From a virus: a stretch of DNA of 41,407 bases. The notes under the pieces are model-generated. The model saw only the letters and a list, made by a program, of their open reading frames with translations, searched no databases and was not told the DNA's origin. The stretch lies in the IMG/VR virus record IMGVR_UViG_3300031976_001313, positions 1-41,407 of that record; one strand, written 5' to 3'. Shown one piece after another: positions 1 through 41,407 of this stretch. Every line of letters starts with the position of its first letter. The stretch's first letter is position 1. The translations under genes were made by a program, and so were the position numbers.

Positions 1-351
1 TCAATTGGAGGAGTCGGGTGAAGCTGCCTGACTCAAACAAACCGGTCTCCGGAATAACCGGGGCGGTTCAGTATCTTCATCAATACCCAAATATGTATGG
101 ATAAGTCTATTACGTGTCGCAATGATCAAGCGCCAGGGTACTTGTGGGTACCGTTGGCGCACTTCATCTGGAATTCTGGTGGCTGCTTCACCGATAAGCT
201 CTAAATTACGCAACGTAGCATCGTAGGTGAGATCATCATTGAGGAAACCAGCTTGATCTAGTCCCTCTGTGTAGGAGAGCACTTTCTCACCAAAACCGAC
301 CATATCATCAATATAGAAGCGCCATTCACGCTTCACGCCTTTCTCAGACAT
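1..351 (-). CDS. hepT: HepT-like HEPN toxin RNase (DUF86), possibly altered C-terminus
   Basis: A 116-residue member of the HepT/DUF86 family, the ribonuclease toxin of MntA-HepT type VII toxin-antitoxin systems. The HEPN signature R-X4-H-X-Y is present (RNRLIHTY, about residues 80-87); the Tyr is the residue modified by MntA in characterised systems. The start overlaps the end of the antitoxin gene by 8 bases, so the pair is one operon. The last 22 or so residues after YLGIDEDT do not resemble the usual hydrophobic family ending, so the 3' end may have been replaced or frameshifted. The stop codon is at the window edge. This is host DNA to the left of the prophage. Confidence 0.85.
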   Translation of the reverse strand: MSEKGVKREWRFYIDDMVGFGEKVLSYTEGLDQAGFLNDDLTYDATLRNLELIGEAATRIPDEVRQRYPQVPWRLIIATRNRLIHTYLGIDEDTEPPRLFRRPVCLSQAASPDSSN

Positions 352-634
352 GTAGCGCTTCGCTCTCGATGTATGGCCTCAATTCATTCCGAAGGGCTTT
401 ATCTGTCACTAAATCGACTGGAGACCCAAGCAGATCTTCTAAATAAAATTGAAGACCAAAATAGCGTGCGGAGGTTGCTGGGCCATCGAAACTGACAAGA
501 ATATCAATATCGCTTGTGTCTTTAGCGCTCCCACGAGCCATAGAGCCAAAAAGAGCAAGCTTCTTCACATCGAACTGCGAAGCCAATATTGGCTTGTGCT
601 CATGTAATAGGCGCAATGTCTCCTCTCTGTTCAT
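344..634 (-). CDS. mntA: MntA-like minimal nucleotidyltransferase antitoxin
   Basis: A 96-residue minimal nucleotidyltransferase. The GS-X10-DXD active-site motif is intact (GSMARGSAKDTSDID). Family members neutralise HepT by adding AMP units to its tyrosine. I chose the ATG at 634 over the GTG at 661 because an AAGGGGG Shine-Dalgarno sequence sits a few bases upstream of it. The gene precedes and overlaps hepT, and the two are translated together. It lies outside the prophage, in host sequence. Confidence 0.85.
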   Translation of the reverse strand: MNREETLRLLHEHKPILASQFDVKKLALFGSMARGSAKDTSDIDILVSFDGPATSARYFGLQFYLEDLLGSPVDLVTDKALRNELRPYIESEALHV

Positions 635-811
635 TTTGACCCCCTTCTTGCCCACGGGCACAAATTACATGTGCATCATCTATTTTTTGAGACAGTCAAG
701 CTGCTATAGCTTATCTTATGTCAGCAAATTCAGTATGTCTTAGCTGAAGTGTGCGAAAAAGCACAATCGTAACTACTCTATAGCAACGCTCACTACTCAA
801 AGGAAGAGAAT

Positions 812-895
812 ATGTCTACTACCACTATCGTCGTTATCGTGGTTGTTATCGTTGCCGTGCTGGGTATTGGCTTCGGCGGAGTGCTGCCTTTTTAA
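812..895 (+). CDS. 27-residue hydrophobic membrane peptide
   Basis: A short ORF encoding MSTTTIVVIVVVIVAVLG followed by a Gly-rich tail, essentially one transmembrane helix. A good Shine-Dalgarno (AAGGAAGAG) lies about 7 bases upstream of the ATG, and a rho-independent terminator follows at 945-977, so a free-standing short transcript is plausible. I do not recognise the family. Single-helix peptides of this size can be type I toxins or membrane-complex subunits, but nothing here decides. It is host DNA just left of the attachment site. Confidence 0.5.
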   Translation: MSTTTIVVIVVVIVAVLGIGFGGVLPF

Positions 896-944
896 ACAGC
901 TTTCTTTATTTTTCCCAAGACAACTCCAGACAGTCAAAAACGAA

Positions 945-977
945 AAAGGCCGTCAAACTAAGTGCTTGACGGCCTTT
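945..977. terminator. Rho-independent terminator left of attL
   Basis: Perfect 12-bp arms AAAGGCCGTCAA / TTGACGGCCTTT with a 9-base loop. A-rich and T-rich flanks on the two sides would let it work in both directions. It separates the hydrophobic peptide gene from the attachment site. Confidence 0.8.
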
Positions 978-986
978 AAAATTCTG

Positions 987-1009
987 TGGCGGAGGGGGAG
1001 GGATTCGAA
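987..1009 (-). other. Prophage left attachment site: 3' end of a tRNA-Ser
   Basis: Read on the minus strand, the sequence is TTCGAAT CCCTC CCCCTCC G CCA: T-loop, 3' half of the T-stem, 3' half of the acceptor stem, discriminator G and encoded CCA. The G-CCA end and acceptor type match serine tRNAs. Further upstream on that strand the 5' half of the T-stem is absent, so only the tail of the tRNA is here, as expected when a phage recombines into the 3' end of a tRNA. The intact tRNA is predicted just right of the integrase, beyond 41407. Confidence 0.75.
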
Positions 1010-1171
1010 ACCACACCCACAGGCCTTTAGTTACTTAACCTACTGATTTATAAAGCACACACATGGTCATTCTCAGATATTTCATTCCCAGCATGTTCCC
1101 TAGCTTTTTTACAGAATCACCCATGACGCGTGCGTGTGCGCATCGTATGCGAGGGATACTTCAGAATGTTT
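1010..1171. other. Prophage end without a recognisable gene
   Basis: Stretch between the att core and the iteron region. It holds no credible ORF, only an alternating purine/pyrimidine patch (CGTGCGTGTGCGCAT) near 1129. Integrase arm sites could be here, but I see no clear repeat. Confidence 0.4.
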
Positions 1172-1477
1172 GGGGGTCTCGGAAAAAGGTAATAAAGGTA
1201 ACCAATCTCGAAAATATACACTAACCTGCTGAAATACATGTAATTAAAACAGTCGTTCAAAAGGTAATAAAAAGGTGATCAATAGGTAACCACATTACCT
1301 TTTAAATAGGTAAATTCTTGTTTTTATAAAACCTAATATTTTCAGCAACTTACTCAAAGATTACCTTTTAGATCACCTTTTATTACCTTTTAGAGGTAAC
1401 CTTAAAAACAAATAAAAACAAAAACTTATAGGCGATAAACAGCCAAATCACCCAGATTACCTTTTTCCGAGAACCCC
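1172..1477. repeat. Iteron region inside a 22-bp inverted repeat; candidate origin or attP arm region
   Basis: The outer arms 1172-1193 and 1456-1477 are inverted copies matching at 21 of 22 positions. Inside and overlapping them are eleven GGTRAY hexamers: forward at 1188, 1197, 1263, 1274, 1285 and 1395, reverse at 1294, 1360, 1372, 1382 and 1456. The forward triplet at 1263/1274/1285 is spaced 11 bp. The reverse triplet at 1360/1372/1382 mirrors it, including a GGTGATC member in each. A very AT-rich core lies between the triplets. Iterons, dyad symmetry and an AT-rich core are the build of a replication origin. The position next to att also allows an integrase/excisionase arm-site array. 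Confidence 0.6.
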
Positions 1478-1704
1478 ATGCTTTCTGAGAGGTTACCCCC
1501 GTGGCCTCCTTGTCTGGGGTGACTCCATTAAATTCGCAAGATTCCGCATGAGAAAGCGCGCGTGTAACAAGGCCATAAAGCTCAGTACCGGCGCGGCTTG
1601 GTAGCTAGTGCATGGGTGCATAAAAACACACAGGTTTAGCGCGCAGGCGGGGCGGGGAGTCGACGGCGCGGCTGGGGGAGGCAAGACTGTTTTGTATGGT
1701 CTAG

Positions 1705-1730
1705 TGTTGATTGTTGGAAATTAATCAACA
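1705..1730. promoter_or_regulatory. Inverted repeat just upstream of the DUF2188 gene
   Basis: Perfect 8-bp arms TGTTGATT / AATCAACA with a 10-base spacer, ending at the AGGAGGT Shine-Dalgarno of the gene at 1741. It could be an operator, or a leader hairpin that affects ribosome access. Confidence 0.35.
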
Positions 1731-1740
1731 GGAGGTGTAA

Positions 1741-1965
1741 GTGGACAATTACCACATCTCGAAAGAGGGTCATGAATGGAAGTTTCAGAGAGCAGATGCC
1801 AGTTTGGCTACTGGGCGCGCTGATACTCAAGAGAAGATCATCTTGTTTATGCAAGAGTACATGGTAGGTAAAGACGGTGTCGTTGAGATCTACCAAGAGG
1901 ATGGCAGCATCCTAGAAGAGCGAATCTATAGTGATAGCTGCCGCCATCCTCAGGCTACTGGATAA
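1741..1965 (+). CDS. DUF2188 family small protein
   Basis: A 74-residue protein with GTG start, preceded by a strong AGGAGGTG Shine-Dalgarno. The layout matches DUF2188: N-terminal YHI...EWKFQRADAS, a central helix beginning with DTQEKI, and a C-terminal VEIYQEDGSILEERIY strand pair. The biochemical function of the family is unknown. A strong terminator follows at once, so it forms a single-gene transcript beside the attachment site, a typical place for phage cargo expressed in the lysogen. ORFs on the opposite strand here look like shadows. Confidence 0.7.
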   Translation: MDNYHISKEGHEWKFQRADASLATGRADTQEKIILFMQEYMVGKDGVVEIYQEDGSILEERIYSDSCRHPQATG

Positions 1966-1970
1966 AATAT

Positions 1971-1992
1971 AGCCGCCCTGAACTGGGCGGCT
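1971..1992 (+). terminator. Terminator after the DUF2188 gene
   Basis: Arms AGCCGCCC / GGGCGGCT with loop TGAACT, followed by TACTTTTG. It lies between convergent transcripts (DUF2188 plus, dam minus). Confidence 0.7.
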
Positions 1993-2015
1993 TACTTTTG
2001 AGGGTGGCTCTCGGC

Positions 2016-2777
2016 TCAGCTATTAGTGATTATTAGCTCGCCACGTGGGCCAGTTGCCTGCTGCCCTACCGTGTACCGAATTTCAGTGGTACGAAGCGTC
2101 AAGCCCTGGAACGCATCACGCATCTCGGGCGTATCGTTTACGCTGATCACGAACTGCCCCTGCCCTGTTCTAGCTAGCTCGCCCATGCGGTAATACTCCT
2201 CGAGCGGGAAGTCACAGCCGTAGCCGGCTGTTCCCCAGTACGGCGGGTCAAGATAGAACAGCGTGCCTTCCCGATCGTAGCGTTTGATGCACTCAGCCCA
2301 ATCCAAATGCTCAACCACTGTACGAGCCAGGCGCAGGTGCGCGGCGCTAAGATCTTCTTCAATGCGCAGCAGGTTCATTCGTGGTGGTGAAACGGCAGAG
2401 GTGCCAAACGTCTGGCCGCTGACCTTGCCGCCAAAAGCCAGCTTTTGCAGGTAGAAGAAACGCGCCGCCCGTTGGATATCGGTTAGGTGGCGTGGGTCGA
2501 TCTCTCTTTGAGTGAGGTACTCTTCGCGGCTGATCAATCCCCAGCGGAACTGCTTCACCAGCTCATCAGGGTGGTGCTTCACCACGCGATAGAGGTTTAC
2601 CAGCTCCCCATGGGCGTCGTTGATCACCTCCACTTTACTGGGTGCTTTCATAAAGAAGAGCGCAGCACCGCCGCAGAAAGGTTCCACGTAGGCAGTGTGC
2701 GGTTTGAAGAGCGGTAGGATCTGTTTGGCCAAGCGTCGCTTGCCGCCCATCCAGGGCAATATCGGTCGATTCATCAT
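2016..2777 (-). CDS. dam: DNA adenine N6-methyltransferase (D12/Dam class)
   Basis: A 253-residue class D12 adenine methylase that transfers a methyl group from S-adenosylmethionine to adenine N6 in a short target, by family GATC or similar. The N-terminal PWMGGKRR (residues 8-15) and VEPFCGGAALFF form the AdoMet-binding part, and DPPYW near residue 176 is catalytic motif IV. Two tandem ATGs open the gene. A LexA box centred about 18 bases upstream of the start suggests expression on DNA damage. Likely roles are shielding replicated phage DNA from host restriction or altering methyl-sensitive control. It is not part of the classic P2 gene set. Confidence 0.9.
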   Translation of the reverse strand: MMNRPILPWMGGKRRLAKQILPLFKPHTAYVEPFCGGAALFFMKAPSKVEVINDAHGELVNLYRVVKHHPDELVKQFRWGLISREEYLTQREIDPRHLTDIQRAARFFYLQKLAFGGKVSGQTFGTSAVSPPRMNLLRIEEDLSAAHLRLARTVVEHLDWAECIKRYDREGTLFYLDPPYWGTAGYGCDFPLEEYYRMGELARTGQGQFVISVNDTPEMRDAFQGLTLRTTEIRYTVGQQATGPRGELIITNS

Positions 2778-2786
2778 CCATGATAC

Positions 2787-2802
2787 CTGTTCATATATAC
2801 AG
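2787..2802. promoter_or_regulatory. LexA (SOS) box upstream of the methylase
   Basis: CTG-TTCATATATA-CAG fits the gammaproteobacterial CTG-N10-CAG consensus with the typical alternating AT core. It sits 10 bases upstream of the minus-strand methylase start, where LexA would block initiation. Confidence 0.75.
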
Positions 2803-2830
2803 TATTGATATACAGTAGTTGGTATCGCTT

Positions 2831-2851
2831 GCGGGGCCGGGACGCTCCCAC
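2831..2851. other. Possible cos region (weak)
   Basis: A G-rich tract GCGGGGCCGGGACGCTCCC followed by ACTG lies downstream of portal gene Q. P2 and 186 carry cos on the Q side of the late block, and their cohesive ends also have a GGCGGGGAAAGCACTG-like run. The resemblance is partial and the call rests mainly on position. Confidence 0.25.
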
Positions 2852-2878
2852 TGTTTTCAGGGATGAAACGAGCGATGT

Positions 2879-2906
2879 GCGCCTGGTCATGCCAGGCGCT
2901 TTTTTA
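2879..2906 (+). terminator. Plus-strand terminator between methylase and portal genes
   Basis: Arms GCGCCTGG / CCAGGCGC, loop TCATG, then TTTTTTATT. The U-tract is on the plus strand, yet no plus-strand gene ends here; both neighbours are on the minus strand. It may stop antisense read-through or end a short RNA starting around 2800. Confidence 0.75.
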
Positions 2907-2907
2907 T

Positions 2908-3951
2908 TTAGGGATCTAGCGAATACTCTTTAAACCGAATCACCTCCTCCCCCAGCACATCGTTGATCTCGCTGAACACCGCCTGCACTGGTTCCAACTC
3001 ATTGGTGACAAACACCTTGGCGGCCTTCTCCACGTCGCCGAAACCGCCGGTGTTGTTGGGGATAATGCCCATCAGCTGCGGCGGAATGCGGTGGCCGGCT
3101 AGCTGGTCGTCGCGGGTGATGTTCTTGATGGCGGCGAAGTCATCCTTGGCAGCCACCTCGCTGATAGGGATGATCTGGATGCCGTCTTTTTTTCCGTTGG
3201 GGCTGTAGAGGAACAGGTTGCGGAAATTCCCCACGCCCTTCGACTCCTTCAGCGCGGTGCGCATGGCGTCGATATCTTCCTGGTTGTGGGCGGCATCGGA
3301 GACATACATCACAAAGCCCGCGTGGGAGCCATTGAGGTAGTACTTGCGCCTGAACAGCGTGGCGTTTTCGTTCAGGTAGATCGACTGCAGCGCGCCCAGG
3401 TAATCCGGCACGCCATACACTTCCTGGTTAATGTCTGGTTCCAGCAGGTGGATAATGCTGCCCTCATCGAACTCGCTGCGATCCGACCAGTTCGGCACCC
3501 AGAAGTAGCGGCTAAGATCCGCCCCGCGGCGAACGTATTTCGCCCGCGCTGGCTTCAGTGCCAACAGCCTGCCCAGGCGCCCGAAGATCCGCTCCAGGTA
3601 GCAGTTGCCGAACACCAGGTAATCGGTGGCCAGCGCACTAAACGCCTGGCGGCTGAGCAACGGGTGGGGAATGAACGAACGCACCAGGATATTGCGCTTC
3701 ACCTGAATGGCCGAGCCATGGTGCGCCGTGGCGCGGTAGGTCTGGGAGAGCGCCGGAAAATCCACCGGCGGCTCGTACCACTCATTGCCCAGCATCCAGC
3801 AGCCGGTGTAGAAAAAATCATAGCCATCGATTACCGGCGTCGGCTCGCCAAAGCTGAACGCCTCCGCCTTGGCAGGCGCGGCTGTCTCGCCCGCTTTATT
3901 CTCAACGTAAGCGGGCACGCGTACCCGCGGCTTTTTTGCCGCTTCGCTCAT
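2908..3951 (-). CDS. Q: Phage portal protein (P2 gpQ)
   Basis: A 347-residue protein; P2 gpQ is 344. It forms the dodecameric portal ring at the capsid vertex through which DNA is packaged and to which the head-completion and tail proteins attach. Family landmarks include YDFFYTGCWMLGNEWYEPP near residues 44-62, a central LATDYLVFGNCYLERIFGR and IPPQLMGIIPNNTGGFGD near residue 300. Its start overlaps the end of the terminase gene by 4 bases, so P and Q are one leftward operon as in P2. A long plus-strand ORF over this gene is a shadow. Confidence 0.95.
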   Translation of the reverse strand: MSEAAKKPRVRVPAYVENKAGETAAPAKAEAFSFGEPTPVIDGYDFFYTGCWMLGNEWYEPPVDFPALSQTYRATAHHGSAIQVKRNILVRSFIPHPLLSRQAFSALATDYLVFGNCYLERIFGRLGRLLALKPARAKYVRRGADLSRYFWVPNWSDRSEFDEGSIIHLLEPDINQEVYGVPDYLGALQSIYLNENATLFRRKYYLNGSHAGFVMYVSDAAHNQEDIDAMRTALKESKGVGNFRNLFLYSPNGKKDGIQIIPISEVAAKDDFAAIKNITRDDQLAGHRIPPQLMGIIPNNTGGFGDVEKAAKVFVTNELEPVQAVFSEINDVLGEEVIRFKEYSLDP

Positions 3952-5726
3952 CCGTACATCTCCATTAGGGAACGGCCCGTGCCGTGATCGACCGGGCCAT
4001 CGAGTGGCTCATTGTGTAAGGCGTGCATGGTCGCCCACGCTAGGTCAGCGTGGCCGGTCTGGTTATTGCGCCCGGCGGTATAGGTCATCTGGCGTCCGGA
4101 GGCAGTCAGTTCCCGGCGTATCGCCATAAACGACTGGGCGAGATCCACCCAGCCCGCATCAAACTCCAGCCGACCTTTGTTGATGATCTGCTGCGCCTGC
4201 ATCACCAGGCGCGACTTCATTTCCGGGGTATAGCGGTAACGAGTGACGGTGGGGAAGAACTTCGCCACCAGCTGGGCCACGGCTTCACCAAGGCCCGAGG
4301 TATCAATGCCGATAAAGGTCACGTTATAGCGGCGCGTCACGCTGCGAATAAACTCTGACTGGGCCTCATAGTCTCGGCCCTTGAGGCGATGGCGTTCCAG
4401 GATGCGGTGCTTGCTTTCGGAGGTTTTTGGCGGTGCGACCACGACAAGGCCCGCCCCATCGCCATCTTCACCATCTCCGGCCGGGTCGTAGCCGATCCAC
4501 ACCGGATGCTCGCCATAGGGTCGCGGCGCGAAGGGTTTCAGATCCCGCCAGGCATCCCAGCTATCCACCATACAGCGCTGCATCATTGCTAGGGGGAAGG
4601 CACTTTGCGTGTCGTCCACGAACTCACACATCAGCAGGTTCGCAAACTCATCATCCGAGTATTCAAGGCGCAGCTGATCAATGTCGAACAGGTCACAGCC
4701 CCCGGCAATCGCATCTTCAATGGTCACGATCTGCCGCCATTGGCCATCTGGCCCCCGCGCCCCGTTCTTCAAAGCCGCGTGGCTGACATCGATCTTCACC
4801 CGGTCGGCTTTTTTCTGGCGTTTATTGAACCGGTCACCCGTCCAGAACGGGTACGCCTCATGGGCCACGGACGATGGCGTGCTGAAGTAGGTTTGCTTCC
4901 ACTTCTTGTGCATCGCCATGCCCGACGTCACCTTACGGAACGTCTCGAAGCCATGAATCCAGAAGTATTCGTCTAGGTAGGTATCGCCGTGGTAACCCTG
5001 GGCGGTTTTGGCGTTGGTACCCAAAAAATGCAGCTCGGCGCCGTTGGCGAGAATGATGGGGTCGCCTTTCAGCTCCACCCCGGTGACTTCCTTCACGAAC
5101 TGCACGATGTAGTGCCGGAAGATGTGCGCCTGGGCCTTGCTCGCGCTCATGAATATCTTGTTCTTACCTGTCTCCATGGCATCGGCGACGGCTTCCCGGG
5201 CGAAGTACCAGGTGGCACCGATCTGCCTCGACTTGAGCAGGTTACGAATCCGCTCATGCTGCCCCGCCCGATACCAGCCCCGCTGGTAATCGAACAGCGA
5301 GGCCTCGAACGCCTCGACAATCTGAATGACCCCCTCATCACCCACATCGTTACGGGCGGGTTTCTTTTTCGGCCCCTCATTGCGGCGCTCGATATTGGGG
5401 TTCAAGTCGGCTTCCTTCCCGCTCCCCTGGTATTTATGCACCCGCGCTAACCGCTCGATCTGGCGGCCCAGCAGGTCGATCTCTTTGAAGTCTTTCCCTT
5501 CCTTTTGCTCCTTCCAAATTAGCTGCACCAGGCGAGCTTCCAACGCCCCTTCTACCCGCTGGGTCGGCGTCGCGTCATCCCAGGCGTCGCGCTTTTTCCA
5601 CGAATCAATGGTCGCCCGGGGGACATCCAGGAACTCGGCAATGCGCGCAATCCGCCACCCCATCCAAAACAGATGGCGGGCAGAGAGGCGGTAGTGATCG
5701 TCGTCGATGTTGGCTTGAGGCGTCAT
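3948..5726 (-). CDS. P: Terminase large subunit ATPase/nuclease (P2 gpP)
   Basis: A 592-residue product from the ATG at 5726; P2 gpP is 590. The reading frame stays open to 6002, but the extension would overlap scaffold gene O and lacks family resemblance, so I use the start MTPQANIDDDHYRLSARHL. The order is an N-terminal helix-turn-helix region (IAEFLDVPRATIDSWKKRD), an ATPase with Walker A-like SRQIGATW and Walker B-like TYLDEYFW, and a C-terminal nuclease with acidic sites WIGYDPAGDGEDGDG, FIGIDTSG and GHADLAWA. It cuts concatemer or circular DNA at cos and drives packaging through the portal. A late operator lies 45 bases upstream. Confidence 0.95.
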   Translation of the reverse strand: MTPQANIDDDHYRLSARHLFWMGWRIARIAEFLDVPRATIDSWKKRDAWDDATPTQRVEGALEARLVQLIWKEQKEGKDFKEIDLLGRQIERLARVHKYQGSGKEADLNPNIERRNEGPKKKPARNDVGDEGVIQIVEAFEASLFDYQRGWYRAGQHERIRNLLKSRQIGATWYFAREAVADAMETGKNKIFMSASKAQAHIFRHYIVQFVKEVTGVELKGDPIILANGAELHFLGTNAKTAQGYHGDTYLDEYFWIHGFETFRKVTSGMAMHKKWKQTYFSTPSSVAHEAYPFWTGDRFNKRQKKADRVKIDVSHAALKNGARGPDGQWRQIVTIEDAIAGGCDLFDIDQLRLEYSDDEFANLLMCEFVDDTQSAFPLAMMQRCMVDSWDAWRDLKPFAPRPYGEHPVWIGYDPAGDGEDGDGAGLVVVAPPKTSESKHRILERHRLKGRDYEAQSEFIRSVTRRYNVTFIGIDTSGLGEAVAQLVAKFFPTVTRYRYTPEMKSRLVMQAQQIINKGRLEFDAGWVDLAQSFMAIRRELTASGRQMTYTAGRNNQTGHADLAWATMHALHNEPLDGPVDHGTGRSLMEMYG

Positions 5727-5770
5727 GCCGCCAGCGTACCCGCGCAGGCGCAGCCACGATTGCCCCGCCC

Positions 5771-5795
5771 GGTGTAAGTCACGCCACTTACACCC
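5771..5795. promoter_or_regulatory. Ogr-type late operator between divergent P and O operons
   Basis: A palindromic site starting GGTGTAA and ending CCACTTACACCC, with perfect arms GTGTAAG / CTTACAC around an 8-base centre. Near-identical sites occur at 13840 and 20467, each upstream of another late operon. It resembles the P2 Ogr/Delta site (TGT-N12-ACA), but here the spacing is TGT-N14-ACA. One site lies between divergent operons, so it may serve both; the centre is about 57 bases from the P start and 91 from the O start. Confidence 0.75.
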
Positions 5796-5873
5796 AGCCC
5801 TCATTGAGCCAAGCCGCGTGTGCGGGGAACCTGACCGCAGCCAAACGCCCAACCCACACACCGAGGCCCGACC

Positions 5874-6692
5874 ATGCCCTGGCACCGCATTGCAAAAGAA
5901 GGCGCAACCACCGATGGCCGCACCATCAGCGCCGAATGGCTCACTCAAATGGCCGCCAACTTCGACCCCGACAACTACGGCTGCCGGGTCAATATGGAAC
6001 ACATCAAAGGCCTGCTGCCGGAAGGCCCCTTCAAAGCCTACGGCGATGTCACCGCGCTCAAAACCGAAGCGGACGACGACGGCAAGCTCGGCCTATACGC
6101 CGAGATCGACCCGACCGATGAGCTCAAGGCCATGGTCGAAAAACGCCAGAAGATTTACACCTCCATGGAGATCGACCTCGACTTTGCCGATTCCGGTGAA
6201 GCGTATCTGGTCGGCCTGGCCGTGACCGACTCCCCCGCCTCGCTGGGCACTTCCATGCTCAAGTTCAGCGCGTCGGAAGGTAAGAACTCCCCGCTGGCCG
6301 CCCGCAAGCAGCGCCCGGAAAACCTCTTCTCTGAAGCTATCGAAACCGAGCTCTCATTCAGCGAGGAAGAGGAACAGGAAGAGAAAGGCCCGTCACTGGC
6401 CGAGCGCGTCAAAGCGCTGTTCAAAAAGCAGGACGCCAAAACAGAAGCCGGCTTCGCTGCCTTCCGCGTCGACCTGGAAGAGACCCTCGGCCTGTTCGTG
6501 GAAAAACACCAGGCACTCAGCGAAGCGCTTAAAAAGCGCCCCACCCAAGCCGCCTTTGCTGAGCTCAAAAGCGCCCACGAAACGCTGAAAAAAGAGTTCG
6601 ACGCGCTCTATTCCCGGCTAGACAACACCCCCAACCGCCCGTCGCGCAAGCCTGCCACCGGCAACGACGGCTCCATCGAAACCGACTGCTAA
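5874..6692 (+). CDS. O: Capsid scaffolding protein / maturation protease (P2 gpO)
   Basis: A 272-residue protein; P2 gpO is 284. It starts MPWHRIAKEGATTDGRTISAEWL, the conserved GPO N-terminus. The first half is the serine protease that trims capsid, scaffold and connector proteins. The second half is Glu/Lys-rich and helical (residues about 160-250), the scaffold part that directs procapsid size. It is the first gene of the rightward O-N-M-L operon, 15 bases before N. Confidence 0.93.
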   Translation: MPWHRIAKEGATTDGRTISAEWLTQMAANFDPDNYGCRVNMEHIKGLLPEGPFKAYGDVTALKTEADDDGKLGLYAEIDPTDELKAMVEKRQKIYTSMEIDLDFADSGEAYLVGLAVTDSPASLGTSMLKFSASEGKNSPLAARKQRPENLFSEAIETELSFSEEEEQEEKGPSLAERVKALFKKQDAKTEAGFAAFRVDLEETLGLFVEKHQALSEALKKRPTQAAFAELKSAHETLKKEFDALYSRLDNTPNRPSRKPATGNDGSIETDC

Positions 6693-6707
6693 GAGACGCC
6701 CACGCCC

Positions 6708-7778
6708 ATGCGCAACGATACCCGCACGCACTTCAACAGTTTCGCCGCCCAGGTGGCGAAGCTTAACGGCGTCCCGGACGCCACCCAGAAATTTGCCGTC
6801 GACCCCACCATCCAACAGCGGCTGGAGAAGCGCATCCAGGAGTCCAGCGACTTCCTCTCGCGTATCAACATGGTCGGCGTCGATGAACTGAAAGGCGAAA
6901 AGCTCGCCCTGGGTGTTACCGGCCCTATCGCCGCCCGCACCAACGTCAACAACCAGGATCGCAAAACCCGCGACCTCACCACGCTGGATGCCCAAGGCTA
7001 CGAGTGCCGAATGACCGAATTCGACACCCACCTGGGCTACGCCAAGCTGGATGCCTGGGCCAAGTTCCCCAACTTCCAGGCCATGGTGCGCGATGTGATC
7101 GTTCGCCAGCAGGCGCTGGATCGCATGATGATTGGCTTCAACGGCACCTCCGCCGCTACCCAAACCGACCCGGTGGCCAACCCCTATTTGGAAGACGTCA
7201 ACATCGGCTGGTTGCAGCACTACCGCACCCAGGCGCCTCAGCGAGTGATGAAAGACGGCAAAACCAACGGCAAAATTCTCATTGATCCAACTGCAGAGCG
7301 AAATACTGAAGGCAAATTAACGGGCGCCATTCTAGGCGACTACGCCTCACTGGATGCCCTGGTTTACGACATCATCGGCAGCCTTATCGACCCCTGGTTC
7401 CGCCGACTACCTGGGCTGGTGGTCATCCTTGGCCGCAATCTTATGGCCGATAAGTACTTCCCGCTGCTCAACCAGCTACCGCCCAGCGAGCAACTCGCTG
7501 CCGATCTGGTCATCAGCCAGAAGCGCATCGGTGGGCTGCAAGGCATGGATGTGCCCTTCTTCCCCGATAACGCGCTGATGGTCACCACCCTCGATAACCT
7601 CTCGGTCTACTGGCAGAACGGCGCCCGCCGCCGCTATGTCACCGAGAATCCCCGTCGCAACCGCGTGGAAAACTTCGAATCCTCCAACGACGCCTATGTG
7701 GTAGAGGACTTCGGTGCGGGCTGCTTGGTAGAAAACATCGAGCTGTCTGAAGCTGCTCGCAACGGGATAACGGAGTAA
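6708..7778 (+). CDS. N: Major capsid protein precursor (P2 gpN)
   Basis: A 356-residue protein; P2 gpN is 357. It opens MRNDTRTHFNSFAAQVAKLNGV, the typical gpN N-terminus, which in P2 is removed by gpO. It has an HK97-type fold by family and forms the icosahedral shell. Internal landmarks are TRTNVNNQDRKTRDLTTLDAQGYECRMTEFD reduced here to its key words NNQDRK and YECRMTEFD. Long minus-strand ORFs opposite are codon-bias shadows. Confidence 0.95.
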   Translation: MRNDTRTHFNSFAAQVAKLNGVPDATQKFAVDPTIQQRLEKRIQESSDFLSRINMVGVDELKGEKLALGVTGPIAARTNVNNQDRKTRDLTTLDAQGYECRMTEFDTHLGYAKLDAWAKFPNFQAMVRDVIVRQQALDRMMIGFNGTSAATQTDPVANPYLEDVNIGWLQHYRTQAPQRVMKDGKTNGKILIDPTAERNTEGKLTGAILGDYASLDALVYDIIGSLIDPWFRRLPGLVVILGRNLMADKYFPLLNQLPPSEQLAADLVISQKRIGGLQGMDVPFFPDNALMVTTLDNLSVYWQNGARRRYVTENPRRNRVENFESSNDAYVVEDFGAGCLVENIELSEAARNGITE

Positions 7779-7780
7779 CA

Positions 7781-8461
7781 ATGACCAGCCCAGCCCGCCG
7801 CCACTTTGAACGCGTCAGCGCCGCCCTCGCGGCCGCTGATGCCGGTGAAGCCCCCATGCAAGGCGAAGCCTTCGAGCTGATGCAAGCCGCGTTGTTTGAA
7901 GACTATCGCCTGCTCAAATCCACTCAATCAATGGAGCGCAAGGCCGAAATCAAGCGCGAGATCCTGCCCAAGTACGCCGAGTACATCACCGGTGTGCTGG
8001 AAGCAGGGCAAGGCGCCCAGGACGATGTACTGATGCGCGTCATGCTCTGGCGAATCGATGCCGGCGACCTCGCCGGGGCCATTGCGATCGCCAAGTACGC
8101 CACCAAGCACGGCCTCACCCCGCCGGATCAATTCGAGCGTGGCACCGCCGCCATCATCGCTGAAGAGGTCGCCGACCAAGCACTTAAACAGCTGGATGAA
8201 GAGGACGCTGACACCACCGCCCTGCTTGTTCACTTGATCGATGTGGAGCTACTTACCCGTGATGCGGATATGCACGACCAGATCCGCGCCAAGCTGCACA
8301 AAGCCCTGGGCTACGCCTGCCGGACTACCGGCCAGTTGGAAGATGCCCAGGCCAATCTGGAGCGCGCCCTAGCGCTCAACGACCGCATAGGCGTGAAGAA
8401 AGACCTTGAACGCCTGGAACGGGATCTGAAACAGAACGCTGCCGCGAAGCCTACGGGCTAG
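7781..8461 (+). CDS. M: Terminase small subunit (P2 gpM)
   Basis: A 226-residue protein; P2 gpM is 247. It starts 2 bases after N, MTSPARRHFERVSAALAAADAG, as in the gpM family. It recognises cos DNA and partners gpP. The middle is helical with conserved LPKYAEYITGVLEAGQGAQDDVL and MLWRIDAGD. The C-terminus contains a TPR-like helical stretch (GYACRTTGQLEDAQANLERAL split here by key words TGQLEDA and LERALALND). Confidence 0.93.
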   Translation: MTSPARRHFERVSAALAAADAGEAPMQGEAFELMQAALFEDYRLLKSTQSMERKAEIKREILPKYAEYITGVLEAGQGAQDDVLMRVMLWRIDAGDLAGAIAIAKYATKHGLTPPDQFERGTAAIIAEEVADQALKQLDEEDADTTALLVHLIDVELLTRDADMHDQIRAKLHKALGYACRTTGQLEDAQANLERALALNDRIGVKKDLERLERDLKQNAAAKPTG

Positions 8462-8593
8462 CGGCCAACCGAGTCGACCGCCGACGTCAGGGGGCGCGAC
8501 GTAAGAGCCAGGCACTAACACCTAAGCCCATGCTCACGCTCGAACGCCGCCCACCCCCTTTTACATACGCGGGCACTATAAAGAGGTAAACCG
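8462..8593. other. M-L spacer
   Basis: A 132-base gap, unusually long within the packed late operon. It has no credible ORF and ends in a GAGGT Shine-Dalgarno for L. A short GC-rich dyad (CGACGTCAGGGGGCGCGACGT) lies near 8482-8502. No function is visible. Confidence 0.3.
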
Positions 8594-9079
8594 ATGAGCA
8601 GCTTTATCTCAGCAGGCACCACCAGCAGCGCGACCGAAGCCACCACCATCGAAAACCATCTCGAAAACAACGGCTTCTGGCCAGCTATCCAGCCCAGCGA
8701 CTTCCGGGAAACCCACCGGCTGGATAGCACCATTACTAACGCCCGCATCGAAACCGCACTGAAGGCCGCCATGGCCACGGTGAACCGGGTACTGCGCCAC
8801 TGGCAGCAGGCCAAGGTCGAGGCGGGCTACCCCACCATGGAAGCGCTGCCGATTCCGGTCTGGCAAACGCCGGAAGTCTTCAACGTGCTTTATCTGCGCG
8901 CTGTTTACTCCACTGCCCACGCCAGCCTGCTAGAACGCTACGCCGATTATGACGCCACCAACAGCGGCCGGGAGCGTGGCGAAAACCTGCAAGATCCCGC
9001 CGATGGCTACCGCCGCGATGCCGCCTGGGCGATCAGCGAGATCGAAGGTCGGCCGCACAGCACGGTCGAGCTGATATGA
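8594..9079 (+). CDS. L: Head completion/stabilisation protein (P2 gpL)
   Basis: A 161-residue protein; P2 gpL is 169. It includes the conserved segment NNGFWPAIQPSDFRETHRLD and a C-terminal GENLQDPADGYRRDAAWAI. It closes the filled capsid between portal and tail. AAAGAGGTAAACC before the ATG supports the start. The end overlaps X by 4 bases. Confidence 0.92.
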   Translation: MSSFISAGTTSSATEATTIENHLENNGFWPAIQPSDFRETHRLDSTITNARIETALKAAMATVNRVLRHWQQAKVEAGYPTMEALPIPVWQTPEVFNVLYLRAVYSTAHASLLERYADYDATNSGRERGENLQDPADGYRRDAAWAISEIEGRPHSTVELI

Positions 9080-9285
9080 CCCTGCTACATGCCGAACAGC
9101 ACGACACCCTTGATGCTATCTGCTACCGCTTTTACGGCACCACCCGTGGCGTCACCGAACAGGTACTGGCTGCAAACCCAGGGCTGGCCGAACTGGGGCC
9201 GCTACTGCCTCACGGTACGCCGGTCACGCTGCCCGCCATTCCCCAGGCCACCCAACGCGCCCCCACGGTGAACCTGTGGGATTAA
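9076..9285 (+). CDS. X: Tail protein X, LysM-like (P2 gpX)
   Basis: A 69-residue protein; P2 gpX is 67. The LysM-like motif is HDTLDAICYRFYG...NPGLAELGPLLPHGTPVTLP. In P2 it is needed for tail assembly. The ATGA overlap with L implies translational coupling. Confidence 0.92.
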   Translation: MTLLHAEQHDTLDAICYRFYGTTRGVTEQVLAANPGLAELGPLLPHGTPVTLPAIPQATQRAPTVNLWD

Positions 9286-9308
9286 CGTTTTAAACCGCCG
9301 AGGCCCAC

Positions 9309-9512
9309 ATGAGCCACCACTTTGAAATCACCACCGAAAGCGCCAAGGTCACGCCCCCGGCCGTCGTCTCGCTGCTGCATGTGGGCGGCATGACGCCCGC
9401 CGACTGGGTCACGGTGCTAACGCTGCTCTACCTCGCGCTGCAGATCGGGCTGCTGGTTCCCCGCTACCTCACCCGCCTGCGCGACTACTGGGAGAAACGC
9501 CGTGGGTCTTAA
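9309..9512 (+). CDS. Holin, probable pinholin-like (S21 type)
   Basis: A 67-residue protein with one strong membrane helix (about residues 31-54), a weaker apolar segment before it (about 14-27), and a basic tail YLTRLRDYWEKRRGS. It occupies the slot of P2 holin gpY but is shorter and more like the phage 21 pinholin, whose second helix is also followed by a basic tail. The next gene is a SAR endolysin, the usual partner of a pinholin. It would depolarise the membrane and trigger the endolysin. The end overlaps the endolysin by 11 bases. Confidence 0.75.
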   Translation: MSHHFEITTESAKVTPPAVVSLLHVGGMTPADWVTVLTLLYLALQIGLLVPRYLTRLRDYWEKRRGS

Positions 9513-9987
9513 AACCAAACTTGGCGTCAGCCTAGCCGCTGGTGCCATCAGTATCGCCACCGCCGTGGTCTCGTTTTATGAAGGGTACGAACCCACCGCC
9601 TACCGCGACCCGGTGGGCATTCCTACTATCTGCTACGGCCACACCGCTACGGTGCACATGGGACAAACACTCAGCCAGGCTGAATGTACTGCCCTACTGC
9701 AGCAGGATCTGGGCGAAGCCTTCGCGGCAGTGGATCGCCGCGCCCAGGTCGAACTGCCAGCACCCACCCGCGCCGCACTGGCCTCCTTCGTTTACAACGT
9801 GGGGGCAGGCAACTTCGCCCGCTCTACCCTGCTGCGCAAACTGAATCAGGGCGACCTGCGCGGTGCCTGCCACGAGCTCTCCCGCTGGGTGTATGCCGGC
9901 GGGCGAAGACTTAACGGCCTGGTCAGCCGCCGCGCCACTGAACGCGAGCTGTGCCTGGCTGGGCTGGAACAGGAGCTAAACCCATGA
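9502..9987 (+). CDS. SAR endolysin, GH24 lysozyme (R21-like)
   Basis: A 161-residue muramidase with GTG start inside the holin gene. Residues about 7-25 are a signal-anchor-release segment rich in Ala/Gly/Ser rather than a cleavable signal. The catalytic triad spacing of phage 21 R is conserved: E27, D36 and T42 (E-X8-D-X5-T). The C-terminal half, FVYNVGAGNFARSTLLRKLN, also matches R21. It is exported in an inactive membrane-tethered form, released on depolarisation, and then cleaves peptidoglycan. The stop overlaps the Rz-like ATG. Confidence 0.92.
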   Translation: MGLKTKLGVSLAAGAISIATAVVSFYEGYEPTAYRDPVGIPTICYGHTATVHMGQTLSQAECTALLQQDLGEAFAAVDRRAQVELPAPTRAALASFVYNVGAGNFARSTLLRKLNQGDLRGACHELSRWVYAGGRRLNGLVSRRATERELCLAGLEQELNP

Positions 9988-10406
9988 CCCGCCTACTCGC
10001 CGCCCTCGCCATTCTGGGCCTGGTGCTGCTGGTCACCTGGGCGCTCTGGCAGCGCACCAACGCCGCCGAGGCCCGCGCCGATCTGGCCGAACAACAGCTG
10101 GCCGAATCTTTACAGCGCGAAGCGCAAAACATGGTGGTCATCAACGCCCTGTGGGACAACGCCCGCCGCCAGGCCAATCAGCGCCGCGCCCTGGCGCAGC
10201 AGCAAGCGGCGCTGGCCCGCACCGCCTCCAACCGCCTCACCACCATCGAGGAGCTACACCGTGAAAATGAAACGCTTCGCGCTTGGGCTACCGCTCCCTT
10301 GCCTGATGCTGTTAGCCGGATGCGCCGCCGCCCCGCCGTCACCGGCGCCGATGCTTATCACCAATCAGTGCGCGACGCCGAGCCCCTGCACGCTCCCCGC
10401 CAGTAA
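9984..10406 (+). CDS. lysB: Rz-like i-spanin (P2 LysB)
   Basis: A 140-residue protein starting MTRLLAALAILGLVLLVTWAL, one N-terminal transmembrane helix, followed by a long periplasmic coiled coil (residues about 25-110, NAAEARADLAEQQLAESLQ). I chose the ATG at 9984, overlapping the endolysin stop, over an upstream in-frame start at 9951. The inner-membrane spanin pairs with the lipoprotein encoded inside it to fuse inner and outer membranes at lysis. Confidence 0.88.
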   Translation: MTRLLAALAILGLVLLVTWALWQRTNAAEARADLAEQQLAESLQREAQNMVVINALWDNARRQANQRRALAQQQAALARTASNRLTTIEELHRENETLRAWATAPLPDAVSRMRRRPAVTGADAYHQSVRDAEPLHAPRQ

Positions 10407-10551
10407 CCCGCTCACCAATGGCGAGCTAGACCTGCAGCTGGAACGCACCGAAGCCGCCTGGGCACAATGCGCTGCCGAGGTCGATGCCATTATTGCCTGC
10501 CACGAGAATGCTGATGAAAAAGCTCCACCTGCTACGCGCCCACCTAATTAA
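10261..10551 (+). CDS. lysC: Rz1-like o-spanin lipoprotein (P2 LysC)
   Basis: A 96-residue lipoprotein in the +1 frame relative to lysB, with its 5' half nested in that gene as in classic Rz/Rz1 pairs. The signal peptide ends in lipobox LLAGC, and the mature part begins with a Pro-rich segment AAAPPSPAP. The start is GTG at 10261 or ATG at 10267. Acylated and sorted to the outer membrane, it binds the LysB periplasmic coil. Confidence 0.85.
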   Translation: MKMKRFALGLPLPCLMLLAGCAAAPPSPAPMLITNQCATPSPCTLPASNPLTNGELDLQLERTEAAWAQCAAEVDAIIACHENADEKAPPATRPPN

Positions 10552-11008
10552 CGCGGTACCGGCGCTGGCCAACGACCCCGAACGGCTGCTCACCTTTGTG
10601 GAAGAGGGCAGCATCGAATTTCGTCGGGGCCCCAACCTGACCCACGAATACCGGTTCACCGCCCAACTGGTACTCACCGACTTCAGTGCGGATCTCGACA
10701 CCATCATCGTGCCGCTGCTGAAATGGCTGGCCGAATACCAGCCGGATGTTGATCCAACGGAAGCCATCAGTTTCGAAGCCGAGATCCTCAGCCACAACGC
10801 CGTGGATGTCGCCCTGCGGGTGAAGCTGACCGAACGGGTGCTGGCCAAGATGGATTGCGACAAAGGTGAGATCAAGGTCGACCACGCCCTGCCCCGCTTC
10901 GATGTTACCGGCTGCCCCGACACTCGCTGGCAACTGTTGATTCGTGATAGCGAGATCGATGCCGACTACACCCTGGTAGCCGAGTGGGAAGGCACGCATG
11001 GCGGATAA
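10508..11008 (+). CDS. R: Tail completion protein (P2 gpR)
   Basis: About 166 residues, beginning MLMKKLHLLRAHLINAVPAL and continuing NDPERLLTFVEEG as in gpR; P2 gpR is 155. The frame is open back to 10484, but the family N-terminus fits the ATG at 10508 or 10514. It works with gpS to finish the tail tube terminus before head joining. The end overlaps S by 11 bases. Confidence 0.9.
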   Translation: MLMKKLHLLRAHLINAVPALANDPERLLTFVEEGSIEFRRGPNLTHEYRFTAQLVLTDFSADLDTIIVPLLKWLAEYQPDVDPTEAISFEAEILSHNAVDVALRVKLTERVLAKMDCDKGEIKVDHALPRFDVTGCPDTRWQLLIRDSEIDADYTLVAEWEGTHGG

Positions 11009-11456
11009 TATGGAAGCGTTAGAGGAGTGGGTCGGCCCGCTGCTGGCCAAGCTGGATGTTAAGCAGCGCCGAGCGTTGGCCCGCAACGTAGCGCGGGATC
11101 TTCGCCGCCGGCAGCGGGAGCGCATCCGCGCCCAAACCAACCCGGACGGCACGCCCTTCGCCCCGCGCAAGGAACAACGCCTGCGCGCCCAGCAAGGCAG
11201 CATCAAACGCCGCGCCATGTTCAGTAAGCTCTCCACCGCCAAGTGGCTCAAGGCCACCGCTCAAGGGGATACCGCCGTGGTGGGCTTCTTTGGCAGCGTC
11301 GCCCGCATCGCCACCACCCACCAACGCGGCCTAAAAGATCGCGTCAGCCGCGACGGCCCCCGCGTCGAGTACGCCCAGCGGGAGTTGCTGGGTTTCACCG
11401 TCTTGGATCGCGAACACATCATGGATTCTGTGTTAGAGCACTTGGGAGAGGAGTAG
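10998..11456 (+). CDS. S: Tail completion protein (P2 gpS)
   Basis: A 152-residue protein; P2 gpS is 150. Landmarks are LDVKQRRALARNVARDLRRRQ, QTNPDGTPFAPRK and the C-terminal RELLGFTVLDREHI. It is the last gene of the O-to-S late operon. In P2 the next gene is V; here 2.4 kb of cargo follows. Confidence 0.92.
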   Translation: MADNMEALEEWVGPLLAKLDVKQRRALARNVARDLRRRQRERIRAQTNPDGTPFAPRKEQRLRAQQGSIKRRAMFSKLSTAKWLKATAQGDTAVVGFFGSVARIATTHQRGLKDRVSRDGPRVEYAQRELLGFTVLDREHIMDSVLEHLGEE

Positions 11457-11487
11457 GGGTCGGCAAAATCTGCCGCCCCTTTGGACT

Positions 11488-11793
11488 TTATTGGTCAGGC
11501 TTAGACTCTGATTCCGAATCTATCAGCTCCGAGAGCGAACGGCTGTCAACAAATGCCCTAACGGCTTCTTCAACAGCCAGAACTCGCTCTTTCCAATCGG
11601 CTGCTTCTTCCGGAGAGATATCGGGACTTAATCGATGACCCGCGATGAGGTAATCATCAAAACTTTCCTCCAGACGTGCAAGTATTTCCGCATTTAAGGA
11701 ACGGTGGTGTTTGTGAGCAGCTTCTTGCAGCTTCTCTCGCATAGCATCTGGCATGCGAAGTGGATAAGGCGGCCTTTGCTTAGAATCACTCAT
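11488..11793 (-). CDS. Arc-type ribbon-helix-helix repressor (immI-like)
   Basis: A 101-residue protein. The N-terminal half is a ribbon-helix-helix domain (PPYPLRMPDAMREKLQEAA...RSLNAEILARLEES, residues about 8-45), the Arc/Mnt fold in which the first strand enters the major groove. The acidic C-terminal half is helical and unassigned. It is divergent from a second Arc-type gene and the antirepressor, and its promoter (-35 11836-11841, -10 11813-11818 on the minus strand) abuts shared AGAATC operators, as in the P22 mnt/arc/ant region. It probably represses the antirepressor operon in lysogeny. Confidence 0.82.
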   Translation of the reverse strand: MSDSKQRPPYPLRMPDAMREKLQEAAHKHHRSLNAEILARLEESFDDYLIAGHRLSPDISPEEAADWKERVLAVEEAVRAFVDSRSLSELIDSESESKPDQ

Positions 11794-11812
11794 GTTTTCA
11801 GCCCCGCTGATG

Positions 11813-11896
11813 TATATAGGGCATTATGTCCTACACTTCAAAAAGATTCTAAGAATCTATTTGACTCAGAATCATAAAGAATCTAATCTGATTCTG
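11813..11896. promoter_or_regulatory. Divergent promoters with five AGAATC operator half-sites
   Basis: Rightward promoter: TTGACT (11861-11866), 17 bases, TAATCT (11884-11889). Leftward promoter: TTGAAG / 17 bases / TATATA on the minus strand (11841-11836 and 11818-11813). Half-sites: 11844-11850 and 11852-11858 form the palindrome AGATTCT-A-AGAATCT. CAGAATCA at 11867-11874 and TGATTCTG at 11889-11896 form a second, wider palindrome enclosing AGAATCT at 11878-11884. The second set overlays the spacer and -10 of the rightward promoter, the classic arrangement for repression by an Arc/Mnt-type protein. Confidence 0.75.
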
Positions 11897-11919
11897 GTAG
11901 TCAACATGAGGAAAAACCT

Positions 11920-12183
11920 ATGGCAGTCAAGCAGCGCTCATCGTATCCATTAAGGTTCACGACCGATGAACTACGTGTTGAGGTAAAGAACGAAGCAAAG
12001 TCGAACTGCCGCAGCTTAAATGCAGAGCTTTGTGTACTGCTTCAAGAAGCAATGATAAGGCGAAAGGAAATACACCATACAAACAGGCAATACCCCAGAA
12101 ATGAAGAAGCCCCCGGCGCTGCAACGCTAAGGGCTTCAGGAAGCACAGCCCCAACCTCTATGAAAGGAACTGCACATGAATGA
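11920..12183 (+). CDS. Arc/Mnt-type ribbon-helix-helix regulator
   Basis: An 87-residue protein with N-terminal ribbon-helix-helix (SSYPLRFTTDELRVEVKNEAK...CRSLNAELCVLLQEA) and an unstructured C-terminal tail. It is the first gene of the rightward transcript, ends 8 bases inside the antirepressor gene and is translationally coupled to it, exactly as arc precedes ant in P22. By analogy it limits antirepressor synthesis after induction. The domain resembles that of the divergent gene at 11488, so the two may be paralogues sharing the AGAATC operators. Confidence 0.82.
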   Translation: MAVKQRSSYPLRFTTDELRVEVKNEAKSNCRSLNAELCVLLQEAMIRRKEIHHTNRQYPRNEEAPGAATLRASGSTAPTSMKGTAHE

Positions 12184-13027
12184 TAGCACTGCGACCCGCG
12201 AAGGTCAGGTAATCCCTTTCGATTTTGAAAGCCATTCAGTTAGAGCCGTCGCCTTTAATGACGAACCGTGGTTCGTTGCTACTGACGTGTGCCGTGTACC
12301 CTCTATAGTGAACACGACACAAGCCCTGCAAGCTTTGGATACAGATGAACGATCTATGTTTAACATAGGGCGTCAGGGAATGGTCAATATTATAAATGAA
12401 TCAGGATTGTTCATCTTGATTCTACGCAGCCGCGATGCCACAAAGCTCGGCACTCCGCAGCATCGTTTCCGCAAGTGGGTCACCGCCGAGGTACTCCCCG
12501 CCATCCGTAAGCACGGCCACTACCAAGATACCGAAGGCAAGATGGGCACCCTGATCGGCCAGACGATTGGCACCGATGGGTTCCACTGCTTGGCGGCCGT
12601 GGTAGAAGGTCGGTTACGCCGTTACCCAAAAGCCACCCAACAGCGCGCTCGCTCACACCTCTGGTCACAGGTACGCAAAGCCTTTGGTGTCAGCCGCGGC
12701 GAAGACATTCCCGCCAGCCAACTGGATGCCGCTCGCCAATTCATTGCCGCCTATGCCCTGGAAGGCGAATGGCTACCGGCCTCGCCATGCACCGCAGAAG
12801 ATGCTCACCACACCTTGCTCGACACACAGGATAAAGCCGACCAACTCAACCTACAGTCGCTATGCGGCCACATGCTGCAGATCCGTGACCTTTACCGCCA
12901 CTATCATTTATACGATGCCCTCACCCAACTTGGCTCGCCAGCCGGCAAGCGGCTCTATGGTCATGTGGTAGATGGAGCGGCGATTGCCCAACGTTACCAG
13001 CCTAAGCTGCAACAGCGTCTGCACTGA
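12176..13027 (+). CDS. ant: Antirepressor, Bro-N plus P22AR C-terminal domain
   Basis: A 283-residue protein. Residues about 12-115 are a Bro-N domain (VRAVAFNDEPWFVATDVC, LILRSRDATKLGTPQHRFRKWVTAEVLPAIRKHG by key words HRFRKWVTAEVLPAIR). Residues about 125-200 match the P22 antirepressor C-terminal domain (TIGTDGFHCLAAVVEGRL, QRARSHLWSQVRKAFGV, AARQFIAAYALEGEWLP). Such proteins bind phage CI-type repressors and inactivate them without RecA. The likely target is the S24 repressor at 33562 or that of a co-resident phage. It sits under Arc/Mnt-type control in the S-V cargo slot. Confidence 0.88.
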   Translation: MNDSTATREGQVIPFDFESHSVRAVAFNDEPWFVATDVCRVPSIVNTTQALQALDTDERSMFNIGRQGMVNIINESGLFILILRSRDATKLGTPQHRFRKWVTAEVLPAIRKHGHYQDTEGKMGTLIGQTIGTDGFHCLAAVVEGRLRRYPKATQQRARSHLWSQVRKAFGVSRGEDIPASQLDAARQFIAAYALEGEWLPASPCTAEDAHHTLLDTQDKADQLNLQSLCGHMLQIRDLYRHYHLYDALTQLGSPAGKRLYGHVVDGAAIAQRYQPKLQQRLH

Positions 13028-13042
13028 CATCTCGCCTACGAA

Positions 13043-13070
13043 AGCGCCCTACCGTCAAAGGCAGGGCGCT
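13043..13070. terminator. Hairpin between ant and the toxin-antitoxin pair
   Basis: Perfect arms AGCGCCCT / AGGGCGCT with a 12-base loop between two convergent genes. The T-run is weak (TTTCG on the minus strand), so termination strength is doubtful. Confidence 0.4.
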
Positions 13071-13099
13071 GATCATGTCATCCAGGAGAAAAGTAGCCG

Positions 13100-13462
13100 T
13101 TAGGTGAGGTCGCTTAGCTCGACATCCAGCGCATTGGCAATGCGTGTTAGCACACTCAATGAGCCGCTCTTTTTACCTGCCTCTATTTCAGAAAGGTAAC
13201 CCTGGCTAATCCCAGCATTTGCCGCCAATTCACCCCTGCGTAGGCCACGGTATTCGCGGTACACCTTCACGGGTGCCACGCCGTCCAGCAGCGCATCCAC
13301 AACCGCTTCGGGAAACGACTCTTCACCGCGAGCCACCACCGCGTTGGCAGCGTCGATATCGTCCTGGTCTTCCAACCGCGCAAGCAACGCCTGGTACTCC
13401 TGCTCAGGCAGTACCACCATCCGCTCGCCGGTGGGTGTTTGAATAATCTGAGGTACGCTCAT
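13100..13462 (-). CDS. XRE-type antitoxin with Phd-like N-terminus
   Basis: A 120-residue protein. The C-terminal half is an XRE helix-turn-helix (YRGLRRGELAANAGISQGYLSEIEAGKK, about residues 68-100). The N-terminal part (ERMVVLPEQEYQALLARLED) looks like a Phd/YefM-type segment followed by an acidic linker. It is downstream of a RelE-type toxin in the same transcript. It should neutralise the toxin and bind the AGCTAAAA palindrome at 13792 to autoregulate the operon. Confidence 0.8.
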   Translation of the reverse strand: MSVPQIIQTPTGERMVVLPEQEYQALLARLEDQDDIDAANAVVARGEESFPEAVVDALLDGVAPVKVYREYRGLRRGELAANAGISQGYLSEIEAGKKSGSLSVLTRIANALDVELSDLT

Positions 13463-13500
13463 GTAGCCTCCTGTTAAGTTACTGGTGCGCTATGGGTGCT

Positions 13501-13761
13501 TTATTGATAAACGCCGCCACGGGCACCGATGTTAATGATGTCCAACACATCGCCGCGTTCATCAATGATCACCCGCCAGTCGCCTACCCGCAGGCGAATA
13601 TAATCGCTCCCCTTCAACGCCTTCACATTATTGCGTTGGCTTTCCGGGTCTTCCGCGTAGGCTTTGATTTTGCCTTGTATGCGCTTCGACTCGGGCCGCG
13701 GCATTCGCTGCAGCACCTTTAATGCGCTTTTACGGTAAGTGATTGTCTTCATCACCATCAT
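13501..13761 (-). CDS. RelE/ParE superfamily toxin
   Basis: Up to 86 residues; the family N-terminus MKTITYRKSALKVLQRMP suggests ATG 13752 as an alternative start. The RelE fold signature is present: KSALKVLQRMPRPESKRIQGKI, then LKGSDYIRLRVGDWRVIIDE and a C-terminal INIGARGGVYQ. RelE proteins cleave ribosome-bound mRNA; ParE relatives poison gyrase, and sequence alone does not separate them firmly, though the RVGDWRVI segment favours RelE. The toxin precedes its antitoxin by 38 bases, HigBA-like order. It probably stabilises the prophage or acts in defence. Confidence 0.82.
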   Translation of the reverse strand: MMVMKTITYRKSALKVLQRMPRPESKRIQGKIKAYAEDPESQRNNVKALKGSDYIRLRVGDWRVIIDERGDVLDIINIGARGGVYQ

Positions 13762-13791
13762 TATAGCTAAAAGCGAACAAATATCGACTAT

Positions 13792-13810
13792 TTTTAGCTA
13801 TCAGCTAAAA
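13792..13810. promoter_or_regulatory. Palindromic operator of the RelE-type operon
   Basis: TTTTAGCT-ATC-AGCTAAAA, perfect 8-bp arms, about 31 bases upstream of the toxin start. A further AGCTAAAA half-site at 13765-13772 lies closer to the gene. It is the expected binding site for the XRE antitoxin. Confidence 0.65.
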
Positions 13811-13839
13811 TATAGCAATTCCCCTCCCTCTGCCGTCAT

Positions 13840-13864
13840 GGTGTAAATCACCCCACTTACACCC
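13840..13864 (+). promoter_or_regulatory. Ogr-type late operator upstream of V
   Basis: Second copy of the late palindrome (GGTGTAAATCACC then CCACTTACACCC). It differs from the 5771 copy at only two positions. A GATA-containing element starts 59 bases from the motif start, the same offset as at the FI operon. The distance from the site centre to the V start is about 57 bases. Confidence 0.75.
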
Positions 13865-13908
13865 GCCGCTGCTTCGCCTTCGCCAAACCTCGCCGCAGGA
13901 TAGCGGCT

Positions 13909-14472
13909 ATGAACAACGTCGTGAACATCGCGGAACTGCTCCGCCTACTGCACAACCTGATCCGCCTCGGCACCATCGCCGAGGTGGATCACGCCGCTGC
14001 CCGATTGCGCGTCAAAACCGGCGAACTGCTGACCGATTGGCTGCCGTGGATTGAAGGCCGCGCCGGCACCACGCGGGACTGGGATCCGCCCACGAAGGGC
14101 GAACAAGTGATTATCTTCTCACCCGGCGGTGACCCCGCCGCCGGTGTGGTACTGACCGGGCTTTTCTCCGATGCGCACCCCGCACCGGCAGAGTCCGCCG
14201 CGCTGTGGCGCAGGCTGTTCCCCGATGAAGGCCTCTTCGAGTACGACCACGCCAACAGCGTGCTGCGCATTCGCCTGCCCGGGGCAATCGAAATCAGCGC
14301 CCCGGGCGGCACCACTTGGCAAGGCAACATCCAGCACACCGGCGAGCTCAACCGCGAAGGTGGTTACGCCCAACAAGGCGGTGGGCTAAGCCACAACGGC
14401 AAAAACGTGGGTCACGACCACGCCCATAGCGGAGTACAAGGTGGCCCTTCAAACACCGGGGCACCCGTCTAA
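13909..14472 (+). CDS. V: Baseplate spike protein (P2 gpV)
   Basis: A 187-residue protein; P2 gpV is 211. The N-terminal OB-fold segment, MNNVVNIAELLRLLHNLIRLG with TDWLPWIEGRAGTTRDWDPP and GEQVIIFSPGGD, matches gpV closely. The C-terminal beta-helix is shorter than in P2 but ends in NGKNVGHDHAHSG, the metal-binding HxH tip that punctures the outer membrane. It is the first gene of the V-G late operon. Confidence 0.93.
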   Translation: MNNVVNIAELLRLLHNLIRLGTIAEVDHAAARLRVKTGELLTDWLPWIEGRAGTTRDWDPPTKGEQVIIFSPGGDPAAGVVLTGLFSDAHPAPAESAALWRRLFPDEGLFEYDHANSVLRIRLPGAIEISAPGGTTWQGNIQHTGELNREGGYAQQGGGLSHNGKNVGHDHAHSGVQGGPSNTGAPV

Positions 14473-14822
14473 TGTCCGGCATGAACGCACACACCGGCCG
14501 CGCCATAGATTCGCTGGCCCATATCCAGCAATCGGTGGCGGACATTCTCACCACGCCCATCGGCTCCCGTGTCATGCGTCGGGAGTACGGCTCGCTGCTG
14601 CCGGAACTGATCGACCAGCCCTTGAACGGCCCCACCGCCCTGCGCGCCTACGCCGCAACGGTGGTGGCCTTAATGAAGTGGGAACCGCGCATTCGCGTGC
14701 AGCAAATCACCCGCCAGGTTTCTACCCAACGCCCCGGCCGCTTTGATCTCATCATCTCCGCCCGCCGCGTGGATACCGGTGAAAACGTTAGCCTGGCCGT
14801 GCCGCTAAGGGGGAACCTATGA
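14472..14822 (+). CDS. W: Baseplate wedge protein (P2 gpW, gp25-like)
   Basis: A 116-residue protein; P2 gpW is 115. It carries gp25/lysozyme-like family words: RAIDSLAHIQQSVADILTTP, GSRVMRREYGSLLPELIDQP. It is coupled to V by a TAATG overlap and to J by an ATGA-type overlap. Confidence 0.93.
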   Translation: MSGMNAHTGRAIDSLAHIQQSVADILTTPIGSRVMRREYGSLLPELIDQPLNGPTALRAYAATVVALMKWEPRIRVQQITRQVSTQRPGRFDLIISARRVDTGENVSLAVPLRGNL

Positions 14823-15715
14823 ACAGCCCCATCGACCTCTCCCGGCTCCCCGCGCCCTCGGTAATCGAGCCGCTCGACTATGAAACCATCGTCGCCGAGC
14901 TAACCGCCGACCTCACCGACCGCGCCCCCGAGCTAGCCGAAACCCTCAGTCTCGAAAGCGAACCGCTAACCAAGCTGCTCGAAGTCGCCGCCTATCGTGA
15001 GCTGTTACTCCGCCAACGTATTAACGAAGCCGCCAAAGCGGTCATGCTCGCCTACGCGCAAGATGAAGACCTTGAACACCTAGCAGCACTGTTCGATGTC
15101 GAACGGCTGGAAATAGACCCCGGCGACCCAGACGCTAACCCGCCGGTACCGCCAACGTTTGAAAGTAACGACGCCCTACGCCGCCGTGTGTTGCTCTCGC
15201 TCGATGGCCTCAGCACCGCCGGGCCAGAACTCGCCTACGTCTATCACGCCCTCAGTGCCAGCGGCGATGTCAAAGATGCCGACGCCTTCAGCGAAGCCCC
15301 CGGCGACGTCACCGTGGTGGTGCTCTCCCAAGCAGAAAGCGGCGAAGCGTCCGCCCAGCTGCTAGCGACCGTGAATAACGCCGTCAACGCAGAAGATACC
15401 CGCCCGCTGACCGATCACCCCACCGCCGTCAGCGCGGAGATCATCAGCTACACCATTAGCGCCATACTGCATATTTTCCCCGGGCCAGAAGCCGCCGTGG
15501 TAAGGGAAAACGCCCTGGCCAACGCCACCGCCTACACCCAAGAACAGCACCGCATTGGCGCGCAAGTCTCATTTTCCGGCGTCTACGCCGCGCTCCATCA
15601 ACCCGGCGTGCAGCGCGTCGAACTGCTCAGCCCCACAGCCACCCTCACCACCACCCGCAAGCAAGCGCCCTATTGCACCGCTATCGAGTTAACCAGCGAG
15701 GTGGTGAATGACTAA
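14819..15715 (+). CDS. J: Baseplate assembly protein (P2 gpJ)
   Basis: A 298-residue protein; P2 gpJ is 302. Conserved motifs are IDLSRLPAPSVIEPLDYE, AYRELLLRQRINEAAKAVML and ETFESNDALRRRVLLSLDGLSTAGP by key words RRRVLLSLDGLSTAGP. It forms the peripheral baseplate wedge with W and I. A ribosome site AAGGGGGAACCT precedes the ATG. Confidence 0.93.
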   Translation: MNSPIDLSRLPAPSVIEPLDYETIVAELTADLTDRAPELAETLSLESEPLTKLLEVAAYRELLLRQRINEAAKAVMLAYAQDEDLEHLAALFDVERLEIDPGDPDANPPVPPTFESNDALRRRVLLSLDGLSTAGPELAYVYHALSASGDVKDADAFSEAPGDVTVVVLSQAESGEASAQLLATVNNAVNAEDTRPLTDHPTAVSAEIISYTISAILHIFPGPEAAVVRENALANATAYTQEQHRIGAQVSFSGVYAALHQPGVQRVELLSPTATLTTTRKQAPYCTAIELTSEVVND

Positions 15716-16331
15716 CCACCTGCTACCACCCAACGCCACGCCCCAAGAGCGCGCCGTCAGTGAAACGCTCAGCCGCGCCGACACCCTCAACGTGCCCATT
15801 CGCGCACTATGGCGGCCGCAACAATGCCCCGCCCATTTGCTCCCCTGGCTGGCCTGGGCGCTTTCGGTCGATGAATGGGATGAACAGTGGTCGGAAGCCA
15901 AAAAGCGCGCGGCAGTAGCAGAATCCATCCATATTCACCGCCACAAAGGCACCGTCGGGGCCATGAAGCGCGCCCTCAAACCCTACGGCAACGCCACGCT
16001 CAGCGAATGGTTTCACTACGGCGGCGAGCCCTACTGCTTTCGCGTCGACATCAACATCACCGACCGCCCCGTGGATAACACGCTCTACCGCGATGTAGAG
16101 CGCGCAATTCATCGCGTCAAAAATGCCCGTAGCTGGCTCGACAGCCTGGCCATTGCCCTCACCAGCGAAGCCGCCGCCCCGCGCATCGCCAGTGCTATCC
16201 ACGCCACCGAGCGTTTCACCCTTTACCCCTACCAGCGTGAAACACTCAGCCAAAACACGCCACTGCCCCGCATGGCCCACGCCCTGCACGGCGGCGTGGT
16301 CACCACGCTATACCCGGAGCCTCTCGCATGA
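15708..16331 (+). CDS. I: Tail protein I (P2 gpI)
   Basis: A 207-residue protein; P2 gpI is 176. The family core is LLPPNATPQERAVSETLSR, CPAHLLPWLAWALSVDEWDE and HRHKGTVGAMKRAL. It links the baseplate to the fibre protein H. The C-terminus is about 30 residues longer than in P2 (ATERFTLYPYQRETLSQN onward). It overlaps J by 8 bases and H by 4. Confidence 0.92.
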   Translation: MTNHLLPPNATPQERAVSETLSRADTLNVPIRALWRPQQCPAHLLPWLAWALSVDEWDEQWSEAKKRAAVAESIHIHRHKGTVGAMKRALKPYGNATLSEWFHYGGEPYCFRVDINITDRPVDNTLYRDVERAIHRVKNARSWLDSLAIALTSEAAAPRIASAIHATERFTLYPYQRETLSQNTPLPRMAHALHGGVVTTLYPEPLA

Positions 16332-18187
16332 GCGACCACTACTACACCCTAATGACCCACATCGGCCTGGCCAAACTCGCCCAGGCCGACGTCACCGGCC
16401 AACGGGTCAACATCACCCACATGGCCGTGGGCGATGCAAACGGCACCGCCTACGAACCCAGTGAAAACCTACGCAGTTTAAAAAATGAATGCTGGCGGGC
16501 GCCCATTGCCGGGCGCTACCGCCATGAAGAGAACGAGCATTGGATCGTCACCGAACTGATCGTCCCGGTGGATGTCGGCGGCTTCACCGTCCGCGAGGTC
16601 GGCCTGTTCGATGCCGACGGCGACATGATCGCCGTCGGCAACTACCCGCCCACCGTCAAACCCCAGCTACAGCAAGGCATCGGCAAAGATCTCACCATCC
16701 GCATGATCAACGCCGTTAGCAATGTCGCCACCGTCGAGCTATCCCTCGACCGTTCCAGCGCCCTGGCCACCCGCGAATACGTGCGCAGCATCGCCGGAAA
16801 AACCGCAACGCTGGACGGCCCCCAACAAGTCGCCCCCGGCGAAACCGCCACCTACCACATCACCAACTACTCGGCCTGGGATACCTACACGGTAGAAACC
16901 ACCGTCGGCAGCGTCACGCTAGAACACGATCAACTCACCCTCACGGTGCCCGACGATGCCCCACCGGGTAACGAATCGTTGACGCTCACCCGTAACGGCT
17001 ACAACGCCGACAACACCTACCAGATTCTGGTATCGGCCGAAGCCGTCGCCCGGCCCACGCTCACCGCCCCCAGCAACAACGCCACCGGCCTCAGCCGCCC
17101 GGTCACGCTCGAAAGCACCGCATTCACCACCTACCCCACCAACGCCGACACCCAAGCCGCCGCCGAATGGGAAATCGCGCAGTTCGGCACGGTGGTCTGG
17201 ACTAGCGGCGAAACCAGTACCGATCTCACCACCATTGAGGTGCCCGAAAACGCGCTGGAACGCGGCACCGAATACCACGCCCGCGTGCGGCACCTCGGTG
17301 AAAACCTGGGCGCATCCCCCTGGAGCCCCGCCGTTACGTTCACTACCGCCCAGCAATACCTGCAAGCGCCCGTGTTCATGACGCCCCAAAACGGGGCCAC
17401 CGACCTCTACGAGCAGCCGATTCTCGAACTCACCAGCGCCGTCAGCGTACCCGCAGGCGTGTTCACCCACACCGCCACCCAATGGCAAATCGCCAACGAC
17501 CCCGGTTTTATTAACTTGATATGGGATAGCGGCAACGACTCGGCCAACCTCACCAGCATCGCCGTGCCCGCCGGTTACCTGCAGGAGAGTACCCAGTATT
17601 ACGTCCGCGCCCGCTTTATCGGCACCCCCAGCCACACCTCGGAATGGAGCCAAACGCTTACCGTCACCACCGCCAGCGTGTTTGTGCCCACCATCGGCGA
17701 GCCTTTTGGGGGAGGCTTTTTTGCAGGGCTCATGCTGGATGAAAGCGGCGAAGAGTATGCGCTGATTGTTAGCCCAAAAGCCGAAGGCGACCCAGGCGGC
17801 ACGATGCGCTGGCAAGACGCCATTGACTTTGTGGCCACCGTATCAGCGGGCGGTCACACCGATTGGAAACTGCCCGATATCGATGAAAAAAGAGTCTTAT
17901 ACAAAGTGTTTAAACCCACCAATAGCCAAAACAGTGGAAACCACGGAGCAACAAACCGAACCGATCCCCCGCTACCAAGCAACACCACTAACGACCCTAC
18001 GCAAACCACGTATTCCAGGTTCTGGCTTGGTGCGAGCGAGGCATTTGAAGACAGCCGCTACTGGTCAATGAGTGTCGGTTCAAGCTCCTCAGACAGAATC
18101 AGCATAACGTTTGAAAGTGGGTACGAGTTTCAAAACTCAACAAGCTCCTTATACAGAGTACGAGCCGTCCGCCGAATGTACGTTTAA
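16328..18187 (+). CDS. H: Tail fibre protein H with FN3-like repeats and a DUF1566-like tip
   Basis: A 619-residue protein; P2 gpH is 669. The N-terminal 150 residues are the conserved baseplate-binding part (YYTLMTHIGLAKLAQADV, FTVREVGLFDADGDMIAVG). Then come an Ig-like segment (about 155-235) and two fibronectin-III-like repeats (about 240-335 and 340-450) with repeated words TLTAPSN/FMTPQNGATDL and TEYHARVRHLGE/TQYYVRARFIGT. Residues about 460-617 form a DUF1566/C-type-lectin-like domain (WQDAIDFVATVSAGGHTDWKLPD ... YRVRAVRRM by key words), the probable receptor-binding tip. That mosaic tip differs from coliphage P2. Confidence 0.9.
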   Translation: MSDHYYTLMTHIGLAKLAQADVTGQRVNITHMAVGDANGTAYEPSENLRSLKNECWRAPIAGRYRHEENEHWIVTELIVPVDVGGFTVREVGLFDADGDMIAVGNYPPTVKPQLQQGIGKDLTIRMINAVSNVATVELSLDRSSALATREYVRSIAGKTATLDGPQQVAPGETATYHITNYSAWDTYTVETTVGSVTLEHDQLTLTVPDDAPPGNESLTLTRNGYNADNTYQILVSAEAVARPTLTAPSNNATGLSRPVTLESTAFTTYPTNADTQAAAEWEIAQFGTVVWTSGETSTDLTTIEVPENALERGTEYHARVRHLGENLGASPWSPAVTFTTAQQYLQAPVFMTPQNGATDLYEQPILELTSAVSVPAGVFTHTATQWQIANDPGFINLIWDSGNDSANLTSIAVPAGYLQESTQYYVRARFIGTPSHTSEWSQTLTVTTASVFVPTIGEPFGGGFFAGLMLDESGEEYALIVSPKAEGDPGGTMRWQDAIDFVATVSAGGHTDWKLPDIDEKRVLYKVFKPTNSQNSGNHGATNRTDPPLPSNTTNDPTQTTYSRFWLGASEAFEDSRYWSMSVGSSSSDRISITFESGYEFQNSTSSLYRVRAVRRMYV

Positions 18188-18227
18188 CCCTAACCCTGGC
18201 TATTCAACTCAGCGGAGATAACACACC

Positions 18228-18827
18228 ATGCAGCCTATCGAATACGTCAAAGTCGACTACCGCGACCGCCGCCCCACCACGCAATACCCCGCCCGCCACG
18301 GGCCGGATAACCCCGTGCCCGGCATCAAGCAGCTCTGGTTTGAGCGCGGCGAGCCTACCCGCTTTTACGGTCTCGCACCGGATGATGCCGACCTCACCAC
18401 CCCCGGCATCATTCGCCAATTCACTAATGCCGAATGGGCCGAACTCATCAAGCAGCGCCGCGCCCTGCGCCTCCAAGAGCTAGCCGACCACCGCTGGCAA
18501 ATCGAAACCGGCGGCGTCGAGCTGCCAGACGGCTCGCGCATCCTGACTGACAGGGAAAGCCAAGCACAGCTCACCAGCGCATTTCAGACGCTCACGCAGC
18601 CCTTCGTGGATGAGATCGAATGGAAAGCCGCGGGCGTCTGGGTCACGGTCACAGAGGCTGAGCTTCGCCCCATCGCCCAGGCAGTGGCGCAGCATGTACA
18701 GGCGTGCTTTAAAGCGGAACGGCAGGTCAGTGAGCAGATTGCTGCGGCTGAAGGTGCCGAAGCGCTGTATGGGATAGATATCGCGGGGGCGTTTGAAGAG
18801 GCGTTGGCGGGTATTAAAGAAGCCTAA
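18228..18827 (+). CDS. G: Tail fibre assembly protein (P2 gpG position, DUF4376)
   Basis: A 199-residue protein directly after the fibre gene, in the slot of fibre chaperone gpG. The C-terminal half is a DUF4376 domain (HRWQIETGGVELPDGSRI, LTDRESQAQLTSAFQTL). Family members help trimerise the fibre tip and may remain on it. It is closed by a strong terminator that ends the V-G operon. Confidence 0.85.
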   Translation: MQPIEYVKVDYRDRRPTTQYPARHGPDNPVPGIKQLWFERGEPTRFYGLAPDDADLTTPGIIRQFTNAEWAELIKQRRALRLQELADHRWQIETGGVELPDGSRILTDRESQAQLTSAFQTLTQPFVDEIEWKAAGVWVTVTEAELRPIAQAVAQHVQACFKAERQVSEQIAAAEGAEALYGIDIAGAFEEALAGIKEA

Positions 18828-18835
18828 TAGCAAAA

Positions 18836-18856
18836 AGCCCGCCAAATGGGCGGGCT
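18836..18856. terminator. Bidirectional terminator after G
   Basis: Arms AGCCCGCC / GGCGGGCT around AAATG, with AAAAA to the left. It sits between convergent G (plus) and a lipoprotein gene (minus). Confidence 0.75.
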
Positions 18857-18865
18857 AATCAATAC

Positions 18866-19468
18866 TTAACGCTGTGCGTTAAGCAACGCCTCTATAAACA
18901 GCGGATCGTTAAACAGCTCATCCAGCGTTTCTTCCATCGCCATTTCGATAGGTCTGGCAAGGTTAGACGCCGACTGATACACCACCCCTTTATGTTCAGG
19001 GGCAACGGATATTTCTCTGCTGAACCGAACCTCATCGGCTTCTGACACTACCTCTATTTGAATCGTAGACTTACCTACCGTCTTACCTGTAAAAAAGGTG
19101 TCTATCAGATGTACGTTCGAGTACAGCTCGATAATGTCGCCTTGAATAATGACGGAAGCATCACCGTCTAACCCAAACCCTCTGGCTAACAACTCCTGCT
19201 CGATGGCAGCTTTCACGGCTTCTTCAACAGGCTCCTCACTATGAATCGACGCCATCGGGAAGCCCCAGCCATGTCGTTTATGGCTGATACGGCGCTGATC
19301 TTCGCGCTCATCGGCCACCACTACATTCACCGCCACCTCAGAAGCACCATCCACAGCGGCCACATCGGCTTGCGGTTCATACGTCAGCTTATGCGACTCC
19401 GGTATCGCCGCACAGCCGTGAAGCAGCGCCAATCCCGCAAGTACTCCTAATATTTTCAGCAATTTCAT
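18866..19468 (-). CDS. Outer-membrane-type lipoprotein, YajG-like (cargo)
   Basis: A 200-residue protein. The signal peptide MKLLKILGVLAGLALLHGC ends in a lipobox (LLHGC). The mature region has a YajG-like plan: VNVVVADEREDQRRISHKR, then IHSEEPVEEAVKAAIEQELLARGF and alternating strands. The residue after Cys is Ala, so outer-membrane sorting is likely. Neighbours are structural phage genes, so this is lysogenic-conversion cargo in the G-FI slot where P2 carries fun/Z. Surface roles such as blocking adsorption are possible but unproven. Confidence 0.7.
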   Translation of the reverse strand: MKLLKILGVLAGLALLHGCAAIPESHKLTYEPQADVAAVDGASEVAVNVVVADEREDQRRISHKRHGWGFPMASIHSEEPVEEAVKAAIEQELLARGFGLDGDASVIIQGDIIELYSNVHLIDTFFTGKTVGKSTIQIEVVSEADEVRFSREISVAPEHKGVVYQSASNLARPIEMAMEETLDELFNDPLFIEALLNAQR

Positions 19469-19672
19469 CCAGTTCCCTTACATCCAGTCGGTTGGTTTTA
19501 TGGTCGTTCCGGCTGGAAACTTAAACATTGAAGTATCATTAGTCAATTTATTTTGGGCGTAGGCTGCTGGAGAGTGATCAACGCCACTGACGGCGCAACG
19601 GCACAGCATGGAAGAAAATACTTAGGCGCTTCGGGCTGCCTGGAAAAGTATTGAATAGATGTAAAAACAGAC
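19469..19672. other. Spacer between cargo genes
   Basis: A region of about 200 bases upstream of the lipoprotein gene. It has no credible ORF and should hold the leftward promoter of the lipoprotein gene, but I see no consensus pair worth naming. Confidence 0.3.
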
Positions 19673-19694
19673 AGCCCGCCGAATATGGCGGGCT
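19673..19694 (-). terminator. Terminator of the membrane cargo gene
   Basis: Arms AGCCCGCC / GGCGGGCT around GAATAT. On the minus strand the hairpin is followed by GTCTGTTTTT, suiting termination of the gene at 19708. The arms are identical to those at 18836, so the two terminators bracket the lipoprotein gene. Confidence 0.7.
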
Positions 19695-19707
19695 AATAAT
19701 AAAGTTT

Positions 19708-20418
19708 TCAAGATAGTTTTTTCTTTCTATCTTTACACTCTACCTTCAGTTTATTACATGCATCCTCGCCCTTCGAAATATTTGAAAGAACGTATTTAAA
19801 AATAAGTGGATCTGTCTTATTCAATACAGCCTGATATTGCAATATGTCTACACTTTTATCCAATACCAACTTTTCGGTCATCTTCACCACGTCAAATGCC
19901 ACTTCTCTACCAGCACCTACAGCCTGTGCAAAATTTAAAAGATTATTGCCAATTAATCTCTCAGAGATACTGATCAAGTCATTACGTTCGTCTAAAAAAT
20001 ATATCGGGTAAGCACCAGGGTTTTTAAAGGCCAAAGCCATCAGAAACTGAGCATTCTTCGACTTAAAAGCCTGCCTGCTTAACCCAAAAAATTTAGACAG
20101 CATTTCAACTTGGTGATAAATCTGAATTAACACTGCTGTTTCTTCATCGTATAGCTTTTTTTGTTGATCCAACTCTTCCTTAACCAACTTCTCCTCCTCA
20201 ACTTCTCTGCGCTTTTTTTCCATAAAAAAGGGCAAAAACAAAGCAACAACTACAGCTAATAAAGACACAATAGCTTGAACCCAGTCTGCATTCCACTGCG
20301 AATAATGCCAAACACTTGAGCCAGGAACATAATAGAAGTAGAGAAATGATAAAAAGCTCGAAGCCAAGCCAGTAATAACCATTTTTTTCAAAACAAGTTG
20401 TTGCAACCAATCTTTCAT
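19708..20418 (-). CDS. Two-helix membrane protein with coiled coil, unknown (cargo)
   Basis: A 236-residue protein I do not recognise. Membrane helices lie at about residues 13-31 and 45-67, followed by a charged coiled coil MEKKRREVEEEKLVKEELDQ to about residue 90 and a cytoplasmic helical domain. It is clearly AT-rich against flanking late genes, indicating recent acquisition. It sits in the G-FI gap, where P2 relatives carry exclusion genes such as fun, and has its own terminator. The architecture (membrane anchor plus sensor-like coil) would suit a superinfection-exclusion or abortive-infection protein; that is inference. Confidence 0.6.
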   Translation of the reverse strand: MKDWLQQLVLKKMVITGLASSFLSFLYFYYVPGSSVWHYSQWNADWVQAIVSLLAVVVALFLPFFMEKKRREVEEEKLVKEELDQQKKLYDEETAVLIQIYHQVEMLSKFFGLSRQAFKSKNAQFLMALAFKNPGAYPIYFLDERNDLISISERLIGNNLLNFAQAVGAGREVAFDVVKMTEKLVLDKSVDILQYQAVLNKTDPLIFKYVLSNISKGEDACNKLKVECKDRKKKLS

Positions 20419-20466
20419 CCCAACATTCCCTTAACAGTCACTTTCTCACACCTTACCACACCCCAC

Positions 20467-20491
20467 GGTGTAAACCGCCCCACTTACACCC
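20467..20491 (+). promoter_or_regulatory. Ogr-type late operator upstream of FI
   Basis: Third copy of the late palindrome (GGTGTAAACCGCC then CCACTTACACCC), about 107 bases before the FI start. A GATA element begins 59 bases from the motif start, as in the V operon copy. Confidence 0.75.
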
Positions 20492-20585
20492 AGCACCGCT
20501 ACCACCCCTCCCCAAGCCCCCGCACGATACCTGCGTGAATTCACCCTTTTCGTTACTCGAACAGTGAACCTGCGCAGGAGCCACC

Positions 20586-21770
20586 ATGGCACTCGATCAA
20601 TACCACCACGGCGTGCGCGTTGCTGAAGTTAGCGACGGCGCACGCACTATCCGCACAGTTTCCACCGCCGTTATTGGCGTGGTGTGTACCGCGTCGGATG
20701 CAGACGCCACTACGTTTCCCCTTAACCAGCCCGCCCTGGTCACTAATGTAGATACCGCCATTGGCAAGGCGGGTACTCAAGGCACGCTTAAAGACACCCT
20801 CACCGCTATCAGCCAGCAGGCGAAGCCGATCATCGTCGTGGTGCGGGTAGAGGAAGGCATCGATGCAGACGAAACCACCGCCAATGTGATTGGCACCACG
20901 ACGGAGCTGGGCCAGCGCACTGGCTTGCAAGCGCTGCTGACCGCTAAGCAGAAGCTGGGCGTCACGCCGCGCATTATTGGCGTTCCGTACCTGGATACCC
21001 AACCGGTGGCCACCGCCATGGTCGCGGTGCTTGAGCAGCTGCGTGCCTTTGGCTATGTCTACGCCCACGGCTGCGAAACCATCACTCAGGTCACCGCCTA
21101 CCGCGACCAGTTCGGCGCTCGTGAGCTGATGGTGATCTGGCCCCAGTGGCAGGCGTTTGATACTGACGACGCCGATACCGTGGACATCAGCCCCGTGGCC
21201 ATCGCCCTCGGCCTGCGCGCCAAGCTGGATCAAACCGTGGGCTGGCACAAAACCCTGAGTAACGTGGTGGTCAACGGCGTCACCGGCATCAATAAAGACG
21301 TGTTCTGGGATCTGCAGTCGCCGAATACCGATGCGGGCCTGCTCAACGCCGCCGATGTCACCACCCTGGTCAACCAGAGCGGTTACCGCTTCTGGGGCTC
21401 GCGCACCTGCGCCGGGCCACAAAGCCTGTTCCCGTTCGAGAACTACACCCGCACCGCCCAGATCCTCGCCGACACCGTGGCCGAAGCGCACCTCTGGGCA
21501 GTGGATCTGCCCCTGCACGCCTCATTGGCGCGGGACATCATCGAAGGCCTGAACGCCAAGTTCCGCGAGCTGAAAACCCTGGGGCTGATTGTGGATGGCA
21601 GCGCCTGGCTGAACGAAGAGCTCAACACCCAGACCTCCCTCAAGGCCGGCAAGCTGCGCATCGACTACGACTACACGCCGGTACCGCCGCTGGAGGATCT
21701 CGGCTTCCAGCAGCGCATTACCGACACCTACCTGGCTGACTTCGCCGAGCGCGTCGCGGCCACCGCCTGA
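20586..21770 (+). CDS. FI: Tail sheath protein (P2 gpFI)
   Basis: A 394-residue protein; P2 gpFI is 396. The start MALDQYHHGVRVAEVSDGAR follows AGGAG. Internal motifs are TVSTAVIGVVCTASDADATTFPLNQPALVT by key words TAVIGVV and FPLNQPAL, and YRFWGSRTCAGPQSLFPFEN, which is highly conserved in contractile sheath proteins. It polymerises round the tube and contracts on infection. It opens the FI-D late operon. Confidence 0.95.
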   Translation: MALDQYHHGVRVAEVSDGARTIRTVSTAVIGVVCTASDADATTFPLNQPALVTNVDTAIGKAGTQGTLKDTLTAISQQAKPIIVVVRVEEGIDADETTANVIGTTTELGQRTGLQALLTAKQKLGVTPRIIGVPYLDTQPVATAMVAVLEQLRAFGYVYAHGCETITQVTAYRDQFGARELMVIWPQWQAFDTDDADTVDISPVAIALGLRAKLDQTVGWHKTLSNVVVNGVTGINKDVFWDLQSPNTDAGLLNAADVTTLVNQSGYRFWGSRTCAGPQSLFPFENYTRTAQILADTVAEAHLWAVDLPLHASLARDIIEGLNAKFRELKTLGLIVDGSAWLNEELNTQTSLKAGKLRIDYDYTPVPPLEDLGFQQRITDTYLADFAERVAATA

Positions 21771-21790
21771 ACTGACTAGCGAGAGACTCC

Positions 21791-22303
21791 ATGGCACTCC
21801 CCAAAAAGCTCAAAGACCTCAACCTGTTCAGCAACGGCGAAAGCTGGCAGGGCATCGTCCAGTCGATCACCTTGCCCACCCTCACCCGCAAGATCGAAGA
21901 GTGGCGCGGCGGCGGCATGGACGGCGCCGTGGGTATCGATATGGGCCAGGACGGCCTGCTCACCGTTCAGTGGACGGTCGGCGGGCTGGTCGAAAGCCTG
22001 TTCGACAACTTCGGCACCGCCCGCATCGATGCCGACATGCTGCGCATGACCGGCAGCTACGAGCGTGACGATATCGAAGACGCCTCCGCCGTCGAGGTCG
22101 TCATGCGCGGCCGCCACACCGAGATCGATATGGGCGATGCCCAATCCGGCGAAAACACCGAGCACCAGGTCACCAGCACGCTCAGCTACTACAAGCTCAC
22201 CATCGACGGCGTCGAGAAAATCGAGATCGACCTGGTGAACGGCGTGTTCAAGGTCAACGGCGAAGACCGCCTGGCCGGTCGTCGTCAGCGCCTAGGTATT
22301 TAA
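21791..22303 (+). CDS. FII: Tail tube protein (P2 gpFII)
   Basis: A 170-residue protein; P2 gpFII is 172. The start MALPKKLKDLNLFSNGESW and the words KIEEWRGGGMDG and YYKLTIDGVEKIEIDLVNG are standard for the family. It forms the inner tube inside the sheath. Confidence 0.95.
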   Translation: MALPKKLKDLNLFSNGESWQGIVQSITLPTLTRKIEEWRGGGMDGAVGIDMGQDGLLTVQWTVGGLVESLFDNFGTARIDADMLRMTGSYERDDIEDASAVEVVMRGRHTEIDMGDAQSGENTEHQVTSTLSYYKLTIDGVEKIEIDLVNGVFKVNGEDRLAGRRQRLGI

Positions 22304-22345
22304 CAACCCCCTTTTTTCGAACCCTCACACACCAGGAACACCACC

Positions 22346-22651
22346 ATGACCAAATCCAACACTGCCATCGTGACCGACCCCATCGAGCTAGACGAACCCA
22401 TCAAGCGCGGCGAGCAAACCATCGACACCATCACCCTGCGCAAACCCAAATCCGGCGAGCTGCGCGGCGTCGCCCTGGCCGATGTGCTGCAGATGCAGAC
22501 CGACGCGCTGATCACGCTAATCCCACGCCTCTCCACCCCTTCGCTCACCGCGACCGAAGTCCGCCAGATGGATCCAGCCGACCTGGTTCAGTGCGGCGGT
22601 GAAATCGCCGGTTTTTTGCTCACGAAGCGGGCCAAGGGCGAGAGCGAATAA
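22346..22651 (+). CDS. E: Tail assembly chaperone, short form (P2 gpE)
   Basis: A 101-residue protein; P2 gpE is 91. The family words are KRGEQTIDTITLRKPKSGEL and GVALADVLQMQTDALITLIPR by key word. It is the unshifted product of the E/E' gene; a slippery heptamer lies near its 3' end. It acts as chaperone for the tape measure during tail assembly. Confidence 0.92.
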   Translation: MTKSNTAIVTDPIELDEPIKRGEQTIDTITLRKPKSGELRGVALADVLQMQTDALITLIPRLSTPSLTATEVRQMDPADLVQCGGEIAGFLLTKRAKGESE

Positions 22652-22815
22652 ACCTACCTGGCTGTGTGGAAGATGCGATGGCGGATCTCGCCATCGTCTT
22701 CCACTGGTCGCCGGAAGACTGCGCCGACTTCAGCCTGCGGGAGCTAATGGAGTGGCGGGAACGGGCGCGAAAGCGCAGCACACCCACGGAAAGCAGGAGC
22801 CAGCGTGGCGCGTAA
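22346..22815 (+). CDS. E': Tail assembly chaperone, frameshifted form E+E'
   Basis: A heptamer T-TTT-TTG at 22612-22618 is in the correct phase for a -1 shift (codons GGT TTT TTG). After the shift the -1 frame stays open to TAA at 22813-22815, giving about 156 residues; P2 E+E' is 142. The extension contains DAMADLAIVFHWSPEDCADF and LRELMEWRERARKRS, the hallmark of P2-family E' proteins. The slippery sequence is the same one used by P2. E' has no other start and ends inside the first codons of T. Confidence 0.88.
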
Positions 22816-25534
22816 TCTAAAGCTTGAGGTCATTCTCAACGCCGTCGACCGGGCCACCCGCCCGCTACGGGCGATCGATCGCGCCTCCCAGGGCGCGTCT
22901 CAAGCCATGCGCGAAAACCGTGACCGCTTAAAGCAACTGGAGGCCACCCAGAAGAACGTCAACTCCTTTCGTACCCTAACCCGGCAATCCACGGAAACCA
23001 CCACCGCCCTGCGCGAACAGCAGGAACGCATCCGCCGCCTCTCTCAGCAGATGCAGTCCCACCAGGGCGACACCACCGCACTGCGCGCCGAACGTCAGCG
23101 GGCCATTACCCAGGCGCGCCGACTAAGCCAGCGCTACGATGAAGAACGCCAGCAGCTGCAGCGGCTGCGTACCTCGCTGAAAAATAACGGCGTCAGCACC
23201 GAACACCTCTCCCGCGACCAACGACGGCTGACCAGTGAGATACAGCAGGCCAACACCGCCGTGGATGAGCAGCGGCAGCGGCTAAAACGGCTAGCCGAAC
23301 AGCAGCGCAATGCCGCCCAAGCCCGTGGCCGATACGACCGCGCCATGAGTATGCGCAACAACATGGCCGGTACCGGCGCGGGCATGATGGCCAGTGGCGG
23401 TGCCGCGCTATACGCCGGGGCACGGCTGCTGGCCCCCGGTGTGGCCTATGGGGAGTCGATGTCGCGGGTGCAGGCGCTGACCCGCATGGAAGCCGACGAC
23501 GAACGCTTCCAGGCCCTTCGCCAGCAAGCGCGGGAGCTAGGGGCCACCACCGCCTTTAGCGCCGGGCAATCCGCTGATGCCCAAGGCTACCTGGCCATGG
23601 CAGGCTTCGATCCGGAGGCCATTCAGGCCGCCATGCCGGATATGCTCGATCTGGCACTGGCCAACCGCACCGATCTCGCCCGCACGGCGGATATCTCCTC
23701 CAACATTCTCTCCGGCTTCGGGCTAGACCCCGCCGAGATGGGCCGCGTGGGCGATGTGCTTACCGCCACCACTACCCGGGCCAACGTCGATCTGGAAATG
23801 CTCGGCGAATCCATGAAGTACGTGGCTCCTCAGGCCCGCGCCATGAACATGTCGCTGGAACAATCCGCCGCCATGGCCGGGCTGCTGGGCAACGTGGGTA
23901 TTCAAGGCAGCCAGGCGGGCACCACGCTGCGCGCTATGGTCACTCGCCTGGCCGCCCCTACCGGCGCCGCCGCCAGCGCGCTGGGAGATTTAGGCGTCAA
24001 CGCCAAGGATGCCCACGGCAACCTGCGCGATATCCCCCGCATTCTCACCGATGTGGCCCGCGCCACGGAGGAGATGGGCAACGCCGACCGCGCCGCTTAC
24101 CTGAAGGACATCTTCGGCGAGGAACCCGGCGCCGGCATGGCGGAACTGATCGCCCAGCAAGGCAGCGCGGGCATCGAGCAGTTTGTCGAGATCCTCACCA
24201 ACGCCGCCGGTGAAAACGCCCGTGTGGCGAAAACCATGGCGGACAACATCGGTGGCGACCTCAAATCGCTCAAATCGGCCTGGGAAGAAGTGGGGATCTC
24301 GATCACCGACACCAACAACGGCCCACTGCGCGATCTCATCCAGAACGTCACCGCCATTACCCGTGGCGTAGGCCGCTGGATCAATGAAAACCCTCGGCTC
24401 GCCGGTACCATCGCCAAGGTGGCCGCCATTCTGGCCGTGCTGGTCACCGCGGGCGGTGCACTAACGTTGATGCTCGCCTCCATCCTCGGCCCCATTGCCA
24501 TGGTGCGCTACGGTATGGCTTTGGTCGGCCCGCAGATCCTCATGGCGGGCAAAGCGTTCCTGTGGCTGGGCGGCGTATTCCGCACGGTGTCGATGTTCCT
24601 GCTCGCCAACCCCATCGGCGTGGCCATCGCCGCGATCGCCGCCGCGGCTTATCTGATCTACCGCTACTGGGAACCCATCAAAGCCTTTTTCCTGGGGCTG
24701 TGGCAGCAGGTGAAAGAGGCGTTCAATAACGGCATCAGCGGCGTGGCTCAGCTGCTCATGAACTGGTCACCGCTGGGTCTGCTTTACCAGGGCATCACTA
24801 ACGCTTTAAGCGCCCTGGGCGTACAGATCCCCGAGCAGTTCAGCTCGCTTGGTAGCGCCATTGTGGACGGCATGATCGGTGGGCTAACCGGCAAGCTGGG
24901 CGAATTGCGCGAAAGCATAACGGGCATGGCAGGGAGCGTGCGTAACTGGTTCGCTAACGTACTGGGCATCAACAGCCCCTCACGGGTGTTTGCCCAGCTA
25001 GGCGGTTTCACGGTGGATGGGTTAATCAGCGGCCTGAGCAGCAAGCTTGGCGAGCTGCGCGACCGCGTCGTGAACATGGCGGGCAGCGTGCGTAGCTGGT
25101 TCGCCGATGTGCTGGATATCAACAGCCCCTCCCGGGTGTTCACCCAGTTAGGCGGTTACACGGTGGATGGTCTGAATAGAGGGCTGGATGCCCAGCGGGA
25201 CGAACCCGCCAGGCGCATTCAAGAGATCGCCCGCCGGGTGACCCGTGCAGGTGCCGGGCTGGCACTGGGTGCCGCTACTCTGCCCGCCGCCGCGATGCCG
25301 AGCATTGAGCAGCAAACGCCTATTCAGTTTGATAACCGGCCACCGCTGAGCGCGCCAAATGCCCAGGCGGGCGGCCTCACCATGGGCGATATCAATATCA
25401 ACGTCACCCCAGCCCCCGGCATGAACGAACAGCAGCTCGCCCAGTACGTGGCGCAGGAAGTGCAGCGCGCCCTGGCAAACGCCCAGCGCGACGCCCAGGC
25501 ACGCCAGCGCTCATCGATGCGCGACCTCGATTAA
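22805..25534 (+). CDS. T: Tail tape measure protein (P2 gpT)
   Basis: A 909-residue protein; P2 gpT is 815. GTG start, MARNLKLEVILNAVDRATRP, as in gpT. Residues about 30-175 are coiled coil. Residues about 190-215 are an Ala/Gly-rich apolar stretch. The region around 220-480 is the conserved phage tape-measure domain (GATTAFSAGQSADAQGYLAM, GIQGSQAGTTLRAM). Apolar helices follow near 540-620. Near 690-790 two tandem copies of about 55 residues repeat the motif SSKLGELRD...INSPSRVF.QLGG.TVDGL, which lengthens the protein. It sets tail length. Confidence 0.95.
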   Translation: MARNLKLEVILNAVDRATRPLRAIDRASQGASQAMRENRDRLKQLEATQKNVNSFRTLTRQSTETTTALREQQERIRRLSQQMQSHQGDTTALRAERQRAITQARRLSQRYDEERQQLQRLRTSLKNNGVSTEHLSRDQRRLTSEIQQANTAVDEQRQRLKRLAEQQRNAAQARGRYDRAMSMRNNMAGTGAGMMASGGAALYAGARLLAPGVAYGESMSRVQALTRMEADDERFQALRQQARELGATTAFSAGQSADAQGYLAMAGFDPEAIQAAMPDMLDLALANRTDLARTADISSNILSGFGLDPAEMGRVGDVLTATTTRANVDLEMLGESMKYVAPQARAMNMSLEQSAAMAGLLGNVGIQGSQAGTTLRAMVTRLAAPTGAAASALGDLGVNAKDAHGNLRDIPRILTDVARATEEMGNADRAAYLKDIFGEEPGAGMAELIAQQGSAGIEQFVEILTNAAGENARVAKTMADNIGGDLKSLKSAWEEVGISITDTNNGPLRDLIQNVTAITRGVGRWINENPRLAGTIAKVAAILAVLVTAGGALTLMLASILGPIAMVRYGMALVGPQILMAGKAFLWLGGVFRTVSMFLLANPIGVAIAAIAAAAYLIYRYWEPIKAFFLGLWQQVKEAFNNGISGVAQLLMNWSPLGLLYQGITNALSALGVQIPEQFSSLGSAIVDGMIGGLTGKLGELRESITGMAGSVRNWFANVLGINSPSRVFAQLGGFTVDGLISGLSSKLGELRDRVVNMAGSVRSWFADVLDINSPSRVFTQLGGYTVDGLNRGLDAQRDEPARRIQEIARRVTRAGAGLALGAATLPAAAMPSIEQQTPIQFDNRPPLSAPNAQAGGLTMGDININVTPAPGMNEQQLAQYVAQEVQRALANAQRDAQARQRSSMRDLD

Positions 25535-25546
25535 AAGGAACCCATC

Positions 25547-25990
25547 ATGCTCATGGCCCTCGGCATGTTCGTGTTTGAAACCCGCACCGTGCCCTACCAA
25601 GAACTCAAACGCATCACTGAATGGCGGCACCCCAGCCAATCCCGCGTGGGGCAGCGGCCCGCCTACCAGTTTGCAGGCCCAGGCGCGGATACCATCACGC
25701 TCAGCGGCACCCTACTGCCCACTTTCACCGGCGGGCGCTTTAGTCTTGATGAGATCCGCGACATGGCCGACCAGGGCAACGCCTGGCCGCTGGTCGAAGG
25801 TACCGGCCGTCAGTACGGCTTATGGGTCGTCACCCGCGTGGAAGAAACCAGCACCCACTTTTTCCGCGACGGCGCCGCCGAAAAAATCGAGTTCAACCTC
25901 ACGCTCGAGCACGTCGACGACGAACGCACCGACCTGATCGGCCGACTGGCACTGCCTGCCGCGGCACGCCTGGCGGGTGGCTACGTATGA
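25547..25990 (+). CDS. U: Tail protein U (P2 gpU)
   Basis: A 147-residue protein; P2 gpU is 159. The start MLMALGMFVFETRTVPYQEL is almost diagnostic. Further words are PGADTITLSGTLLPTFTGG and MADQGNAWPLVEGTGRQYG. It is a baseplate hub-linked tail protein, coupled to D by an ATGA overlap. Confidence 0.93.
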   Translation: MLMALGMFVFETRTVPYQELKRITEWRHPSQSRVGQRPAYQFAGPGADTITLSGTLLPTFTGGRFSLDEIRDMADQGNAWPLVEGTGRQYGLWVVTRVEETSTHFFRDGAAEKIEFNLTLEHVDDERTDLIGRLALPAAARLAGGYV

Positions 25991-26985
25991 ACGCTTACCC
26001 AAAGCCCAGCTACCGCATCACGCTGGATGGCACCGATATCACCCCACGCATTAACGGCCGCCTGATCAGTTTGACGCTACGCGAGCAGCGCGGCCTGGAA
26101 GCCGACCAATTGGATATCACCCTGGCCGATCACGATGGCCAGCTCGCCATTCCCCCACGCGGCGCCGAGCTGCAGGTAGCTTTTGGCTGGCTGGATGAAG
26201 GGCTGATCGACAAGGGGCGCTTTACAGTGGATGAAGTGCAGCACAGCGGCACGCCCGACCAGCTCACCATCCGCGCCCGTTCGGCGGATATGCGCGGCCA
26301 ACTGCCCGGCAAGCGCACCCTGAGTTGGCATGACGTAACACTGGGCGAGATCGTCACCACCATCGCCGGTCGCAACGAACTAGAACCAGTGGTGGCCGCA
26401 GCCCTCAACGGCATCCGCATTGGCCATATCGATCAAACCGATGAATCAGATCTGAATTTCCTCACCCGCCTGGGCGAACGGTACGACGCCATTGCCGCCA
26501 TCAAAGCCGGGCGTATGCTGTTCACCGTGGCAGGCGAAGGGCTCACCGCCAGCGGCCAAGCCATGCCCGCCATTACCCTCACCCGCCGCGATGGCGACCA
26601 ACACCGTTACAGCGTCACCGATCGAGACGCCTATAGCGGCGTAAAAGCCTACTGGAATGACACAAGAGGCGCAGAGCGCAAAACAGTGCTGGCTGGCAGC
26701 GGCGACAACGCCAAACAGCTGCGTCCCACCTACGCCACGGAAGAGGACGCCCTCGCCGCCGCCCGCGCCGAGTGGCAACGCATCCAACGCGGCCTGGCAG
26801 AGTTTGAGCTAACGCTGGCACTGGGGCGTGCTGACATACTGCCGGAATCGCCGCTAACGCTTAGTGGGTATAAGCCGCAAATTGACGCCACGGCCTGGCT
26901 GGTGGCGGAGGTGACTCACTCGCTAAATGATGGAGGGTTTGGGACGCAGGTTAGGTGTGAGGTGAAGGGAAAGCAGGAAGAATAA
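25987..26985 (+). CDS. D: Baseplate hub / late control protein D (P2 gpD)
   Basis: A 332-residue protein; P2 gpD is 387. The start MNAYPKPSYRITLDGTDITP overlaps the U stop. The words LREQRGLEADQLDITLADHD and KTYAT-like YATEEDALAAARAEWQRIQRG are conserved. It forms the gp27-like hub that carries the spike V. Two degenerate copies of the 3' end of a related D gene lie downstream (27489 and 27889). In P2 the activator ogr follows D; here it has moved to 36004. Confidence 0.93.
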   Translation: MNAYPKPSYRITLDGTDITPRINGRLISLTLREQRGLEADQLDITLADHDGQLAIPPRGAELQVAFGWLDEGLIDKGRFTVDEVQHSGTPDQLTIRARSADMRGQLPGKRTLSWHDVTLGEIVTTIAGRNELEPVVAAALNGIRIGHIDQTDESDLNFLTRLGERYDAIAAIKAGRMLFTVAGEGLTASGQAMPAITLTRRDGDQHRYSVTDRDAYSGVKAYWNDTRGAERKTVLAGSGDNAKQLRPTYATEEDALAAARAEWQRIQRGLAEFELTLALGRADILPESPLTLSGYKPQIDATAWLVAEVTHSLNDGGFGTQVRCEVKGKQEE

Positions 26986-27020
26986 AACACCTGGCATGGT
27001 TCAGTGCATTGCTTAAAACA

Positions 27021-27050
27021 ATGCCCCGGTCATCGATATGGCCGGGGCAT
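27021..27050 (+). terminator. Terminator after D
   Basis: Arms ATGCCCCGG / CCGGGGCAT with a 12-base loop, followed by TTTACATCT. It ends the FI-D late operon. Confidence 0.75.
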
Positions 27051-27086
27051 TTACATCTACTCAAAGCTAACTCTGTTATCAACAGA

Positions 27087-27356
27087 TTAGAGGTGTTGAT
27101 CGAGCCACTTTTTAACATCTAGCTGCTTGCGAGTATCACCAGGAAGTTCATCCCGGATAAGCTTTTCGCCCTTGTGCAAAGCGGAGATGGGGGCGGAAGC
27201 GGACAGCACCATGTTCAGCATGTAAAGCACCTCGTAACCCTGCTGGCGGTTAAAAAGTGTGCTGTCAGGCTCCCCGGTCACATGCGGGTCATCGCTAGGA
27301 GCAGCTGTCCAATCGTAGTGATCCAGGCTCATATTGGTTTGAGTAAAATTAGCCAT
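27087..27356 (-). CDS. Small unknown phage protein, 89 residues
   Basis: MANFTQTNMSLDHYDWTAAP, a polar N-terminus, a central helix GYEVLYMLNMVLS, then HKGEKLIRDELPGDTRKQLD. A good Shine-Dalgarno (GAGGTGC) precedes the ATG. It is convergent with D. I do not recognise the family. Its composition and ribosome site make it likely a real gene. Confidence 0.55.
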   Translation of the reverse strand: MANFTQTNMSLDHYDWTAAPSDDPHVTGEPDSTLFNRQQGYEVLYMLNMVLSASAPISALHKGEKLIRDELPGDTRKQLDVKKWLDQHL

Positions 27357-27488
27357 GTAGCACCTCGTTCATCCAATGAAATTGCCCCTGAAACATTGGG
27401 GCCGTTGCCGCCTCCTTCATGGCGACCCCTCCAGCGTAGCAAAGAATTTAATTTATGCTCGGCCCAGGCACGATAGACGAGATGAGGG

Positions 27489-27650
27489 TTAACGCTGGCA
27501 CTGAGGAGGGCAGACATCTCCCCCGAAACCCCGGTCACAGCCCAAGGCTACAAGCCAGAGATCAACGCCACGCCCTGGATCATTGACGAAGTCACCCACA
27601 ATTTCACGGAGCGGGGGTATACCTGCAGTATTAGGATGGAGACGCGGTGA
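27489..27650 (+). pseudogene. Remnant: 3' end of a second D-like gene
   Basis: A 53-codon open stretch reading LTLALRRADISPETPVTAQG, YKPEINATPWIIDEVTHN, FTERGYTCSIRMETR, then stop. It aligns with the last 55 or so residues of the intact D (LTLALGRADILPESPLTLSG, YKPQIDATAWLVAEVTHS) but is clearly diverged, so it comes from another P2-like phage and is not a recent duplication. No start or ribosome site is present. A GTG overlapping its stop opens a 16-codon ORF of doubtful value. Confidence 0.75.
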
Positions 27651-27714
27651 GTATTAACGCAGAGGTGTCGGTGGGAATTATCGGGATTGGCCCTTAACAA
27701 GCAACACCAGACAA

Positions 27715-27742
27715 CCCCCGGCCATCCGTTGGCCGAGGGCTT
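27715..27742 (+). terminator. Terminator behind the D remnant
   Basis: Stem CCC.CGGCCA / TGGCCG.GGG with one mismatch, loop TCCGT, then CTTTTGG. It probably came with the D fragment from the donor phage. Confidence 0.55.
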
Positions 27743-27888
27743 TTGGCATCCGTCTCCTTACAGAAAAGCTGATTCCTTCCAGCTCGCGCATCCAAGCGTC
27801 ATAGTCAGCTTGACAGATAAATAACCCCATTGATGTAAGACATCGCCGACAAGATTTGTAAGAGATCTCTTACAACTTTATGACTAGG

Positions 27889-27945
27889 ATCCTTGGCGAA
27901 GTGAACCACAATTACATTGAACGGGGGTATATAGAGACACGGTGA
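27889..27945 (+). pseudogene. Second, more eroded remnant of a D 3' end
   Basis: ILGEVNHNYIERGYIETR then stop. It parallels the first remnant (IIDEVTHNFTERGY...METR) with a short deletion before the end. Only 18 codons are left. Together with the first remnant it shows that this junction has been rebuilt more than once by recombination at the end of D. Confidence 0.55.
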
Positions 27946-28049
27946 GCGCACCGTAGCGTTGCCAGGTGGAAGGAAGGCCGCGCATTTCCATGACATAATG
28001 TTCAGCCCGTTTGTAGGAGGCGGCATGGGCATTATTAGAGGAACATGCT
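27946..28049. other. Spacer before the 56-residue gene
   Basis: About 100 bases. It carries the probable promoter of the small gene at 28050. A minus-strand ORF across 27805-28032 lacks a ribosome site and sits over the D remnant, so I do not call it. Confidence 0.3.
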
Positions 28050-28220
28050 ATGCATTTATACGCGAATGATCACATCACACAGCAGCAGCGCAAGGCGGCA
28101 ACCATTGAGGCCGCACGTAAGCGCTATCTTGCCGCAAAACGGCAAGGCAATGTCGAAGTCAGCCTGAACGCTGAGGAAGCACAGAAACGCGCTCAGAAGT
28201 CCGTTTTTCACCTGTCCTAA
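28050..28220 (+). CDS. Small basic helical protein, 56 residues, unknown
   Basis: MHLYANDHITQQQRKAATIE, then ARKRYLAAKRQGNVEVSL and a helical Ala/Gln/Lys-rich end. An AGAGGA Shine-Dalgarno lies about 8 bases before the ATG, and a strong terminator follows 16 bases after the stop, so it is a complete monocistronic unit. I do not recognise the family. The predicted helices and positive charge could suit nucleic-acid or protein binding. Confidence 0.6.
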   Translation: MHLYANDHITQQQRKAATIEAARKRYLAAKRQGNVEVSLNAEEAQKRAQKSVFHLS

Positions 28221-28236
28221 TTGTTAGCTTCAAAAT

Positions 28237-28272
28237 AAAACCCCCGGCCACTCCAAATAGCCGGGGGTTTTT
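28237..28272 (+). terminator. Strong terminator
   Basis: Arms AAAACCCCCGGC / GCCGGGGGTTTT with an 11-base loop and TTTTTATT following. It ends the 56-residue gene. Confidence 0.85.
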
Positions 28273-28394
28273 ATTGCCGCAATCTTCTGGCGAAGCGTTA
28301 CCGCCACGCGTGCTCTTAGGCGACACTTTCACTATGGCAAAGTTTCGCTAAGTTGCAAACAAGTAATTTCCCGTTACGCAATGTAATGGCTCAC

Positions 28395-28769
28395 CTACAC
28401 CGCCCAGCACCTCGCCTGCCTCACCACCACCCCCTTAAACTGCTGCACGGTCACAAAGCACCCCTGCCCACCAGCGGTAGGCAACAACCGGCAACGGCTA
28501 CCCACGCGGTGGGATTTAAACAATCGGTACTCCCCTTCCACCTCAGCCACCACCAGATCCCCGTGGCCGAACGAACGCGCTTCATCCACCACCAGCACAT
28601 CGCCCTCCATCCACGGCCCGCCTGGGCGTGCGTCCTCGCTAATCTCCACCAAAAAGCAGCTGGGTGGAAATTTTCGGCTATCCATTTCGGCCACTGCCGG
28701 GTGCTCCACGCCCACCACTGCTGGCCCCAAGTAATTTACTCGCATGCTGTTGCCCTGTGCTTGCTCCAC
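28395..28769 (-). CDS. UmuD-like S24-fold protein lacking the catalytic serine
   Basis: Up to 124 residues (116 from the ATG at 28745). The C-terminal segment GDVLVVDEARSFGHGDLVVA...GEYRLFK follows the UmuD/LexA fold. Aligned without gaps on UmuD SGDSMIDGGISDGDLLIVD, this protein reads SEDARPGGPWMEGDVLVVD, so the catalytic Ser is Ala (residue 47). The Lys (85) is within one residue of its expected place. No clear Ala-Gly or Cys-Gly cleavage site is visible. It may therefore be a non-cleavable partner or mimic of UmuD'. It is divergent from umuC across a LexA box, whereas umuD normally lies upstream in the same operon. Confidence 0.75.
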   Translation of the reverse strand: MEQAQGNSMRVNYLGPAVVGVEHPAVAEMDSRKFPPSCFLVEISEDARPGGPWMEGDVLVVDEARSFGHGDLVVAEVEGEYRLFKSHRVGSRCRLLPTAGGQGCFVTVQQFKGVVVRQARCWAV

Positions 28770-28819
28770 ATTAAGCGACGTACATTAGCGGTTGCCTGTC
28801 GCTTTCCCTGCTGCTAATA

Positions 28820-28835
28820 CTGTATAAACAAACAG
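28820..28835. promoter_or_regulatory. LexA box between umuD-like and umuC genes
   Basis: CTG-TATAAACAAA-CAG fits CTG-N10-CAG. It ends 26 bases before the umuC start and lies 51 bases upstream of the umuD-like start, so it could repress both. Confidence 0.8.
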
Positions 28836-28861
28836 CATTTAACAAGGGTTATGGAGGCAAC

Positions 28862-30163
28862 ATGATAGGGCTGGTGGACTGCAACAACTTCTACGTCAGT
28901 TGCGAGCGGGTCTTTAACGCCAAGCTGGAAGGCCGCCCGGTGGGCATTATGTCCAATAACGACGGCTGTATTATCGCCCGTTCAGAAGAGCTGAAAGCGC
29001 TGGGTATCGAGATGGGCACCCCCGCCCACCAGGTGCGCCACCTGGTCGAACGCGGCGAGATCGTGTTGCACTCCTCCAACTACGAACTTTACGGCGATAT
29101 GTCCCACCGTGTGCAAGGCATCCTGGAACAGGAGACCGCCGGGGTAGAGCCCTACTCCATTGATGAGATGTTCGTGCGCATGGATGGCTTCGAGCCGGAA
29201 GCGCTGCTGGAGCACGCCAAATCCCTGCACGCGAAGATCCGCCGCTACACCGGCATTCCAGTGTGTGTTGGCGTAGCCGCGACCCACACCCTGGCTAAGC
29301 TGGCTAACCGCATTGCTAAGAAGCACCCCGGCTACCCCGGCGTGTGTATCCTTCACGCGGAAAGCGACGAAGCCAGGCACCTGCTGCAGCAAATCAATGT
29401 CAGCGATGTATGGGGCGTCGGCCGCCGGCTAAACGAGCGCCTGCAGATCCTGGGCATCAACACCGCCTGGGATCTTCGCGAAGCGGATGCTAAGCGCCTG
29501 CGGCGTAAGTTCTCGGTGAATATGGAGCGCACGGTGCTGGAGCTGCGCGGCATCAGTTGCCTGGAGATGAACGACTTTAACGAACCACGCCAGCGCATCA
29601 TGACCAGCCGCTCCTTTGGCCGTCCCACCTCACAGCTCTGCGACCTACAGGGCGCTATTCGCCAACACGCCCAACGCGGCGCCGAAAAACTACGCGAGCA
29701 AAAAAGCCTCGCCCGCGCTGTGCTGGTGTTTCTTAAAACCGACCGCTTCCGGCCCGACCTGCCCCAATACTCGCCCAGCCTGGCGGTAGAAATGGAACGC
29801 CCAAGCCAGGACACTCGCGACATTCTCCATGCCGCCCAGGAGGCGCTGCGCAAGATCTATCGTCCCAAATACGGCTACAAGAAAGCGGGCGTGATGCTGA
29901 TCGACCTGACCGACGAGAACCGCCAACAGCTCAGCCTTATGGACACACCGCAAACGGAAGAGGAACGCCAGCGCAGCCAAAAGCTAATGGCCACCATGGA
30001 CGCGCTGAACGAGAAGATGGGCAAGGGAACGGTACGCCTGGGACTGCCGGAAAAGAACGCCCCCTGGCACCTACGCTGCGCGAACCGTAGTCCGCGCTAT
30101 ACGACGAATTGGGATGAGTTGATGGTGGCGTATACGGATGAGGGGGTGGCAAAACGAAAATAA
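28862..30163 (+). CDS. umuC: Y-family DNA polymerase V catalytic subunit (UmuC)
   Basis: A 433-residue protein; E. coli UmuC is 422. The catalytic acidic residues are in LVDCNNFYVSCERVF (D6) and SIDEMFVRM (DE). Other words are MSNNDGCIIARSEELKALG, the helix-hairpin-helix region VWGVGRRLNERLQILGI, and a C-terminal DUF4113 segment. QLSLMD is a probable beta-clamp-binding motif. It performs error-prone lesion bypass. A LexA box lies just upstream, so expression is SOS-induced. As phage cargo it could raise mutation rate or help replicate damaged phage DNA. Confidence 0.93.
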   Translation: MIGLVDCNNFYVSCERVFNAKLEGRPVGIMSNNDGCIIARSEELKALGIEMGTPAHQVRHLVERGEIVLHSSNYELYGDMSHRVQGILEQETAGVEPYSIDEMFVRMDGFEPEALLEHAKSLHAKIRRYTGIPVCVGVAATHTLAKLANRIAKKHPGYPGVCILHAESDEARHLLQQINVSDVWGVGRRLNERLQILGINTAWDLREADAKRLRRKFSVNMERTVLELRGISCLEMNDFNEPRQRIMTSRSFGRPTSQLCDLQGAIRQHAQRGAEKLREQKSLARAVLVFLKTDRFRPDLPQYSPSLAVEMERPSQDTRDILHAAQEALRKIYRPKYGYKKAGVMLIDLTDENRQQLSLMDTPQTEEERQRSQKLMATMDALNEKMGKGTVRLGLPEKNAPWHLRCANRSPRYTTNWDELMVAYTDEGVAKRK

Positions 30164-30167
30164 CAAA

Positions 30168-31622
30168 TTAAAAAATTTCGTTTAACTTTTTTAATTTTTT
30201 ACCATTATCATGCAATCCCATATAAAAAACCTGTGAGTCACTCAAACTAACACCTAAAATTCGCAACATAAGCCTTTCCAACAAATATCTTAAATTATCA
30301 CGCGCTATAATAAGCATTTCAAAATCAATTAGAAAACCAGTGTCGCCATGCGTTAATTTATTTCTTATTGTTGATAGATCTGGCAAGTTACTCACTACCC
30401 CTTTTCTTGAATATAGAGGCCAAAGGTCGTCAAAAGGAACATGCAAATCGTCACAAACCTTAAAAAAACAATCTCTTAAAGATGTCCTGTTTAAACCAGC
30501 TAATTTTTGATAAAGATTCTCTCTAACATTAGCATTCTCTTCACCTTTCGTTGACTCATGCTTTTTCACTACCCTTCGCAAGTCTTTTTCCAAACACTTC
30601 CAGCTAAAACCTTCAATTACAAACTCATCATCGTTTTTTCGACTATAATTTAATATGACAGACTCTATTCCAGAGTAAAGGCTTAAAAAATCACTTTCAA
30701 CAGTTTTATGATATCCAGGGCTTAATGCCAAAACCCCAGCTCTAAAACTTTCTTTGTCTTCTAAAACACAGAAATTGTCATATACTTCTTTTAACCCTTT
30801 CTCAAAACGATCTCGATAAAAAAGCCCTTCTTCAAAGTCTCCTTTGCTTTCACTTTCTGGGAAAGCATAGTCGCCTCTATAATAAGCGCCTGCATAAACT
30901 TCATTATAGGCATCCCATCCTAAACACAAAGTTTTATGCCTGGAACAAAAAGTTACCATTAATAAGAAATCATCAATTATCTTCAGCAAATTTTTATTCA
31001 CATGACTGGCATCATTGATACTCGTATTGTTTTTCACTTTACCTATCAAGTTAGAAGTTTGAAGCATACCGTCTTTTGTTTTTTGATACCTAAACTGACG
31101 GTCTATAGTTATAATATCACCACTCACTAATTCATAACTACTTTCACTAAATCTTTTTACTTCAACACTACCATCGACATCAAAGCTCGGGAACAAAAAT
31201 GGGGAAATAGCTTCATTCTCGTTTAGCCAAAAATGAAATTCAGAATTCGAAGACTCACCATGTTCCTTTATTTTTCTTAAAACGTATAAATCTTGGGGTG
31301 CTCCAAAAATAACTTTCTCGGAAAGGACTCCTCCCCATCTTTTATCAGCTGCTCCTTTAAAATACACTTTAGGCGAGCTTATATACAAACCAACTTCACT
31401 TTCTTGATTCGCCATATGGTTTTTTAAAGAGTAAATAAAGCAATTTACAATTATATGAAATTCTTCGCTTTCTGGCCTCAGAACTATCTTGGGTTTCTCA
31501 TATATACTTCTTGGCAAATATAATTTACAAGGAACCTTAACTGAGAAATTCCCTACGTCTATCACAGACACAATAAAGTAATCTTCTTTAACACCTAAAA
31601 GGTCGTCATATTCACTACTCAT
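30168..31622 (-). CDS. HEPN-domain protein, ApeA-like architecture; candidate anti-phage effector
   Basis: A 484-residue AT-rich gene. The C-terminal region (about 300-470) is helical and carries a HEPN RNase motif R-X4-H in IRNKLTHGD (about residue 420). The N-terminal 200 residues are beta-rich. A long N-terminal domain plus C-terminal HEPN with RN...HG is the plan of ApeA-type abortive-infection proteins, which degrade RNA on infection. I cannot confirm family membership from sequence reading alone. It is convergent with umuC (4-base gap) and lies downstream of the two-gene module and cI on the same strand, but 197 bases separate it from the membrane gene, so it may have its own promoter. 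Confidence 0.65.
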   Translation of the reverse strand: MSSEYDDLLGVKEDYFIVSVIDVGNFSVKVPCKLYLPRSIYEKPKIVLRPESEEFHIIVNCFIYSLKNHMANQESEVGLYISSPKVYFKGAADKRWGGVLSEKVIFGAPQDLYVLRKIKEHGESSNSEFHFWLNENEAISPFLFPSFDVDGSVEVKRFSESSYELVSGDIITIDRQFRYQKTKDGMLQTSNLIGKVKNNTSINDASHVNKNLLKIIDDFLLMVTFCSRHKTLCLGWDAYNEVYAGAYYRGDYAFPESESKGDFEEGLFYRDRFEKGLKEVYDNFCVLEDKESFRAGVLALSPGYHKTVESDFLSLYSGIESVILNYSRKNDDEFVIEGFSWKCLEKDLRRVVKKHESTKGEENANVRENLYQKLAGLNRTSLRDCFFKVCDDLHVPFDDLWPLYSRKGVVSNLPDLSTIRNKLTHGDTGFLIDFEMLIIARDNLRYLLERLMLRILGVSLSDSQVFYMGLHDNGKKLKKLNEIF

Positions 31623-31819
31623 TTAAGGCTCCCAAAATGACACCAACTCAAAAAAAGAACAATAAAAAATAGCACCAAAACCAAACCCGAAAGAAAAAAT
31701 AACTTAAAACCAATTTCTTTTCTTTAACAGCAGCCTCAAAGTCTCTTAGCTGATTTCATGATTCCTGAACTCAACTAATAAGTAAAAACCTAACAAGGTA
31801 AAAATAAAAACAAAAATCT
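31623..31819. other. AT-rich spacer upstream of the HEPN gene
   Basis: 197 bases with long A and T runs. It has no ORF and probably contains the HEPN gene promoter on the minus strand; many chance -10-like hexamers make any single call unsafe. Confidence 0.3.
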
Positions 31820-32392
31820 CTAATAGTGGATTTTATCACCCAAATAATACAACCCATGCATAGTAGTAGTTAAAAGCTGAAAAAAGAAAAAGAAGAAAAC
31901 CAAAAAATAAGCAATTGAAACACCATGATTGATTAGCACAGCACTATTGCTTGAGTCATAAAAAACAAAACTCTCAGGTACAAATCCTAAGAAGGACAAA
32001 AAAATACTCTGAACAGTCAAAAAAGAGAAGAGCATGCATAGAAACCTCCTTTTTGAAAGAGGCATATCTTTATATTGAGTGTTTATCAGGGTTTCAATTT
32101 TAGGTGGGTTCTCCTTAGACATAGGCTTATCAATATCTAACCGATTGAAAGTAGCTACTGCTGCTAGCGCCGCTATAAAAAAACCAGGCAGGGCTGCTAG
32201 TAGAGTTGATATTTTACCAACTAATAGATATAGATTAAAAAAATCTATAGATAATAAAAAAACCAAAATCGATGTAACAGCCAACAGAATGGAAGGCACC
32301 ACCCAGTCATAGATATATTTGTCGGAGTGCTTAATAAATAAGTATGATATCGGCCTAGTAAGCTGATAAATTATTATTTTGTAGCTAACCAT
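31820..32392 (-). CDS. Four-helix membrane protein, unknown; partner of the 385-residue protein
   Basis: A 190-residue protein with four predicted membrane helices at about 30-50, 58-80, 117-137 and 154-176, the last containing seven Phe in a row or nearly so. A polar cytoplasmic loop (DKPMSKENPPKIETLINTQY) joins helices 2 and 3. Its start overlaps the end of the 385-residue gene by 8 bases, so the two are translated together. I do not recognise the family. A soluble protein plus a small polytopic membrane protein is a recurring build of membrane-acting anti-phage systems. Confidence 0.65.
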   Translation of the reverse strand: MVSYKIIIYQLTRPISYLFIKHSDKYIYDWVVPSILLAVTSILVFLLSIDFFNLYLLVGKISTLLAALPGFFIAALAAVATFNRLDIDKPMSKENPPKIETLINTQYKDMPLSKRRFLCMLFSFLTVQSIFLSFLGFVPESFVFYDSSNSAVLINHGVSIAYFLVFFFFFFQLLTTTMHGLYYLGDKIHY

Positions 32393-33542
32393 CGCACACC
32401 TCCAACATCTTCTTTAAGAAGTTCACGTTAACCTGATCATAGGAAGATTTTGGCCGAAAGCTCATACCAACACGGCGCTTCTTCACGTACTTTAAATTAC
32501 CGTCGTTTAAGTCATCATCAAATTCGATCTCAGTGGTGTGTGAAGAACCACTTGCATCTGTAAATTTAACACGAAGTTTTTCTAAATTATATTCTTTACC
32601 ATATGTAATATTTCTACCAATAAATTCTCTCCAGCTTTCAAGCTTTGACAAGTCTGCATCAAGCTGAATCGCTACTTCTCTAAACTCAGGAGGAAGGTCG
32701 TCTCCTATACCACGCATTTGGTTTGCTTCACCAACTAAACTGATACTGTTCATACGACCATTTTCTAAGTCTTCAAAAAACTGCTCTGAAGGGTAGCCAT
32801 GGAAATTAAATTTAGGCAAGATCATTCTTTTCTTTACTCTTCCTTTATTATCTAACAACCCTTCAGGGTGATCGATTGTGAAAGAGTCAGTATTTTCTTC
32901 AGCAACTAACTTACCTATATAGTCAAAAAACGACTTTAAAGCAGCTCCCTGCAGCCCATTTGTCCTTTCTACCAAACAAACCTGACGATCGCCTTTCTTT
33001 TCCTTAAAGATTACTATGTGAGCGGAATGGTCACCACCTTCGCTATGAGTAAGGTTATTTTCATTCCTTTGCCCACTTGAAATATCTCTAACCACACTAT
33101 GAGCGCTTTTTAAATTAGTAAAGTTTATCAGCAGAACAAAAAAATCTGGAAACTGTTTTACATCTTGAAGATAAACATCCAAAGTACTACTGTTAAACAT
33201 CCTACTAATAGCAGGGTCAGGCTCATTATCAGCGAGATCTACTGGCTCAGACTCACCTTCCTCTGAGATACTATTATCAACTTTATCTAAATTCTCGTCA
33301 CCTTTAACTACATATTTAGCTTTATTCTCTTTTAAAAATTCCTCCAGATAGTATTCATTCTTCCCAATAGCCAGCGGCTCGGAAAAAGATTTCTTCATTC
33401 CAGCCAATTCGTCAAGCATGACATTTATATCCAAAGGCGAGCGATACCTTATAGGATTACCAGAGTTATCCTTAATTCCTCGACATGTGCAATAAACAGC
33501 AATATCGTAAAAATGAACACTTTTATAGTAATTATGACGCAT
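32385..33542 (-). CDS. Unrecognised 385-residue soluble protein downstream of cI
   Basis: Starts MRHNYYKSVHFYDIAVYCTC. There is an acidic linker at about 85-110 (EEGESEPVDLADNEPDP), then a likely globular region with HIVIFKEKKGDRQVCLVERT and LQGAALKSFFDYIGKLV, and a basic C-terminus (KYVKKRRVGMSFRPKSSYD). No nuclease or nucleotide-binding motif that I can name is visible. It begins only 19 bases after the cI stop on the same strand, so it is probably transcribed with the repressor in the lysogen. It overlaps the membrane-protein gene. The AT-rich composition indicates transfer from another source. Confidence 0.65.
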   Translation of the reverse strand: MRHNYYKSVHFYDIAVYCTCRGIKDNSGNPIRYRSPLDINVMLDELAGMKKSFSEPLAIGKNEYYLEEFLKENKAKYVVKGDENLDKVDNSISEEGESEPVDLADNEPDPAISRMFNSSTLDVYLQDVKQFPDFFVLLINFTNLKSAHSVVRDISSGQRNENNLTHSEGGDHSAHIVIFKEKKGDRQVCLVERTNGLQGAALKSFFDYIGKLVAEENTDSFTIDHPEGLLDNKGRVKKRMILPKFNFHGYPSEQFFEDLENGRMNSISLVGEANQMRGIGDDLPPEFREVAIQLDADLSKLESWREFIGRNITYGKEYNLEKLRVKFTDASGSSHTTEIEFDDDLNDGNLKYVKKRRVGMSFRPKSSYDQVNVNFLKKMLEVCDG

Positions 33543-33561
33543 AATTTTCCCTACTTAAAAA

Positions 33562-34227
33562 TTAAATCACCCGCCCAATACGAATCTCACACCGCCCCAG
33601 AATCTCCACATCATGCATATCCTGCGGCTTGATCATTTCCGGCTGGTAATGGTCATTGTCGCTTATCAAGTACAACGCCCCGCCCGCCAGGCGCTGCACC
33701 CGTTTAATTCTTCGTTCACCACTCACCAACAGCAAAAACACCCCTTCCTGCTTAGGATCGCGGTTGCTGCGATCCACCAACACCCAGTCCCCATCGGCCA
33801 AGGTGCCGTCCATCGAATCTCCACGCACTTTAATGCCCACTACCTGGGCAGGGTCTAGCCCCTGCTCCGCCAGCTCTGTGCTGGAGAAATACAGCGTGGT
33901 TTTTACCGGCTCGCCTTCAAAGCTGCGGCCAGCGCCCGCTGCCGCTTCGATGTCATACATCTTCACCGGCGAGAGATCCGGCCCTGGTTCGCTTAATGGC
34001 AAGCCCAGCGGCTGTGACCCAGGAACCGAACGGTTTCCAGTTAATACGTACTGAACATCAACTCCCTGCTCAGCAATGACCGTTAGATAATCTGCTTTCG
34101 GACTGCGCTGACCGCCCTCGTAGAGCATTTGAGTCTTTTTAGTCACTTGGGCAAGGTCACCGAAGAGGGTTTGTGACAACCCTAGCCGCTCCCTTTCCTC
34201 TCTAAGCCTTTCACCCAATGAAACCAT
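33562..34227 (-). CDS. cI: CI-type prophage repressor, S24 self-cleaving
   Basis: A 221-residue protein. The N-terminal helix-turn-helix is at residues 5-65 (LREERERLGLSQTLFGDLAQ). The Ala-Gly cleavage site is in EAAAGAG (97-98 or 99-100). The S24 catalytic Ser138 is in VRGDSMDGTLADGDWVLVD and Lys175 is in ERRIKRV. This is a LexA/lambda-CI-type repressor, unlike the short non-cleavable C of P2, so induction should follow RecA activation. Candidate operators are GGAAACCGTTCGGT at 34251 and again inside this gene at 34022. It is probably the head of a leftward lysogeny transcript that includes the 385-residue gene. It is also a candidate target of the antirepressor at 12176. Confidence 0.93.
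   Translation of the reverse strand: MVSLGERLREERERLGLSQTLFGDLAQVTKKTQMLYEGGQRSPKADYLTVIAEQGVDVQYVLTGNRSVPGSQPLGLPLSEPGPDLSPVKMYDIEAAAGAGRSFEGEPVKTTLYFSSTELAEQGLDPAQVVGIKVRGDSMDGTLADGDWVLVDRSNRDPKQEGVFLLLVSGERRIKRVQRLAGGALYLISDNDHYQPEMIKPQDMHDVEILGRCEIRIGRVI
34022..34038 (-). promoter_or_regulatory. Putative CI operator copy inside cI
   Basis: On the minus strand the sequence is GGAAACCGTTCGGTTCC, matching the promoter site at 34251-34267 (GGAAACCGTTCGGTACC) at 16 of 17 positions. It falls in the linker-coding part of cI. Binding there could allow looping or a roadblock on cI transcription. Confidence 0.5.
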
Positions 34228-34243
34228 TTAGTCCTCACAACTC

Positions 34244-34273
34244 TTGACATGGAAACCGTTCGGTACCATTCTA
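34244..34273 (+). promoter_or_regulatory. Early promoter with CI operator and divergent cI promoter
   Basis: Rightward: TTGACA at 34244-34249, 17-base spacer, CATTCT at 34267-34272. Leftward cI promoter: TAGAAT on the minus strand at 34273-34268, with a weak -35. The spacer contains ACCG-TT-CGGT within GGAAACCGTTCGGTACC (34251-34267). A repressor bound there would cover the early promoter and lie just downstream of the cI -10. Confidence 0.65.
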
Positions 34274-34301
34274 TTTATGTCTTTCACTCTACAACACTAC
34301 G

Positions 34302-34326
34302 CAAAGGGAACCACTGCCATGGTCAC
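34302..34326 (+). repeat. Direct repeat, copy 1 (25 bp)
   Basis: Exact 25-bp match to 34938-34962, covering CAAAGGGAACCACTGCC and the following ATGGTCAC. It flanks the left side of the antisense zinc-ribbon gene. Confidence 0.85.
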
Positions 34327-34339
34327 TTCTGCCGCTATG

Positions 34340-34924
34340 TCACCGCTCCCACTCAGGGTCTTGGAACTCAACAAAGCCCCTGAGCGTTTCCATCATCACG
34401 GGGGTACCACACTGATGACACTTAAACTGAACAACCCCATCACCCGGGATTCGCTGCAATACCGATTTTTTATCGTTCTCGAAGCAGGTTGCGCAAAGGT
34501 GATGTCCGCTACCACGCTCGCTGCCGTGGTGCTTACGGCGGTACGTGGCGCCACCCGCGGGGGTTATGTATTCCTCGTAGCCAGCCTTCTCTTCGTGCCA
34601 CTGCTTAAGGCGCTTTATTTCATCGTTCAGTTGTATCTGCGCCTTCTCAAACTCAAGAGCGCTCAACTCCGCTTTGCGGATGCTGATCTGGATGTCATTG
34701 AGCTCTGCCTCAAGACGCTCAGCAAGAAGCTGCCGCTTCTTGCTAGAGAAAGCTGGGCTGAGTGCCTTCAATTGCTCCGCAATTTTAAGCAGCTCAATCA
34801 CGCGCCCGCTTACTTCTCCAATTACCGCGCTCACATCCAGCAAATCGTTAACCCCCTCGAATGGGCGACGGGCTGCATGGCTGAAATCCAGGCGTGCCGT
34901 CGTCGCTCCAGCACTCGTTAACAC
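34340..34924 (-). CDS. Coiled-coil zinc-ribbon protein, antisense in the early region
   Basis: Up to 194 residues from the GTG at 34924. The first 30 residues look non-native, and the GTG at 34834 (VSAVIGEVSGRVIELLKIAE, 164 residues) is a credible alternative. A long coiled coil (about 55-110, LEAELNDIQISIRKAELSAL) is followed by a C-terminal zinc ribbon with LCATCFEND and FKCHQCGTP (two CxxC pairs). The function is unknown; similar small phage proteins are often DNA- or RNA-associated. It lies between exact 25-bp repeats and is antisense to the early promoter transcript, suggesting later insertion. The plus-strand ORF over it is a shadow. Confidence 0.65.
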   Translation of the reverse strand: MLTSAGATTARLDFSHAARRPFEGVNDLLDVSAVIGEVSGRVIELLKIAEQLKALSPAFSSKKRQLLAERLEAELNDIQISIRKAELSALEFEKAQIQLNDEIKRLKQWHEEKAGYEEYITPAGGATYRRKHHGSERGSGHHLCATCFENDKKSVLQRIPGDGVVQFKCHQCGTPVMMETLRGFVEFQDPEWER

Positions 34925-34937
34925 CTATTTCTACAGC

Positions 34938-34962
34938 CAAAGGGAACCACTGCCATGGTCAC
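34938..34962 (+). repeat. Direct repeat, copy 2 (25 bp)
   Basis: This copy includes the Shine-Dalgarno and start codon of the gene at 34955. It is identical to 34302-34326, so the segment 34327-34937 lies between direct repeats as if inserted. Confidence 0.85.
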
Positions 34963-35284
34963 CATCATTGCCACCATCTTTGTACCGCCTACCACTCAGA
35001 CCACCCTGTTCCGCGGGGTCGAGGTGGAGCTTGAACGCTGCTCTGAACGCACCCGCCGCGATATCGAATTCGCATTGAAGCGCGGCACCAACACGCCTAA
35101 CCCGCTGGCGGATCTCGAAGCGCTGGAAGAGCGCACCACCGCCAAGGCTGTGGGCCAACTCGCTGCCACGATGCTGGCCCAGAACGCCTCTACCGACCAG
35201 GTGGAAGACGCCATTTGCGAACTGCGCACCTACATGGATGAACACTTCCTGCAGCGCAAGCTGGTTCGCCTTTACGAGCGCTAA
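34955..35284 (+). CDS. Early phage protein, 109 residues, unknown
   Basis: MVTIIATIFVPPTTQTTLFR, followed by a largely helical acidic/basic region (LERCSERTRRDIEFALKRG) and QLAATMLAQNASTDQVEDAI. A Shine-Dalgarno AAAGGGAA lies in the 25-bp repeat. It is the first full early gene on the plus strand. No domain is recognised. Confidence 0.65.
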   Translation: MVTIIATIFVPPTTQTTLFRGVEVELERCSERTRRDIEFALKRGTNTPNPLADLEALEERTTAKAVGQLAATMLAQNASTDQVEDAICELRTYMDEHFLQRKLVRLYER

Positions 35285-35329
35285 GCCGCCTTGTTCTAAG
35301 TCTTTCACTCTATTAAGGAAGCCTAACCC

Positions 35330-35536
35330 ATGGCCACCACTAACACCATTACCCCAAAGCCAATTTATGCCCCAAAAGGCTGCGATCAGCCTGTGATGAC
35401 CTACCTCACGGAAACCGAGTGTGCCGATCTGGAGCGCATTCAGGAGCTGGAAATGCGCACGAAGTCGGCCACCGCTCGCATGCTCATGCTGCGCGGCATC
35501 GCCCAGTACGACCAAGACACGCTGAATGCCGAATGA
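35330..35536 (+). CDS. Early phage protein, 68 residues, unknown
   Basis: MATTNTITPKPIYAPKGCDQ, then a helical half TETECADLERIQELEMRTKS. AAGGAAG precedes the ATG by about 11 bases. The leader repeats a 13-bp word, GTCTTTCACTCTA, also found in the early promoter leader at 34279. No domain is recognised. Confidence 0.6.
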   Translation: MATTNTITPKPIYAPKGCDQPVMTYLTETECADLERIQELEMRTKSATARMLMLRGIAQYDQDTLNAE

Positions 35537-35561
35537 CCTTGCCTGCATAAGGATGTTTGCC

Positions 35562-35765
35562 ATGTACCAGGACCCCAAACGTGTGCGCTCTCGTTACGCC
35601 GCTCTCAATTTGGATCAGTACGAGGCCCAGCTGATCGATGCCTTGGTCGATTACACCGGCATCGAACGGGCGTCGCTGCTGCGTCAACTGGTGCTGAAAG
35701 AAGCACTGGAGACGCTGGGCGTTGCTGATCTCTCTGTTAGCACTATGCCCCAGCAGGCGTCGTAA
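35562..35765 (+). CDS. Small ribbon-helix-helix-like early protein
   Basis: A 67-residue protein from the ATG at 35562, supported by AAGGA 9 bases upstream; the frame is open from 35526. The segment RYAALNLDQYEAQLIDALVD and GIERASLLRQLVLKEA has the strand-helix-helix look of a MetJ/Arc-type DNA-binding domain. It may be a Cox/excisionase-like or early regulator; this is not certain. Confidence 0.6.
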   Translation: MYQDPKRVRSRYAALNLDQYEAQLIDALVDYTGIERASLLRQLVLKEALETLGVADLSVSTMPQQAS

Positions 35766-35803
35766 AGGCAGGCCCTTTTGAGGGCCTCAAGGAGCACTGA
35801 AGT

Positions 35804-36007
35804 ATGGCTGACCAACCCGCCCGCAGCGATTTACGCCTTCCGCTGGATGACCAGCTGGAGGCGGTGCTGCAGCAGGTATGCGAACAGCAGGATTTGCAAA
35901 GCCTGGACGACGCCGCCGAGTGGCTACTCCGCAGGCGCTTACGCAAAGGCACCCAAGGGCTCACCGGCCGTGGCCGCGCCCTTTACCCCGTAGGGAGGAA
36001 CCAATGA
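35804..36007 (+). CDS. Early phage protein, 67 residues, unknown
   Basis: MADQPARSDLRLPLDDQLEA, then VLQQVCEQQDLQSLDDAAEW and a basic C-terminus LLRRRLRKGTQG. AAGGAGC precedes the ATG. It could be a ribbon-helix-helix-like regulator (RLPLDDQLEAVLQQV). The stop overlaps the start of the Ogr-like gene, so the two are coupled. Confidence 0.6.
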   Translation: MADQPARSDLRLPLDDQLEAVLQQVCEQQDLQSLDDAAEWLLRRRLRKGTQGLTGRGRALYPVGRNQ

Positions 36008-36255
36008 CCGCGTACAAGCACCGCATCCCCTGCCCGCATTGCGGCGAAAACATGGGCATTCGCAAGAGCCAGGGCCTTACACCGGTGTATCGGGTGGCCA
36101 CCGTGGAGTGCCGCAACGATGAATGCGGCTTTCGGGGTACGGCGGACATTGAGGTGACCAATACGCTCACGCCCAGTGACATCCCCAATCCTACGGTGAA
36201 TCTGCCCTTTTCGCCGCGGCTAATGCAAGCCCTGATGGCCCAAAAGGCATCCTGA
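36004..36255 (+). CDS. ogr: Ogr/Delta-type zinc-finger late-gene activator
   Basis: An 83-residue protein; P2 Ogr is 72. It has the exact Cys spacing C-X2-C-X22-C-X4-C of the Ogr/Delta family (C10, C13, C36, C41). The typical words are CPHCGENMGIRKSQGLTPVY, ECRNDECGFRGTADIEVTNT and the following TLTPSDIPNP. It should bind the palindromes at 5771, 13840 and 20467 and recruit RNA polymerase to the late promoters. In P2 the gene follows D; here it is in the early operon before the replication gene, so late transcription would be tied to early transcription. Confidence 0.9.
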   Translation: MTAYKHRIPCPHCGENMGIRKSQGLTPVYRVATVECRNDECGFRGTADIEVTNTLTPSDIPNPTVNLPFSPRLMQALMAQKAS

Positions 36256-36302
36256 ACGCCCCACCGGGCCGGTTCATTACCTAGTTGAATAAGGAGGCGA
36301 GC

Positions 36303-38969
36303 GTGAATATATCGCTGCGCCAGGACATTGTTGCGCGCTTAATCAGCGATTTTGAGGCGATTGAGCGCGGCCCCTACCTGCAACGGGTGCGCTGCCCCGA
36401 ATGTGGTAAGCGCGAGGCGTACATCAACGCCGATGCGCCGTGGATGCTGAAATGCGGGCGGGAAAACAACTGTGGCGCACAAATCCACGTCAAAGCGCTG
36501 TTTCCGGATCTGTTCCGTTCCTGGAGCGAGCGCTACAGCACCCAGGTGGGCGAAAAGCCCACCTCTCAAACACCGGTGGCCGATGGCTATCTGCACGATG
36601 GCCGCGGCTTCGAGCTTGCCCGCATCCAGGGCTGGTACACCCAGGAGAGCTACTGGAAGCCGGAGATCGGCGGTACCGCCACGGTGCGTTTCGCCCTGCC
36701 CGGCGGTGCTTACTGGGAGCGCCTGCTGGATAATCCGGAGCGCTTCGGCAAGCAGAAGGCCAATTTCGTTGGCCGCTATAAAGGCCAGTGGTGGTGCCCG
36801 CCTGCGCTCACCGCGGCGGATCTGGTCGCCGCAGAGGAAGTGTGGATTGTAGAGGGCATCTTCGATGCGATCGCCCTCTACCACCACGGCATCGCGGCCG
36901 TTTCCGCCATGAGCTGCGGCAACTACCCCGATGAAGCCCTAAATGCCCTGGCGGATGCCGCCCATCAAGCCGGTACCAGCCGCCCCACTCTGGTGTGGGC
37001 GCTGGATAACAACCGCGCTGGCCATAACGCCATTCACAAGCATGTAAGGCGCGCCCGGGCAGCAGGCTGGGAGTGCGAAGCCGCGCAGATCCCCAGCGCC
37101 GACCACGACTGGAACGATGCCCACCAGCGCGGCGAACTCACCGAGAAGCACCAGGAAACCTTCCGCTATCACGGCGACTTGCTGTTGGCCCCTACGGCCA
37201 TGGCCAAGGCGCTGCTGATCTACAAACGCCGCGAGCAGCGGGAGTTTTGGTTCGAGTTCAAACGCCAGCTGTGGTGGTGGAAGTTGGATATGGACGCCTT
37301 CGATCGCGCCCTGCGCGCCGATGGCCTGGACGGCGAAGATCAGCGGCAAATCGACCCCGCCCTGCGCGATGCCGCCCTGGAGCAATCCGGCAGCGTAAAG
37401 CGGATCTGCACCTGCTACCCCACGGCGCTCTACTACCAGGCCAACGCGGTCACCGATGAGAGCTGGTACTACTACCGCGTGGAATTCCCCGACGGCCGCC
37501 CGCCGATCAAGAACACCTTTAGCGGTGGCCAACTGGCGTCCGCATCCGAATATAAAAAGCGCCTGCTGGGTGTGGCCCCAGGGGCGGTCTGGACGGGTAC
37601 CAGCCAACAGCTGGATAGCCTGCTGCAAGATCAGATCGGCAACATTAAAACCGTCGAGACCATCGACTTCATCGGCTACAGCAAGGAGCACGGCGCCTAT
37701 GTGTTCGGCGATCTGGCCGTGGCCGGTGGCAAGGTGGTGCCGATCAACAGCGAGGACTTCTTTGAGCTAGGCCCCCGCCGCCAACTGAAAACCCTGAGCC
37801 AATCCGTCGCGCTGCACATCAACCCCGACCGCAAGGCGTTCAACACCGAATGGACGCAGCAACTGCTTGGCGCCTTCGGTACCCGTGGCGTGATTGCCCT
37901 GGGCTACTGGCTGGGCAGCCTGCTGGCCGAGCAGATCCGCGCCGAGATGGGCAGCTTTCCGTTTTTGGAGATCGTCGGTGAAGCCGGCGCGGGCAAATCC
38001 ACCCTGATCGAGTTTCTCTGGAAGTTGTGCGGCCGGCGTGACTATGAAGGCTTCGACCCCAGCAAGGCCACCATGCCGGCACGCTCGCGCAACTTCGCCC
38101 AGGTGAGCAACCTGCCGGTGGTGCTGATCGAATCCGACCGCGAGCAGGATGGCGGCGCAAAACAGAAGCAGTTCGATTGGGATGAACTCAAAACCGCCTT
38201 TAACGGCCGCTCGATCCGCGCCCGGGGCGTGAAGAACAGCGGCAACGACACCTACGAACCGCCCTTCCGCGGCAGCATCGTGATCAGCCAGAACGCCCCG
38301 GTGCAGGCAGGCGAGGCTATCCAGACCCGTATCTGCCACCTGCACTTTACCCGGGAAGGCCAGAACAAACAGACCAAAGCACTTGCCGAGGCGCTGGAAC
38401 GTACCGAGATCGAGCACGTTAGCCAGTTCGCCCTGGCGGTGGCCCAACGGGAGGCCGCGCTGCTGGCGTTAATCACCCAGCGCGCCCGTCACTACGCCGA
38501 CCAGTTGGCCGACGACCCGGATATCAAGGTGCTGCGCATCGCCAAGTGCCACGGCCAGTTAATGGCCCTGGTGGAGTGCCTGGGGCCGGAAGGCTTGGAT
38601 CTCTTCGACCAGCAAACCCTGGATATCGCCCTGGGCCACATAAAGCAGATGGCCCGGGAGCGTCAGCAATCCATCAACGCCGACCACCCGCTGGTCGCCG
38701 AATTCTGGGAAGCCTTCGACTACATCGAGGGCCTGCGCGACGACCCGATGCTGAACCACTACGGCAAGGGCAGCGACATGATCGCGATCAACCTCAAAGA
38801 CTTCGAGCGCACCTGCGCCGAATACAAGCTGCGCACCCCAGAGGTGCGCGAGCTGAAGCGTTACCTGAAGAGCAGCAAGACCCGCAAGTTTATCGATTCC
38901 AACCGCACCGTGAACTCCCGCGTCCGCCTCAACGGCGGGAGCGTGAAGTGCTGGGTGTTTCAAACATGA
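36303..38969 (+). CDS. Phage replication protein: zinc finger, TOPRIM primase and helicase
   Basis: An 888-residue protein with GTG start at 36303, behind a perfect AAGGAGG; the TTG 18 bases upstream would precede that ribosome site. Order: a CHC2-like zinc finger (about 30-57, CPECG ... KCGRENNCG); a TOPRIM domain (about 178-285, VWIVEGIFDAIALYHHG, LVWALDNNRAG); a DUF927-like helicase with Walker A GEAGAGKS at 559-566 and the words VLIESDREQDGG and GSIVISQNAP. It probably primes and unwinds phage DNA in theta replication. P2 instead uses a rolling-circle nickase gpA, of which I see no trace. The iterons at 1172-1477 are its candidate origin. Confidence 0.88.
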   Translation: MNISLRQDIVARLISDFEAIERGPYLQRVRCPECGKREAYINADAPWMLKCGRENNCGAQIHVKALFPDLFRSWSERYSTQVGEKPTSQTPVADGYLHDGRGFELARIQGWYTQESYWKPEIGGTATVRFALPGGAYWERLLDNPERFGKQKANFVGRYKGQWWCPPALTAADLVAAEEVWIVEGIFDAIALYHHGIAAVSAMSCGNYPDEALNALADAAHQAGTSRPTLVWALDNNRAGHNAIHKHVRRARAAGWECEAAQIPSADHDWNDAHQRGELTEKHQETFRYHGDLLLAPTAMAKALLIYKRREQREFWFEFKRQLWWWKLDMDAFDRALRADGLDGEDQRQIDPALRDAALEQSGSVKRICTCYPTALYYQANAVTDESWYYYRVEFPDGRPPIKNTFSGGQLASASEYKKRLLGVAPGAVWTGTSQQLDSLLQDQIGNIKTVETIDFIGYSKEHGAYVFGDLAVAGGKVVPINSEDFFELGPRRQLKTLSQSVALHINPDRKAFNTEWTQQLLGAFGTRGVIALGYWLGSLLAEQIRAEMGSFPFLEIVGEAGAGKSTLIEFLWKLCGRRDYEGFDPSKATMPARSRNFAQVSNLPVVLIESDREQDGGAKQKQFDWDELKTAFNGRSIRARGVKNSGNDTYEPPFRGSIVISQNAPVQAGEAIQTRICHLHFTREGQNKQTKALAEALERTEIEHVSQFALAVAQREAALLALITQRARHYADQLADDPDIKVLRIAKCHGQLMALVECLGPEGLDLFDQQTLDIALGHIKQMARERQQSINADHPLVAEFWEAFDYIEGLRDDPMLNHYGKGSDMIAINLKDFERTCAEYKLRTPEVRELKRYLKSSKTRKFIDSNRTVNSRVRLNGGSVKCWVFQT

Positions 38970-38980
38970 AGGAGCCCGTG

Positions 38981-39379
38981 ATGACTACTAACCACCCAAT
39001 GCCACTGGTGACCCAGCGCCTACGCGAGCGCAACCGCCAGGCTTTGGAAGCCAAAATTGCCGCTGAAAACGAAGCCGAGATTCAGTGCACGAAAGTCACC
39101 GTTGCGGGACTGCTAGCCCTGCAGCAATTGGTTGAGATCGCCCAGGGCGATACCCACCAGCCGCAGCACTGCCGCCTCGTGCTGCTGGCCGTTTACAACA
39201 GTTACGCCTGGCCGCTGAACCTGACCAGCCTGCGGGTGCTGGATGACGACCTGCGGCGCGCCGCCCTGGCGGTGATCGAGTGGTCAGCCGTCAGCGATCG
39301 CGAGCTGCACGAATACCTGCCGGATGGCCACCAGCTAATGCAGCGCTTTGCTGCCATTGCAAAACAGGAGGAAGAGTAA
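38981..39379 (+). CDS. Early phage protein, 132 residues, unknown
   Basis: Start at the ATG 38981, six bases after AAGGAG; the frame is open from much further upstream inside the replication gene. MTTNHPMPLVTQRLRERNRQ, then helical VTVAGLLALQQLVEIAQGD and LLAVYNSYAWPLNLTSLRVL. It is in a run of small genes after the replication gene. No domain is recognised. Confidence 0.65.
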   Translation: MTTNHPMPLVTQRLRERNRQALEAKIAAENEAEIQCTKVTVAGLLALQQLVEIAQGDTHQPQHCRLVLLAVYNSYAWPLNLTSLRVLDDDLRRAALAVIEWSAVSDRELHEYLPDGHQLMQRFAAIAKQEEE

Positions 39380-39381
39380 CC

Positions 39382-39597
39382 ATGGCAGATAACGCTGACA
39401 TCGCCACCGAACTCATGGAACGCCGCATGGAGGCCGCCTTGAGCAGCCGGCTTTCGCTGTACATTCCAAATCCCGACCCCAAGTGCGAAGACTGCGGCCA
39501 GGAGATCCCCCAAGCTCGCCGCGACGCCATCCCATGGGCCACTACGTGCATCGAGTGCCAGGGGATTCGTGAACAACGGAGGCGGCATGTGCGCTGA
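39382..39597 (+). CDS. TraR/DksA-type zinc-finger protein
   Basis: A 71-residue protein. MADNADIATELMERRMEAAL has the acidic tip residues (DxA) found in TraR/DksA, and a four-Cys finger follows, CEDCGQEIP ... CIECQ. Phage TraR homologues bind the RNA polymerase secondary channel and alter promoter choice without ppGpp. The start ATG at 39382 lies 2 bases after the preceding stop, behind GGAGGAAGAG. Confidence 0.85.
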   Translation: MADNADIATELMERRMEAALSSRLSLYIPNPDPKCEDCGQEIPQARRDAIPWATTCIECQGIREQRRRHVR

Positions 39598-39880
39598 ACA
39601 ACTCAAGGGCGGCAAGCTGGCCCGGCAAGCGGCCATGCTCTGCCAGGACAGCGCCTTCCAGCTCTACCTAGATCGCCGCCGGCGAGCCAAACACGGCATG
39701 ACCGAGTTCCAACTGCCCGATGGTACCCACAACACTGAAGACGCCCGGGATTGGCTCTGCGCCGCCTGCCAGATCCAAAGCCGGGCTGAGCTAGACCACA
39801 ACCCTCGTGCAGCGGGCATGTTTCATGTTATTCGTAAACGTTATCAACAACATTACTTAAAGCAGAATAGAGATTTATGA
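39587..39880 (+). CDS. Early phage protein, about 97 residues, unknown
   Basis: Start at the ATG 39587 after GGAGG; an in-frame GTG at 39569 is possible. MCAEQLKGGKLARQAAMLCQ, then FQLYLDRRRRAKHGM and DARDWLCAACQIQSRAELDH. Basic and Cys-containing (CAAC), it resembles small conserved proteins common in phage early regions, whose function is not known to me. It overlaps the TraR-like gene. Confidence 0.65.
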   Translation: MCAEQLKGGKLARQAAMLCQDSAFQLYLDRRRRAKHGMTEFQLPDGTHNTEDARDWLCAACQIQSRAELDHNPRAAGMFHVIRKRYQQHYLKQNRDL

Positions 39881-40104
39881 GTAGCAACCCGATTGATCAG
39901 ATCTTAGCGAAATCGTTACGCGGCCCTTTGACCAAAGAGGAGCAAGCCCGGTTATCAGCTAGTTTTAATGCATTAAGAAAGCAGGCGCCTACCCCTACTC
40001 GTACGGAGGCAAGCTTGATCCGCGAGATAACTCATTTGAGGGAGGAGCTAGCTCGGTGCCGAGAACTTATCCGCAAGTACGATATCAACGAAAATATGGA
40101 CTGA
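39877..40104 (+). CDS. Small coiled-coil protein, 75 residues, unknown
   Basis: MSSNPIDQILAKSLRGPLTK, then a C-terminal coiled coil ASLIREITHLREELARCREL. ATGA overlap with the preceding gene. It is the last gene of the early operon before a terminator. No family is recognised. Confidence 0.6.
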   Translation: MSSNPIDQILAKSLRGPLTKEEQARLSASFNALRKQAPTPTRTEASLIREITHLREELARCRELIRKYDINENMD

Positions 40105-40120
40105 TACCTTTCTGACCACC

Positions 40121-40143
40121 CCGCCGCCCAAGCGGCGGTTCTT
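40121..40143 (+). terminator. Terminator of the early operon
   Basis: Arms CCGCCGC / GCGGCGG around CCAA, then TTCTT. It isolates the integrase gene from upstream early transcription. Confidence 0.75.
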
Positions 40144-40207
40144 ATGCCACCCGAAGATAACGGTATAAGAAAGCCAAGCTTTTCAGACCCTTTCAAACTG
40201 GAATAAA

Positions 40208-40223
40208 CTGTATGTATTTACAG
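40208..40223. promoter_or_regulatory. LexA box upstream of the integrase
   Basis: CTG-TATGTATTTA-CAG, embedded in the near-perfect palindrome AAACTGTA...TACAGTTT. It ends 17 bases before the integrase ATG, in the promoter position. Confidence 0.8.
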
Positions 40224-40240
40224 TTTAAAAGGGCTACAAC

Positions 40241-41407
40241 ATGGCTGATGGGGTCGAGGTTCGCGGCAACACCGTGCGCGTATATTTCCGCTGGGATGGC
40301 AAGCTTTGTCGGGAACCATTACCTGGCCCCGCCACGGAAAAAAACATCGAATATGCCAAGCGCTTGGCCACCATTATCAATTACGAGATTGAAGCCGACA
40401 CGTTCGACTACGCCCGCCACTTTCCTGAGTCTAGGCACCTGGCGGGGAATAGTTTTGGTCACTACCTGGATCTATGGCTGGCCATCAAGAAAAACGAACT
40501 CGCTTACTCCAGTTTTCGTGGCATTCAATCCAAGGCAGAAACCCATGTGCGGCCAAAATGGGGCGAAGTGCAAGCCGATACGATCGACCACATCGAATTA
40601 CAGGGCTGGATTCAAAAGGAGCTTTCGGCAAAGCTGGCCAACAAGACGATCAAAGAGATCGTCAGCATCATGCGGCAAACCTTCCGGCTTTACGCCACGC
40701 GCAATAAGAAGGCTTTCGATCCCACCAGCGGCATCACCATCCGTTTGCCAGATGATGAAGATCCAGATCCTTTCACACGTAGCGAGATCAAGCTGATCCT
40801 GGAAACGCCGACAAACCGTGAGCAGGAACTAAATCTGATCAAGTTTGCCATTTATGATGGCCCACGCATCTCTGAAGCCCAAGCGCTGGCCTGGGAAGAC
40901 ATATTGGATGTGGAAAAAGGGATTATTCGCTACCGGAGGGCGGTTGTTCGGGGGCGATTCAAGGTAACTAAAACCAAGCGCTCTACTCGCGTACATCACC
41001 TGCTAAAGCCTGCCCGTGAAGCACTACAGGCTCAATACGCGATTACCAGCAAGCTTGAGCCCCGCGTGTACGAGGTGATCGATCGAGACAACCGGACGGT
41101 GCGAAAGGAGAAGCTACGCCTGGTGTTTTTGAATTCCCGTAACAATGAGCCCTTCTACGAGAACGCTATCCGTGAGCGCTTCTGGAAAACCCACCTAAAA
41201 CACGCCGGCGTTCGCTACCGTGGCCCCAACCAGTGCCGGCACACGTTCATAAGCCAGCTGCTCTCATTGGGAGTGGTGCCGCTGCACTGGATCTCCAACC
41301 ACGTTGGCCACGCCACGATCACAATGATCCAGCGCCGCTACGGCAAGTGGATTCGCAGCGACGGCCCTGACATTCCAGCGCTCATCGAGAAGCAGTTAGA
41401 CCTGTAG
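40241..41407 (+). CDS. int: Phage tyrosine integrase
   Basis: A 388-residue protein. The N-terminus (residues 1-65, VRVYFRWDGKLCREPLPG and EADTFDYARHFPES) is the arm-DNA-binding domain of the DUF3596 type. The core-binding domain covers about 75-170. The catalytic domain has Arg in DGPRISEAQAL, box II PNQCRHTF (Arg333; Asn330 where most enzymes have His), His357 in NHVGHATI and nucleophile Tyr367 in RRYGKW. It recombines attP with the 3' end of the tRNA-Ser. Its stop is the last base of the window. A terminator upstream and a LexA box give it independent SOS control. Confidence 0.95.
   Translation: MADGVEVRGNTVRVYFRWDGKLCREPLPGPATEKNIEYAKRLATIINYEIEADTFDYARHFPESRHLAGNSFGHYLDLWLAIKKNELAYSSFRGIQSKAETHVRPKWGEVQADTIDHIELQGWIQKELSAKLANKTIKEIVSIMRQTFRLYATRNKKAFDPTSGITIRLPDDEDPDPFTRSEIKLILETPTNREQELNLIKFAIYDGPRISEAQALAWEDILDVEKGIIRYRRAVVRGRFKVTKTKRSTRVHHLLKPAREALQAQYAITSKLEPRVYEVIDRDNRTVRKEKLRLVFLNSRNNEPFYENAIRERFWKTHLKHAGVRYRGPNQCRHTFISQLLSLGVVPLHWISNHVGHATITMIQRRYGKWIRSDGPDIPALIEKQLDL

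What the first reader, a model, noticed from the sequence alone, without database searches (positions are those of the whole stretch)
1172..1477. GGTRAY iteron array in a large dyad beside the attachment site: candidate phage origin
Eleven GGTRAY hexamers, two mirror-image triplets with 10-12 bp spacing, an AT-rich centre and flanking 22-bp inverted repeats (21/22). The phage encodes a TOPRIM/helicase replicase and no gpA nickase, so it needs an origin outside the A gene. P4 alpha protein recognises GGTGAACAG iterons, a loosely similar word. In the circular phage this region would sit next to int and downstream of the early operon.
Basis: partly seen in the sequence, partly recalled or inferred. 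Interest (0 to 1): 0.68.

Follow-up and report, generated by a model that had tools for sequence, protein, structure and literature searches.

The report
Replication origin of phiCTX-like P2 phages
A 274-bp block of twelve short repeats in a Halomonas prophage is very probably the start point of the phage's DNA replication: the same block with the same spacing is found in over 150 other contigs, it goes with one type of replication protein and not with the integrase, and no record I read annotates it.

Summary
The array is real: twelve GGTRAY sites (not eleven) in 274 bp, two mirror-image sets of six around an AT-rich centre; shuffles of the same stretch give 0.7 on average. The site-to-site spacing (9-66-11-11-9-66-12-10-13-52-9) is kept in phiCTX, Dobby and Smp131 and in about 160 IMG/VR and bacterial contigs with at least 8 of 12 sites in place. 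Forty of 43 array-bearing records of about 30 kb or more encode the TOPRIM-helicase. Phages with unrelated integrases share the array. Phages with equally similar terminases but gpA or another primase lack it. In a second replicase clade the iteron word changes but the geometry stays, without a P2-type cos motif beside it. The replicase model resembles SaPI Rep and SCCmec Cch (Z 21-24), self-loading helicases that bind iteron origins. Half of the array has nearly the site layout of phage P4 ori. New here: an IHF-type site at a fixed place in each spacer across relatives (degenerate in the window), and a near-constant distance (about 185 bp) to cos. No experiment shows replication starts here; GC skew gives no support. 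Best read as a double, mirror-image P4/SaPI-type origin.

The parts
987..1011 (-). attL core: 3' end of a tRNA-Ser-like gene
   Evidence: sequence; Halomonas phage vB_HboP_4908 splits at the same sequence; phiCTX attP core annotated at the equivalent place
1084..1100 (+). TTCCCA-type repeat, probable integrase arm-type site, distinct from the array
   Evidence: same GTTCCCA word recurs on both sides of the phiCTX attP core and in the Halomonas phage; inferred
1161..1193 (+). left arm of the flanking inverted repeat (33 bp, 88%; inner 22 bp 21/22)
1188..1202 (+). outer iteron pair, left half (GGTAAT, GGTAAC; 9 bp apart)
   Evidence: conserved in relatives
1203..1262 (.). left spacer (66 bp site to site); IHF-type site in relatives, not recognisable here (3 mismatches)
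1263..1299 (+). inner cluster, left half: triplet 1263, 1274, 1285 plus inverted site 1294
1300..1359 (.). central AT-rich spacer (66 bp site to site), proposed unwinding region
   Evidence: sequence; mean GC 0.33 over 138 arrays
1340..1352 (+). degenerate IHF-type site TTTCAGCAACTTA (2 mismatches) at the conserved position
1360..1400 (-). inner cluster, right half: triplet 1360, 1372, 1382 plus inverted site 1395
1416..1428 (+). IHF-type site AAACAAAAACTTA (1 mismatch) in the right spacer
1447..1461 (-). outer iteron pair, right half (GGTGAT, GGTAAT)
1456..1488 (-). right arm of the flanking inverted repeat
1646..1664 (+). P2-type cos (GGCGGGGCGGGGAGTCGAC)
   Evidence: same motif as the annotated P2 and AP3 cos and the published Smp131 cohesive end
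36285..38969 (+). replicase: zinc region, TOPRIM primase, Cch/SaPI-Rep-like AAA+ helicase, C-terminal domain; proposed array-binding initiator
38984..39382 (+). small conserved ORF directly downstream of the replicase (PHROG 6694, unknown function)
   Evidence: same position in relatives
40241..41407 (+). tyrosine integrase, phiCTX type

Best explanation
The array is the replication origin of this P2-like phage. Shown: twelve iterons in a fixed geometry, two mirror-image sets of six, around an AT-rich centre; the array goes with the TOPRIM-helicase replicase. Inferred: the replicase binds the iterons, probably through its C-terminal domain. As reported for SaPI Rep it may assemble as two hexamers, here one on each six-site half, melt the AT-rich centre, load as helicase on both strands and prime with its TOPRIM domain, giving gpA-independent replication of the excised circle. 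In most relatives IHF would bend the 66-bp spacers and fold the iteron clusters together. It works like the P4 ori and the SaPI ori, with two P4-like half-origins joined head to head.
For: Geometry kept in phiCTX, Dobby, Sirocco, D14A, Smp131 and in about 160 seed loci with at least 8 of 12 sites, while 13 chance seeds have only 4. 40 of 43 array-bearing records carry the replicase. Nine controls with terminase 56-62% identical but gpA or an AP3/KS14-type primase have only 3-5 sites in any 330 bp, background level. Unrelated integrases with the same array; in G046 homology to the window starts at 1123, after the att core, beside an unrelated integrase. In the second clade the word drifts (GCGATA/GTAATA, GTGATA, CRTCACA) but spacing stays and flanks are not conserved. 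Replicase model matches SCCmec Cch (Z 24.4) and SaPIbov1 Rep (Z 21.4) over residues 320-894; SaPI Rep binds iterons through its C-terminal domain, apparently as two hexamers (PMC7581432); PICI origins always have two iteron sets flanking an AT-rich region (PMC6092414). P4 ori sites at 0, 10, 21, inverted about 43, 86, 96 against this right half at 0, 12, 22, inverted 35, 87, 96. IHF-type sites at fixed positions in the three spacers: perfect in 18-41% of 56 arrays, shuffles at most 0.3%, flanks 0-2%.
Against: No read-depth, binding or plasmid test. GC skew shows no turn at the array in the phages tested. One replicase carrier (G053, 58% identical) shows other repeats without this geometry, and G069 shows no clear array; many replicase records end at gene boundaries and cannot be judged. 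The near-constant distance to cos is not explained by origin function. The window's own IHF-type sites are degenerate. SaPI origins lie directly downstream of rep; here about 3.6 kb separate them on the circle.
Confidence: 0.85

Rival explanations
1. Arm-type sites for the integrase: the array lies beside attP and helps build the recombination complex.
For: Adjacent to attL in the window and to attP in phiCTX; IHF-type sites are also typical of attP regions.
Against: Same array with integrases that share no BLASTP similarity. In Smp131 the array is 2.2 kb and three genes from attP, and its authors found other repeats beside attP. GTTCCCA repeats flank the phiCTX core separately. Dobby-type integrases occur in clade-2 phages whose iteron word differs.
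Confidence: 0.03
2. A packaging element: part of cos, bound by terminase or linking replication to packaging.
For: A cos motif lies 364-432 bp from site 3 in nearly all main-clade loci, about 180-200 bp past the last iteron in most.
Against: P2, Fels-2, 4LV2017, M16-3, Acica, KS14, FLC5, AP3 and Mana have related terminases (56-62%) and no array. In clade 2 the array has no P2-type cos motif beside it; the cos of that clade is not known.
Confidence: 0.07
3. A binding site that controls the replicase or copy number, or a partition site, while replication starts elsewhere.
For: Iteron arrays also titrate initiators in plasmids (general knowledge); P4 needs both ori and crr, each with iterons.
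Against: No ParA/ParB gene was noticed among the window ORFs (no systematic search); the array is about 3.6 kb from the replicase gene on the circle with an AT-rich centre between mirror halves; the iteron finder found no second dense array in the window.
Confidence: 0.05

Closest known systems
Phage P4 ori and crr, bound by alpha protein
   Same: Iterons with a GGTRA core (GGTGAACAG); triplet, one inverted site and a pair; pair begins 65 bp after the last triplet site, as in the right half here; crr lies downstream of the alpha gene near attP.
   Different: P4 splits its iterons between ori and crr; here two halves lie mirror-image in one place. Profile comparison with alpha finds only the TOPRIM region. 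No IHF-type site with at most one mismatch was found in P4 ori or crr.
SaPI/PICI replication origins and SaPI Rep / SCCmec Cch helicases
   Same: Two iteron sets flanking an AT-rich region; replicase residues 320-894 fold like Cch and SaPIbov1 Rep.
   Different: Primase is TOPRIM type and fused, not AEP type; the origin is not directly downstream of the replicase gene; carrier is a complete P2-like phage.
P2 origin with gpA nickase
   Same: Host phage is P2-like with P2-type terminase and cos.
   Different: No gpA; the origin is an intergenic iteron array, not a nick site in the A gene.

Membership tests
[quoted passage not shown]
   definition from PMC6092414
SaPI/PICI-type iteron origin | Cognate self-loading Rep-type AAA+ helicase | tested here: met
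   fold match to 5dgk Z 24.4 and 8tch Z 21.4, residues 320-894; a shared fold does not show the function
SaPI/PICI-type iteron origin | Origin directly downstream of rep | tested here: not met
   about 3.6 kb downstream on the circular genome, with int and attP between
SaPI/PICI-type iteron origin | Rep binds the iterons and the region supports autonomous replication | not testable with these tools
   needs binding and plasmid assays
P4 ori (alpha protein) | GGTGA-type iterons as triplet, inverted single and pair at P4 spacing | tested here: met
   right half 0,12,22,35(inv),87,96 against P4 ori 0,10,21,about 43(inv),86,96; word differs (GGTRAY against GGTGAAC)
P4 ori (alpha protein) | Replicase homologous to alpha over its length | tested here: inconclusive
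   hhalign covers only TOPRIM, probability 72
Integrase arm-type sites | Array tracks the integrase and lies beside attP | tested here: not met
P2 gpA origin | gpA gene with nick site | tested here: not met
   no tblastn hit of three gpA queries in the window
cos / terminase site | Present with related terminases whatever the replicase | tested here: not met
   nine controls without array

The most novel reading that the evidence does not exclude
A rigid twelve-iteron origin made of two P4-type six-site half-origins joined head to head, each loading one hexamer of a TOPRIM-Cch-type initiator, with three IHF-bent 66-bp spacers folding the complex; geometry is held across two phage clades while the iteron word drifts, and in the main clade origin and cos form one module at fixed distance, perhaps coupling replication to packaging.
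Probability: 0.4. Interest if true: 0.75.

Novelty: new variant of a known kind. Interest (0 to 1): 0.62.

Why it matters
It gives a specific, testable origin for the large group of P2-like phages that lack gpA, among them the cytotoxin-converting phage phiCTX and prophages of Pseudomonas, Xanthomonas, Stenotrophomonas, Halomonas, Ralstonia and Cupriavidus. None of the annotated records read here marks it. It links these phages mechanistically to P4 and SaPI satellites, and supplies a natural series in which the iteron word has changed while the architecture stayed, useful for working out how a self-loading helicase recognises and opens its origin.

Tried and rejected
GC skew: cumulative extremes lie 3.5-5 kb or more from the array, the maximum near the divergent late promoters; no support either way. 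Rfam: only sub-threshold matches. Mini-transposon idea, prompted by the 33-bp terminal inverted repeats: no second copy in the record. Azospirillum plasmid p2 with a replicase homologue: no such array found; the strongest repeats lie near its own RepA gene. Sequence search of the PDB with the replicase profile gave nothing useful; the fold search did. Complete phiCTX genome is not in the collection, so its replicase could not be checked. Bacillus phage ZY1 has a 94% identical replicase but the record starts and ends at gene boundaries, so the region between int and the first gene is missing. C-terminal divergence against iteron word: too few sequences, and Smp131's annotated replicase appears frameshifted at its end.

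Full report
What is there. Window 1172-1477 contains twelve GGTRAY sites: 1188+, 1197+, 1263+, 1274+, 1285+, 1294-, 1360-, 1372-, 1382-, 1395+, 1447-, 1456-. Dinucleotide shuffles of the stretch give 0.72 sites on average and never more than 5. The sites form two mirror-image halves of six: an outer pair, then 66 bp (65 on the right), then an inner triplet with one inverted site. An AT-rich 66-bp spacer separates the halves. The consensus over 1522 sites from 138 related arrays is AAAGGTAAT (the hexamer itself was the search word, so only the flanking A-tract and the preference for A and T within it are new).

Surroundings. The window is a virus record of 41,407 bp: a P2-like prophage with host DNA at the left. 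The order is attL core (about 987-1011), array, P2-type cos (1646), Dam methylase, portal, terminase, late genes, repressor, replicase (36285-38969), integrase (40241-41407). On the circular phage the array lies between attP and cos, about 3.6 kb downstream of the replicase.

Conservation. The same spacing is found in phiCTX, Dobby, Sirocco, D14A and, with small shifts, Smp131. Scanning IMG/VR and bacterial genome contigs for a 37-bp pattern of one triplet with its inverted site gave 100 and 70 stretches. Testing the other eight sites at their expected offsets separates the seed loci sharply: most have 9-12 of 12 sites, while 13, among them contigs labelled Roseburia, Lachnospiraceae, Butyricicoccus and Solidesulfovibrio, have only the four of the seed. 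The array is therefore one coherent unit.

What it goes with. Of 43 array-bearing virus records of about 30 kb or more, 40 encode the replicase; the three without are 29.9-30.6 kb long and may be fragments. Nine control phages with terminase 56-62% identical to the window's, as close as Dobby's 61-63%, but with gpA or an AP3/KS14-type primase, have at most 5 sites in any 330 bp. Integrases of array carriers fall into several families with no appreciable BLASTP similarity: window/phiCTX type, Dobby/Smp131 type, ZY1 type, that of P. aeruginosa element L294, and, with the variant array, that of ESSI2. In record G046 the replicase is 94% identical to the window's, the integrase is of the unrelated ZY1 type, and DNA homology begins at window 1123, after the att core, running through array and cos at 79%. 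In Smp131 the array is 2.2 kb and three genes from the mapped attP.

The second clade. Phages such as ESSI2 and records G063, G064, G068, G070 and G071 have replicases 44-49% identical and terminases only about 43%. They carry arrays with the same geometry but other words: GCGATA/GTAATA, GTGATA, or CRTCACA in ESSI2, where the central interval is 55 instead of 66 bp. Aligned, conservation is confined to the array; flanks are not conserved and no P2-type cos motif lies beside it. Geometry conserved while the word drifts is what an initiator with a changing DNA-binding surface would give. Exceptions: G053 (replicase 58%) shows different repeats in another arrangement and G069 no clear array. The reverse association could not be counted fully, because many replicase records end at gene boundaries.

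The protein. The AlphaFold2 model (mean pLDDT 86) matches SCCmec Cch (Z 24.4) and SaPIbov1 Rep (Z 21.4) over residues 320-894, and DnaG/T7-type primase over residues 92-303. [quoted passage not shown] PICI origins always have two iteron sets flanking an AT-rich region (PMC6092414). Two halves of six sites fit two hexamers; that step is inference.

P4. The P4 record annotates ori repeats (GGTGAACAG) at 9310, 9320, 9331, an inverted one at 9353, then 9396 and 9406. Relative to the first site this is 0, 10, 21, about 43 inverted, 86, 96; the window's right half is 0, 12, 22, 35 inverted, 87, 96. The window array thus resembles two P4-type half-origins joined head to head. Homology of the proteins could be shown only for the TOPRIM part.

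IHF-type sites. Each spacer carries a match to the IHF consensus WATCAANNNNTTR at a fixed position and in one orientation: perfect in 27%, 41% and 18% of 56 non-redundant arrays for left, centre and right, against at most 0.3% in shuffles and 0-2% in flanking DNA. In the window itself they are degenerate: two mismatches in the centre, one on the right, none recognisable on the left. The consensus is from general knowledge; binding is not shown.

cos. In the main clade a cos motif lies 364-432 bp from site 3 in nearly all loci, in most about 180-200 bp past the last iteron. Related terminases without the replicase have no array, so it is not simply a terminase site, but why the distance is so steady is not explained.

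Limits. No experiment is available; GC skew gives no support. The claim that replication starts here is an inference from association, geometry and relatedness of the initiator. Novelty: a new variant of a known kind (iteron origin of a self-loading primase-helicase). No record or paper that I read annotates it, though the original phiCTX papers could not be read here.

Noticed in passing
L008 (OR820920, Bacillus phage vB_BpuM-ZY1): Replicase 94% and terminase 98% identical to this Halomonas-type prophage; a Bacillus pumilus host looks doubtful (possible mixed culture).
   Followed up: partly
L295 (NZ_CP077991, P. aeruginosa plasmid p3), 31110-41194: A P4-like satellite with its own TOPRIM and DUF927 genes sits between the integrase and the array of a Citexvirus-type phage, forming a 47.5-kb circular record.
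   Followed up: no
L293 (NZ_CP039641, Azospirillum plasmid p2): A phage-plasmid with HK97-type capsid genes, ParA and RepA also carries a homologue (47%) of this replicase; no array of this kind was found.
   Followed up: partly
window 1-661: Adjacent small genes that look like a HEPN / nucleotidyltransferase toxin-antitoxin pair in the host flank.
   Followed up: no
window 28395-30163: UmuD-like and UmuC-like (DNA polymerase V) gene pair carried by the prophage; also in its relatives.
   Followed up: no
window 13100-13761: Probable RelE/antitoxin pair between tail genes.
   Followed up: no
L011 25406-27958 (Smp131): The annotated replicase loses similarity at its C-terminal end (17% over the last 95 columns, other large domains 46-50%), suggesting a frameshift in the record.
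   Followed up: partly
L012 26742 onward (ESSI2): GTCCACA repeats directly after the integrase gene, probable integrase arm-type sites, separate from its iteron array at 28388-28652.
   Followed up: no
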